Source: an uncultured Verrucomicrobiae bacterium
Lineage (GTDB): Bacteria; Verrucomicrobiota; Verrucomicrobiia; Limisphaerales; J093
Length of the DNA: 64,000 nt
Assembly: GCA_937946835.1 (NCBI GenBank)
Contig: CALFAV010000011.1
Coordinates: forward strand, 1 to 64,000
Direction of reading: 5' to 3'
Made by a program: the position numbers and the translations under genes
Part shown: positions 1 through 64,000 of the stretch, one piece after another
Position numbering within the stretch: position 1 is the first letter of the stretch
Layout of the letters: every line of letters starts with the position of its first letter
The notes under the pieces: model-generated
Told to the model about the DNA's origin: nothing
The model's input: only the letters and a program-made list of their open reading frames with translations
Databases searched by the model: none

Positions 1-2
1 AC

Positions 3-791
3 TCCAGGCGCGCCTCGATGGAACTGCATGAACCAAATGTCCTTGAGGGGCGAACCGTTTGGCACCGATGGACCGCCCAGGGGGATCAATTTATGACCTT
101 CGAAGGTAAGAGCGGTATTCAAAGTGACGCAAAAATCGCGGTTTACCAGGGACCAAGCCTGCAAAAGCTGGAACTCATCGTTCAGCGTGGAGAGGACGGG
201 TCGGGTCCTGTGAGCAAGGTGAGTTTTCATGCGCGCGCCGGAGAGACTTACTCCATTTGTTTCGACCAGGACGTATCTCAGGATCGTCCTGCTCCCTACA
301 CCCTGACATGGAATCCCACTCCTCCTCCTTCGTTTAGTTCCACGCAATTTTCACCCATCAAGGGTTTGCCAGGAACGAAAGTTACTATTACGGGGACAAA
401 CCTCATTGGCGTCTCCGAAGTTCTTTTTAATGGGGCCAGCGCCGTCTTCACTCATGCCGAAGGGTCAACGGGCGATTCGCGGCTGAACGCAATCGTGCCG
501 GTCAGCGCGGTGTCCGGGCCGGTGACGCTGGTGGCGCCTTATGGAAGAGTGACGAGTATCCGCGCTTTTGAAGTTTCAATGCCGCGGTTGACTGTGCAAA
601 AAGTGGGAGAAATCGTTGAGGTGGGATGGGCCTCCTCAAGCCCTGAGTTCGTCCTGGAATCCAGCGAAAACCTGCTGGAATGGAATCTGGTAACGAACGG
701 GGTATTGAGGGAGGATTCCGGAAGCATTTATTCCCCAGACCTCGGGAGCACCGCCTGTTTTTACCGGATTCTCCGTCAAAAAGTGAACTGA
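3..791 (+). CDS. Secreted/cell-surface protein with IPT/TIG-like domain, 5' end probably outside window
   Basis: Frame is open to the window start; GRTVWHRWTAQGD motif and FSPIKGLPGTKVTITGTNLIGVSEVLFNG (IPT/TIG pattern). Confidence 0.6.
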   Translation, partial: SRRASMELHEPNVLEGRTVWHRWTAQGDQFMTFEGKSGIQSDAKIAVYQGPSLQKLELIVQRGEDGSGPVSKVSFHARAGETYSICFDQDVSQDRPAPYTLTWNPTPPPSFSSTQFSPIKGLPGTKVTITGTNLIGVSEVLFNGASAVFTHAEGSTGDSRLNAIVPVSAVSGPVTLVAPYGRVTSIRAFEVSMPRLTVQKVGEIVEVGWASSSPEFVLESSENLLEWNLVTNGVLREDSGSIYSPDLGSTACFYRILRQKVN

Positions 792-854
792 AGATTTTCT
801 GCGTAAGCATGAACCGCGCAGCGTCCCAAAAGCAATGTCCTATCAGTATCATAA

Positions 855-1234
855 AGGGGTCGGTTCTTGATATTGACATATAAGGCAGTGCGGGCCACTC
901 TCCCGTCATGGCGCGCAAGCTGAGAGTCGAATATCCCGGAGCGATTTATCACGGCCTGAATCACGGCGACCGCCGTGAGCCGATCTTCCAGGACGAGGCG
1001 GATCGGCAACGCTTCGTCGAGACGCTGGGTGGGGAGACCTTTCGGCAGGAGTTGCTGGCGCAGATGAACGCGCGGTTGGGCGCGGAGCATTACGGCGAGG
1101 AACGGGCGGAGACGACGTTGACGATGGGCTGGATCCCAGAGCGCCAGGGATGGACACACGCGGGCATCTGAGCCACCTGCTGTATCGGCGGCGCGAGACT
1201 GCCACTGGCCAGCCAATATCAAGAACTGACCCCT
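855..1234 (+). mobile_element. Decayed RAYT (REP-associated tyrosine transposase) element bounded by inverted repeats
   Basis: 20-bp near-perfect inverted repeats: 855-874 aggggtcggttcttgatatt and 1215-1234 aatatcaagaactgacccct (1 mismatch) flank a RAYT-like ORF fragment. Confidence 0.6.
908..1171 (+). pseudogene. Truncated/internally deleted RAYT (IS200-like, Y1_Tnp) transposase
   Basis: MARKLRVEYPGAIYHGLNHGDRREPIFQDEADRQRFVETLG matches the RAYT N-terminus, then jumps to C-terminal-like sequence; the catalytic Tyr region is missing. Confidence 0.7.
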
Positions 1235-1266
1235 CAGCTGATTCCGTTGTTAAGTTGGCAGTCCGC

Positions 1267-2811
1267 TCACGTCGGGTGCGGATTGGATTTGATCAGCGCA
1301 TCAATTTTTCGGCGGACTTCTTCGCTCATGCGGATTAACGGTGGCCACGGCCTTTTGAACCCTTCGCCGGGGAGTTTGCGCGTGGCGTCAAAGCCCAGCT
1401 TCGTGCCCACGCCGATTTCGCTGGTGGCGTGATCCAGTACATCGGCCGGCCCGCGCGTGAAGACGGTGTCGCGTTGCGGGTCGGTGTTGGCGCAGAGGCG
1501 GAAGAGGACTTCGCTGGTGTTGTGCACGTCCACGTCGTCATCCACCACGATGATGTATTTGGTGAACATCATCTGGCCCATGCCCCAGAGGCCGTGCATG
1601 ATCTTGTAGGCCTGCATCGGGTAGGTCTTGCGGATGCTCACGAAGACGAGGTTGTGGAAGACGCCTTCGGCCGGCAGCGCCAGGTCCATGATCTCGGGGA
1701 AGTTCATCTTGAACACGGGCAGGAACAGTTTCACGGACGCGCTGCCGATGTAGAAATCTTCCATCGGCGGGAGGCCGACGATGGTGGCGGGATAGACGGC
1801 GTCTTTGCGGTGGGTGATGGCGGTGACGTGGAAAACGGGGTACGGCTCGGGGAGGGTGTAATAGCCGGTGTGATCGCCGAACGGGCCTTCCTCTCGCAGC
1901 GGCTCGGTCGGGTCCACGTAACCCTCTAGGACAAAGTCGGCGTTGGCCGGGACTTCGAGATTATTCGAGACACATCGGACTAGTTCGACGGATTGCTTTC
2001 TCAAGTAGCCGGCGAGGAGGAACTCGTCGAGGCCATCGGGCAAAGGAGCAGTGGCGCAGAAGGTGAACACGGGGTCGCCGCCCAGGAACACGGCCACGGG
2101 CATGCGTTCGCCGCGCTCGTAGTAACGGCGGCCGTGGCGCGCGCCGACTTTTTGGAGTTGCCAGTGCATCCCGGTGGTGCGTTCGTCGTAAATTTGCATC
2201 CGATACATGCCGACGTTGCGTTGGCCGGTGTCGGGGTCCTTGGTCACGACGCACGGCAGGGTGATGAAACGGCCGCCGTCCAGCGGCCAGCATTTCTGGA
2301 TGGGGAGATTGAGCAAGGTCGCGGGCTGCGGGTCGGGGGCCGAGGGATTGCGCCAGTCGGGCGCTTTGGGCCAGGGCACGGTGCGCGGGGGCGGGGCGTC
2401 GAATTTGTGGATGACCTCTTGGCACGGGCCGCTCTTGACCATCTTGGGTTTGGCGTGGCGGAGGTCGAGCGCGGTGGACAGGAGCCGGATCGCTTCACGA
2501 AAACTTGTGGGCGGTTTGGCCCGGATGAGCGAGCCGAGTTCGGCGGCCACGGCGTCCACGGACTCGGCCCCGAACGCCAGCGCCATCCGTCGCCACGAAC
2601 CCAGGGTGTTGATGGCCAGCGGAAAGGGTGACACCTCGCCGTTGACGGTGGGCTTTTCGATGAGCAGCGCTTTGCCGCCGCCGGGCGACTTCATTTCGCG
2701 ATCAGCCAGTTCGGTGATTTCCAGTTCGGTGGCGACGGGTGGGCTGATGCGCTTCAGCTCACCCAGCCGATCCAAGGCCCGGAGGAAATCCCGGAAGGAT
2801 TCATACGCCAT
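1267..2811 (-). CDS. UbiD family decarboxylase
   Basis: MAYESFRDFLRALDRLGELKRI...; EGPFGDHTGYY and MHGLWGMGQMMFTKYIIVVDDDVDVHN are UbiD hallmarks. Confidence 0.9.
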   Translation of the reverse strand: MAYESFRDFLRALDRLGELKRISPPVATELEITELADREMKSPGGGKALLIEKPTVNGEVSPFPLAINTLGSWRRMALAFGAESVDAVAAELGSLIRAKPPTSFREAIRLLSTALDLRHAKPKMVKSGPCQEVIHKFDAPPPRTVPWPKAPDWRNPSAPDPQPATLLNLPIQKCWPLDGGRFITLPCVVTKDPDTGQRNVGMYRMQIYDERTTGMHWQLQKVGARHGRRYYERGERMPVAVFLGGDPVFTFCATAPLPDGLDEFLLAGYLRKQSVELVRCVSNNLEVPANADFVLEGYVDPTEPLREEGPFGDHTGYYTLPEPYPVFHVTAITHRKDAVYPATIVGLPPMEDFYIGSASVKLFLPVFKMNFPEIMDLALPAEGVFHNLVFVSIRKTYPMQAYKIMHGLWGMGQMMFTKYIIVVDDDVDVHNTSEVLFRLCANTDPQRDTVFTRGPADVLDHATSEIGVGTKLGFDATRKLPGEGFKRPWPPLIRMSEEVRRKIDALIKSNPHPT

Positions 2812-2870
2812 GCCCGCAGCTTAAACCGCCCCGGCCGGCCGGCAATCGTGCAGCTTCCTGCAGCGGGCTT

Positions 2871-4247
2871 TCACACCTCAATCAGTTCGCCGGGAGCGGG
2901 TTGGAGGACCCGGATTCGTGGATAGCGTTGGCGGAGGGCGGTGGCGAACCAGGCCCGCGCCTCCGGCTCCCCGTGCCCCAGCACAACAACCCGGGGGTTG
3001 ACGACGCCGACGAAGTCGAGGAGCTCATCGCGGTTGGCGTGGGCGGTCAAATCAAAATCCAGCACCTCGCATCGTCGCGTCACCTCGCCCACGGTGCGAC
3101 TGTAGTGGAAAGGTTGGCCGGGTCGGGAAGCCTTGAGCCGGCCGCCCGGGGTTTCGGGGTCGGCGTAGCCCACAAAGAAGACGGCGTGGCGTTCATCGGC
3201 AGCGAGCCGGACTGCCAGATCGTGCGCGGCGGTGTTTTCGGTCAACATCCCCGCGGTCAGGACGAAAATCCGCCCCGGACTGAGTTTTAAGCTCTGGGCC
3301 TGGTGGGGGTCCAACACTTCGAGCTGGAGCGCTTCGTGAAGTTGAAGATTGGGGTGTTGGCGACAGGTACGATGGGCTTGGAGATCGTAAATTTCCGTAA
3401 ACACCCGGCCCAGCCCGCCGATGTAAATGGGCTGGGGACGCAAGCGCCGTTGCCGGGTCAGCAGGGCCAAAATGGCCAGAATTTCCTGGGTGCGCCCGAG
3501 GGCAAAAGTGGGGATGAGCACGCTGCCGCGGCGCTTGAGCACGCGTTCCAAAGCGGTGGCGAAACGTTCGGTCTCGGCCTCTCGGCTGTAACCGGGCGAG
3601 GGCCCCCGCGCGCCCCGGGTGGTTTCCATCAGGAGCACATCCGCTTCCACGTCCGCGAAACGGGCTCCCCGCAGGAGGGTTTGATCGGCAAAGGAGACAT
3701 CGCCGGTGTAAAAGAGGGTTTCCTTCTGCCCGCGCACCATGATGCCGGCCGAGCCGAGGGTGTGACCGGCGTCGAAAAATTCCAGTGTGGGAGAGGCGGC
3801 GCCCCGACGCAGCGGGTGATGGGCGGCCCATTCGATTTCCCGGTTGTAGCGGAACCCTTGAAACCGGGGAGCGATCTCGTCCACTTCGTCGTGCGTGTAT
3901 AGCGGGTATTCAGCCAAGCCCAGCTCGGCGCGCTGGCGGACCATGACGTTCACCGAGTTGTGCAACACCCGTTCCACCAGGAAATAACTCAGTTCGGTCA
4001 TCAGCACATGTGCCCGGGGGAAACGCCGCACCGCCACGGGGAGCGAGCCCACGTGATCGTGGTGACAGTGGGAAACGACAATGGCATCAAGCTCGGTAGC
4101 CGGGACTGCTCCGTAAAGCGGCAGGCTGGCATTGCCCTCCCGCTTGGGGTGGGTACCGGCGTCGAGCAAAAGCCGATGTCCCTCGAACTCCACCCACCAA
4201 GCGCTGGCACCAATGTCCGGGGCTGGATTGAGATTCTGGATTTTCAC
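2871..4247 (-). CDS. MBL-fold / beta-CASP RNA-processing exonuclease-like metallohydrolase
   Basis: VVSHCHHDHVGSLP, FYTGDVSFADQTLL, LIPTFALGRTQEIL, LTAHANRDELLDFV motifs. Confidence 0.85.
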   Translation of the reverse strand: MKIQNLNPAPDIGASAWWVEFEGHRLLLDAGTHPKREGNASLPLYGAVPATELDAIVVSHCHHDHVGSLPVAVRRFPRAHVLMTELSYFLVERVLHNSVNVMVRQRAELGLAEYPLYTHDEVDEIAPRFQGFRYNREIEWAAHHPLRRGAASPTLEFFDAGHTLGSAGIMVRGQKETLFYTGDVSFADQTLLRGARFADVEADVLLMETTRGARGPSPGYSREAETERFATALERVLKRRGSVLIPTFALGRTQEILAILALLTRQRRLRPQPIYIGGLGRVFTEIYDLQAHRTCRQHPNLQLHEALQLEVLDPHQAQSLKLSPGRIFVLTAGMLTENTAAHDLAVRLAADERHAVFFVGYADPETPGGRLKASRPGQPFHYSRTVGEVTRRCEVLDFDLTAHANRDELLDFVGVVNPRVVVLGHGEPEARAWFATALRQRYPRIRVLQPAPGELIEV

Positions 4248-4315
4248 GAAACCGTCTTGGTTTACGCAACAACGCGCGCAAAATCAAGCGGTTGCACTGA
4301 GTTTGAACACTTTGG

Positions 4316-4475
4316 TCTCCGGCAACGTCTGATTCAGTGCCCGGACGGCCAGGACCGGAGCCCGCTAGCCGGTGGGCCGGACGGGTATCCGTTCGGCCGG
4401 TTTGCCGAGCGGAGAGGAGGTTCGTTTGGTTGTTTGGGTTGGGCGGGCACCGCAAGGTGCCCGCCGTTTTCTTTT
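4316..4475 (+). ncRNA. Candidate structured RNA or 5' leader ending in an intrinsic terminator
   Basis: Closing helix 4320-4325 (CGGCAA)/4402-4407 (TTGCCG), extended by 4316-4319/4412-4415, GC-rich internal inverted repeats, then a perfect 10-bp terminator stem and U-rich tract; lies between divergent genes. Confidence 0.4.
4442..4475 (+). terminator. Rho-independent terminator
   Basis: GGCGGGCACC-GCAA-GGTGCCCGCC followed by GTTTTCTTTT; U-tract only on + strand. Confidence 0.8.
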
Positions 4476-4602
4476 CGGACAGCAAGTAGCCGTGACCGCC
4501 GACAGTTAAACGGGGTTGCACGACCCTGGCTGAAGCCACGTCATCCGAAGTGCTTGGGGTAAATGGCTTGCAATTTCTGCGCCCCTGCCAAGCCTATTCC
4601 CG

Positions 4603-5832
4603 ATGACCCCGCGAGAACGCGTCTTAGCCGCCTTGGACCACCGCGAGCCGGACCGCCCGCCGGTGGACCTTTCCGGGCATCGTTCCTCCGGCATCGCTGC
4701 GCTGGCCTACGTCCGTCTGCGTCGCCATCTCGGTTTGCCGGAGCGCCCCCTCCGCGTTTACGATCCGGTGCAGCAACTGGCCATTGTGGACGAGGATGTG
4801 CTCGATCTTTTCCGGGTGGACACCATCGAGTTGGGCCGGGCCTTCGCCCGCGAAGATTCGTACTGGCAGGATTGGGTGCTGCCCGATGGCACTCCCTGCC
4901 AAATTCCTGCTTGGGTGAATCTCCAGCACGAGCCCGGGGGGTGGGTGCTCCGGTCTGCCAGTGGACGCGAACTGGCCCGGATGCCCGACGGCGTTTTGTA
5001 TTTCGAGCAAACCTACTGGCCGTTTGCCGAGGTTGATGATTTGGAGCACCTCCCCGACCACTTGGGCGAAAGCATGTGGACGGCGGTAATGACCCCGCCG
5101 GGCCCCCTGGTTGACGGGCCGAACGGCCTTGCCCGGCTGCACGAAGGGGCACAGCGGCTGCGCGCGGAGACCGACCGGGCCATCATCGGTTTGTTCGGCG
5201 GCAACCTGCTCGAATTGGGGCAGTTTCTTTACCGCAACGACAATTTTTATTTGCTGCTGGCCGGCAATCCCCGGCGGGCGCACGCCTTTTTGGACCGTGC
5301 GGTTGAGATGCATCTGGCTAATTTGGAGAGTTTTTTGAGCGCAGTGGGCCCGTACATTGACCTGATTCTGTTCGGCGATGACCTGGGCATGCAGTCCGGC
5401 CCACAAATCTCGCCCAAAATGTACCGGGAGTTCTTTTTCCCGCGCCAGCGACTGATGTGGCAGCGGGTCCGGGAACTGGCCCCGGGGGTGCGCATCATGC
5501 TCCATTGTTGCGGCGGGGTGCGGGAGCTTTTGCCGGGGCTGATCGAGGCGGGGCTGGACGCCATCAACCCGGTGCAAATCACCTGCAGGGGAATGGATCC
5601 GGCGGGGTTAAAACGGGACTTTGGCGCGGACCTGACTTTTTGGGGCGGTGGCTGCAACACCCAGGAAATCCTCTGTCGGGCCACTCCGGGGCAAGTCCGC
5701 GACCATGTTCGTCGGTTGGCCGAGATTTGGCAACCAAGGGGTGGCTGGGTATTTCAACAGGTACACAACATTTTGGCCGATGCCCCGCCTGGAAACATTG
5801 TGGCGATGTATGATGCATTAAGTACGAACTGA
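4603..5832 (+). CDS. Uroporphyrinogen decarboxylase (URO-D) family protein
   Basis: MTPRERVLAALDHREPDRPPVDLSG start; FGDDLGMQSGPQISPKMYREFFFPRQ; HCCGGVRELLPGLIEAGLDAINPVQ. Confidence 0.88.
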   Translation: MTPRERVLAALDHREPDRPPVDLSGHRSSGIAALAYVRLRRHLGLPERPLRVYDPVQQLAIVDEDVLDLFRVDTIELGRAFAREDSYWQDWVLPDGTPCQIPAWVNLQHEPGGWVLRSASGRELARMPDGVLYFEQTYWPFAEVDDLEHLPDHLGESMWTAVMTPPGPLVDGPNGLARLHEGAQRLRAETDRAIIGLFGGNLLELGQFLYRNDNFYLLLAGNPRRAHAFLDRAVEMHLANLESFLSAVGPYIDLILFGDDLGMQSGPQISPKMYREFFFPRQRLMWQRVRELAPGVRIMLHCCGGVRELLPGLIEAGLDAINPVQITCRGMDPAGLKRDFGADLTFWGGGCNTQEILCRATPGQVRDHVRRLAEIWQPRGGWVFQQVHNILADAPPGNIVAMYDALSTN

Positions 5833-6023
5833 CACTTTATGTCATCCAGCCTCTCGGCGTTCGGCGGGCAAGTTGCAATTGTTTCAATTTTGGAAACAGC
5901 TTCCCATGCTTGGAACCCCGCACTGCCTCTACCACATCCATCCTTTGACTCCGATTCCCCCCTCCCGACGCACCCGCCAACTTCGTCTCGCCCGCCGGGC
6001 CCTGACCCGGTTAACTGGGCGTT

Positions 6024-6788
6024 GTGGCGGACACGCTGGTCGTCAACGAAATCTACCTGAGCCTGCAGGGCGAAAGCACCTTCGCCGGTCTGCCCTGTGT
6101 TTTTGTGCGGTTGACGGCCTGCAACTTGCGTTGTTCCTACTGTGACACCGCCTACGCCTTCACCGAGGGCCGGCGCATGTCCTTCGATACTGTCCTTACC
6201 GAGGTGCAACGACTGGCCGCGCCGTTTCGGTCGGCGCATCCCAAATGCCGGTTCACCGGCCCCGAAGTCCAAAATCCGACGCTGCCCCTGGTGGAACTGA
6301 CCGGCGGCGAACCGCTCCTCCAGCCTGCCGCCCTGCCCCTCCTGCGCGCCTTGTGCGACGCCGGTTACACCGTATTGCTGGAAACCAGCGGCGCGATGGA
6401 CATCTCGCCGGTGGACCCGCGCGTGCGCCGCATCATGGACCTCAAGTGCCCCAGCAGCGGCGAAGCGGCGCGCAACCGCTGGGAAAACCTCGCTTACCTC
6501 CGGCCCACGGACGAGGTCAAATTCGTCATCGGTACGGTGGAAGATTATGCCTGGGCAAAGGAAATCCTGGAGTGGCGCCACCTGGCGGCCATTTGTCCGG
6601 TGCTTTTTTCCTGGGCCACACCCCTGACCCCGGCCCAGCGCGACCCTTCCTTGAAACTGCCGCCGGCCGGGCACACCCCCTTGAGCCGCCGTGAACTGGC
6701 CGAGCGCATCCTGGCCGACGCCCTGCCCGTGCGCTTACAGGTTCAGTTACACAAGGTCATTTGGTCGCCGGACCAACGCGGCGTCTGA
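6024..6788 (+). CDS. queE: 7-carboxy-7-deazaguanine synthase (radical SAM)
   Basis: VNEIYLSLQGESTFAGLPCVFVRLTACNLRCSYCDTAYAFTEG; GTG start. Confidence 0.9.
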   Translation: MADTLVVNEIYLSLQGESTFAGLPCVFVRLTACNLRCSYCDTAYAFTEGRRMSFDTVLTEVQRLAAPFRSAHPKCRFTGPEVQNPTLPLVELTGGEPLLQPAALPLLRALCDAGYTVLLETSGAMDISPVDPRVRRIMDLKCPSSGEAARNRWENLAYLRPTDEVKFVIGTVEDYAWAKEILEWRHLAAICPVLFSWATPLTPAQRDPSLKLPPAGHTPLSRRELAERILADALPVRLQVQLHKVIWSPDQRGV

Positions 6789-6801
6789 AGCCCATCCTTG
6801 C

Positions 6802-8175
6802 ATGAGGCACCGCCGGCCATCTCTTCCGCGTACTGCCAGCGTACTGCGGCGGCTCCGCGCTTACGAGTGCCGCAACGTGACGTATGTGGACCCCGGCGGC
6901 GGCTGGCCGATCGTGTGGGTGCGCGCGCGGGGTTGCCACGTCTGGGATGCCGAGGGCCGGCGCTATCTGGACCTGACTGCGGCTTTTGGCGTGGCGGCGG
7001 CCGGTCACGCCAATCCGTGCGTGGTGCGCGCCGGTCAACGCCAAATGGCCACGCTCCTGCACGCGATGGGCGATGTGCACCCCCACCCGCTCAAGGCCGA
7101 ACTCGCGCGGGCGCTGAGCCGAATCACCTTCGAGCGGTGGGACGAAGAACGGCGGAAATCCGGGGCGCAGACGCCGAATGCCGGGCGGCCGCGAACCCCA
7201 ACGGCCAAGACCGTGTTCACAAATTCCGGCTTCGAGGCCGTCGAGGTTGCGCTCAAGACCGCCCTGCTGGCCACGGGCCGACCGCGGGTGCTGGCTTTCG
7301 AGGGAGCCTACCACGGGCTGGGCTACGGCGCACTCGCCACCACTCATCGGGAATACTTCCGGTCACCGTTTCGCCGCCAACTGGCCGAGTTTGCCGACTT
7401 TGCGCCCTACCCCCAAAACCCGGCTGACCTGACGCCGGCGCTGACAGCAGTTCGGCGCCGGTTGCAGGCCGGCGACATCGGCGCGGTGCTGGTCGAGCCG
7501 GTCCAGGGCCGTGGGGGAATCCGCGTGCCCCCGCCGGAGTTCCTGCCGGCGGTGCGCGCGTTGTGCGACCGCCATGGCGCGCTGCTGGTCTTGGACGAAA
7601 TTTACACCGGCTTCGGGCGCACCGGCCGCTGGTTCGCTTGCGAGCACGCCGGGGTGGTCCCGGACCTGATCTGCCTGGGCAAGGCGCTGACCGGCGGCTT
7701 CCCGCTGTCGGCCTGCGTGGGCCGGGCGGACCTCATGGACGCGGCGTGGCCGGAGGCCACCGGAGAGGCCCTGCACACCAGCACCTTCCTGGGCCATCCG
7801 GTGGGTTGTGCGATGGCGCTGGCGCACCTTGCCGAAATCCGCCGGCTCCGGTTGGTGCCCCGCAGCGCGCGCCTGGGGCGGGTGTTGCAGCGCGAACTGG
7901 CCGGGCTGCGGCCCGCGGTCTGCGGGTTGCGACTTACCGCCCGAGGGGTCGGCCTCATGGCCGGAGTCGAGCTGCGCCGAGCCGATGATTCACCCGCCAC
8001 TGTCGAAACACAGCGGGTGCTCAAGACCCTGCTCCGACGCGGGTACATCCTCCTGCCCGAGGGTGAGCACGGCAATGTCCTCAGCTTCACCCCGCCGCTG
8101 ACCATTGCGGCAGCCGACCTGCGCCGGGCCGTGGACGCGCTGGGCGAAGTGCTCGGGGAATCGGCCACGGCATGA
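6802..8175 (+). CDS. Class III aminotransferase (aspartate aminotransferase superfamily)
   Basis: PLP Lys motif LICLGKALTGGFPLSA, LLVLDEIYTGFGRTGRWFA; ATG at 6802 preferred over ORF start 6691, which overlaps queE. Confidence 0.85.
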   Translation: MRHRRPSLPRTASVLRRLRAYECRNVTYVDPGGGWPIVWVRARGCHVWDAEGRRYLDLTAAFGVAAAGHANPCVVRAGQRQMATLLHAMGDVHPHPLKAELARALSRITFERWDEERRKSGAQTPNAGRPRTPTAKTVFTNSGFEAVEVALKTALLATGRPRVLAFEGAYHGLGYGALATTHREYFRSPFRRQLAEFADFAPYPQNPADLTPALTAVRRRLQAGDIGAVLVEPVQGRGGIRVPPPEFLPAVRALCDRHGALLVLDEIYTGFGRTGRWFACEHAGVVPDLICLGKALTGGFPLSACVGRADLMDAAWPEATGEALHTSTFLGHPVGCAMALAHLAEIRRLRLVPRSARLGRVLQRELAGLRPAVCGLRLTARGVGLMAGVELRRADDSPATVETQRVLKTLLRRGYILLPEGEHGNVLSFTPPLTIAAADLRRAVDALGEVLGESATA

Positions 8176-9059
8176 AACTCTCGGAGATGCGACGGCTCCT
8201 GTCCGAGCGGCACATCCAACTCACCCGCTCGCTCGGCCAGAATTTTCTTCATGACGCCCACCAACTGCGACGCGTGCTGGCGCTGGCGGAGCTCAGCCCC
8301 GGCGACCGTGTCCTGGAAGTCGGCCCCGGGCTGGGCCCGTTGACCGAGGGCTTGCTGGCCGCCGGCGCCGACGTGCTGGCTCTCGAAAAAGACGCCCGGC
8401 TGGTGGCCCTGCTGGCCGAGCGGTTGAAGGTTGCCCCCGAGCCGGCCGTCCCGGACGACGCCGCCCTGCGCGCGCCCGGCGTGCCGGGCCGACTGCGCTT
8501 GGTGCACGCCGATGCCCTGCACCTGCTCCGGCGCAGCCCGCGCGACTGGAGCGGCTGGAAACTCGTGGCCAACCTGCCCTACTCGGTGGCCTCGCCCATT
8601 TTGGTCGAGCTGGCCGCTGCCGCCCACCCCCCGGACCGGCTGGTGGTCACCCTTCAACGCGAGGTGGTGCGCCGGCTCACCGCCACCGCGGGCGACCCGG
8701 ATTACGGCCTGCTCACCCTGCTGATGCAGCAGCGGTTTGCGCCCACCGGCTCGTTCCGGATTCCCTCCGACTGCTTTTTCCCCGAGCCGGAGGTCGAGTC
8801 CGGCTGCGTGGCGTTGGTGCGCCGCGAGCCCGCGCCGCTCACTCCGGACGAGCGCCGGGTGTTTGCCCGCGTGGTGAAACGGGCCTTTTCCGAGCGGCGC
8901 AAGAAGGCCCTCAAGCTCCTCAAATTCGACTGGCCCGCCCCCGTGCTCGAAACGGCCTGGCAGGACCTGCGATTGGATCCCAACGCCCGCGCCGAAACCC
9001 TGAGTCGCGAGGTCTTTTTCGACCTCACCCGCCGATTGGCACCGCTGCCCCCGCCATGA
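8172..9059 (+). CDS. rsmA: 16S rRNA (adenine(1518)-N(6)/adenine(1519)-N(6))-dimethyltransferase
   Basis: LGQNFLHDAHQLRRVL, VLEVGPGLGPLTEGLL, VANLPYSVASPIL; ATGA overlap with upstream gene. Confidence 0.92.
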   Translation: MKLSEMRRLLSERHIQLTRSLGQNFLHDAHQLRRVLALAELSPGDRVLEVGPGLGPLTEGLLAAGADVLALEKDARLVALLAERLKVAPEPAVPDDAALRAPGVPGRLRLVHADALHLLRRSPRDWSGWKLVANLPYSVASPILVELAAAAHPPDRLVVTLQREVVRRLTATAGDPDYGLLTLLMQQRFAPTGSFRIPSDCFFPEPEVESGCVALVRREPAPLTPDERRVFARVVKRAFSERRKKALKLLKFDWPAPVLETAWQDLRLDPNARAETLSREVFFDLTRRLAPLPPP

Positions 9060-9607
9060 ACCAAGCCCGGAACGAGGAGCTGTTCGACGTGGTCAATGAC
9101 CGGGACGAGGTCATCGGCCGGCGCCCGCGGCGCGAGGTCCACCGCCTCGGCCTCAAGCACCGGGCCGTGCATGTGCTGGTGTTCAACGCCCGCGGCGAGC
9201 TGTTCCTGCAGCGTCGCGCCCTGACCAAGGACTGCGCCCCCGGCAAGTGGGACTCCTCGGCCTCCGGCCACCTCGGCCCGGGTGAGAGCTATGACGCCGC
9301 GGCGGTGCGCGAGGTCGCGGAGGAACTGGGCGTGCGCCCGGACCGACCGCCGGAGCGGTTGTTCAAAATCGCCGCCTGCCCCGCCACGGAGCAGGAATTT
9401 GTCTGGGTGTACCGGGCCGAGGCCGACGGCCCGTTCACTCTGCATCCCGACGAAATTGCGGGCGGCGGGTGGTTCACGCCCGAACAGGTGACCCGCTGGC
9501 TGGCGGAGCGGCCGGAGGACTTCGCCGGCACGGTGCCCTTGATCTGGGCGCGCTACCGGGCGTTGGCCCACGGGCAGGCCGCCGGCCCGCGCGACCCGGC
9601 TCAGTAA
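9056..9607 (+). CDS. NUDIX hydrolase (IPP isomerase-like subgroup)
   Basis: GELFLQRRALTKDCAPGKWDSSASGHLGPGESYDAAAVREVAEELGV NUDIX box. Confidence 0.88.
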   Translation: MNQARNEELFDVVNDRDEVIGRRPRREVHRLGLKHRAVHVLVFNARGELFLQRRALTKDCAPGKWDSSASGHLGPGESYDAAAVREVAEELGVRPDRPPERLFKIAACPATEQEFVWVYRAEADGPFTLHPDEIAGGGWFTPEQVTRWLAERPEDFAGTVPLIWARYRALAHGQAAGPRDPAQ

Positions 9608-10086
9608 ATCCCCGGCAGGAACCGCCGGACCTGCCGCGCGTATTCGGAGTACTCCGGGAATTGCGCGCGCAACCGCGTCTCCTCGTGTCGGGCCTTGCGG
9701 TCCAAAAACACGGCCAGCGCCGCGCCCGCCAGCAGTGCAACCGTGCTGGCCCACCACGCCGCCCAACCCAGCGCAAGCCACATCAGGCTCGCGTACAACG
9801 GGTGCCGCACCCGGCGGTAAATGCCGTGCCGGACCAGGCGCGAGCCGGGGTTGGGCTCGGGGAAGATGGTCCGGTTGCGTCCCAGCACCCGGGCGCCGCT
9901 GAGGCCGAAAAAGGCGCCCATCAACAGCCCCAGCACGGCCGCAACGGTCATCCAGGGCGGGCGGTGGGTTCCCGGGAAAAGCGGACCCGCCGCCAGTGCC
10001 AGCAGCATCAGCGCGGATTGGCCCAGCACCCAGCCGCCACCCCGCGCGAAGAACCCGGAAGCCATGAGCGCGCCCCCCGCAATCAC
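9601..10086 (-). CDS. Isoprenylcysteine carboxyl methyltransferase (ICMT/PEMT) family membrane protein
   Basis: PGSRLVRHGIYRRVRHPLYASLMWLALGWA, KARHEETRLRAQFPEYSEYARQVRRFLP. Confidence 0.8.
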   Translation of the reverse strand: MIAGGALMASGFFARGGGWVLGQSALMLLALAAGPLFPGTHRPPWMTVAAVLGLLMGAFFGLSGARVLGRNRTIFPEPNPGSRLVRHGIYRRVRHPLYASLMWLALGWAAWWASTVALLAGAALAVFLDRKARHEETRLRAQFPEYSEYARQVRRFLPGIY

Positions 10087-10111
10087 CGAAAATCCGCCGG
10101 CGGCGCGCCGC

Positions 10112-12490
<2,379 letters not shown>

Positions 12491-12662
12491 GCGCAGCGGG
12501 CCGGTGGCCGGGCGTTGGCCCCGGGTGGGGGCACGCGGCGCGCCGGACCCGGGCAGCCTATGCGGGTGGCCGCGCCAGCGTCAAACGCGGGGTGCCGGGG
12601 CCGGCATCCAGGCAAAAAACCGCCGGCGTCAGGAAGCACGCCGGCGGATTGGTCGGAGGAGT

Positions 12663-12707
12663 CGGACCGGGCGGACAAGCCGGACCGGGCGGACAAGCCG
12701 GACCGGG
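12663..12707. repeat. 18-bp tandem direct repeat (2.5 copies) of CGGACCGGGCGGACAAGC
   Basis: 12663-12680 and 12681-12698 identical, 12699-12707 partial. Confidence 0.9.
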
Positions 12708-12735
12708 GTGATTACCGGTTCGGGCGGCTGCCGCC

Positions 12736-14139
12736 TCAGTATTCGCGCTTGCGGGTGATGCCGGGCATGGGCACCGGGTAGCGGCCGTTGGCGTCGGCCT
12801 GCAGCGGGGCCGGGGAGTCCTCGGTGATCTGGTCCAGGCCGGGGGCCATTTCGTGCTCGCAGTTGAGCATGTCCTCGAAGGTGATTTCCTGGCCGGTGTG
12901 GGCGGCCATGCGGCCCATGGAGGTGACCAGGCTGGCCTCGACGCCGCGCTTGAGTTCGTTGTAGGGCTTGTCGTTGCGGATGGCGTCAATGAGGTCGTGC
13001 CACTCGTTCTGGTAGGGGTCCTGCTCGTCGGGTGGCACCTTCGATTCCCAGAGCATGTCCGAGCGACGCATCTGCTGGCTCTTGAAGAGGCGGGAGGGCA
13101 GGCCGCAGTCGCCGCTGGCCGAGACCACCGCGCTGCCCTTGGTGCCGTGCAGGTAGCTGGCGTAGTGGTCCCAGCAGCCGGTGATGCAGCGGCCGTCGAA
13201 GAGGAATTTCGAGCCGTCGGCGTAGGTGTATTCGACCGCGTAGGTGTCGAGGTTCTGGTCTACGTAGGTGACCCCTTCGGGGCTTTGGCGGTAGTGGCGG
13301 CCGCCCAGGGCCTGGGCCTTGACCGGCCAGGCGTTCTTCATCCAGCCCAGGTGGTCAATGATGTGGATGTAGAAATCGCTGAAGTTGCCGCCGCTGGCCC
13401 AGAGGAAGCTGTGGAAGCGCTGGACCTGGTAGCGCAGTTCGCTGATCCCGGCCGGCTTGGGCAGCGAGGAGAAGTAGCCGATGGGCCCGTGCATCCGGTA
13501 GCCGCGCTGGAGGATGATCTCGCCGATCTCGCCGTTGTGGACGCGGTCGGCCAGCTCCTGCAACGCCCGGCTGTGGCGGGACATGAGGCCCACGCCCACC
13601 TTGAGGTTCTTTTTTGTGGCTTCTTCGGCCTGGGCCAACATGCGCTTGGAGGTCGGGCCGTCCACGGTGATGGGTTTTTCCATGAACACGTTCAACCCCT
13701 TTTGCAGGGCGTAGGCAAAATGCACCCAGCGGAAGGCCGGCGGGGTGGCAAAGATGGCCACGTCGCCCGGCTTGAGGCAGTCCATGGCCTTTTTGTAGGC
13801 GTCGAAGCCGACAAACCGCCGCTCCGGGGGGACATCCATTTGCGGCGCCAGGCTGGCTTCCCGGTTCAGCGTGGCCAGGCTGGAGCTGAGCCGCTCCTGG
13901 AAGACGTCAGCCATGGCGACCAGCTTGATGGGGCCTTGGCCGCTGGTCTTGAGGGCGTTGACCGCGGCACCGGTGCCGCGGCCGCCGCAGCCGATCAGGG
14001 CGACCTGGATCAAATCACTGCCGGCGGCGTGAACCCGGGGCAGCGCCACACCCGCCAGCGCGGTGGCGGCGGCCAGGCGGGTGGAATCCTTCAGGAAATC
14101 ACGACGGGAACGGGGCTGAGCGAAGGTGGTGTTGTTCAT
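12736..14139 (-). CDS. Gfo/Idh/MocA family oxidoreductase with TAT signal
   Basis: RSRRDFLKDSTRLAAATALAGVALPRVHA Tat signal; VALIGCGGRGTGAAV; FMEKPITVDGP; internal ATG at 14139 used. Confidence 0.88.
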   Translation of the reverse strand: MNNTTFAQPRSRRDFLKDSTRLAAATALAGVALPRVHAAGSDLIQVALIGCGGRGTGAAVNALKTSGQGPIKLVAMADVFQERLSSSLATLNREASLAPQMDVPPERRFVGFDAYKKAMDCLKPGDVAIFATPPAFRWVHFAYALQKGLNVFMEKPITVDGPTSKRMLAQAEEATKKNLKVGVGLMSRHSRALQELADRVHNGEIGEIILQRGYRMHGPIGYFSSLPKPAGISELRYQVQRFHSFLWASGGNFSDFYIHIIDHLGWMKNAWPVKAQALGGRHYRQSPEGVTYVDQNLDTYAVEYTYADGSKFLFDGRCITGCWDHYASYLHGTKGSAVVSASGDCGLPSRLFKSQQMRRSDMLWESKVPPDEQDPYQNEWHDLIDAIRNDKPYNELKRGVEASLVTSMGRMAAHTGQEITFEDMLNCEHEMAPGLDQITEDSPAPLQADANGRYPVPMPGITRKREY

Positions 14140-14254
14140 GGCCGGCATCGTTTTGCCGGCCGCCCCGGGTGTCAACGCGGAAAGCGGCGCGGAAGTGCCC
14201 GGGCCGGCCGCGCCCCTCCCGATGCAGCGGCAACCGAGTCTGGTCAACCCCGGT

Positions 14255-14500
14255 TCAGAGCCGCTCGTACTCGCCCTTGCTGACGCGTTTGAGCACGGTG
14301 AAGCCCGCGCTTTTGGCCTCGGAGACGGACAGGGGCTTGGTGAGCCGCGGGGTGTTGAAGCTGGAAATGACCCGGCGCACCGGCTTTTTGCACAGGGGAC
14401 ATTTTTCCAGCGGCGGCGCCGTCAGGGGTCGGCGCAGGGTGAACCGGCCGCCGCAGATGGTGCATGTCCCCTCGCACAGTTCGTACTCGTACAGCGGCAT
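14255..14500 (-). CDS. FmdB-like zinc-ribbon protein
   Basis: MPLYEYELCEGTCTICGGRF...EKCPLCKKPVRRVISSF, CxxC pairs. Confidence 0.75.
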   Translation of the reverse strand: MPLYEYELCEGTCTICGGRFTLRRPLTAPPLEKCPLCKKPVRRVISSFNTPRLTKPLSVSEAKSAGFTVLKRVSKGEYERL

Positions 14501-14698
14501 GGCAAATTCAAGCCCGGCGTGATTTCAGGTTTTTCCCGCCCGCGGGGGCAATTGGCCGGACGGCGATTAACTTACGCAAGTCGAGAGGCGGCTCAAGCAA
14601 GGAGCTGATGCGTGCAGGCCGCCCGAGTTGGTCCCGGGCTGCGCGTGCCATGCTTTTGGGGGTTACCCGGCCGGTGCTGTTCCGGCCCGCTCAAGCAT

Positions 14699-16708
14699 TC
14701 ACGGGCGCCGCTCGCGAATGGCCGCCAAAAGGTCCGCCACCACCTCCGCCCGCGGCCGGGCCCCCAGATTGCCCTTGCCGTGCAGGCGCACACTGACCTG
14801 GCCGGCGGCCACGTCCCGGGGGCCGATCACCAGCATGGTGTGCACGCGGGCGGCCTCGGCCTCCGCGATTTTGGCCTTGACCGGGGTGGCGGTGAAGTCG
14901 GCCCCGGCCCGCACCAGGTGGGAGCGCAGTTCCGTCACCAGCGGGCGGGCGTACTCGACCAGTGCCGGGTCGTCGTGCAGCGTGATCACCCGCACCTGCT
15001 CCGGCGCCAGCCAAAGGGGGAAATTGCCGGCGTAATGCTCGATGAGGAAACCGATGAACCGCTCGTGCGTGCCCAGTGGGGCACGATGGATGCACAGCGG
15101 CGTCTTGTCGGTGTTGTCCCTGTCCCGGTAGGTCAGACCGAAGCGCCGCGGCACGGCGAAGTCCACCTGGTTGGTCGCCAGGGTGAACTCGCGTCCGATG
15201 GCGCTCCAGACCTGGACATCAATTTTCGGCCCGTAAAAGGCCGCCTCGTTCGGCGCTTCCACAAAGTTGATGCCCGAGTCCTTCAACACCTGCCGGACCA
15301 TGTCCTCGGTCTTGCGCCACAGCTCAGGTTCGTTGACGAATTTTTCACCCAGCCGGGCGGGGTCATGGGTACTGAAGCGCATGACGTAGCGTTCAATGCC
15401 GAAAATTTTGAAGTACCGGAGGTACATCTGGTTCACCGCGTTGAACTCCTCGGCGAACTGCTCCTCGGTGCAGTAAATGTGCGCGTCGTTCATGTGGAGC
15501 GAGCGCACGCGCATCAGGCCGAACAACTCCCCGCTTTGCTCGTAGCGGTAGCAGGTGCCGTACTCGGCCAGCCGCAGCGGCAGGTCCCGGTAACTGCGGG
15601 GCCGGGAGGCGAAGATGCGGTGGTGGTGCGGGCAGTTCATCGCCTTGAGGAAATACCGCTCTGGCGGAACCTCCAGCTCCGCTGCTGTCTTTGCTTGTTC
15701 CAGATCGCCCTCGGCTTGTGCTAGCTCGTCATAGAAAGCCTCTGGGGAAGGATAGTTCATCCGGTTTTTGAGGACTTGGGACACCCGCGTTTTGGCTTGG
15801 AGGATTTGCGCCTCCTGGTCGCCTTTGCCCTCGCGCAGGAGCATGGGGGGGAACATGCTCTCGGCATAGTAGGGCAGATGCCCGCTGGTGGTGTACATCT
15901 TCTCCCGGGCCAGGTGGGGGGTGCGCACCCGCACGTACCCGGCCAGGAACTCGGTTTCCTTGGCCAGTTTTTCGAGTTCCTCGCACAACACCGCGCCGTT
16001 GGGCAACCACAGGGGCATGCCGGGGCCGACGTACTCCGGGTCCATCACGTACAGGTCCAGTTCCGCGCCCAGCTTGCGGTGGTCCCGCCGCCTGGCCTCC
16101 TCGAGCATGGCGAAGTACTCGTCCAGTTCCTTGCGGGTCCGGAAGGCGGTGCCGTAGATGCGCTGGAGCTGGGGATTGCGCTCGTCGCCCTTGTAGTAGG
16201 CGCTGGCCACACTGGTGAGCTTGAAGGCACCGATGTTGCCGGTGCGCGGTACGTGCGGGCCGGCGCACAGGTCCACGAAGTCCCCGTTCCGGTAGTAGGT
16301 GATCGGCTCGCCCTCGGGGATTTGCCCGATGAGGTCCAGCTTGAACTTGCTGGGGTTGCCCGGTCGCTCGGACAACCCGCCCAGCCGGCCGCTTTGGGCG
16401 TCCGCAATGGCCTGCGCGCGGGTAACCTCAATGCGCTCAAAGGGGTGGTTGGCCTTGATCTCCTTTTTCATCTCGGCCTCGATGGCCGGGAAATCCTCCG
16501 GCGTGATGCGGTGCGAACATTCCAGGTCGTAGTAAAACCCGTTTTCGACCGGCGGGCCGTAGGCGAACTGGGCGTCGGGCCACAGGCGCAAAATGGCCGT
16601 GGCCATGACGTGGGCGCAGGAATGGCGCAACCGCTCCAGCTCGGTCATGCGCGCCCGCTCGTCCGGGGTTTTGCGTTCCGATTGGGGTGCTGCGTCCGCT
16701 TCAGCCAT
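14699..16708 (-). CDS. thrS: Threonine--tRNA ligase (no N-terminal TGS domain visible)
   Basis: LRHSCAHVMATAILRLWPDAQFAYGPPVENGFYYDLE, KAMNCPHHHRIFASRPRSYRDLPLRLAEYGTCYRYEQSGE; ATG at 16708. Confidence 0.93.
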   Translation of the reverse strand: MAEADAAPQSERKTPDERARMTELERLRHSCAHVMATAILRLWPDAQFAYGPPVENGFYYDLECSHRITPEDFPAIEAEMKKEIKANHPFERIEVTRAQAIADAQSGRLGGLSERPGNPSKFKLDLIGQIPEGEPITYYRNGDFVDLCAGPHVPRTGNIGAFKLTSVASAYYKGDERNPQLQRIYGTAFRTRKELDEYFAMLEEARRRDHRKLGAELDLYVMDPEYVGPGMPLWLPNGAVLCEELEKLAKETEFLAGYVRVRTPHLAREKMYTTSGHLPYYAESMFPPMLLREGKGDQEAQILQAKTRVSQVLKNRMNYPSPEAFYDELAQAEGDLEQAKTAAELEVPPERYFLKAMNCPHHHRIFASRPRSYRDLPLRLAEYGTCYRYEQSGELFGLMRVRSLHMNDAHIYCTEEQFAEEFNAVNQMYLRYFKIFGIERYVMRFSTHDPARLGEKFVNEPELWRKTEDMVRQVLKDSGINFVEAPNEAAFYGPKIDVQVWSAIGREFTLATNQVDFAVPRRFGLTYRDRDNTDKTPLCIHRAPLGTHERFIGFLIEHYAGNFPLWLAPEQVRVITLHDDPALVEYARPLVTELRSHLVRAGADFTATPVKAKIAEAEAARVHTMLVIGPRDVAAGQVSVRLHGKGNLGARPRAEVVADLLAAIRERRP

Positions 16709-16812
16709 AACACACTCGGTGGTTTTGCCGGGTCCGGCGGGGAAGTTTTGGGCGCCGGGCCGCCCGTTTCCCGACCGCCAAATCCCCGCCGGTGCCGTCC
16801 CGCGGCGCAAAC

Positions 16813-16848
16813 AAAAAGGCCCCGGACCGCGCTGGTCTGAGGCGGGGC
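16813..16848 (-). terminator. Candidate attenuator terminator of thrS leader
   Basis: Minus strand GCCCCG-cctca-GACC-agcgc-GGTC-CGGGGC then c-TTTTT. Confidence 0.6.
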
Positions 16849-16870
16849 GTACCGGGCGTGGCCCGGACGC

Positions 16871-16906
16871 TTAGGTGGTCGCGGTGACGGAACCGGCGAT
16901 TTCCAC
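16871..16906 (-). promoter_or_regulatory. Thr-rich leader peptide ORF upstream of thrS: (M)EIAGSVTATT*
   Basis: Minus strand GTG GAA ATC GCC GGT TCC GTC ACC GCG ACC ACC TAA; in-frame TAG four codons upstream of the GTG; 3 of the last 4 codons are Thr; followed by hairpin 16852-16866 and terminator 16813-16848. Confidence 0.5.
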
Positions 16907-17279
16907 GGCGGGAAACTAGGGGTTGGCGGGGTGCTTGGCAACGGGTTTTCCAAGGTGGGCCGACCGGCCCGGCCCCGGGCGGATGCGCCGGTTTGACGGC
17001 GAAGAACAACGGAATCGGGGACCAGCGGCCCGGGCCTCCGGCCGGCGGTGCGGCTCCCGGACAACCTCCATCCCGGCACAGGTTTTGCTAGAATGGAAGC
17101 GAAGGGCGCGCCAACCCGGACCGGGAGGTTCCGAACCGTTGGCGGCGGCCGGCCCGAGTCGGTTGGCCGGGGGCCGCGACGGCGCCCGCCATTCAGGTGC
17201 GTTGACATTGAGGACGGTTTGCCTACCGTCAAACGCACCCGGCGTTGTGCGCGCACGCGCGGGTTTTTGATTCAGCACC

Positions 17280-18986
17280 GTGGCAGCCCGAGACGATTTC
17301 TTGCTCGATAGCCTCATCGAGATGGGCTACGTGACCAACGAGCAGTTGGCGCCCATCCGCGAGGAGGCCGACCAGACCGGCGAAGGGGTGGTGGACACCC
17401 TGGTGGCCAGGGGAATTCTCACGCCCGCGGTCGTGGCCCAGGCCAAGGCCGCGCATTTTGGCGCCGAATACGTCCCGCTGGGCGAGATGCGCATCCCGGA
17501 CGAGGTGCTGGCCCTGGTGCGCCGGGACGTGGCCAAGCGCTTCAACGTGGTACCGGTGCGCAAGGAGGAGCACGGGCTGGTCGTGGCCATGGCCGATCCC
17601 TCGGACCTGGACACCCTGGACGGCCTGCAGCACACGCTAAACCTGGAAATCATCCCGGCCGTGGCCACGCCGGAGGACATCGAGGCCGCCATCGCCAAGC
17701 TGTATGGCGTGCGGGACGACTCGGTGTCCAAGATGATCCAGGACATCACCGAGGGGGAGGTGGAGATCGCCCGGATCGCCGGGGTGCAAACCGACGACGG
17801 CTCCACCGTCGAGGCGGACGCGCCGATCATCAAGCTGGTCAACACGATGATCGTCGAGGCCTTCAAGATGCGGGCCTCGGACATTCACCTGGAGCCATTG
17901 GACAAGCGGTTTCGCGTCCGGTACCGCATTGACGGGATGCTGCATGAGATGAAAAGCCCGCCCAAGCGGCTGCAGGCCTCGATCATCAGCCGCTTGAAGA
18001 TCATGTCCAACATGTCCATCGCCGAGCGGCGCATCCCGCAGGACGGGCGCATCCAGGCCACCGTGGGCAACAAGACCATTGACCTGCGCGTCTCCTGCCT
18101 GCCCACCACCCACGGCGAGAGCATCGTGATGCGCATCCTGGACAAGGAGGGGTTGCGCCTGGGCCTGGGCGAACTGGGCTTTTTTTCCGACGACCAACAG
18201 ACCTTCGAGCGGCTGATCGGGCTGCCGGACGGCATCCTCCTGGTCACCGGTCCGACCGGCTCCGGCAAGACCACCACGCTCTACGCGGTGCTCAACTACA
18301 TCAACCGACCCGACCGCAAGATCATCACCGTCGAGGACCCGGTCGAGTACATCATGTCCGGCATCAACCAGGTCCAGGTCAACGAGGCGGTGGGGCTGAC
18401 CTTCGCCACCGCGCTCCGGGCCATGCTCCGCCAGGCCCCCAACGTGATCATGCTGGGGGAGATTCGCGACCTGGAGACCGCCACCATCGCCATCAACGCC
18501 TCCCTCACCGGGCATCTGGTTTTCTCCACCCTGCACACCAACGACGCCCCCAGCGCGGTCACCCGCCTCATTGACATCGGGGTCAAGCCCTTCCTGGTCG
18601 CCTCCTCCGCCCGGGCCCTCATGGCGCAACGCCTGGTGCGCAAAGTGTGCAAGAAGTGCGGTCAGCCCTACCAGCCCTTGGAAAGCGAACTGCAGGCCCT
18701 GAACATTGACGCGGCCCAGGCGGCCGGCGCCACCTTCCGCAAGGGCCGCGGCTGCGCCGAGTGCAACAAGACCGGCTACCGCGGGCGCATGGGCATCTTT
18801 GAGATTTTCGTCATCGAAGACGAGGTGCGGAAGCTGATCTACGACAAGGTCCCCGCCACGGTGTTGCGTGCCCGCGCCCGCGAGCTGGGCATGCGGACCC
18901 TGCGCGAAGACGGCACGCGCAAGGTGCTCGCCGGATTGACCACACCCGAAGAAGTGATCCGGGCCACCGCGATGGACACGGATTAA
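17280..18986 (+). CDS. GspE/PulE/PilB family assembly ATPase with N-terminal MshEN-like domain
   Basis: [45 protein letters not shown]...CAECNKTGYRGRMGIFEIF; GTG start. Confidence 0.92.
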   Translation: MAARDDFLLDSLIEMGYVTNEQLAPIREEADQTGEGVVDTLVARGILTPAVVAQAKAAHFGAEYVPLGEMRIPDEVLALVRRDVAKRFNVVPVRKEEHGLVVAMADPSDLDTLDGLQHTLNLEIIPAVATPEDIEAAIAKLYGVRDDSVSKMIQDITEGEVEIARIAGVQTDDGSTVEADAPIIKLVNTMIVEAFKMRASDIHLEPLDKRFRVRYRIDGMLHEMKSPPKRLQASIISRLKIMSNMSIAERRIPQDGRIQATVGNKTIDLRVSCLPTTHGESIVMRILDKEGLRLGLGELGFFSDDQQTFERLIGLPDGILLVTGPTGSGKTTTLYAVLNYINRPDRKIITVEDPVEYIMSGINQVQVNEAVGLTFATALRAMLRQAPNVIMLGEIRDLETATIAINASLTGHLVFSTLHTNDAPSAVTRLIDIGVKPFLVASSARALMAQRLVRKVCKKCGQPYQPLESELQALNIDAAQAAGATFRKGRGCAECNKTGYRGRMGIFEIFVIEDEVRKLIYDKVPATVLRARARELGMRTLREDGTRKVLAGLTTPEEVIRATAMDTD

Positions 18987-19103
18987 CCCATGCCGCTCGC
19001 CCTGTTCCATCCGCCTCACCGGCCCGCACCGGTCCGCCGGCCCGGTTTCGCCACCCGGTGGGAGCATCCTGCGACCGGCCCGGGCCTTATGCGTTGATTT
19101 CCC

Positions 19104-20210
19104 ATGTCCTACTCCATGTCCGATCTGCTGCAGTTGGTGGTGCAGGAAGGCGCCTCCGACCTGCATTTGCGGGTGGGCCTCCCCCCCGTCATTCGCCTGC
19201 ACGGCATCCTCCACAAGGTGGAAGGCCCGGCCCTCCGGACCGAGGACACCGAGGACCTCATGCGCACCATCACCTCCGAGGACAACATCCAGCAGGTGCG
19301 GGAGCGGGGCACGGTGGACTTCGGATTTGCCTTCGGCGACCTGGCCCGCTTCCGCGTCAGCGTCTTCAAGGAGAAGGGCCATTTCGGGGTTGTGGCCCGG
19401 CAGATCCCCAACAAGATGCTCACCCTGGAGCAGATCGGCCTGCCCCCCTCCACCAAGGAGCTGCTCTACAAGCCGCGCGGCCTCGTGTTGGTGACCGGCC
19501 CGACCGGCTCGGGCAAGACCACCACGCTGGCCTCGATGATCAACATCATCAACGAGGAGCGCGACGACGCCCATATCATCACCATCGAGGACCCCATCGA
19601 GTACTACCACAAGCACAAGAAGGCGGTCATCACCCAGCGCGAGGTCAACGTGGACGTGCCCAACTTCGCCGAGGCCCTGCGCCGCGCCCTGCGCCAGGAC
19701 CCGGACGTGATCCTGGTGGGCGAGATGCGCGACCTGGAGACCATTGACGCCGCCATCACCGCCGCCGAGACCGGTCACCTGGTCTTCGGCACGCTGCACA
19801 CCACCGGCGCGGCCAAGACCATTGACCGGATCGTCAACGCCTTCCCGGTCACCCAGCAGGAGCAAATCCGCATCCAGCTTTCCACGGTGCTTCAGGCGGT
19901 CATTTCCCAGCTCCTGCTGCCGCGCTGCGACAAGCCCGGGCGCGTGGCCGTGTTCGAGATCATGATCAACACCCCCTCGATTGCCGCCCTGATCCGGGAC
20001 AACAAGACCTTCCGCATCCAGTCCGACATTCAGACCGGCGCCAAGTACGGGATGGTGACCCTGGACAGCTTCCTGCTCGACAAATACCAGCAGGGCATCA
20101 TCTCGCAGGAGGAGGTCATCACCAAGGCCCAGGACCCCACCTCGATCCTGCTCAAGCTCCAGGAGCTGGAAGCCGGGCGCACCATCGAGGAAATCGAGGG
20201 CCGCAAGTGA
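19104..20210 (+). CDS. pilT: Type IV pilus retraction ATPase
   Basis: [80 protein letters not shown]. Confidence 0.93.
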
Positions 20211-20213
20211 CCC

Positions 20214-21914
20214 ATGCCTGAAACCCTCTCCCATCCCCTGATCAACATCGTCCGCGAGCGCGGCCTGGCGGACGACATGCAACTGGAAGAGGTCCAGGCC
20301 GAGCTCAACCGCACCGGCCGCCCCGTGGGCGAAGTGCTGGCCGATTTCGGTATCCTCGACAAGGAGACCCAGCTCCAGCTCATCGCCGAGCACCTCGGTA
20401 CCGAGGTGGTTCACCTGGACGAGGCGGAACTGACCCCCGAGGTGCTCGAGACCATTCCCGCCGCCACCGCGCGGATGTACCAGTGCCTGCCGGTGGCCGT
20501 GTTCGGCAACACCGTGCGTGTGGCCCTCACCGACCCGCTCAACGCCTCGGTGGTGGACGAGCTGGGCTTTACCCTGGGCAAAGAGGTCCAGTTGGTCGTG
20601 GCCGACCCCGACCAGGTCAGCAAGCTCATCGAGAAGTTGTACCCCCAGGAAAGCGGCGGGCTGGACAACGTGCTCAAGGAGCTGGGCCTGGACGAAGACC
20701 TGGCCAAGGAAGTCGCTCAGGCTTCGGCCGGCACCATTGACCTGAGCAACCTGGCCAGCGAGGCGCCCATCATCAAGTTTGTGAACCTGGTGCTGATGCA
20801 GGCCATTCAGGACCGGGCCAGCGACATCCATTTCGAGCCGTTCGAGGACGAGTTCAAAATTCGCTACCGCGTGGACGGCGCGCTTTACGAGATGGCCCCG
20901 CCGCCCAAGCACCTGGCCCTGCCGGTCATCTCCCGCATCAAGGTCATGGCCAACCTGGACATCGCCGAGCGGCGCCTGCCCCAGGACGGCCGCATCTCCA
21001 TGACCATCGCCGGCCGGCAGGTGGACCTGCGGGTGTCCTGCCTGCCCACCCAGTTTGGGGAATCGGTGGTGTTGCGCGTGCTGGACCGGGCGGCCGTCCA
21101 GTTGGAGCTGGAAAACCTGGGTTTCCCCAAGTTCATCTACGACCAGGTGTCGCAGATCATCCAGCAGCCCAACGGCATCTTCGTGGTCACCGGCCCCACC
21201 GGCTGCGGCAAAACGACCACGCTTTACTCCTGTCTAAGACGGGTAAACACGATTGACTCGAAGCTGCTGACCGTGGAGGACCCCGTCGAATTCGACATCG
21301 AGGGCATCATGCAAGTGCCGGTCAACGAGGCGGTGGGCATGACCTTCGCCAAGGCCCTGCGCGCCTTCCTGCGCCAGGACCCGGACATCATCATGCTGGG
21401 GGAAATGCGCGACCTGGAGACCTCCCAGGTGGCCATCCAGGCCTCCCTCACCGGTCACCTGGTGCTGAGCACCCTGCACACCAATGACGCGCCGGGGGCC
21501 GTGACCCGCCTCATTGACATGGGCGTGGAGCCCTTCCTGATTTCCTCCACGCTCCTGGCCGTGCTGGCCCAGCGCCTGGTCCGCACCATTTGCAAAAAGT
21601 GCCGCACGCCCTTCGAGCCGACCGAGGCCCAGCTCGCCATGCTCAACCTCTCCCCGCACGACCTGGGCGACAAGGTCTTTTACTACGGCCGGGGCTGCAA
21701 GGACTGCAACGACACCGGTTACCGTGGCCGCAAGGGCATTTTTGAGCTGCTCCCCATCACCGAGCCGATCCGCCTGCTCATCAACGAGCGTGCCCCGACC
21801 GTCGTGATCCGCCAAAAGGCCGTCGAACTGGGCATGGTGACCTTGCGCGAAGACGGCCTGCGAAGCATTTTTGACGGCGACACCACCGTCGAAGAAGTGC
21901 TCAAGTACACCTGA
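20214..21914 (+). CDS. Second GspE/PulE/PilB family assembly ATPase
   Basis: [64 protein letters not shown]. Confidence 0.92.
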
Positions 21915-21931
21915 CAAACCGGAGGGTTGTT

Positions 21932-23299
21932 ATGCCCAAGTTCAGCTACGTGGCCATGGATTCCCGCGGCAAGGAGACCAAGGGAACCATCGAAGGCGCC
22001 AACCTCAACGAGGCCATCGGCCGGGTCAAGGAAATGGGCTATTTCCCCACCAAGGTCATCCCCGAGCCGGAGAAGGCCAAGGACGGCAAGAAGGGCAAGC
22101 CCGCCCCCGCTCCGGGCGCCAAGGGCAAGAAGAGCGCCCTGTCCTTCGAAATCAACCTCAAAATCCCCGGCCTGGGCGGGAAGGTGAAGCCCAAGGTCCT
22201 CACCGCCTTCACCCGCCAGTTGGCCACGCTGGTGGACGCGGGTCTGCCCCTGCTGCGGGGCATGCGGGTGCTCGAAAAACAGGAGCGCAACCCCACCCTC
22301 AAGCGCATCCTGGGCGACATCGCCGTGGCCATCGAGGGCGGCAGCACCTTCTCCGAGGCCCTGGCCCAGCACCCCAAGGTCTTCAACCGCCTGTTTGTCA
22401 ACATGGTCAAGGCCGGCGAGCTGGGCGGCGTGCTCGAGGTGGTGCTCAACCGCCTGGCCGAGTTCATGGAGAAGGCCGAGAAGATCAAGGGCAAGGTCAA
22501 GGCCGCCATGTTCTACCCGGCCGCCGTCATGACCGTGGCCGTGGTCATCCTGGGCGTGCTCATGGTCTTCGTGGTGCCCAAGTTCGAGCAGATCTTCGCC
22601 GACATGCTCGAGGGCGCCAAACTCCCGGGCTTCACCGTTTTCGTCATCAACCTGGCCAACACCATCAAAAGCCGCACCATCCTCATCGGCGATGCCGCCC
22701 CGTGGGGCCTGCCGGCCTTCCCCGGCCCGGTGATCTGGATCATCGTCGGGCTGTTCGTCTTCATCAAGTTGTTCACCAAGTGGAAGAAAGGCCGGTATTA
22801 CTTTGACAAGCTCAAGCTGGTCATGCCCGTGCTCGGACCGGTGATCTCGAAGGTCGCCATCGCCCGTTTCACCCGGACCCTCGGCACCCTGGTTTCCAGC
22901 GGTGTGCCCATCCTCCAGGCCCTGACCATCGTCAAGGAAACCGCCGGCAACGTGGTGGTGGGCGAGGCCGTCGGCAAGGTCCACGAAAGCGTCAAGGAGG
23001 GCGAAACCATCACCGCCCCCCTCGACGCCTCGCGCGTCTTCCCGCCCATGGTCATCAGCATGGTGGACGTGGGCGAGCAAACCGGTGCCCTGCCGGAAAT
23101 GCTCATGAAGATCGCCGACACCTACGAGGATGAGGTGGACAACGCCGTCTCGGCCATGACCTCGCTGCTGGAGCCCATCATGATCGTTTTCCTCGCCGTC
23201 ATCGTGGGCAGCATCGTCATCGCCCTGTTCCTGCCCTTGATCCAGATGATCAACCAGCTCGGCGGCGACGTCGGCGGCAAGGGCGCGGGTGAAGATTGA
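21932..23299 (+). CDS. pilC: Type II secretion F / PilC family inner-membrane protein
   Basis: FTRQLATLVDAGLPLLRGMRVLEKQ, RFTRTLGTLVSSGVPILQALTIVKETAGN. Confidence 0.92.
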   Translation: MPKFSYVAMDSRGKETKGTIEGANLNEAIGRVKEMGYFPTKVIPEPEKAKDGKKGKPAPAPGAKGKKSALSFEINLKIPGLGGKVKPKVLTAFTRQLATLVDAGLPLLRGMRVLEKQERNPTLKRILGDIAVAIEGGSTFSEALAQHPKVFNRLFVNMVKAGELGGVLEVVLNRLAEFMEKAEKIKGKVKAAMFYPAAVMTVAVVILGVLMVFVVPKFEQIFADMLEGAKLPGFTVFVINLANTIKSRTILIGDAAPWGLPAFPGPVIWIIVGLFVFIKLFTKWKKGRYYFDKLKLVMPVLGPVISKVAIARFTRTLGTLVSSGVPILQALTIVKETAGNVVVGEAVGKVHESVKEGETITAPLDASRVFPPMVISMVDVGEQTGALPEMLMKIADTYEDEVDNAVSAMTSLLEPIMIVFLAVIVGSIVIALFLPLIQMINQLGGDVGGKGAGED

Positions 23300-23728
23300 G
23301 CGCGGCCCGGCCCGTTCCCTGAGCGGCGCAAGCCGGCGTGGGCGCCGATTTCATCGTCTCCTGCTTGGTCGGTGGCGCGGAGTTGTACCGCGGCCGAGGG
23401 CGGTCTTACGGGCTGTCGAAAAGTGGTTTTCCGGTCATTGAAATGGGCTGGCGCGATGCCTGACCCTCCCCGGAATGCCCGGTGCACCAAGCCGGTTCCC
23501 AAAGGCGCGGCACGCCGTGGCAAACCCATCCGGAAGGCACCGGAGAATTGGTCCCGGCCAGGGCCGGTGTGCGTTCAGACGCACATTTACACGTCCGCCC
23601 AGGCCGTCTATTGAAGGGGCGGTCAGACACGAATCCGGGCAGGATTGATTCCAGACCCGGGTTGACACCGGAGGCGAGGGGAGTTATCCCAAGCCTCCGA
23701 GACCGTGACCAACAAACCAGTTGCCACT

Positions 23729-24586
23729 ATGAAGAGTTGCCGATCCCAACTTCCCGGCCGGCCGAAGGGCGGATTCACGCTCATCGAACTGCTGGTCGTC
23801 ATTGCCATCATTGCCATCTTGGCGGGCATGTTGTTGCCGGCCCTGGCCCGGGCCAAGTCCAAGGCCACCGGCATCATGTGCATGAACAACACCAAGCAGT
23901 TGATGCTGGCCAACCACATGTACCAGGGCGACAACAACGACAAATTCCCCGGCGCCTACCACGGGGGGTTCGTGCCCGGAGCCAACGCCCGGGAGCGTCC
24001 CTGGGTGACCGGTTGGCTGGACTGGACCACCAGCCCGGACAACACCAATACCCTGTACCTGCTCGATCCCCGGTATGCGGTGTTGGCCAACTACTTCGCC
24101 AACTCAAAGAACGTTTACAAGTGCCCGGCGGACAAATACGTCTCGAACGCCCAACGGGCCAGAGGCTGGACCGAGCGGGTGCGCAGCGTTTCCGGAAACA
24201 TCTTGGTCGGGGAAGGAAATGCCGAGACCGGCCCAATGGGCTCGATTTACGCTCACCCGGTTCGGGCGTCCGATCTAACCATCCCCGGCCCTACGGAAAC
24301 CTGGGTGTACGTGGATGAGTTCCCGGACAGCATCAACGACGCAGGGTGCTTCCCGCCCAACAGCTCGGTGAACATCGTGGACATTCCGGCCAATTACCAC
24401 AACGGGGCCTGTGGCTTCGCCTTTGCCGACGGCCACTCGGAAATCCACAAGTGGACCGGCCCGAAGATCAAGAACCTGAAAATCACCGCGCGCGACTACC
24501 AGCTCAATATCGGCACGGTTAAGGGCGATCCGGACTTGCGTTGGTACTCCTACAAGAGTCCGCGGAAGACGACCGATTACTACTGA
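23729..24586 (+). CDS. Prepilin-type N-terminal cleavage/methylation domain protein (H-X9-DG-like pseudopilin), copy 1
   Basis: [49 protein letters not shown]. Confidence 0.9.
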
Positions 24587-24637
24587 GCGGCTCAGCCGAC
24601 TTCTCCAAGCTGTTCGACCAAAGGGTTGCGATCACTG

Positions 24638-24667
24638 GCCCACCGCAAGGTGGGCTAGTTGCTTTTT
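24638..24667 (+). terminator. Rho-independent terminator after pseudopilin 1
   Basis: GCCCACC-GCAA-GGTGGGC then TAGTTGCTTTTTT. Confidence 0.8.
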
Positions 24668-25186
24668 TGGATGCGGGCAACTTGGTCGGCTGGTTGGTTG
24701 AATCCTACCGAGTTTAGATCAACCCGGTTCAGTTCCGCTGCCGGCTTCGGCGAAGGGCTGGTCCAAGGGCCGGCATGCATCCGATCATTCCAACGCCAGT
24801 GCCCCTGCCCCGGGCTGGAGTCCGCATGCGCCCGGAGATGCCCCGGTTACCGGGAACGGGCGGCATGACTGCGGCGCCGCCAAGCGTCAGCGAGCGCACG
24901 CCACCACCAACTACAACGGCCGGATGACGGCCATGATGCAGACGGCTCTTTCACCGCGCCGTGTCACTCTGTGCCCGGTGCGGTTGCTGGCTCAGGTGGT
25001 CTTCGTACAGCCCGGCGTGGTCCGGAATTAACCGGAACAAACCCTGCGGAACGACCTTGGCCCAAATTGGCTGTGCATCCAAACGCACAATTTACGACCC
25101 ACAGTGCAGGGGCTATAAAGCGGTTATAGAGACGGTGGACTTGTACCAACGCCTCCGACGTCAGGATCAACAAACCGGTTACTGCC

Positions 25187-26086
25187 ATGAAGAGTTGTCG
25201 AACCCGACTTCCCGGCCGGCCGAAGGGCGGATTCACGCTCATCGAACTGCTGGTCGTCATCGCCATTATCGCCATTCTGGCCGGCATGTTGTTGCCGGCC
25301 CTGGCCCGCGCCAAATCCAAGGCCACGGGCATTGTGTGCATGAACAACACCAAGCAGTTGATGCTGGCCAACCACATGTACCAGGGCGATAACAACGACA
25401 AATTCCCCGGCGCCTATCACGGGGGGTTCGTGCCCGGAGCCAACGCCCGGGAACGTCCCTGGGTGACCGGTTGGCTGAACTGGAGCACCAGCCCGGACAA
25501 CACCAATACCCTGTACCTGACTGACCCACGGTATGCGGTGCTGGCTCCCTACTTCGCCAGCGCGAGGAACATTTACAAATGCCCGGCAGATAAAAACGTC
25601 TCCCCGGCCCAGCGGGCGCGGGGTTGGACCGAGCGGGTGCGCAGTGTCTCGGGGAATATTTACATCGGGGAGGGCAATGGCTGGACCACTTTGGGCGGCG
25701 GGCCCAGTGGTCCCAACAACCTCCAGATGTATCGCGGGGCCGCGCGGGCTGCCGATCTGATTATTCCCGGCCCCTCCCAGACCTGGGTGTACGTGGATGA
25801 GCATCCCGACAGCATCAACGACGCGGGCTGCTTCCCGCCCAACACCCCCACCAACATGCCGGACGCCCCGGCCACGTACCACAATATGGCCGCCGGCTTT
25901 GCCTTCGCCGACGGGCACTCGGAAATCCACAAGTGGATTGGCAGTACCATGCGCAGACCACGGCGTTCCGGGGGGTTGGACGGGGTGATATTCCAGGCCC
26001 AAAACAACTTCGCTTTCCCCGCCCGCGACCCGGACCTGAGCTGGTACTCCAGAGTTTCCCCGCGCCAGACCGAGGCGCATTTCTGA
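25187..26086 (+). CDS. Prepilin-type N-terminal cleavage/methylation domain protein, copy 2
   Basis: [39 protein letters not shown]; paralogue of 23729-24586. Confidence 0.9.
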
Positions 26087-26136
26087 AACGGCTCGGACCA
26101 GCGCCAAACTGTCCCGAGCTCTGGTTACGGCTCCAT

Positions 26137-26170
26137 CGGCCCGCCGCAAGGCGGGCCGATTTCACTTTCG
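26137..26170 (+). terminator. Probable terminator after pseudopilin 2
   Basis: CGGCCCGCC-GCAA-GGCGGGCCG then ATTTCACTTT. Confidence 0.65.
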
Positions 26171-26228
26171 AGCACGGGGAGTCAGGAAGTCCTTTGGTCG
26201 GTAATGCGGGGGGTGTGCTCGGCCCGAC

Positions 26229-27317
26229 TCACCCCGACCGCACCGCCTCCACCTCCAGCTCGAAGAGCCGGTTCTTCCGACTTAATTCCGCCAGAGTCAC
26301 AAGCACCGGCCAGGAACCCGCACGGTGCGCCTCGCGCCAGCGTTCCAACGCGCCGACATCCTCCCGGCGCTGAAAATACGCCAGCGCGCGGACCATGTGC
26401 CGCCAACCCATCCCTTGGGAGCGCAACAGGGCTTCCACCCCCTCCAGGGTGCGTCCCACCGACTCTGCGACATGGTCCGGAAGCGTCGGGTTCTCGTCCG
26501 GGCGTGCATTTGCCGTCCCGGAAACAAACAGCCGGCGTTGACCGGGAAGGTTGAACACGATGGCTCGCCCAAAAGATGCGCCCGGGGTCGGTTGGTCCGC
26601 CGTCGCCTCGTGATAACTCGCCTCGGCACATTTGGGTTGCATCGCCAACAGATCCGCCACGAGCGCCGTGCCCCGGTCGTTGCTGGCGCCCACCTCGGTG
26701 CTGACAGGAACCGGCCGCGCAAAAATTCCCCGGCTTCGAAAAAAGGCGTTTCGGGCCTCGGTGAACTCGTCGTACCAGATTTGGATGCAGTCCAGAAAAA
26801 ACCAGGTCCGGTACACATCCGTAAACGCCAGCCCGGCGCCGGCCAGGACTTCTTCCGCCAGGTCAAAAACGGCGTCCACCTGCCGGGCGCGGGACAGCCG
26901 GGCATTTTCCGGCTGCAGCCCGGTCAAGACACAATAACGGGCCCAGGTGTCCTCGTACACCACACCCACAATTCGGTCCCGCAAGTAAAGATGCCGCACC
27001 CGCGAGCCCTCCAGAGCTTGGGCATGAATCCCGACCACGTGCCACGATGCGGGGGCTCCCGGTTGCCGACACTCCTCCGGCCACGCCCCTTCGCTGAATC
27101 GGTGAAGTTGCCCCTGCCCGTCCCCGGAGCAAAGCCGCGCCAGTACGTTCTGGCGGAGAAGATGAATCCGTGCTTGCCCCGCCCAGTGCTGGTAGTAACG
27201 GGCAAACACCGCCGCTGGTAACTCGCCGCGGCGAGCCCACAAGGTTAAGAAAACCTCGCGGGTACCCTCGAACCGTAGGGATGTTTCGTGAACCCCCTTT
27301 TCCTCCCTGGGTATCAT
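26229..27317 (-). CDS. RidA/YjgF-like (chorismatase-like) family protein
   Basis: C-terminal GRAIVFNLPGQRRLFVSGTANARPDENPTLPDHVAESVGRTLEGVEALL resembles RidA-fold chorismatase-type proteins; start set at MIPREEKGVHETSL. Confidence 0.6.
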   Translation of the reverse strand: MIPREEKGVHETSLRFEGTREVFLTLWARRGELPAAVFARYYQHWAGQARIHLLRQNVLARLCSGDGQGQLHRFSEGAWPEECRQPGAPASWHVVGIHAQALEGSRVRHLYLRDRIVGVVYEDTWARYCVLTGLQPENARLSRARQVDAVFDLAEEVLAGAGLAFTDVYRTWFFLDCIQIWYDEFTEARNAFFRSRGIFARPVPVSTEVGASNDRGTALVADLLAMQPKCAEASYHEATADQPTPGASFGRAIVFNLPGQRRLFVSGTANARPDENPTLPDHVAESVGRTLEGVEALLRSQGMGWRHMVRALAYFQRREDVGALERWREAHRAGSWPVLVTLAELSRKNRLFELEVEAVRSG

Positions 27318-27582
27318 GCTGGACCTCGGATATTGTTTGGGCGCGCGGTGAAAAATCTGCCTTGCCGGCAAAATTACAGGCACGGCGTTTTCGCGCAAAT
27401 AACGCTGCGCAGGTCGTGTGGGTGACACTGGCCGACGGCTTTCTCCGGTCCGGCAGATGGCCGGGTTGTGTCGGAGGGGAAGAAGTTTCCTTCCTTTCCA
27501 GGGGCTCAGCCACGGATCGTGATTTGGGGTCCTCCCGGCCGAAAGCCTTGAACCCCGCCCCCCGGAAGCCTTAAATCCCGCC

Positions 27583-28383
<801 letters not shown>

Positions 28384-28453
28384 GCCGCCACCGCACGCCC
28401 GCCGTGGCCCAGACCCATTTGACGCCGCGCGGTTCGCGGGCAGTATTGCGCGC

Positions 28454-29761
28454 ATGAAACACGCTGGTTTGTCGCCCCTGGTGCGCATGGTTTTTCCGGC
28501 CCTCCTGCTCGGGGGCTCGCTGTTCGCGCTGGCTGACTGGCCCCAGTACGCGGGCCCGAACCTCAACGGTACCATCCCCGGCCGCGTGGCCACCTCCTGG
28601 CCCGCCGGCGGACCGAAGACGTTGTGGAAAACCCCCACCCCGGCCGGCTTCAGCACCTTTGCCGTGGCCGGCGGGCGCGCCTTCACGCTGGTCATGCGCG
28701 AGGTGGACGGGGCCAACCAAGAAATCTGCCTGGCCCTGGACGCCGCCACCGGCCGGGAGCTGTGGGCCGCGCCGCTGAACCCGGCCAAGTACGACGGCGG
28801 CGGTGACTCGGGCACGCCGGACAACCAGGGCGGTGACGGCCCGCGCAGCACACCCGCCGTGGCGGGCGACCGGGTGTTCGTCTTTGACGGCCGGTTCAAG
28901 TTGCATTGCCTGAACGCGGCCACGGGAGCGCCTCTCTGGACGCACGACCTGCTGGCCGAGTTCGGCGGGAAAATGATCTCCTGGCAAAATGCCGCTTCGC
29001 CGGTGCTGGACGGCGAGCTGGTCTTTGTGGCCGGGGGCGGCGCGGGGCAATCCCTGCTGGCTTTTCGGCAGGCGGACGGGACCGTCGCCTGGAAGCAGGG
29101 CACCGAGACGCCCACCCATGCCACCCCCACCGTGGCCACGATTCACGGGGTGCGGCAGGTCATTTTCTTCACCCAGTCCGGCCTGGTGGCGTGTGAGACC
29201 GGCACCGGCCGCGAGTTGTGGCGGCAGCCCTACCGCTTCAGTGTCTCGACCGCCGCCTCGCCGGTCGTGGCCGGGGACATCGTTTACTGCTCGGCCGGCT
29301 ACGGGGTGGGGGCGGGGGCCTACCGCATCAGTCGTGAGGGCGACACCTGGAAGTCCACCGAACTGTGGCGCAAGACCGGCAATGACCTGGCCAACCACTG
29401 GAGCACGCCGGTGGTCCGGGAGGGCTACCTGTACGGCATGTTCAGCTTCAAGGAATTCGGCACCGGACCGCTCAAGTGCGTCGAGCTGGCCACCGGGCGC
29501 GTGGCCTGGTCGGAGAAAAACTTCGGTCCCGGCGGCGTGGTGCTCGCCGGCGGGGTGTTGGTGGCCTTGAACGACCGCGGCGAAGTGGTGCTCGTGGACC
29601 CGCAGCCCGGCGCGTACAAGGAATTGGCCCGCTTCCCGGCCGTGGCGGGCAAGTGCTGGAACCACCCGGTCGTCAGCGACGGTCGCCTCTTTGTGCGCAG
29701 CACCCGGGAAGGCGCCTGTCTGGACCTGCGCCCGGCGCCCGCCCAAACCGCGGCCCGCTGA
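28454..29761 (+). CDS. PQQ-binding-like beta-propeller repeat protein, secreted
   Basis: Signal peptide then DWPQYAGPNLNGTIPG; repeated LDAATGRELWAAPL, LNAATGAPLWTHDL, CETGTGRELWRQPY. Confidence 0.85.
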   Translation: MKHAGLSPLVRMVFPALLLGGSLFALADWPQYAGPNLNGTIPGRVATSWPAGGPKTLWKTPTPAGFSTFAVAGGRAFTLVMREVDGANQEICLALDAATGRELWAAPLNPAKYDGGGDSGTPDNQGGDGPRSTPAVAGDRVFVFDGRFKLHCLNAATGAPLWTHDLLAEFGGKMISWQNAASPVLDGELVFVAGGGAGQSLLAFRQADGTVAWKQGTETPTHATPTVATIHGVRQVIFFTQSGLVACETGTGRELWRQPYRFSVSTAASPVVAGDIVYCSAGYGVGAGAYRISREGDTWKSTELWRKTGNDLANHWSTPVVREGYLYGMFSFKEFGTGPLKCVELATGRVAWSEKNFGPGGVVLAGGVLVALNDRGEVVLVDPQPGAYKELARFPAVAGKCWNHPVVSDGRLFVRSTREGACLDLRPAPAQTAAR

Positions 29762-29889
29762 GCCCGGGACTCCGGCTCGGAGGACACTTAGCGGGCCATT
29801 GTCCGGAGCAGGTACCAAGAGCAGGCGCTCCGGGCTGAATCCCTTGGGGCCTCTCGTGCCGCGCACCCGGTTACCTGCTTTTTACACGA

Positions 29890-29936
29890 AACAAGGTGGA
29901 CAAAGCCCCGCGGCTGGTTTTATAGCCTTGTTTTTT
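29890..29936 (+). terminator. Hairpin with T-tract between PQQ-like gene and argF
   Basis: AACAAGG (29890-29896) pairs CCTTGTT (29926-29932), inner AGCC/GGCT stem, followed by TTTTT. Confidence 0.5.
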
Positions 29937-29987
29937 CCCGGCCACCGAGCCCGGCAGCGCCGGGGGAAATGGATCTCGACGGAGCCC

Positions 29988-30881
29988 ATGAAACATCTCT
30001 TGAGCCTGGAGTCGCTTGCCCGCGCGGACATGGACCGGGTGTTGCGGGACGCCGCGCGGTTCAAGCGCGAGCGGACCACCCACCCGCGCCCCCTCACCGG
30101 CCAGACCTGGGCGCTGCTCTTCTCCAAGTCCTCCACCCGCACCCGCGTGTCGTTCGAGGTGGGCATTCACGAACTGGGCGGACGGCCCCTGTTCTTGAAC
30201 GCGGGCGATCTCCAGCTCGGCCGCGGCGAACCCATCAAGGACACCGCCCGCGTGCTCGGCCGCATGGTCCACGGCGCCATTATCCGCACCTACGCCCAGC
30301 AGGACGTCGAGGACTTCGCCCGCTTTGCGGGCATTCCCACCGTCAATGCCCTGACCGACGACGAGCACCCCTGCCAGATTCTCGCCGACGTGTTCACCTG
30401 GGAGGAGTCCCGCGGCCCGATCACCGGCCGGACGGTGGCCTTCATCGGCGACGCCGCGTGCAACGTGGCGCGGTCCTGGATTTTTGCCGCCGCGAAACTG
30501 GACTTCGAGCTGCGCCTGGCTTCACCCCCGGCCTACCAGCCCCCGCCCGAAGTGCTCGCCCGCGCCGGCGCGCGGGTGCGCGTGACCGCCGACCCGCGCG
30601 AGGCGGCGCGGGACGCGGACCTGCTCTACACGGACGTCTGGGTCTCGATGGGCAAGGAGGCCGAGCAGGCCCGGCGGCTGCAGGAGTTCCAGGGTTACCA
30701 GATCAACGCCGCCCTGCTCCGCGAGGCCCGCCCCGATGCGCTGGTCATGCACTGCCTGCCGGCCTACCGGGGCAAGGAGATTGACGAGGCCACCTTCGAA
30801 GCCCACGCCGGGACCATTTTCCGGCAGGCCGAGAACCGGCTGCACACCCAGAAGGCCATCCTCCACTGGCTGGTGAGCTGA
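29988..30881 (+). CDS. argF: Ornithine carbamoyltransferase
   Basis: MKHLLSLESLARADMDRVL, LFSKSSTRTRVSFEVGIHELGG, DDEHPCQILADVFT, MHCLPAYRGKEID. Confidence 0.93.
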   Translation: MKHLLSLESLARADMDRVLRDAARFKRERTTHPRPLTGQTWALLFSKSSTRTRVSFEVGIHELGGRPLFLNAGDLQLGRGEPIKDTARVLGRMVHGAIIRTYAQQDVEDFARFAGIPTVNALTDDEHPCQILADVFTWEESRGPITGRTVAFIGDAACNVARSWIFAAAKLDFELRLASPPAYQPPPEVLARAGARVRVTADPREAARDADLLYTDVWVSMGKEAEQARRLQEFQGYQINAALLREARPDALVMHCLPAYRGKEIDEATFEAHAGTIFRQAENRLHTQKAILHWLVS

Positions 30882-30929
30882 AGCCCGCGCAGACTTGCCC
30901 GGGGCGACGCCCTGCCGCACGCTCGGGCC

Positions 30930-31727
30930 ATGCCCACCGCCCTGGCCATCGCCGCGCATCCGGACGACATCGAGTTCCTCATGGCCGGCACACTGCTGCT
31001 GTTGCGGCAGGCCGGCTGGGACACGCATTACCTGAACCTGGCCACGGGCAACTGCGGCAGCCTCGTCCATTCCGCCGCCGCCACGCGCCGCCTCCGCCGC
31101 GCCGAGGCGCGGGCCGCCGCCCGCGTCCTGGACGCCCGCTGGCACCCGCCCTTGGTGGACGACGCCGAGATTTTTTACGCCGACCGCCTCCTGCGGCAGG
31201 TGGCGGCGGTGGTGCGCGAAGTCCGGCCCGCGGTGCTGCTGACGCATTCCCCCGAGGACTACATGGAAGACCACATGAACACCGCCCGGCTGGCGGTCAC
31301 GGCGGCGTTTGTGCGCGGCATGCCCAACTACCGCACCCGACCGCCCCGGCCGGCAATGGCCGGGGACTGCACCGTGTACCACGCCCTGCCGCACGGGTTG
31401 CGCGACGGGCTGGGGCGACGAATCGCCGCCGGCCTGTACGTGGACACCACGGCGGTTCAGGACCGCAAGCGCGAAGCCCTGGCCTGCCACCGCAGCCAGA
31501 AGGACTGGCTCGATGCCACCCAGGGCATGGATTCCTACCTCGAGGCCATGGACGCGATGGCGCGCGAGGTCGGACGCCGTTCCGGCCGCTTCCGGTTTGC
31601 CGAGGGCTGGCGAAGGCATTCGCACCTGGGCTTCTGCGCCCCGGAGGCGGACCCGCTGCGGGAAGTGTTGGGCGCGCGGTGCCGGGTCAACCGCGCCTAC
31701 CGGCGCGCGCTGGACCAGCCCCGCTGA
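30930..31727 (+). CDS. PIG-L / LmbE family deacetylase
   Basis: ALAIAAHPDDIEFLMAGTLLLL; THSPEDYMEDHMNTARL. Confidence 0.9.
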   Translation: MPTALAIAAHPDDIEFLMAGTLLLLRQAGWDTHYLNLATGNCGSLVHSAAATRRLRRAEARAAARVLDARWHPPLVDDAEIFYADRLLRQVAAVVREVRPAVLLTHSPEDYMEDHMNTARLAVTAAFVRGMPNYRTRPPRPAMAGDCTVYHALPHGLRDGLGRRIAAGLYVDTTAVQDRKREALACHRSQKDWLDATQGMDSYLEAMDAMAREVGRRSGRFRFAEGWRRHSHLGFCAPEADPLREVLGARCRVNRAYRRALDQPR

Positions 31728-31799
31728 CCGTCGGCCCGGGCGCGGCCCCGTTTTTCCACTGGCGGGGCGGCGGAGGTTGCCGCACTTTATCCGACAAGC

Positions 31800-33734
31800 A
31801 TGAACGAGTTGCAGCAGGTCGAAGAACTGGTCGCCCGGGCCGCCCGGCGACGGCGCTGGTTGCGGGCCTGGCAGGGGCTCTGGCAGGGGCTGCTGGCCGG
31901 CGGAGTGGTCTGGCTGCTGGGGCTGGGGTTGTTCAAGGTCTTGCCGCTGCCCGAGGTCACGCTGGTCTGGGCGGGACTGACCGGGGTTTTGTGCGTGCTG
32001 GGCGGGGGCCTGCTCGGCTTCGGCCGCCGGGTCGGGCTGCTGCCCACGGCGCAATGGTTGGACGAACGCCTGCAGCTCAAGGAACGGCTCAGCACGGCCC
32101 TCGAACTGGCCCGCGACCCCCGGCCGGCCGAATGGCGCGCGCTGGTGGCCCGGGACGCGGCCGCGCACGCCGGAGGGTTGAACCTGCGGACGCTGCTGCC
32201 CTGGCAGGTGCCGCACACCGGCCGGTGGGTGCTACTGGTTCTGGCGCTGACCGCCGGGTTGGGCTTCGTGCCGGAATACCGCTCGGTGGCCCACCTGCAA
32301 AAGCAGCGCGAACGGGAGGTGGTGCGCGACGTGGGGCGCAACCTGGCCGCCGTGTCGCGGCGCACCTTGGAGAAGCGCCCCAACGCCCTCGAGTCCACCC
32401 GCCAAACCGTGGAAGCCGTGGCCGAGTTGGGCCAGCGCCTGGACAAACGTCCGGCCACGCGCGACCAGGCTTTGCAGGAGGTGGCCAAACTGACCGAAAA
32501 GGCCCGCCAGGAGGTCCGTGAACTGGCGCAAAACCCCGCCTTGCGCGCCCTGGAGCGCGCCGCCCGGTCCGGCTCGCAAAACACCCCGGCCAGCGCGGAG
32601 CAACTGCACCGGCAGATGGAGGCGCTCCAACAGGCCCTCGGGGGGCGGGAGCCGCAACCCGACGCGCTGGACCAGTTGCAGCGCGAACTCCAGAAAGCGC
32701 AGCAGGCCGCGGCCGGTCTGCCAGGGCGGGAATCGGACGCCGCCCGGGAGGCGCGCGAGCAACTGGCGCGCTCCTTGTCCCAAATGGCCCGCCAGGCCGC
32801 GGCGTTGGGCGCGGCCCTGCCCAACCTGGAGGAGGCCATCGCCGCCCTCCAGGCCGGACAGATTGACAAGATGCTCAAGGACCTCCAGATCGCCGAGAAG
32901 GACCTCGAGCAGCTCCGGCAGATGGCGCAGGCCCTCCAGCAGTTGCAGCAGCAGGCGGCCCAAACCGGCAAGGACCTGCCCGAGCAGCTTGAAAAAGGCC
33001 AGGGCGACGCGGCCCTGCAGCGCCTGGCCCAAATGATCAACCAGCTCAAGGCTGGCAACCTCTCTCCGCAGGACCTGGAGGCGATGCGCCGGGAAGTTGA
33101 ACGCGCCATCAAGCCCGGCGAACAGTACGGCAAGGTGGGCGAATTCTTGAAACAGGCCGCCCGCCAAATGCAGCAAGGGGACCGGCCCGGAGCCGCGCAA
33201 TCGCTGGCCGACGCGGCCCGCGAAATCGAAAACCTCATGCAGCAACTGGCCGACGCCCAGGACCTCAAGGCCACCCTCGACGCCCTCAAGCGCGCCCAAC
33301 TCTGCATCGGCAACGGCCAGTGCTGGGCCCGGGGGCGGGGTTTGGGCCAGCCCCGGGCCGGTCAGGGGGGCAAGCCCGGGCGCGGTGTGGGCACGTGGGC
33401 GGACGAGGACAACTGGTTGGACGAGGTGCCGGACACCGGGTTGTGGGACAACAGCGGTATCGAGCGCCCGGACCAGGCCCCGCGGGGGATCACCGAGCGC
33501 GAAGCCGAGTTGTCCGAAAACCTGGCCCCGACCCGCGTGCGGGGGCAGCTCAACCCGGGCGGGCCGATGCCGAGCATCACGCTCAAGGGCGTGAGTCTCA
33601 AGGGCCAAAGCACCGTGGCCCTGGGCGAGGCCCTCACCGCCGCCCAGAGCGAGGCGCAGGCCGCGGTCAGTCAGGACCAGATTCCTCGCGCCTACCAGGG
33701 CGCGGTCAAAAGCTACTTCGACGACCTGAAGTGA
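31800..33734 (+). CDS. DUF4175-like membrane protein with long Gln/Ala-rich coiled coil
   Basis: N-terminal TM hairpin (WLRAWQGLWQGLLAGGVVWLLGLGLF), then extended coiled-coil repeats; directly upstream of moxR. Confidence 0.65.
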   Translation: MNELQQVEELVARAARRRRWLRAWQGLWQGLLAGGVVWLLGLGLFKVLPLPEVTLVWAGLTGVLCVLGGGLLGFGRRVGLLPTAQWLDERLQLKERLSTALELARDPRPAEWRALVARDAAAHAGGLNLRTLLPWQVPHTGRWVLLVLALTAGLGFVPEYRSVAHLQKQREREVVRDVGRNLAAVSRRTLEKRPNALESTRQTVEAVAELGQRLDKRPATRDQALQEVAKLTEKARQEVRELAQNPALRALERAARSGSQNTPASAEQLHRQMEALQQALGGREPQPDALDQLQRELQKAQQAAAGLPGRESDAAREAREQLARSLSQMARQAAALGAALPNLEEAIAALQAGQIDKMLKDLQIAEKDLEQLRQMAQALQQLQQQAAQTGKDLPEQLEKGQGDAALQRLAQMINQLKAGNLSPQDLEAMRREVERAIKPGEQYGKVGEFLKQAARQMQQGDRPGAAQSLADAAREIENLMQQLADAQDLKATLDALKRAQLCIGNGQCWARGRGLGQPRAGQGGKPGRGVGTWADEDNWLDEVPDTGLWDNSGIERPDQAPRGITEREAELSENLAPTRVRGQLNPGGPMPSITLKGVSLKGQSTVALGEALTAAQSEAQAAVSQDQIPRAYQGAVKSYFDDLK

Positions 33735-33873
33735 CCCGCAAACCGCAAGGTGGAAAGGCCGGAAGGGGCGTTGTTGCCCATGCTGAGTGGCCCGGGGTAA
33801 TCAGGGACCCGCTCCGGGTGATTCCCCCGGTGGCGGGTTTTCCAACTCGTGCACGTTTTCAATTCCAAGACTC

Positions 33874-34875
<1,002 letters not shown>

Positions 34876-34920
34876 GCGGCCCGGGTCACCTCGCCGCCGG
34901 TTTTTTGACCTCGGCCCCCC

Positions 34921-35829
34921 ATGACTCTTGGAATGTCCGGCAGCCTCCTCAGCCCCGAACTGCTCCGCCGCCTCGAGCAGCTCCAGTTGCTCGCGCAGCG
35001 GCGCGCCAAGAGCCACTTGCGCGGCGAGCGCCGCAGCCGCGCCCGCGGGCTCTCGGTCGAGTTTGCCGATCACCGCACCTACGTGCCGGGGGACGACCTC
35101 CGCTACCTGGACTGGAATCTCTACGGCCGGTTGGACCGCCTGTTCCTCAAGCTCTACGAGGAGGAACGCGAGTTGCCCGTCCGGATTTTTCTCGATGCCA
35201 GCGAGTCCATGACCTTCGGCGAGCCGGTCAAGTTCGATTTCGCCCGGCGCGTGGCCGCGGCGGTGGGGTACGTGGCGTTGTGCGGCTTTGACCGGGTCAG
35301 CGTGCTGCCCTTTCCCGAACACGCGAACGAGCTGGCGGCCCGGCGGGGCTTGCGGGCGGTGCGCGGGCGGCGCTCGGCCCTGGCGTTTTTCCAGCACCTG
35401 GAGCAACTGACCGCCGGCGGCCCGGCGGATTTCAACGCCGCCCTGCGCCGCGGCGCGCTCGAGGCCCGCCAGCCCGGCGTGGCCGTGGTGGTGAGCGACT
35501 TCCTCGATCCCGCCGGTTACGAGGTCGGCCTGGGCGCGCTGGTCGGCCGGGGATTTCAGGTCCATGCGGTGCAGGTGCTCGCCCCGGAGGAACTGGCACC
35601 CACCACCTACGGTGACCTGCGGTTGGTGGACTCGGAAACCGGGGCGCACCAGGACGTGACCTTCGGCCGGTACCGGCTGGCGGCCTACCAGCAAACGGTG
35701 CGCAATTTCGTGGCGCGGCTGCGGGAGTTCTGCGCGGCGCGCAGGGTGCGCTTTTACCAGGCCGGCTCGGGAGATTCGCTGGACGACCTCCTCCTCAAGC
35801 AACTCCGCGCCGGCGCGCTCTGGAGCTGA
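34921..35829 (+). CDS. DUF58 domain-containing protein
   Basis: GERRSRARGLSVEFADHRTYVPGDDLRYLDWNLYGRLDRLFLKLYEEERE. Confidence 0.9.
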   Translation: MTLGMSGSLLSPELLRRLEQLQLLAQRRAKSHLRGERRSRARGLSVEFADHRTYVPGDDLRYLDWNLYGRLDRLFLKLYEEERELPVRIFLDASESMTFGEPVKFDFARRVAAAVGYVALCGFDRVSVLPFPEHANELAARRGLRAVRGRRSALAFFQHLEQLTAGGPADFNAALRRGALEARQPGVAVVVSDFLDPAGYEVGLGALVGRGFQVHAVQVLAPEELAPTTYGDLRLVDSETGAHQDVTFGRYRLAAYQQTVRNFVARLREFCAARRVRFYQAGSGDSLDDLLLKQLRAGALWS

Positions 35830-35832
35830 ACG

Positions 35833-37668
35833 ATGAATTTCCTCGCGCCCGCCGCCTTTGCCTTTGCCGCCGCCCTGCCGGTGGTGATCCTGTTTTACCT
35901 GCTCAAGCGCAAGCGGGTGCTCAAACTGGTCTCCAGCACCCTGCTCTGGCAGAAGTTCCTGGCCGACACCCAGGCCAGCGCCCCGTTTCAAAAGCTGCGG
36001 CACCACTGGCTGCTGGTTTTGCAGCTCCTGCTGTTGTGCCTGGCCATTCTGGCCCTGGCCCGGCCCTACCTCGCCGGCGTCAGCCCGGGCGGCCGCCTGT
36101 TGGTGGTCATCCTGGACGCCTCGGCCTCGATGCAAAGCCGCGACGAGGACCCCACCCGCTTCGAGAAGGCCCGCCGCGACGCGCTGGCGCTGGTGGACAG
36201 CCTGCGCGACACCGACCAGATGGTCGTCCTCCAGGCCGCGGCCCAGACCGAGGTCAAACAGTCGCCCACCAGCAACAAGGCCGCGCTGCGCCGCGCCCTG
36301 CAGGCCTGCGCCGTGACCGATGCGCCCACCCGCCTGCTCGAGGCCTTCAAGCTCGCCCAGCCCCTGGTGCGCGACCGCGCCCAGGCCGAAATCCACCTCT
36401 TCAGCGACGGAGCCACGACCAGCCTCGACGAGTTCGAGCACGAGGGCCTTCCCGTGGTGTATCACCGCCTCGGCCGGCGCGCCGACAACCGCGGCCTCGT
36501 GTCCCTGGACGTGCGCGCGCACCCGGACGACCCCACCCGCCGCGCGGTCTTCGCCGCGGTCGCCAATGCCGCCTCCAACCCGGCGCCCGCCCGGGTGGAA
36601 CTGCTCTTCGACGGTCAACTGCTTGAAACCCGCACCCTCGAACTGGGTCCGCGCGAGACCCGCCCCGTGATTTTCACCGTCGCGCAGGACCGTGACGGGG
36701 TCTTCACCCTGCGGCTGGCCGGCGAGGATGATTTGCCCGTGGACAACGAGGCTTCGATGGTCAGTCGCCTGCCCCCGCCGGTGAGGGTGTTGCTCGTGAC
36801 GCGCGGCAACCGCTTTCTGGAAAAGGCCCTCGCCGCCGTGCCCCGCGCGGAGGTGTCCGTCGCCGCCGATTGCACCGACCCGGCCCGCGACTTTGACCTG
36901 GTGGTGCTGGACGACGTGGTGCCGACGGTCTGGCCGGAGGTGAATCTGCTGGCCATTCGCTCGACCCGGACCAACTGGCTCGAAATCACCGGCCGGGTCG
37001 AAGCGCCGGCGATCGTGGACTGGCGCGGGACCCACCCGTTGCTGCGCTTTGTGGGCTTCGACAACGTGGCCGTGGCCGAGGCCCTGACCGTGAAAACTCC
37101 CCCGTGGGCCGTGTCCCTGGTGGAGGCGCGCGAAACCCCGCTGATCCTGGCCGGGGAGTTCGAGCGCCGCCGCGTGGTCTGGCTGGGGTTCGACACCCTG
37201 CAAAGCACCTGGCCGTTGCGCGTGTCTTTCCCGATTTTCCTCGCCAACGCGGTCGAGTGGCTCGACCCGGCGACCACCGCGGCCGCCCAACTGCGGGTGC
37301 GCGCCGGCGATCCCTTCCGCCTGCCGCTGACCGAGGTGCCCTCCGAAGTCCGCGTGCGCCCGCCCGACGGGGCCGCGCTGACCCTGGCGCTCGAGCCCAC
37401 CGCGCGCGAACTGGTCTTCGGCAACACCCACCGGTGCGGGGTGTACCGACTGGCACTGGGCACCAACGAACTGGCCTTTGCCGTGAACCTGTTGGACGCG
37501 GCCGAAACCGACACCACCCCGCGCGCGGAAATTCGCTTCGGCCGCTACGCCCGCGCCGAAGCCACGACCCTGCGCCCGGCCAACCTGGAATGGTGGCGCT
37601 GGCTGGCCGCGGCCGGACTGGCCGTGCTCCTGTTCGAGTGGTGGTTTTACCACAAGCGCACCGCCTGA
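35833..37668 (+). CDS. BatA-like N-terminal / VWA domain membrane protein
   Basis: MNFLAPAAFAFAAALPVVILFYLLKRKR; VVILDASASMQSRDEDPTRFEKAR. Confidence 0.88.
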   Translation: MNFLAPAAFAFAAALPVVILFYLLKRKRVLKLVSSTLLWQKFLADTQASAPFQKLRHHWLLVLQLLLLCLAILALARPYLAGVSPGGRLLVVILDASASMQSRDEDPTRFEKARRDALALVDSLRDTDQMVVLQAAAQTEVKQSPTSNKAALRRALQACAVTDAPTRLLEAFKLAQPLVRDRAQAEIHLFSDGATTSLDEFEHEGLPVVYHRLGRRADNRGLVSLDVRAHPDDPTRRAVFAAVANAASNPAPARVELLFDGQLLETRTLELGPRETRPVIFTVAQDRDGVFTLRLAGEDDLPVDNEASMVSRLPPPVRVLLVTRGNRFLEKALAAVPRAEVSVAADCTDPARDFDLVVLDDVVPTVWPEVNLLAIRSTRTNWLEITGRVEAPAIVDWRGTHPLLRFVGFDNVAVAEALTVKTPPWAVSLVEARETPLILAGEFERRRVVWLGFDTLQSTWPLRVSFPIFLANAVEWLDPATTAAAQLRVRAGDPFRLPLTEVPSEVRVRPPDGAALTLALEPTARELVFGNTHRCGVYRLALGTNELAFAVNLLDAAETDTTPRAEIRFGRYARAEATTLRPANLEWWRWLAAAGLAVLLFEWWFYHKRTA

Positions 37669-37840
37669 GCCGCCGGGCGCGAACGAGCATGAAGGCCGGC
37701 CTGACCAAAAGTCGGAGTTTCCCGAACTCCCGGGCTTGCCCCTTCCATCCCGGGCGGTCCGGGCGACCCGCCTCATGGCCGCGGGCCGCGGGCACGCTCT
37801 TTCCGCCCAAACCGCTCCCGGCCCCGATTGATCCTTAGCC

Positions 37841-38830
37841 ATGCACCCGCGAACCTTCCTTCCGTTGGCGGTGGCCCTTCTCGGGCTGCTGATGCCGGGA
37901 TGCCGCCGCGATTCCTCCCGGGAAATCGTGGCCTACATCGCCCAGGACCAGGTCTTTGCCGAGCCGTTGCTGGCGGAGTTTACCCGCCAGACCGGCCTCC
38001 GGGTCCGCACCGTGTTCGACAGCGAGGCCGTGAAAACGGTCGGGCTGGCCAACCGGCTTCTGGCCGAGCGCTCTCACCCCCGGGCGGACGTGTTTTGGGG
38101 CAACGAGGAGCTGCGCACCCGCCAGCTCGCCGCGCAGGGCGTCTGGCGCGAAACCAACGGCTGGGCCGCCTTCGGCCACCGCAGCCGACGCCTGGTCATC
38201 AACACCAACTTCGTCCATTGGGACCGTTCCCGGGAGGGCGAGCCTCCATCCGGCCCGCCCACCGGGGCGCGCCCGGACCGGGTCCCGGCACCCCGGCAAC
38301 TCGCGGATCTGACCAATGCCGTCTGGCGCGGGCGCGTGGCGTTGGCCTACCCGCTTTTCGGCACCACGGCCACGCATTTCCTGGCGCTGCGCCAGCACTG
38401 GGGCGAGGCGCGCTGGGAGGCCTGGTGCCGAGCGCTGGCCGCCAACCGCCCCCTCCTCGTGGACGGCAATTCAGTTGTCGCCAAACTCGTCGCCCGCGGC
38501 GAGGCCTGGGTGGGACTGACCGACTCGGATGACATCGTGGCGGTGCAACGAGAAGGCGCCCCGGTGGTGGCCCTGCCCCTGACCGAGGAAGCGCTGCTGA
38601 TCCCCAACACGGTGGCCGTGGTACGCGGCGCGCCGCATCCCGAAGCGGCGGAACGACTCTTCGGCTGGCTGCAACGCCCCGAGGTGGTCGCAAAACTGGT
38701 CGCCGCCGGCGCGCTGGAAGGCGCCGGAACCTCGGTGCCCGGCCTGAAAACCCTGGAGCCGGACTGGGCACGGTTGGTGGCGGACATCGGGCCGGGCACC
38801 ACCCGGCTGAAGGAAATTTTCGTGCGATGA
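37841..38830 (+). CDS. Extracellular solute-binding protein (Fe3+-type ABC SBP), lipoprotein
   Basis: LLGLLMPGCRRDSSREIVAYIAQDQVFAEPLLAEFTRQTGLRVRTVFDSEA; lipobox LMPGC. Confidence 0.85.
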   Translation: MHPRTFLPLAVALLGLLMPGCRRDSSREIVAYIAQDQVFAEPLLAEFTRQTGLRVRTVFDSEAVKTVGLANRLLAERSHPRADVFWGNEELRTRQLAAQGVWRETNGWAAFGHRSRRLVINTNFVHWDRSREGEPPSGPPTGARPDRVPAPRQLADLTNAVWRGRVALAYPLFGTTATHFLALRQHWGEARWEAWCRALAANRPLLVDGNSVVAKLVARGEAWVGLTDSDDIVAVQREGAPVVALPLTEEALLIPNTVAVVRGAPHPEAAERLFGWLQRPEVVAKLVAAGALEGAGTSVPGLKTLEPDWARLVADIGPGTTRLKEIFVR

Positions 38831-38912
38831 TTCCCCGGCCGCGCCGTGCCTGCCCGCCCGCCGCCCGGCCGGGCCGATTCGGCGTCGGCGCGGTGCGCGC
38901 GCATCCCGGGCC

Positions 38913-41336
38913 ATGAGCTGGACGCTGCTGGGCAACAGCCTGCTTTTCAGCGGGCTGGCAACGGCGCTGGCGGTGGTGCCGGGCGTGGGCGCCGCGCTGG
39001 TGCTCACGGGGCTGGGTGGACCGGCTCGCGCGGTCGGTCTGGTGGTGACGGTGCTGCCGCTGGTGCTGCCGCCGTTTCTGGCCGTGAACGGCTGGCTGGA
39101 CCTGCTGGGCCGGGCCGGTGCCTGGCGGGGGTGGTTGCCGGTGGACCTGTACTCGCTGCCGGCAGCGGCCGGGGTCATGGCCCTGTTGCTCTGGCCGGTG
39201 ACCGCGCTGCTGGTGTCCGCCGCCTGGCAAAAACTGGACCCCGCACTGTTCGAGGCCGACCCGCAGGTGCGCGGGTCTTGGTTGCTGCGGCGACTGCTGT
39301 TGCCGGCGGCCGCTCCGGCGCTGGCGCCGGCGGTGGTGCTGACCTTCGTGCTGGCACTGAACAACTTTGCCATCCCGGCCATTCTCCAGGTGAAGGTGTT
39401 GCCGGTGGAAATTTGGCTGCGGTTCAGCACGCAGTACGACGTGACCGGGGCACTGGTGGCGAGTTTGCCGGTGGTGGTGGCGCCGGTGGCGTTGTTGCTC
39501 TGGCTGCGGCGCCGGGACGTGGCCTGGCCGCGCTGGCAACCGCGGCTGCCGGCGGCGTTGTTTCGGCGCTGTTTGGGCGGCGGGTGGTTCGCCCTGGCGG
39601 TGGGTCTGGCCGGCCTGGCCGTCGGGTTGGCCCTGGTGCTGCCGCTGGGGCGTTTGGTGAGCGACCCGCGCACCTGGAACCAGCTTGGTCCCGCGCTGGC
39701 CGCCGGCCGCGCGGCGGTGGGGGCCTCGGTGTTTTTCTCCGGGGTGGCCGCGGTGTTGGTCGCGGGCCTGGGATGGGGCGTGCGCCGGGTTCCGGGTGGG
39801 GAGGTATGCTGGGGATTGTTTCTGGTGCCGGGGGTGTTGCTGGGCCTGGGGTTGATCGGGGTGTTCAACCGGCCCCCGCTGGCGGGGTTTTATCACAATC
39901 CCGGCGTGGTGCTGCTGGCGCTGGGGTTGCGGTACCTGGCCCTGGGCCGGCAGGGAGCGCGGCTGGCCGTCGAGGGCGTGGACCGGGATTTGAGTGATGC
40001 CGCCCGGTTGGTGGGCGCGCGCGGCTGGCGGTGGTTTCGACTGGTGCTCTGGCCGCAGGCGGCTTCCACGCTGGCGGCGACCGGGTATCTGGTCTATCTG
40101 CTGTGCCTCTGGGACGTGGAAACGGTGCTCCTGCTCCAGCCGCCGGGGTGGGAAACGCTGGCGTTGCGTGTGTTCAACCTGCTGCACTACGGTCACAACC
40201 CGCAAGTGAATGCGCTGTGTCTGGTCCTGCTGGCACTGGCCGCGCTGCCGCTGGTGGCCTGGGCGGTCGGCCGGGCCTTGTGGCGGCGGTGGCGCGGGCG
40301 GCTCCACGCGCGGGCGGCGCTGGGGGTGGTGGGTGCTTTGGCGTTGAGCAGCGGGTGCTCGCCGACGCCCGGCGGGGGCACTCGGCTGGACAGCCGGTTT
40401 TTCAGCCAGGTTGAAATCATCGGCGAGCGCGGTCGCGGGCCGGGCCAGTTCAACAAACCCCGGTCGCTGGCCGTGGACCGCGCGGACCATCTGTACGTGG
40501 CGGACCTGACCGGCCGGATTCAAAAGTTCGCCCCGGACGGCACGTATCTGCTGGCCTGGCAGATGCCCGAGACCGACCTGGGCAAGGCCAAGGGCCTGGG
40601 CGTGGACGCGGAGGGCCGGGTGATCGTGATCGAGCCGCATTACGCGCGCGTGAATCACTTCACCCCGAACGGAGCGCTGGTGCGGCAATGGGGCACGGCC
40701 GGGACCAACAGCGGGCAGTTGACCATGCCCCGGGCGGTGGCGGTGAACAGCCGGGGCGAAATCTGGGTCTGCGAGTACACCGCCGCCGACCGCGTGCAGC
40801 GCTTCAGCCCGGACGGGGCGCGCGTCCTGGCCTGCATCGGCCGGTGGGGTGCCGGGCCGGGCGAGTTCAATCGTCCGGAAGGGTTGGCCGTGGACGCGGC
40901 GGACCGGTTGTACGTGGCGGACTCGTGCAACCACCGCGTGCAGGTGTTCGCGCCGGACGGCACCTTTCTGCGGACTTTCGGCCGCGCGGGCACCGGGCCG
41001 GGCGAATTGAGTTACCCCTACGACCTGCGGGTGGACGCGCAGGGACTGGTCTGGGTGTGTGAATTCGGAAACAGCCGCATCCAGGTCTTCGACGCCGAGG
41101 GCCGGTCGCTGGAAACCCTCGGCGGCCCGGGCGTGGCACCCGGACGGTTCAGCAACCCGTGGAGCCTGGCGCTGGACTCGCGCGGCAACCTGTATGTGGC
41201 CGACGCCGGCAATCACCGCGTGCAAAAGCTGGTCCGCCGTGGCCCGTCGGCCCGGGGTGCCGCGTCGGTGCGCCCGGGTGCGCCCGCCCACGCCGGGGGC
41301 GAGGTCGCGGAGCAACTGCGCCGGGTCGCGCTTTGA
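38913..41336 (+). CDS. ABC transporter permease fused to NHL-repeat lipoprotein-like domain
   Basis: N-terminal multi-TM FbpB-like permease with EAA-type LSDAARLVGARGWRWFRLVLWPQ; internal LHARAALGVVGALALSSGC lipobox (Cys codon 40356-40358); C-terminal NHL repeats (GEFNRPEGLAVDAADRLYVADSCNHRVQVFAPDG). Confidence 0.85.
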   Translation: MSWTLLGNSLLFSGLATALAVVPGVGAALVLTGLGGPARAVGLVVTVLPLVLPPFLAVNGWLDLLGRAGAWRGWLPVDLYSLPAAAGVMALLLWPVTALLVSAAWQKLDPALFEADPQVRGSWLLRRLLLPAAAPALAPAVVLTFVLALNNFAIPAILQVKVLPVEIWLRFSTQYDVTGALVASLPVVVAPVALLLWLRRRDVAWPRWQPRLPAALFRRCLGGGWFALAVGLAGLAVGLALVLPLGRLVSDPRTWNQLGPALAAGRAAVGASVFFSGVAAVLVAGLGWGVRRVPGGEVCWGLFLVPGVLLGLGLIGVFNRPPLAGFYHNPGVVLLALGLRYLALGRQGARLAVEGVDRDLSDAARLVGARGWRWFRLVLWPQAASTLAATGYLVYLLCLWDVETVLLLQPPGWETLALRVFNLLHYGHNPQVNALCLVLLALAALPLVAWAVGRALWRRWRGRLHARAALGVVGALALSSGCSPTPGGGTRLDSRFFSQVEIIGERGRGPGQFNKPRSLAVDRADHLYVADLTGRIQKFAPDGTYLLAWQMPETDLGKAKGLGVDAEGRVIVIEPHYARVNHFTPNGALVRQWGTAGTNSGQLTMPRAVAVNSRGEIWVCEYTAADRVQRFSPDGARVLACIGRWGAGPGEFNRPEGLAVDAADRLYVADSCNHRVQVFAPDGTFLRTFGRAGTGPGELSYPYDLRVDAQGLVWVCEFGNSRIQVFDAEGRSLETLGGPGVAPGRFSNPWSLALDSRGNLYVADAGNHRVQKLVRRGPSARGAASVRPGAPAHAGGEVAEQLRRVAL

Positions 41337-41339
41337 GCC

Positions 41340-44246
41340 ATGCCGTTTCAGTTCACCCATCCCGTCTGGCTCTGGCTGCTTGTACCGGTGGTCGGCTGGG
41401 TGGTGCTGTGGTGGGGGCGTTCCGACGTGCAGGTGGAGCCGTGGCGCCGGGGGCTGGCCCTGGGGGTGCGTCTGCTGGTGGCGGTGGCGCTGGTGCTGGC
41501 CCTGGCCGGGTTGCAGTGGCGCAAGCCGCTGGAGGGCCTGAACGTTTATTTCCTGCTCGATCGCTCGGACAGCGTGCCCGAGGCCCAGCAACAACGTGCC
41601 CTCGAGTACGTCAACGAGGTCGCCCGCGCGAAAAAGCCGGTGGACCGCGGCGGGGTCATCGTCTTTGGCAACGGCGCGGCCATCGAGTTCACCCCCAACC
41701 CCCGCGTGGAGGTGCAGAAAACTCACGCCGTCATCGGCACCGAGCGCACGGACATCGCCAGCGCCATCCGGCTGGGCACGGCGGCGTTTCCCGAGACCGG
41801 CCAAAAGCGGCTGGTGCTGCTCTCCGACGGGAACGAAAACGTGGGCGACGCCCTTGCCGCCGTGGCCGCCGCCCGCGCGCTGGGGGTGACCGTGGACACG
41901 GTGCCGCTGGGGGCGGTGCGCCGGGGCGATGTGTCCGTGCAGAAGGTGGGCGTCCCCGCAAAACTCAAGGTGGGCCAGACCTTCGACGTGGGGCTGTTCA
42001 TCCTGGCCGACACCAACCGCGCCGCCACCCTGCGGTTGTACCAGAACGACCGTTACCTGGGCGAGCAGTCGGTCGAGCTGGCCCCGGGCAAAAACCTTTT
42101 CACCTTCCCCCAGACCCTGACCGAGCCGGGCTTTTACAGCTACGAAGTGCAGGTGGATGTGCCCGGAGACGCCGTGCCGCAGAACAACCGCGCCGGCAAC
42201 TTCGCCAGTGTCCGCGGCGAACCGCGCGTCCTGGTGGTGTCCTCCGACCCCGCGGCGGACGAGCCCCTGGCCGGCGCGCTCCGCTCCGCGAAGCTCGAGG
42301 TGCGCCTGAGCGACCTGAGCGGCTTTCCCGCCACCCTGGCCGAGATGCAGAGCTACGACGCGATCTTCCTCTGCAACGTGGCCGCCGGCGACCTGGGGGA
42401 GAGGCTCTTGAGCCTGCTGGAAAGCGCGGTGCGCGACTTCGGCGTGGGATTGGTCTGCGTGGGCGGCGACCAGACCTACGCCGCCGGTGGCTACCGCGGC
42501 ACCCCGCTGGAGACCACGCTGCCGGTGGACATGGAGCTGAGCAGCAAGAAGGTCCTGCCCAGCGGCGCGGTGGTGCTGATCATGCACGGCATGGAGTTCA
42601 ACAACGGCAACCAGGTCGCCCGCGAATGCGCCCTCGGGGTGCTGGACGCCCTCGGCCCGCAGGACGAGATGGGCGTGGTGCTCTGGGACGGCTCGGAGCG
42701 CTGGCTCTTCCCGCTCAGCAAGGTGGGCGACCGCAAGGAAAAGGGCCGGCTCATCGCCGGCATGAACCAGGGCGACCTGCCCACCTTCCAGGGCGTGATG
42801 GAACGGGCCTACAACGACCCGAACAATCCCAACCTCAAGCAGTCCACCGCCAACCTCAAGCACATCATCGTGTTCAGCGACGGCGACCCGGCCCCGCCCA
42901 GCGACGCCCTGATGCAGGCCATTGTGAACGACCGGATCACCGTCAGCACCGTGCTCATCGCCGGCCACGCCGGCCCGGAGACCATGATCCGCATCGCCGA
43001 CCAGGGCCGCGGGCGGTTTTACGACGTGCGCGACCCCGCGCAACTGCCGCAGATTTTTCTCAAGGAGGCGATGGTCATCCTCAAGTCGGCCATCTTCGAG
43101 GAGCCGTTCCAACCCGTGCTGGCCGCGGGCAGCGAACCGGTGCGGGGCTTTGGCGCCGGCGAGTTTCCCACCCTGCGCGGCTACGTGGCCACGACCCCCA
43201 AGCCGCGCGCCGAGGTGCCGCTGGTCTCGGACAAGGGCGACCCGGTGCTGGCGCACTGGCAGTTCGGGTTGGGACGGGCGGTGGCGTTCACCTCGGACGC
43301 CCGGGCCAAGTGGGCGCGGGACTGGTTGGCCTGGCCCCGGTACCGGCAGTTTTGGACCCAGGTGGCGCAGTGGGCCCTGCGGCGCGTGGACACGGCGGAT
43401 TTCAACGCCGAGGTGACCGTGGACAAGGGTGAGGGCGTGCTCAGCGTCGAGGCCCTGGACCCGCAGGGCAACTACCGCAACTTCCTGAACCTCTCCGCCG
43501 TGGTTGTCAGCCCGAAGGGCGAGCGGCAATCCGTGCGGCTGGAGCAAACCGGCCCCGGCCGGTACGAGGCACGGTTCCCCACGCACGAAGTGGGCACCTA
43601 CCTCATCAACCTGGTCGAGACCGAGGGCGGGCAGGTGCGCGCCACCCAGGCCGTGGGGGCCAGCGTGAACTACTCGCCCGAGTTTGCCGACGCCGAACCC
43701 AACCTGAGCCTGCTGCGCCGCCTCGCCGAACTGGGCGGGGGCAAACTGCTGCCGCCGCCGGGGGGAATGCCCCCGGGCGCGGACAACCCCTTTTTGCGGG
43801 ACCGGGTGAAGACCTTCCAGCCGCGCGACCTGTGGGAATGGCTGATTCGGTTCGCCATCGTCCTGTTCGTGGCGGACGTGGGGGTGCGGCGCATCTACAT
43901 TGACCGGGCGGAGTGGCTCAAAGCCACCGAGAACCTGCGGCGCCTGCTGTTTTTCTGGCGCCGGCCCGGGGCGATGCCCGCCCCGGACGAGTCGCTCAAT
44001 GCCCTGCTGGCCCGCCGCAGCCAGGTGCGCGCTCAGCGCACGGGAGCCGGCACGCCCAAACCCGAGCTGTTTCAACCCGCCCGGCCCACGCCCGCTTCCG
44101 GTCCCGCGGGCCCGGGCGCGGCCGCGCCCTCCCCGCCCACGGCGCCCGCCCCCGCGGCCAAGACCGCGCCGCCGGACCGGACCGCCGTCACCTCGCGCCT
44201 GTTGGAAGCCAAGCGCCGGGCGGCGAAAAAGCTGGACCAATCCTGA
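41340..44246 (+). CDS. VWA domain / glutamine amidotransferase-like membrane protein
   Basis: FTHPVWLWLLVPVVGWVVLWW; FLLDRSDSVPEAQQQRALEYV; second VWA-like segment HIIVFSDGDPAPPSDALM. Confidence 0.85.
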   Translation: MPFQFTHPVWLWLLVPVVGWVVLWWGRSDVQVEPWRRGLALGVRLLVAVALVLALAGLQWRKPLEGLNVYFLLDRSDSVPEAQQQRALEYVNEVARAKKPVDRGGVIVFGNGAAIEFTPNPRVEVQKTHAVIGTERTDIASAIRLGTAAFPETGQKRLVLLSDGNENVGDALAAVAAARALGVTVDTVPLGAVRRGDVSVQKVGVPAKLKVGQTFDVGLFILADTNRAATLRLYQNDRYLGEQSVELAPGKNLFTFPQTLTEPGFYSYEVQVDVPGDAVPQNNRAGNFASVRGEPRVLVVSSDPAADEPLAGALRSAKLEVRLSDLSGFPATLAEMQSYDAIFLCNVAAGDLGERLLSLLESAVRDFGVGLVCVGGDQTYAAGGYRGTPLETTLPVDMELSSKKVLPSGAVVLIMHGMEFNNGNQVARECALGVLDALGPQDEMGVVLWDGSERWLFPLSKVGDRKEKGRLIAGMNQGDLPTFQGVMERAYNDPNNPNLKQSTANLKHIIVFSDGDPAPPSDALMQAIVNDRITVSTVLIAGHAGPETMIRIADQGRGRFYDVRDPAQLPQIFLKEAMVILKSAIFEEPFQPVLAAGSEPVRGFGAGEFPTLRGYVATTPKPRAEVPLVSDKGDPVLAHWQFGLGRAVAFTSDARAKWARDWLAWPRYRQFWTQVAQWALRRVDTADFNAEVTVDKGEGVLSVEALDPQGNYRNFLNLSAVVVSPKGERQSVRLEQTGPGRYEARFPTHEVGTYLINLVETEGGQVRATQAVGASVNYSPEFADAEPNLSLLRRLAELGGGKLLPPPGGMPPGADNPFLRDRVKTFQPRDLWEWLIRFAIVLFVADVGVRRIYIDRAEWLKATENLRRLLFFWRRPGAMPAPDESLNALLARRSQVRAQRTGAGTPKPELFQPARPTPASGPAGPGAAAPSPPTAPAPAAKTAPPDRTAVTSRLLEAKRRAAKKLDQS

Positions 44247-44249
44247 GCC

Positions 44250-44573
44250 ATGAAATCCGCCAGTCGTTTCGCCCTGGTGCTGGTGACCGCCCCGGACCTG
44301 AAGAGCGCCCGCGCCCTGGCCCGGGCGGCGCTGGAGGCGCGTCTGATCGCCTGCGCCAACCTGGTGCCGCGCGTCGAGAGCCACTATTGGTGGCAGGGGA
44401 AAATCGAACGCGGCGCCGAGGTCCTGCTGGTGCTCAAAACCACCCGCGCCCGGCTGGCCGCGCTGGAGAAACTGGTGCTGGCCCGGCACCCGTACGACAC
44501 CCCGGAGTTTCTGGTGGTGCCGTTGCACGCCGGCACCGCGCGTTATCTGGCCTGGCTGGCGGCGAGCGTTTGA
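44250..44573 (+). CDS. cutA: Divalent-cation tolerance protein CutA
   Basis: LEARLIACANLVPRVESHYWWQGKIERGAEVLLVLKTT. Confidence 0.93.
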   Translation: MKSASRFALVLVTAPDLKSARALARAALEARLIACANLVPRVESHYWWQGKIERGAEVLLVLKTTRARLAALEKLVLARHPYDTPEFLVVPLHAGTARYLAWLAASV

Positions 44574-44611
44574 GGCTGGCCGGCGGCCCGGGGCCGGTTA
44601 GACTGCCGGCC

Positions 44612-45430
44612 ATGCAGTCTTACCCTGGTTTTCGCCGTTTCCTCCGCCGCCGGTTGCCGAACAGCCGAGCGCTCCTCGGATTTGCGGCGGCGTTTCTGGC
44701 CGCCGGTGTCGCGCGTTCCGCCGAGGCTCACATTGGCGTGGGCGCCCAGCCGCCGCCGGGGGCCGAGGTGTTGTTTGACGGCACCCGGCGGATACTCGAC
44801 GAGAAGTGGACATACTGGGAGGGTCCGCGCTTTGCCTCGGCTCTGCCCATCAAGTGGCGGATCGTGCCCGACCCGGTGGACCCGGGCACGGTGTTGATGA
44901 GCGACGACCCCGCGGCCGCCGGCGGCAAGTACGGCGCGGCGGACATTGTGACCAAGAAGGCCTACCGCGATTTCCGGCTGCACGTCGAGTTTCTCGTGCC
45001 CGAGCCGGGCGGCAACAGCGGGGTGTACCTGCAAAACCGGTACGAGATTCAGATTCTCGACGGCGACCAGACCCGGCACGGCATGGGCGCGTTCATCAAC
45101 GAAACCGACTCGCCCTACCACGCCTACCGCGGTACCGGGAAATGGAACGCCTACGACGTGCAGTTTCGCGCGGCCCGCTTCCGGGACGGCCGGCGGATCG
45201 AGCCGGCCCGGGCCACGCTGTATTTCAACGGCCTGAAGGTGCACACCAACGTACCCATCCAGCAGGTCTGGGGCGGGCCCAACTCGGGTCTGGACGGGGG
45301 CAACGACGGCGGCCGCGGTATCACCGACACCCCGGGCGGCCTCAAGTTGCAGGCCGAAGGGCACGGGGTGCTGTTCCGGAACATCTGGATTCAGGAGCTG
45401 AACCTGCCGGAGCCAAACACGGATTTTTAA
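44612..45430 (+). CDS. DUF1080 (3-keto-disaccharide hydrolase) domain protein
   Basis: VTKKAYRDFRLHVEFLVPEPGGNSGVYLQNRYEIQILD; ATG at 44612, signal peptide. Confidence 0.88.
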   Translation: MQSYPGFRRFLRRRLPNSRALLGFAAAFLAAGVARSAEAHIGVGAQPPPGAEVLFDGTRRILDEKWTYWEGPRFASALPIKWRIVPDPVDPGTVLMSDDPAAAGGKYGAADIVTKKAYRDFRLHVEFLVPEPGGNSGVYLQNRYEIQILDGDQTRHGMGAFINETDSPYHAYRGTGKWNAYDVQFRAARFRDGRRIEPARATLYFNGLKVHTNVPIQQVWGGPNSGLDGGNDGGRGITDTPGGLKLQAEGHGVLFRNIWIQELNLPEPNTDF

Positions 45431-45431
45431 G

Positions 45432-45463
45432 CCCACCCCGTCGGGTGCGGAAGACCCGGTGGG
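45432..45463. terminator. GC-rich hairpin between convergent genes (possible bidirectional terminator, no clear U-tract)
   Basis: CCCACC-ccgtc-GGGT-gcggaag-ACCC-GGTGGG. Confidence 0.35.
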
Positions 45464-45523
45464 GTCGAAATCGGAGCCACTCCCCGGAAGGGGTGGTTCG
45501 GCGGCGCCCGCCGGGGCAGCGGC

Positions 45524-46831
45524 TCAGAGGAGATTGGCGGCCAGTTCGGCCAGTTCGGAACGTTCGCCCTTTTGGAGCTCGACGTGCGCGGCCAGGGGCT
45601 GGCCCCGGAACCGGCTCACCAGGTAGTTGAAACCGTTGGAAGTGGAGTCCACGTAGGGGTTGTCAATCTGGTAGGGGTCGCCGGTGAAGACGATCTTGGT
45701 GCCGTGGCCGACGCGGGTGACGATGGTTTTGACCTCGAGGGGGGTGAGGTTTTGGGCCTCGTCAATGATCATGAACTGGTGGGCAATGCTGCGGCCGCGG
45801 ATGTAGCTGAGGGCCTCGACCACGATGGCCCCCGAGCGCAGCAGGTCGCCGGTGCGGCGGGACTCGTTGCCCATGTTCAGGTCGGCGAGCAGTTCGAGCG
45901 CATCGTGAATGGGCTGCATCCAGGGGTTGAGTTTTTCCTCGAGGGTGCCGGGCAGGAACCCCAGTTCGCGGCCCACGGACACGGTGGGCCGCGCCACGAC
46001 CACGCGGCGGTATTCGCGGTCCACCAGGGTGCGTTTGAGTCCGGCGGCCATGGCCAGGAGGGTTTTGCCGGTACCGGCCTTGCCCATGAGGGTGACGAGC
46101 TTGATTCGGTCGTCGAGCAGGGCGTCGAAGGCGAAATGTTGTTCGCGGTTGCGCGGCTTGATTCCCCAGACGCCGTCCCGGCAATCGAGGAGGGGCAGGA
46201 GGCGGGTGCCCGAAGTGTCCACGCGGGCCAGGGCGGCGCGCTTGGGATTGCCCGCCTCGGCCAGCGTGCAGTAGCTGTTCGGTCCGGCCGGGGTGTCCAG
46301 TCCCAGTTCGCCGTGGGCGCGGAAGGCGAGCAGTTTTTCCGACGGCACCTCGAGGGTGAAGGTGCCCGAGTAAAGGTCGCTCAGGGCGATGCGCCCGGTT
46401 TCGTAGTCCTCGGCGACCAGGCCCAGGGCATCGGCCCGGATGCGCAGGTTGATGTCCTTGGTGACCAGGATGGTCGGGACGCCGGGGTGCTGTTTGCGGA
46501 GGTGCAGGGCGGTGGCGATGATGCGACTGTCGGCGGAAGTGTGCCCATTGGCGCCGGGCCGCCCGTTTTTGGCGCGGGGCAGGAAGACAATGCGGAGCCG
46601 GCCGCCGTTGGGCAGGTCCACGCCCTCGTTGAGCCGGCCGCCGCCGCGCAGGGCATCCAACTGGCGGGAGACGCTGCGGGCGTTTTGGCCCAACTCGGAG
46701 GGTTCGCGTTTGAACCGGTCAATCTCCTCGATGACCTCGATGGGCAGGAGCACCTGGTTGTCCTGGAAACTCAGGAGCGCGTTGGGGTCGTGGAGCAGGA
46801 CGTTCGTGTCGAGAACGTAGTTCTTCTTCAC
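45524..46831 (-). CDS. PhoH family protein with N-terminal PIN domain
   Basis: MKKNYVLDTNVLLHDPNALLSF (PIN); VTLMGKAGTGKTLLAMAAGLKRTL; MIIDEAQNLTPLEVKTIVTRVGHGTKIVFTGDPYQID. Confidence 0.93.
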   Translation of the reverse strand: MKKNYVLDTNVLLHDPNALLSFQDNQVLLPIEVIEEIDRFKREPSELGQNARSVSRQLDALRGGGRLNEGVDLPNGGRLRIVFLPRAKNGRPGANGHTSADSRIIATALHLRKQHPGVPTILVTKDINLRIRADALGLVAEDYETGRIALSDLYSGTFTLEVPSEKLLAFRAHGELGLDTPAGPNSYCTLAEAGNPKRAALARVDTSGTRLLPLLDCRDGVWGIKPRNREQHFAFDALLDDRIKLVTLMGKAGTGKTLLAMAAGLKRTLVDREYRRVVVARPTVSVGRELGFLPGTLEEKLNPWMQPIHDALELLADLNMGNESRRTGDLLRSGAIVVEALSYIRGRSIAHQFMIIDEAQNLTPLEVKTIVTRVGHGTKIVFTGDPYQIDNPYVDSTSNGFNYLVSRFRGQPLAAHVELQKGERSELAELAANLL

Positions 46832-47493
46832 GCGACAGGCTTGTGGAGGGTGCTCATTCGGGCGTACCAGTCCCGCAACTGCTTGTGGCGGGCGGGCAAC
46901 TGATGACTGCCGCTGAACAGGAAATTGCCCAACATCCCGTACAGGTCAAAATCCACGAACAGCGGGGACGCGCCGAGCAAAAACGGCCGGCCGGTGAGCA
47001 TCAATTCGCAGGGCAGAAGGCGGTGTTCCAGTTCGGCCAGCAATTCCTCCTCCTGCCGCCGCCATTGGTCGAGGCACCCGCGGCCGAACTTGCGCTCCTT
47101 GAACCGGATAAAGGGCAACCAGTGGGCGCGGGGCAACCATTCCCGGTAACGGGCGTCGTTGAGCCGGAACCCCACGTCCTCGATCTGGTGCTCGAAGTAC
47201 CGCCACAAGACCGCCTGCACCCCGGACCACTCACGTGGAAACAGATTCAGGCCGAATTTCAGGTCCAGGTACTTGGCGATGACCTGCGAATCCTCGTCGG
47301 TTTCAAAGATCACCGTTCGCCCGTCCCGGATGATGGGGACCTGGTAATACCGCTGGCGGGTTAAGCGCCAGATCACGGCGCGGTCGTCGGCCACGGTCAA
47401 ATTGTGGACCTTGAACCGCACCCCGGCATATTCGAGCAGGCGCCGTTGGACGATGCAAAACGGACTGTGGGGAAGTTGGAACAGCTCGATCAT
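46828..47493 (-). CDS. Glutathione S-transferase family protein
   Basis: MIELFQLPHSPFCIVQRRLLEYAGVRF...VPIIRDGRTVIFETDEDSQVIAKYLD; start set at 47493. Confidence 0.85.
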   Translation of the reverse strand: MIELFQLPHSPFCIVQRRLLEYAGVRFKVHNLTVADDRAVIWRLTRQRYYQVPIIRDGRTVIFETDEDSQVIAKYLDLKFGLNLFPREWSGVQAVLWRYFEHQIEDVGFRLNDARYREWLPRAHWLPFIRFKERKFGRGCLDQWRRQEEELLAELEHRLLPCELMLTGRPFLLGASPLFVDFDLYGMLGNFLFSGSHQLPARHKQLRDWYARMSTLHKPVA

Positions 47494-47781
47494 GTGCGTG
47501 GCCCACCGCAGGCTGCCACCGCCCGCCAAGACCTTTTCCCAAGTCGGCGTGGCCCGTTCCGCGGACGCGCGCATTCCGGCGTCAACAGCACGATGGACCT
47601 TATGCGCGGCGCCGGTGCCTCTGACAAGCCCTTTTGCGCGGAGCACCCCGACCGGCGGCCGGAATTCCCCGGACTCGGCCCCGGGCTGAATCAGCGGGGG
47701 CAAGCGGGACAGGACCTCTTTACGGCTGAGGGAACTCCGAAATCAAACCGGTCTTGCCTTCGGGGAATGGCACAGGGGGAA

Positions 47782-47869
47782 TGGTGGTGGGAGAAGGATT
47801 CGAACCTTCGTAGGGCGTTAGCCCGACAGATTTACAGTCTGTTCCGATTGACCACTCCGGCATCCCACC
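47782..47869 (-). tRNA. tRNA-Tyr (anticodon GTA), class II long variable arm, CCA encoded
   Basis: Minus strand GGTGGGA...AGACTGTAAATCT...GGTTCGAATCC...TCCCACCACCA. Confidence 0.95.
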
Positions 47870-48241
47870 ACCTTGGGGAAAACTCCGGCGAAAACCGCAG
47901 TGCGCTCAAGGCCGGTCAGGCCTTCCATCCCGCTTCGCGGGGAGCACCCCTGCAGTATGCGGTGAACCCGGGTCCAAGCAAGCGCAATTGCACAAGCTGA
48001 GCGCCGAGCCGTGTTGGCTGGGAGGTACCCGGTTCACAGACCCCGGCCCAAACGATTGCTGGAACCGCAGGTGGGCGCGTCGAAGTCAACCAGCGTACGC
48101 AGCCGTCACCACAACTAATTTTGCCGGGCCGGATCTTGCTCCACAATGGATTGTAGAAAACCTGTTTTTCGCATTGTCTGGGGGCTCGGGTTTGGCTAGG
48201 ATTCAGGCAACCGGGAAAGGCGCTCTCGGCTTGAGCAATAA

Positions 48242-50788
<2,547 letters not shown>

Positions 50789-50797
50789 AAAAGACGC

Positions 50798-50827
50798 TTG
50801 ACGAGTGTGACCACCTGTGACTACATT
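50798..50827 (+). promoter_or_regulatory. Candidate toxin-antitoxin promoter/operator
   Basis: TTGACG (50798-50803)-N18-TACATT (50822-50827) with 10-bp-spaced direct repeat TGTGACcaccTGTGAC. Confidence 0.5.
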
Positions 50828-50833
50828 GGGGCC

Positions 50834-51166
50834 GTGAAGAAGAAAACTCGGTTCAAATATCCACCGCCCATGTCGCCGACCCTGGAATTGAAGGAAGCCG
50901 TGATGGTCCCGGGAATCGGGCTCACCGTGCCCGTGCGGGCCGCCAAGGCCAAGCTCTCGGCGTTGCTCGAGTTGGTCGCGGCCGGCCGCGAGATCACCAT
51001 CACCAGCGACGGCAAGCCCAAGGCCGTGCTGACGCCGGTCGCCGCCCGCCAGGGGCGGAAGGTGTTCTCCGGGACGATGGACACGCTGCGCCAACTGCCT
51101 CTGCAGACGGAAGGGCCGTTCGCCGAGGAAATCATCCGCGCGGACCGTGACGGCCGTGGTTGGTGA
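50834..51166 (+). CDS. Phd/YefM-type antitoxin
   Basis: VPVRAAKAKLSALLELVAAGREITITSDGKPKAVLTPV; start GTG 50834 or ATG 50870. Confidence 0.85.
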   Translation: MKKKTRFKYPPPMSPTLELKEAVMVPGIGLTVPVRAAKAKLSALLELVAAGREITITSDGKPKAVLTPVAARQGRKVFSGTMDTLRQLPLQTEGPFAEEIIRADRDGRGW

Positions 51167-51172
51167 GGGCCG

Positions 51173-51607
51173 ATGTACCTGGATTCCTGCGTCCTCGTCA
51201 AACTCGTCAGCCACGAGCCGGACAGTGAGGCTTTCGACCGGCTGGTGCGCGGCCATCCGGTGACCACCTCGGAACTCGCGGTGGCGGAAGTGCGATCCGC
51301 CCTGCTCGCCAAAGAGCGGACAGGGCGGATTTCCCGCGCCGCGCGGGTGGCCGGCTGGCGGTTGTTCCAGGAGCGCGTCTTGGAAGGCGAGTTCGTTCTG
51401 CTCCCCCTCAATCGTGGGGTGATTGAGCGGGCGGGCGGTCTCATCGAACAGTGTCATCCGCAAGTCCCGCTCCGCACCTTGGACGCCATCCACGTCGCGA
51501 CCGCCGAGCTGCACGGCGGCGAAGCCATGTGCTCCAGCGACCGGCGCGTGCGGGACGCCTGCGCCTTGCTGGGCCTGGCGCTGGTGCCGAACCCTGCTGA
51601 CACTTGA
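51173..51607 (+). CDS. PIN domain (VapC-type) toxin
   Basis: MYLDSCVLVKLVSHEPDSEAF; TSELAVAEVRSAL; LRTLDAIHVATA; SSDRRVRDACALLGL, canonical PIN acidic residues. Confidence 0.9.
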   Translation: MYLDSCVLVKLVSHEPDSEAFDRLVRGHPVTTSELAVAEVRSALLAKERTGRISRAARVAGWRLFQERVLEGEFVLLPLNRGVIERAGGLIEQCHPQVPLRTLDAIHVATAELHGGEAMCSSDRRVRDACALLGLALVPNPADT

Positions 51608-51618
51608 CCAACTCCCTC

Positions 51619-54306
<2,688 letters not shown>

Positions 54307-54315
54307 GCGAACGGC

Positions 54316-56304
54316 TCACGGGTGCAACTCGATCACCGCGTCGAACCGCTGTCCCAGCCGCTGGCCGTCGCGGGTCACATCAAACGCCACCAAGCGCACG
54401 CCCGGAGAGGCTTCCCGGGCGGCGTTCAGCCGCACCGTCAGGTGCGAACGGCCCCCGGGCGCGGTTTCCACCTGGAACGAGGTCGGTTCGGCTTTCAGCC
54501 CCGCCGGCGTGGCCACGGCGATTTCCAACCGCTGCGGCCGGCGGAGGAAATTCCGCGCGTGCAGGGTCAGTTCAACCGTTTCCCCGGGCCGGACGCGACT
54601 CCGGTACGGCTCGGCGCGCACCCAGAAGGGGTCGAAGCCGTAGCGGTAGTCCTCGTCCGCAAGGATCTCGCGGAAGGCGTCGCGCATCGCGTAGGCCCAG
54701 CGGCGGTACCGCCCAATGAACCGCGCCGGCCGGTCCATCACGTACGAATGCCCGCCCAGGATCAGGTCCGGCCGCAGCCGGCGCAGGTACTCGGCGGCGT
54801 AGATGTAGCCCTCCTCGAGGATGGCGCTGTTGTGGGCCACGACCGCCTCGTGACCGGTTTGTGCCGGGTCGCGCGGGTCGCCGAAGAGATTGTCTCCGGT
54901 AAAAGCCACTTTCCGGCCGTCAATTTCCCCGTGCAGGCACAGGGCGAACTCGGTCTGCCCCGGCATCCAGTCCACCGTGAAGCGGTAACCCTCCCACGTG
55001 AACGACTCGCCGTCGCGGAACAGCCGGTCAAACCGCACGCCGTCAATCCCCGCGCCGTAGGCCTGGATGGGCGCGGCGTAGTCGAACCGCTCCGGGTGCT
55101 CGCACACCGCGGCCATGCGGTCCAGCGCCCACAGTTGCGCGCCCCACTTGGCCCGCAGGTGCGGCGCCTGGAGGAAATGGTCGCCGTGCATGTGCGTCAC
55201 GACCACCGCGTCCACCTGCTTCAGCCCGGCCCGGGCGCGGAGGCCCTCGAGGGCTTCGTCCAGAAACCGCGGGTCCACCAGGCCGCAATCCACCACCAGC
55301 GCGCGGCCGCTCTCGGCCAGGATCAGGTAAAAGTTCGGATGGAAATTCGGGCCGCGGAACTTGTACACGTGCGGCAGCACCTGCCACAGGTGCGGCACGG
55401 TGCTCGGCCGCGAGACCGGGTCCTGGACCATGCCCGAGAAGGTGTTGACCGGGTAGCCGCGCACCAGCAGCCGTTCCAGGGCCACCAGGCGGCGTTGAAA
55501 GCGCGCCAGTTGCGCGGCCGGGTCGCGAACCGCCGGGCCGTGGGAAGGCAGCAGCAGGCGCGGGCGGTAGCCGGCCACCTGCGCGGCCGAGTTGGCCAGC
55601 GCCCAAAGACCCGCGCCGAAGCCGTAGTCCCATTCCGAGTCGAACCACGTGTGCAGCCGCGCGCCGTCCAGCATCAGGTCCCCGGTGAAGGCCAGCCAGC
55701 CGGCGTCCTCGCGCAGCAGGTAGGACATGGCCCCCGGGCTGTTGCCGCGGGTATCCACGCACCAGAACTCGCGCCCGCGCCAGGTGAAGGTGTCCATGCC
55801 CTGGAAGGTTCGGTCCAGCGGGACGGGTTCGATGGGTGGGCGGACATAACTGGCGCCGTACACCGTGAAGGTGTCGCCCAGGCGCACCTGCATTTTGCGA
55901 AACTCGGTGGGGCGCTCGAACAACGCCCGCTCCGCCTCGGGTGCGGCCACCCGCGTGCCGGCCTCGCGCCAGGGGGCGAGCCGGGGGGCACCCTGGCATT
56001 GTTCGCGGTGGTGGTGGGTGAAGAGCACCCATTCGACCCGGTGCACCCCGATTTCGCCCAGGTGCTCGAGCACGCGGCCGTCGCCCAGATCAATCAGCAG
56101 AGCGGCGTCGCCGTCACGCAGCACGTACACGTGGCAGGTGTCGGTCCAGACAAACAGGTCGGGTCGGCCGCGCGGATCGGGCTGACGGAAGCCGTCGTCG
56201 GGCCGGGCAACCGGAAGGGTCAACAAGCCGGTTAGCAGCAGCCAGCTCGCCCGCCGGGTCCGGCCCCTTGGGGCACGTGGCCGGGGAGTTTGGGGGGTCG
56301 GCAT
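54316..56304 (-). CDS. Secreted MBL-fold metallohydrolase with two MBL-like modules
   Basis: VVVTHMHGDHFLQAPHL; VLFTHHHREQCQGAPRL; signal peptide; start at MPTPQTPRPRA. Confidence 0.8.
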   Translation of the reverse strand: MPTPQTPRPRAPRGRTRRASWLLLTGLLTLPVARPDDGFRQPDPRGRPDLFVWTDTCHVYVLRDGDAALLIDLGDGRVLEHLGEIGVHRVEWVLFTHHHREQCQGAPRLAPWREAGTRVAAPEAERALFERPTEFRKMQVRLGDTFTVYGASYVRPPIEPVPLDRTFQGMDTFTWRGREFWCVDTRGNSPGAMSYLLREDAGWLAFTGDLMLDGARLHTWFDSEWDYGFGAGLWALANSAAQVAGYRPRLLLPSHGPAVRDPAAQLARFQRRLVALERLLVRGYPVNTFSGMVQDPVSRPSTVPHLWQVLPHVYKFRGPNFHPNFYLILAESGRALVVDCGLVDPRFLDEALEGLRARAGLKQVDAVVVTHMHGDHFLQAPHLRAKWGAQLWALDRMAAVCEHPERFDYAAPIQAYGAGIDGVRFDRLFRDGESFTWEGYRFTVDWMPGQTEFALCLHGEIDGRKVAFTGDNLFGDPRDPAQTGHEAVVAHNSAILEEGYIYAAEYLRRLRPDLILGGHSYVMDRPARFIGRYRRWAYAMRDAFREILADEDYRYGFDPFWVRAEPYRSRVRPGETVELTLHARNFLRRPQRLEIAVATPAGLKAEPTSFQVETAPGGRSHLTVRLNAAREASPGVRLVAFDVTRDGQRLGQRFDAVIELHP

Positions 56305-56405
56305 GGCCGCATTATTGCGAGCGCGGGCGGCCTGCGGGCAAGTCCGGCCACCGGGGCTTGCGGCCCGGGCCGGTCCTGCCCCGCACAACGCCCATCGCGG
56401 CGGCT

Positions 56406-58550
56406 TCAGAACGTGTAGGTGAGCTTGGTCAGGAGACTGCGCTCGGGGCCCTCGCCCGTGTCCACCTCGTTGAACACGACGTACCAGTAGGTGTTGTACT
56501 TGAGCTTCCAGCCGTAGATGACGCTGTAGTTGTGGAGGCCGGAGGGGCGGTTTTGGATCGAGGCCTTCACCCACATGTTTTTGCTCAGGTACAGGTCCGC
56601 GACCACCCGGTTCAGCCAGACGGTCTCCTCGGTTCCGTCCGGCCGGTCCTCGAGGCGCAGCACCCACTCGTGGCGCAGGGGCAGGCGTTCCCAGAACTTC
56701 AGCCGCTTGCCCCAGAGGAACTCGTGGTAGCGGGTGTGCTCGAACTCGCCAATGGCGTAGCCCAGGTTCACCGCCCGGTAGTAGTCCGAGGCCCACAGGT
56801 CCACGCCGGTCAGCAGCCGGCGATTGTGGAAGGGGGCGTGGTAATCGTGGTCGTAGCCCAGGCGCAGCCCCAGATCGTTGCGGAGGAGCACGCGCGCCAG
56901 GACGCCGTGGTCGTGAACCGAGGTCTCGCCCGCGGCCGTCTGGAACCAGCGCGGGAAGTAACCGAAGTGGAATTCCTTGTACCAGCGGTCGCCGGCGCGC
57001 TGCTGGTACTGCACCAGGGCGGACGGGCCGAAGATGTCACGGCGCGGGATGTAGCCCAGCAGGGGATTGTAGCCGGCGGTGATGGCCGTGTAGGCGAGGG
57101 TGATGTCCCAGGGGTAGGTGTTGTAGATGACCGCGGCGTCGCCCAGGAACTCCGTACCATCGCGCGCCACGCCCCGGGCCGGGTCCTGCAGGTCTTCCGC
57201 GCTCACGGCGCCCTGGAAGCGGACCCGCCAGGCGGGGTTGAGGAAGAAATACCCGTCCACGCTGCCGTTGTAGGCCTGGCCCGCGTCCAGATGCGCGGCG
57301 TCGGCGTAGTAGCCCAGGTAGGAGCGCTCGCCCACGTCCTGCATCAACCGGAGCACGGCGGCGTTGCCGCGGAAATGGCCGTCGTGGACGAACTCGCTCT
57401 GCACGTCCATGAAATTGAAGCTCCAGCCCGGCAGCAGGCCGCTGAACTTGACCGCGCCGTCCATCTCGGTGATGCGCCGGCTGTAGTACACCCGGTGCGG
57501 CATGCGCATCAGTTCCTCCCCCTCGCGGAAGAACAGACGTTTTTCGGGCAGGAACCGCTCGGTGTCGCGCAGCTCGATGGTGTCCTCGTCCGCCTCCACG
57601 TGGCCGAAGTCGGGGAACAGCGTCCAGGCCGTGGTCACCGCGGGGGACAGGCGAAAGCCCACGTCCAGGCCGGCGCGCGGCACCACCTCGGTGGTGCCGT
57701 TGAAGTCCACCCGCGTGCTCACGTACGGGGTGACCTCCCAGTTCCGGTCAAAGACCGTGTCCGCCAGGTCCAGGCCGGTGAGGTGGCCGAAGTGCCGCGG
57801 TTTGTACATGTCCGTGGGGCTGTAGCTCCAGAAGCTGGTCACATCGGTGCGGCGCTGGAGCCGGGTGACGTTGAAACCCCACGTGGCGCCGTCGCGCCGG
57901 AAGTAGTTGAAGACCGTGAGCGGGATGCGCATCTCGAAGCTCCAGCGGTCCGCCCCCACGTGGGCGGCGCAGTCCCAGTCCGCCGACCAACCGTAGTTGA
58001 AGATGCCGGAGGGCCCCTCGTTGGCATCCGCGCGCGTACCCAGGGGGTTGGTGAAGAAGGCGTACTTGCCCCGGTGGTTGTGCGGCGGGTCCAGGTGAAT
58101 CTCCACCCAGTCGTCGCCCACAAACACCCGGTCCTCCCGCTGTTCGGTGGCGCGCAGTTGGGAGACGTCGCTCTCCAGGCATTCGACGCCGATGTACAGG
58201 TGGGTGCGGGTGTAGGCGACGCGAATGAGGGTTTGGTCCTCGGCCGGCGCGTGCGTGCGGGTGTTGATCAAGCCGGTGGCCACTTCGCACTGTGCCCAGA
58301 ACGGCTCGTCCAGCCGGCCGTCCACGACCAGCGGGGCGTCCACCTTGAGCGCGCGCAGCCCGGGCACCGGTGCCGCCGGGTCCTGATGGGCCAGCCCGGG
58401 GCAGGCCGCCAGCGCCAGAGCCAGCAAAAATGCCCCGGGGAATGCGTGCCGCCGGCGCCCGGGTCCCGGAGCCAGCCGGTCGGTCGGCCGGCTTCCTGCC
58501 GGCGACCCTGAGGGACACAACAACTCACCCCAAGCGGAACACTTCGTCAT
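56406..58550 (-). CDS. DUF5916 / carbohydrate-binding family 9-like outer-membrane-type protein
   Basis: ALKVDAPLVVDGRLDEPFWAQCEVATG...; DTERFLPEKRLFFREGEELMRMPHRVYYSRRI. Confidence 0.85.
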   Translation of the reverse strand: MTKCSAWGELLCPSGSPAGSRPTDRLAPGPGRRRHAFPGAFLLALALAACPGLAHQDPAAPVPGLRALKVDAPLVVDGRLDEPFWAQCEVATGLINTRTHAPAEDQTLIRVAYTRTHLYIGVECLESDVSQLRATEQREDRVFVGDDWVEIHLDPPHNHRGKYAFFTNPLGTRADANEGPSGIFNYGWSADWDCAAHVGADRWSFEMRIPLTVFNYFRRDGATWGFNVTRLQRRTDVTSFWSYSPTDMYKPRHFGHLTGLDLADTVFDRNWEVTPYVSTRVDFNGTTEVVPRAGLDVGFRLSPAVTTAWTLFPDFGHVEADEDTIELRDTERFLPEKRLFFREGEELMRMPHRVYYSRRITEMDGAVKFSGLLPGWSFNFMDVQSEFVHDGHFRGNAAVLRLMQDVGERSYLGYYADAAHLDAGQAYNGSVDGYFFLNPAWRVRFQGAVSAEDLQDPARGVARDGTEFLGDAAVIYNTYPWDITLAYTAITAGYNPLLGYIPRRDIFGPSALVQYQQRAGDRWYKEFHFGYFPRWFQTAAGETSVHDHGVLARVLLRNDLGLRLGYDHDYHAPFHNRRLLTGVDLWASDYYRAVNLGYAIGEFEHTRYHEFLWGKRLKFWERLPLRHEWVLRLEDRPDGTEETVWLNRVVADLYLSKNMWVKASIQNRPSGLHNYSVIYGWKLKYNTYWYVVFNEVDTGEGPERSLLTKLTYTF

Positions 58551-58721
58551 GGGTCGGGCACGCGAAACTCCGACTTCCCTCCGGTCGGCGCTATTCAGGC
58601 GCAGTGGCAAAGCGGCAAATGTCAGCCGGCGCCGCGCCGAAAAATCCCGCACCCCCGCCCGCGTAGCCGCCGATGATCCGCGGGTTCCGACCTGCCCAGG
58701 GACCTGCCCGCCGGTCGCGGC

Positions 58722-61241
58722 TCAGGCGGCTGCCTTGGCCGGGGTTCCGGGAGTCGCCGCAGGTGCCTCCAGTTCGAGGTGGGCCCCCAGTTTCGGGCGC
58801 TGGCCCTTGTGCCACCAGAGGACGATCGGACTGGCGATCAGGAGGCTGGAGTAAGTGCCGGCCAAGGTGCCGACCAGGAAGGTGAAGGCCAGGTCGTTGA
58901 TGACGCCCCCGCCGAAGATGAGCAGCGAGAGCGTGGACAGGATGACGGCGCCGCCGGTGATGATGGTGCGACTGAGGGTCTGGTTGAGCGAAAGATCAAT
59001 CACCTGACGGAAGGTGCCGTGCACGCCCAGCTTCAGGTTCTCCCGGATGCGGTCCATGATCACGATCTTGTCGTTAATCGAGTAGCCGATGATGGTGAGG
59101 ATGGCGGCCACCATGGTGGCATTGAGCTGCCCGCCGGCCAGGAAGAAGACCGCCAGCGTGAAAAACACGTCGTGCACCAGGGCCAGCACCGAGGCCACGG
59201 CAAAGGAGAACTCGTACCGGAAGGCGACGTACACCAGGATGGCAAACAGGGCCAGCAGGCTGGAGATCAGCGCCGAGCGCTGGATTTGGGCGCCCACGGT
59301 GGGGCCGACACTGTCCAGGGCCACCACGTCCAGGCCGGCCTGCGGGAAGGCGGCCTTCAGGGCGGCTTCCGCCTTCGGACCGGCTTCGTTGGGCACGGTG
59401 ATACGCAGGGTTTCGTGGCCCGTGGCCCGGTTTTGCTGGTAGCTGATGGTGGCATCTGCCATGCCCGCCCGGTCCAGCGCGTCCCGCAGGGCATCCACGC
59501 CGAGGCGTTCCCGGAAGGTGAGGGTCAGCGAGTCCCCGCCGGCGAAGTCCACGCCCAGGATTTTGCTGCCGCGCACGCCCAGACCGTAGCCCAGACCGAC
59601 GAGGATGATGACCGCCGAGGCAATGACGGTGGCGCGTCCCCAGTTCATGAACGGGAGAGGCGGGAACTTGATCAGCGGCAGCATGCGCACCCGGGAGATG
59701 AGGTTGCGGGCCAGCAGGAAGTCGTAAATCAGGCGCGTCACCAGCAACGCCGTGAACATGTTCACGCAGATGCCGATCGAGAGCGTGACCCCGAAGCCTT
59801 TGACGGGGCCGGTGCCGAACTTGTAGAGGATGAGCGCGGCGATGAACGTGGTCAGGTTCGAGTCGAAGATCGTGCCGAAGGCCTTGTCGTAACCGCCGGC
59901 GATCACGCCGCGAATGGATTTGCCGGCCGCCATCTCCTCGCGCATGCGCTCGTAGATGAGCACGTTGGCGTCCACCGCCATGCCGATGGTCAGGGCGATG
60001 CCGGCGATGCCCGGCATGGTGAGGGTGGCGTCCATGGCGCACATGGTGCCCAACAGGATGAGCACGTTCAGGGCGAGCGCCAGGTTGGCCACCAAACCGG
60101 AGGTCAGGTAAAACACCAGCATGAACACGAAGGTGCCCACCGCCGCCACGGCGGAGGCCACCATGCCGCTGCGGATCGAGTCGGCGCCCAGCGAGGGGTC
60201 CACGGTGCGCTCTTCCTCGATGCGCACCGGGGTTTCGAGCGGGTTGCGCAGCACGTTGGCCAGGTCAAAGGCCTCGCGCAGATCGAAGTCCCCGCTAATT
60301 TCACAGTTGCCGCCCAGGATGGGATGCCGGATGACCGGGGCGGACTGCAGTTCGCCGTCCAGCACGATGGCCAGTTGGCGGCCCACGTTGTTGCGGGTGA
60401 TCTCGGCGAATTTCTCCGCCCCCGCGGAATTGAAGCGCAGGCTGATGTTGGGCCGGCCGGTCACCGGGTCCGGGTACACCCCCGAGTCCGCCACGTAGGC
60501 GCCGGTCAGGCCCAGTTCGGCGGTTTTGCTGACCAGGTAGGTGCGCGGCGGTTCGCTTTCGCGGTCGCGGCGTTTGCGCCGTTTTTCGGTCAGCACCTCG
60601 TACCCCGGCTCGATGATGCCCGCGCGGAGCAATTCCTCGCTTTCGGGATGCACCAGGCGAAATTCGAGGAAGGCCACTTTCTGAATGGTCTCGCGGGCCG
60701 CCTGCTTGCGGTCCTCGGACATGCCGGGAATCTGGATGAGGATGCGTCCCTCGCCGGCGGGCTGGAGGATGGGCTCGGCCACGCCGAAGGCGTCCACGCG
60801 CTTGCGCAACACCTCCATGGCCTGCTCGACCGCGTGTTCCTTGTCGGCGATGGTCTTGAGCCGCTCGGGGTCCAGGCTCACCAGGAAGGCGGTGCCGCCC
60901 TGCAGGTCCAGGCCCAATTTGATCTGGCCGGCCGCCTTTTGCTGGAGCCGGTTGAGGATGGCGCGGTTCGGATCGGCGTCCTCCTCGTCGGCCAGGGAGG
61001 GGAAGTAGCGGGTCAGGTCGTTGGTCCCGACCGCAGCCAGGAGGTTGAAAAAGGTCTGATTGGAACGTTGCTGCTCCAGTTCACGCGCCCGCTGGACGAT
61101 GGCTGCGAAGTTCGCGTCGGTGAACTCCACACGCTTCTCGAAGACGTCAATCAGGTTGCGCGGGGTGGGGGGATACAGCTCGTACAGCGCCCAGGCGACC
61201 ACGAAGAGCGTGATCAAAAACCTCCAGGTGTTGCGGCTCAT
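58722..61241 (-). CDS. secDF: SecD-SecF fusion protein translocase subunit
   Basis: KLGLDLQGGTAFLVSLDPE; AMDATLTMPGIAGIALTIGMAVDANVLIYERMREE; SecF half GVDFAGGDSLTLTF, IGYSINDKIVIMDRIREN. Confidence 0.94.
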   Translation of the reverse strand: MSRNTWRFLITLFVVAWALYELYPPTPRNLIDVFEKRVEFTDANFAAIVQRARELEQQRSNQTFFNLLAAVGTNDLTRYFPSLADEEDADPNRAILNRLQQKAAGQIKLGLDLQGGTAFLVSLDPERLKTIADKEHAVEQAMEVLRKRVDAFGVAEPILQPAGEGRILIQIPGMSEDRKQAARETIQKVAFLEFRLVHPESEELLRAGIIEPGYEVLTEKRRKRRDRESEPPRTYLVSKTAELGLTGAYVADSGVYPDPVTGRPNISLRFNSAGAEKFAEITRNNVGRQLAIVLDGELQSAPVIRHPILGGNCEISGDFDLREAFDLANVLRNPLETPVRIEEERTVDPSLGADSIRSGMVASAVAAVGTFVFMLVFYLTSGLVANLALALNVLILLGTMCAMDATLTMPGIAGIALTIGMAVDANVLIYERMREEMAAGKSIRGVIAGGYDKAFGTIFDSNLTTFIAALILYKFGTGPVKGFGVTLSIGICVNMFTALLVTRLIYDFLLARNLISRVRMLPLIKFPPLPFMNWGRATVIASAVIILVGLGYGLGVRGSKILGVDFAGGDSLTLTFRERLGVDALRDALDRAGMADATISYQQNRATGHETLRITVPNEAGPKAEAALKAAFPQAGLDVVALDSVGPTVGAQIQRSALISSLLALFAILVYVAFRYEFSFAVASVLALVHDVFFTLAVFFLAGGQLNATMVAAILTIIGYSINDKIVIMDRIRENLKLGVHGTFRQVIDLSLNQTLSRTIITGGAVILSTLSLLIFGGGVINDLAFTFLVGTLAGTYSSLLIASPIVLWWHKGQRPKLGAHLELEAPAATPGTPAKAAA

Positions 61242-61254
61242 GGCGGGAAGGGCG

Positions 61255-61629
61255 TCAGGACTTGGCGCCGGAATCGTTCGCGGCCTGGGCGCGCTCGTAC
61301 ACGTCGGCCACCGCGCTCTTGAGGACTTCCAGTTTGGACTCCCCGCAGCGCAGGGTGAGGGTCTTGTCCTTGAGCGCCAGCACCTCACCCACCAGCCCGC
61401 TGCTGGTCACCACCTTGTCCCGGGGCTTGAGGGCGGCCAGCAGGGCCTGATGCTGTTTTTGTTTCTTCTGCTGGGGCCGGATGAGCATGAAGTAGAAAAT
61501 CACGAACATCAGCACCAGCGGGCCGGCCAGTTTCAGCAGCTCCGCCTGGGGGTTGACCGGCGCCGGACCGGGGGCGTCGGCGGCCAACAGGGCGGTGGCC
61601 AGCAAACCGAGGTTCACAATCGAATCCAT
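61255..61629 (-). CDS. yajC: Preprotein translocase subunit YajC
   Basis: MFVIFYFMLIRPQQKKQKQHQALLAALKPRDKVVTSSGLVGEV. Confidence 0.92.
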   Translation of the reverse strand: MDSIVNLGLLATALLAADAPGPAPVNPQAELLKLAGPLVLMFVIFYFMLIRPQQKKQKQHQALLAALKPRDKVVTSSGLVGEVLALKDKTLTLRCGESKLEVLKSAVADVYERAQAANDSGAKS

Positions 61630-61780
61630 GCCGTTAAATCAAGAGCCGTCGAATCTAGGCACCCCCGCCGGTTTGGCAAGCCTGCGCTGGAGGATGCCCC
61701 CACGAGCGAGTCCGGGCCACCCGCCCCGCCGGCCACACTGGCGGCCCACCCGGCCCCGGGCTACAAAGGCGCCCACGCGC

Positions 61781-62533
61781 ATGAAACTCGTTTCCTGGAA
61801 CGTGAACGGCCTGCGCGCGGTCCTGCGCCGGAATTTCCTCGACTACCTCGCCGCCGAGGCGCCGGACGTGCTTTGCCTGCAGGAAACCCGTTGCGGCCCC
61901 CACGAGGTCGAGCCGCTCTGGCCCGCCGCCTACCTCACGTACTGGAACTGCGCGGCGAAAAAGGGCTACGCCGGCACGGCCATTTTCACCCGCGTCCGCC
62001 CCCGGGTGGTCACCCCGGGTCTCGGCCGGCCCGAACATGACCGGGAAGGGCGCGTGCTGACCGCCGAGTTTGACGACTTTTTCCTGGTCAACGTGTATGT
62101 GCCCAATGCTCAGCGCGCACTCACCCGGCTGGCCTACCGCCAGCAGTGGGACCGGGATTTCCTGCGGTTCCTGAAAGGCCTCGAACGCCGCAAGCCGGTG
62201 ATCTTTTGCGGGGACCTGAACGTGGCGCACACCGAGCTGGACCTGGCCAATCCCCGCGCCAACGTGGGCAACCACGGGTTCACCCCGGAGGAGCGCGCGG
62301 GTTTTGCCGCCTTCCTGAAGGCCGGGTTTGTGGACACCTTTCGCGAGTTCGAAAAGGGCGGCGGGCACTACACCTGGTGGAGCCAGATGCCCGGGGTGCG
62401 CGCCCGCAACATCGGCTGGCGCATTGACTACTTCCTGATCTCCGCCGCGCTGCGCCCCCGCCTTAAAGCGGCGTTCATCCGTGCCGAGGTGCCCGGCTCG
62501 GATCACTGCCCGGTGGGCATCGAGCTGAGCTGA
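61781..62533 (+). CDS. xth: Exodeoxyribonuclease III
   Basis: MKLVSWNVNGLRAVLRRNFLDYL, VLCLQETRCGP, FCGDLNVAHTELDLANP, RNIGWRIDYFLIS. Confidence 0.93.
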   Translation: MKLVSWNVNGLRAVLRRNFLDYLAAEAPDVLCLQETRCGPHEVEPLWPAAYLTYWNCAAKKGYAGTAIFTRVRPRVVTPGLGRPEHDREGRVLTAEFDDFFLVNVYVPNAQRALTRLAYRQQWDRDFLRFLKGLERRKPVIFCGDLNVAHTELDLANPRANVGNHGFTPEERAGFAAFLKAGFVDTFREFEKGGGHYTWWSQMPGVRARNIGWRIDYFLISAALRPRLKAAFIRAEVPGSDHCPVGIELS

Positions 62534-62706
62534 GCGGTCCGTGCCTCCCCCTCCGGCAGGCGGCGGGCCCGATGTCCGAAAGCCCGAAGCCGGGCGGCCG
62601 GGCCGTTTCCGCTTCTGACGCAAGCCCGGATCCAGCCCCCCCGCGGAACACGTGGATTGACGCTGGGGAGGCCTGCCGCCCCCCGGACAGCGCGCCAAGC
62701 GGGGGG

Positions 62707-62754
62707 TTGACAGAAATCTCGTGGCCACTAAATTCCGATTTAGCCGAACCTAAA
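62707..62754 (+). promoter_or_regulatory. Promoter with overlapping three-half-site DtxR/MntR-type operator
   Basis: TTGACA (62707-62712)-N16-TAAATT; overlapping palindromes CTAAATTCCGATTTAG (62728-62743) and TTTAGCCGAACCTAAA (62739-62754). Confidence 0.65.
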
Positions 62755-62755
62755 G

Positions 62756-63445
62756 ATGGGCGAAGCGTTACGCACCGAGGCCGTCGAGGATTACCTCAAG
62801 GCCATTTACCTGCTCGAAAGCGCCGGCCGCGCCGCCTCGACCGCCGCGCTGGCGGCGCATCTGGAGGTTTCCGCCCCCAGCGTCACCGGCATGTTGAAAA
62901 AGCTGGCGTCGCTGAAGCTGGTGCGGCACGTGCCCTATCGGGGGGTCAGTCTCACGATGGCCGGCCGCAAGATCGCCCTCGAGGTCATCCGGCACCATCG
63001 CCTGCTGGAGCGCTACCTGGCCGAGGCCCTGGGGTATCCCTGGGAGAAAGTCCACGCCGAGGCCGAGCGGCTCGAACACCACATTTCCGAGGAATTTGAG
63101 GACCGCATTGCGGCCTGGCTGGGCCACCCGGTCACCGACCCGCACGGGGACCCCATCCCGGACAAGGACGGCACCCTGCCGCGACAGACCGGTCTGCGCC
63201 TGACCGAAGCCGGCGCCGGCGAGGCGGTGGTGATTGAGCGCGTGGCGGCCCAGGACGCGGGCCAGTTGAATTACCTGGGCTCGCTGGGGCTTCGTCCCGA
63301 GGCGGCGGTGACCTTCCTGGGCCAGGCGCCCTACGACGGCCCGGTGCATGTGCGCGTGGGCACCACCGAGCATCACGTGGGGGTGAACCTCGCCCGCCAA
63401 ATCTTTGTCCGTCGCGTGGCGAGCCCGAAGGGAGCTGCCGCATGA
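62756..63445 (+). CDS. Metal-dependent transcriptional regulator, DtxR/MntR family
   Basis: LRTEAVEDYLKAIYLLESAGRAASTAALAAHLEVSAPSVTGMLKKLASLKLVRHVPYRGVSLTMAGRKIALEVIRHHRLLERYLAEALGYPWEKVHAEAERLEHHIS. Confidence 0.93.
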   Translation: MGEALRTEAVEDYLKAIYLLESAGRAASTAALAAHLEVSAPSVTGMLKKLASLKLVRHVPYRGVSLTMAGRKIALEVIRHHRLLERYLAEALGYPWEKVHAEAERLEHHISEEFEDRIAAWLGHPVTDPHGDPIPDKDGTLPRQTGLRLTEAGAGEAVVIERVAAQDAGQLNYLGSLGLRPEAAVTFLGQAPYDGPVHVRVGTTEHHVGVNLARQIFVRRVASPKGAAA

Positions 63446-64000
63446 AGACCAACCCCCTCGTTTCCACCCTGGTCCTGGGCGGCGTGGGCGACCCCGGCGC
63501 CGCGGCCGCCGTGGCTCCCGAGGCGCCCATCCGGGCCATCGCCGACAACTCCTTCCTGGTCGAGGAGGCCTACAATCAGGAACCGGGCGTGGTGCAGCAC
63601 ATCGTCACCGCGCACCGGGCCGTGGATCGCCGCGCCGGGGCGGACGACCGGGTGTGGGCGCTGGCCTACACGCAGGAATGGCCGCTGGTCACCCAGACCC
63701 ATCAGATCGGATTCACCCTGCCCTACCAGTTTGTGGAAAGCGGCGGCCAAACCGTGGGCGGCTGGGGCGACCTGCTGCTGAACTACCGTTGGCAGGCCTG
63801 GTACGACGAGGCGCAACTCACCGCCCTGGCCCCCCGCCTCAGCCTGGTCTGGCCCACCGGCGACGCCCACCGGGGGCTGGGCCACGACACCGTCGGTTTC
63901 GAGGTGAATCTGCCCTTCAGCACGGCCCTGGACGCGCGTTGGGCCGTGCATGTCAACGCCGGCCTCCGCCACCTGCCCCGGGCCGGCCCGGCCCCGCGGG
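63442..64000 (+). CDS. Putative outer-membrane transporter-like protein, 3' end outside window
   Basis: ATGA overlap with regulator; translated by eye: MKTNPLVSTLVLGGVGDPGAAAAVAPEAPIRAIADNSFLVEEAYNQEPGVVQH...QEWPLVTQTHQIGFTLPYQF...GWGDLLLNYRWQ; alternating beta-strand pattern; frame stays open to the end. Confidence 0.6.
   Translation, partial: MKTNPLVSTLVLGGVGDPGAAAAVAPEAPIRAIADNSFLVEEAYNQEPGVVQHIVTAHRAVDRRAGADDRVWALAYTQEWPLVTQTHQIGFTLPYQFVESGGQTVGGWGDLLLNYRWQAWYDEAQLTALAPRLSLVWPTGDAHRGLGHDTVGFEVNLPFSTALDARWAVHVNAGLRHLPRAGPAPR

Follow-up and report, generated by a model that had tools for sequence, protein, structure and literature searches.

The window, by which we mean the whole 64-kb stretch of DNA analyzed here, carries thrS, the gene for a threonyl-tRNA synthetase (ThrRS), which is adjoined by a divergent gene encoding a GspE/PilB-type ATPase (Table 1). 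The thrS product matches the NCBIfam model TIGR00418 with 559 bits, against a cut-off of 384, and contains the Pfam domains tRNA_SAD, tRNA-synt_2b, and HGTP_anticodon; a Pfam search gave no match to a TGS domain in this protein. It is the sole ThrRS detected in the source genome. The closest relatives that bear a name are MAGs from the Verrucomicrobiota, several of them carrying the label Verrucomicrobia subdivision 3, Limisphaerales, or Pedosphaera.

Table 1 Features of thrS and its upstream region in the window (leader codon positions are counted back from the stop codon).
Feature	Position	Strand	Remarks
thrS, threonyl-tRNA synthetase	14699..16708	-	669 aa; ATG at 16708
Intrinsic terminator	16809..16843	-	stem 16843-16819; T5 16817-16813; U-tract to 16809
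Hairpin 1	16847..16870	-	directly after stop codon; proposed starvation-state hairpin
Leader peptide ORF (GTG...TAA), MEIAGSVTATT	16871..16906	-	Thr codons at -1, -2, -4
-10 element TAGTTT	16913..16918	-	17-nt spacer from -35
-35 element TTGCCA, predicted thrS promoter	16936..16941	-	conserved box

Ahead of thrS lies a short ORF that reads GTG GAA ATC GCC GGT TCC GTC ACC GCG ACC ACC TAA and is closed upstream by an in-frame TAG (16918-16916). As the original prediction had described, this mini-ORF is rich in Thr codons, the hairpin CCGGGC-CAC-GCCCGG follows it, and a terminator-like stem with a T5 tract stands about 105 nt ahead of the thrS ATG. The hairpin is contained within a longer structure, GCGTCCGGGC-CAC-GCCCGG(T)ACGC, hereafter hairpin 1, which is separated from the terminator by 3 nt. 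Folded together, hairpin 1 and the terminator reach -32.5 kcal/mol (z = -2.9 relative to dinucleotide shuffles); the fold of the longer leader region stands out less (z = -1.3). Both strands of the window were scanned for mini-ORFs whose last five codons include three for the same residue and that have a hairpin at the stop codon and a terminator. This site was the only one returned, and the same scan over 1.01 Mb of related loci gave 149 sites, 131 of which were of the Thr type.

The spread of this arrangement was assessed with thrS upstream regions gathered from 58 relatives and 80 named contigs. A regular expression describing the terminator alone picked out 46 of 122 regions, 43 of which could be parsed with a stop codon ahead of the hairpin and read out as Thr-codon leaders. 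Copies were also collected partly with a covariance model, R1, which spans the stop codon to the U-tract alone and, being built without the leader codons, could not select for Thr codons; all 73 strong R1 matches that were read out had in-frame Thr codons before the stop. At E < 1e-9, R1 matched 111 of the 293 genomes of the order, with one strong copy each and, among the matches listed, every copy in a different genome, which places the leader system in the window's bacterium and, within its order, in at least 110 of the sampled relatives. A strong copy was absent from ~60% of the sampled genomes of the order, perhaps partly because of incomplete assemblies and search filters. Weak extra matches within the order (L243-L251) contained no Thr run. 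Outside the order, a search of 388 genomes across the phylum yielded matches in 16 other genomes up to 1e-6 and none stronger than 1e-8; these matches were weak, and the alignments inspected were mostly terminator-only look-alikes.

Linkage to thrS was judged for every copy whose contig or stretch extends far enough, leaving out two copies at contig ends (L187 and L200) and one whose stretch ends early (L233). In all of them thrS lies downstream, directly so in most; in L198 it follows behind two other genes. Intervening genes were also observed elsewhere: a LURP-one-related gene (PF04525) separates attenuator and thrS in L273 and L275, a similar frame does so in L272, and a PD-(D/E)XK gene occupies this position in L274. 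Like L272, L273, and L275, other loci with a leader-thrS distance of 500-700 nt probably contain an intervening gene. Given these genes between attenuator and thrS, the leader may control small operons.

The thrS coding sequence itself is interrupted in some relatives. In five loci (L276, L277, L278, L279, and L281, from genomes G054, G057, G002, G041, and G033), thrS occupies two genes, the break falling after catalytic motif 1 and before motif 2 (query residues ~300-349), and each half is provided with a stop or start of its own and with ends that resemble coiled coils. The cargo between the halves differs, comprising an N6 DNA methylase, a DUF2130 gene with an OLD-like TOPRIM/AAA ATPase, another DNA methylase, a pRiA4b ORF3-like gene, and prepilin-like genes; L278 also carries a shortened duplicate of the beginning of the C-terminal half (residues 349-381) between the halves. 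At the same ThrRS site, an 860-aa single frame in genome G005 (L280:71-2650, minus strand) contains an IS200/Y1-type (RAYT-like) transposase domain in frame. An Rfam scan of the split-thrS loci found no attenuator and no intron. As judged from their sequences, several relatives possess a naturally split ThrRS and an insertion hotspot.

Across 101 distinct copies of the leader, Thr occupied position -2 before the stop in 98, -3 in 93, -4 in 89, and -5 in 60. The codons are frame-specific, with almost none in the other two frames, and all four Thr codons are in use (ACG 163, ACC 73, ACT 64, and ACA 53), indicating that the residue rather than a DNA motif is conserved. Position -1 is filled by Ile, Phe, Leu, Arg, or others; Thr occurs there solely in the window copy (1/101), which has diverged further than any other copy compared (40 bits vs 49-79 for the other 99 aligned). 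The ORF begins with GTG or ATG in 99 of the 101 copies and is usually 10-12 codons long. An ORF with a terminal Thr run, kept in this way in 101 copies, is probably the leader ORF of an attenuator in the broad sense.

Hairpin 1 has a stem of 8-15 bp across copies and a loop of 3-8 nt that varies in sequence; its base is the third base of the stop codon in 85/101 copies and so lies inside the stop codon in most relatives. The original prediction had looked to homologous leaders for retained Thr codons, a retained terminator, and covariation, and the 101 copies bear it out on each point. In 95 distinct sequences, RNAalifold and pair counts revealed two-sided changes at 8 of the 10 pairs of hairpin 1, with 95.9% of alignment cells paired; alignment A4 was fitted to the model structure, which biases its pair counts towards that structure, and the unfitted MAFFT alignment A1 already gave six pairs with two-sided changes in hairpin 1. 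For the whole structure, the covariation score was 0.301 as compared with 0.146 for shuffled alignments, and none of 500 shuffles scored as high. The lower stem, GCGU:ACGC (16870-16867 and 16850-16847 in the window), is near-invariant across the order, beyond what pairing alone demands, while the upper stem covaries freely. Most copies repeat GCGU:ACGC in the arms of their terminator.

All copies also possess a terminator stem of 9-13 bp followed by a U-tract, with thrS downstream wherever the sequence extends far enough, as in broad-sense attenuators, and the U-tract TTTTTGTTT is conserved among them. Because the terminator is nearly invariant, covariation there is little informative. In distant Verrucomicrobiota (L255, L256, L258, and other weak matches outside the order), terminators built as (A)CGCC..CG....CG..GGCGTTTTT occur repeatedly with no such leader ahead of them, and given these look-alikes, the conservation of the terminator may partly reflect a general terminator style. 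Hairpin 1 and the terminator lie 0-3 nt apart in 101/101 copies. A constitutive terminator that happens to follow Thr codons, with no regulation, merits next to no credence: codons, frame, spacing, and covariation are conserved in 101 copies, and the comparative data refute it.

A promoter is predicted immediately upstream of the leader. The exact -35 box was present in the matching region of 62/101 copies as compared with 1.5% of mononucleotide-shuffled regions, and in copies aligned on the -35 box, the -10 element emerged at 17-nt spacing with T in 72%, A in 63%, and the final T in 81%. The conserved TTGCCA-N17-TAnnnT upstream of the leader is thus a probable promoter of the kind that accompanies broad-sense attenuators. 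A consensus promoter scan of the window sequence reported no promoter, because the -10 element is weak; it was comparison across relatives that exposed it. Among the 86 copies with a good -35 box, 60 had their start codon 35-36 nt from its first base and ~6-7 nt beyond the -10 element. The predicted +1 in the window is therefore ~16906, at or within 1-2 bases of the leader GTG, and the leader peptide is predicted to be translated from a leaderless transcript. The original prediction also depended on where thrS transcription starts relative to 16813, and the predicted start lies upstream of the terminator.

Taken as a whole, the region is very probably a ribosome-mediated, Thr-codon-dependent transcription attenuator of thrS, and the leader-peptide attenuation first proposed for this gene has gained in silico support from conserved Thr codons, a terminator, covariation, and a promoter. 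Sequence comparison supports the predicted leader, its codons, both hairpins, their spacing, the promoter, and the link to thrS; from these we infer translation, the response to Thr, the direction of the switch, and the step involving the abutting hairpin. A ribosome would load at the 5' end of the RNA and translate ~11 codons ending in the Thr run. When charged tRNA-Thr is ample, the ribosome would reach the stop codon and cover the 5' arm of hairpin 1, the terminator would fold behind RNA polymerase, and thrS would be off. Under a shortage of charged tRNA-Thr, the ribosome would stall on the Thr codons, its front just reaching the foot of hairpin 1, which would then fold. Set directly against both the 5' foot of the terminator and the stalled ribosome, the folded hairpin would block closure of the terminator stem in the RNA exit channel; with the terminator kept open, polymerase would read through into thrS. 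Given a footprint of ~12 nt beyond the A site, a ribosome stalled by Thr at positions -4 to -2 would reach the foot of hairpin 1 or slightly overlap it, and one that has moved on to the stop would cover the 5' arm of this hairpin.

How hairpin 1 might prevent termination can be weighed between several accounts. Steric blocking of termination by the abutting hairpin, with the ribosome deciding and no competing base pairs, is a reasonable but tentative proposal; the fixed abutment of hairpin 1 on the terminator suggests that the two exclude each other through the space they occupy and not through bases in common. The terminator was the favoured fold in ~95/101 leaders in every ribosome state (absent, at the stop, and at the Thr codons), and because simple folding prefers the terminator wherever the ribosome was placed, the case for antitermination has to be a steric or kinetic one. 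In a classical trp-type arrangement, the 3' arm (GRACGCC) or 5' arm (GCGU) of hairpin 1 would instead pair with the terminator arms as an antiterminator. Each arm of hairpin 1 does resemble the opposite terminator arm, 5' matching 3' and vice versa; the two 3' arms could pair in 99% of cells, and the lower stem is near invariant with a fixed purine-pyrimidine orientation. Yet neither the two 5' arms nor the two 3' arms covary with each other, and pairing of the 3' arms averages 5.8 kcal/mol weaker than the terminator when the 5' arm is masked. Moreover, L132, L202, and other loci have changed arms from which neither alternative can form while hairpin 1 is kept, and the alternative pairing would also be open in the Thr-rich state, which is the wrong direction. 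We therefore regard trp-type pairing as improbable. The resemblance of the segment after the stop to the 3' terminator arm, pointed out in the original prediction, is real and general, but folding yields no stable alternative antiterminator from it; the alternative pairings suggested there did not hold up, as folding, covariation, and energy comparison found no conserved, mutually exclusive antiterminator sharing a terminator arm, the hallmark of the classical trp/his type, in the 101 leaders.

Pausing is a component of the known trp and his attenuators, and hairpin 1 might likewise be an RNA polymerase pause hairpin that couples polymerase and ribosome, acting through timing rather than sterics. 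It is placed as a pause hairpin would be, with a conserved CGCCTC, then usually G, ~ten bases past its foot. This account leaves the 0-3 nt gap to the terminator unexplained and alone supplies no antitermination step, and we consider it rather unlikely.

Hairpin 1 could also be something other than part of a ribosome-read leader, namely an operator bound by ThrRS or a T-box reading tRNA. There are precedents for both: ThrRS binds an operator of its own gene in E. coli, and thrS of Bacillus has a T-box. A thrS T-box is mentioned in PMC7583486. However, Rfam searches at the gathering score, which include thr_leader and T-box, found a tRNA gene alone in each search of the window and 20 thrS loci, with no attenuator match. 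The loops of hairpin 1 vary in sequence and in length (3-8 nt), so the anticodon-like hairpin near the ribosome site that marks the E. coli thrS operator is not seen; hairpin 1 precedes the terminator, not the thrS ribosome site. An operator or T-box would further leave the in-frame Thr codons without explanation, and the ThrRS gave no TGS match. This interpretation is already largely refuted, and its probability is very small.

The ribosome-read attenuator can be set beside several known systems. In Streptomyces lividans TK24, thrL, a leaderless ORF, is a proposed attenuator upstream of thrS in one genome (PMC8079986). Like thrL, the present ORF is short, contains Thr, lies before thrS, and is predicted to be leaderless; thrL (MKRVRPFLETTPGFVPAR) contains two Thr codons and comes with a single hairpin and without a U-tract, whereas the leaders described here, in 101 distinct copies from another phylum, combine a Thr run directly before the stop with two hairpins and a clear intrinsic terminator. 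Leader-peptide attenuators of synthetase genes are known or predicted for E. coli pheST and Streptomyces trpS and leuS (PMC1262725) and for hisS in bacilli (PMC2965389), which share with the present system a run of cognate codons in the leader peptide, downstream structures, and a synthetase gene. In the classical synthetase attenuators, antiterminator and terminator are described as sharing an arm, whereas hairpin 1 abuts the terminator without overlap. As in E. coli trp, the hairpin after the codons would be free under a stalled ribosome and covered when the ribosome is at the stop; hairpin 1 sits where the trp 2:3 hairpin would, but unlike it borrows no terminator bases. A start codon at the transcription start, as predicted here, is shared with the Streptomyces leaders and with mycobacterial poly-Cys leaders, which are leaderless according to Canestrari 2020 as cited in PMC13236596. 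Mycobacterial cys leaders are without conserved terminator hairpins (PMC1262725), whereas the terminator hairpin is conserved here. By 2010, leader-peptide systems were recorded in Proteobacteria and Actinobacteria only, to which Firmicutes were then added (PMC2965389), and the open-licence literature searched yielded no thrS attenuator or other amino-acid-sensing leader in Verrucomicrobiota. The system thus appears to work like a leader-peptide attenuator in a new phylum while departing from the classical trp/his type in its defining pairing.

For annotation, thrS transcripts in this order probably start at the leader, as the predicted promoter implies. With its fixed geometry, no overlapping antiterminator, and an RNA of ~100 nt, the system would offer a small test case for whether attenuation needs mutually exclusive pairing. 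For the Verrucomicrobiota, the comparison adds a conserved, probable amino-acid-sensing leader that would control an essential synthetase.
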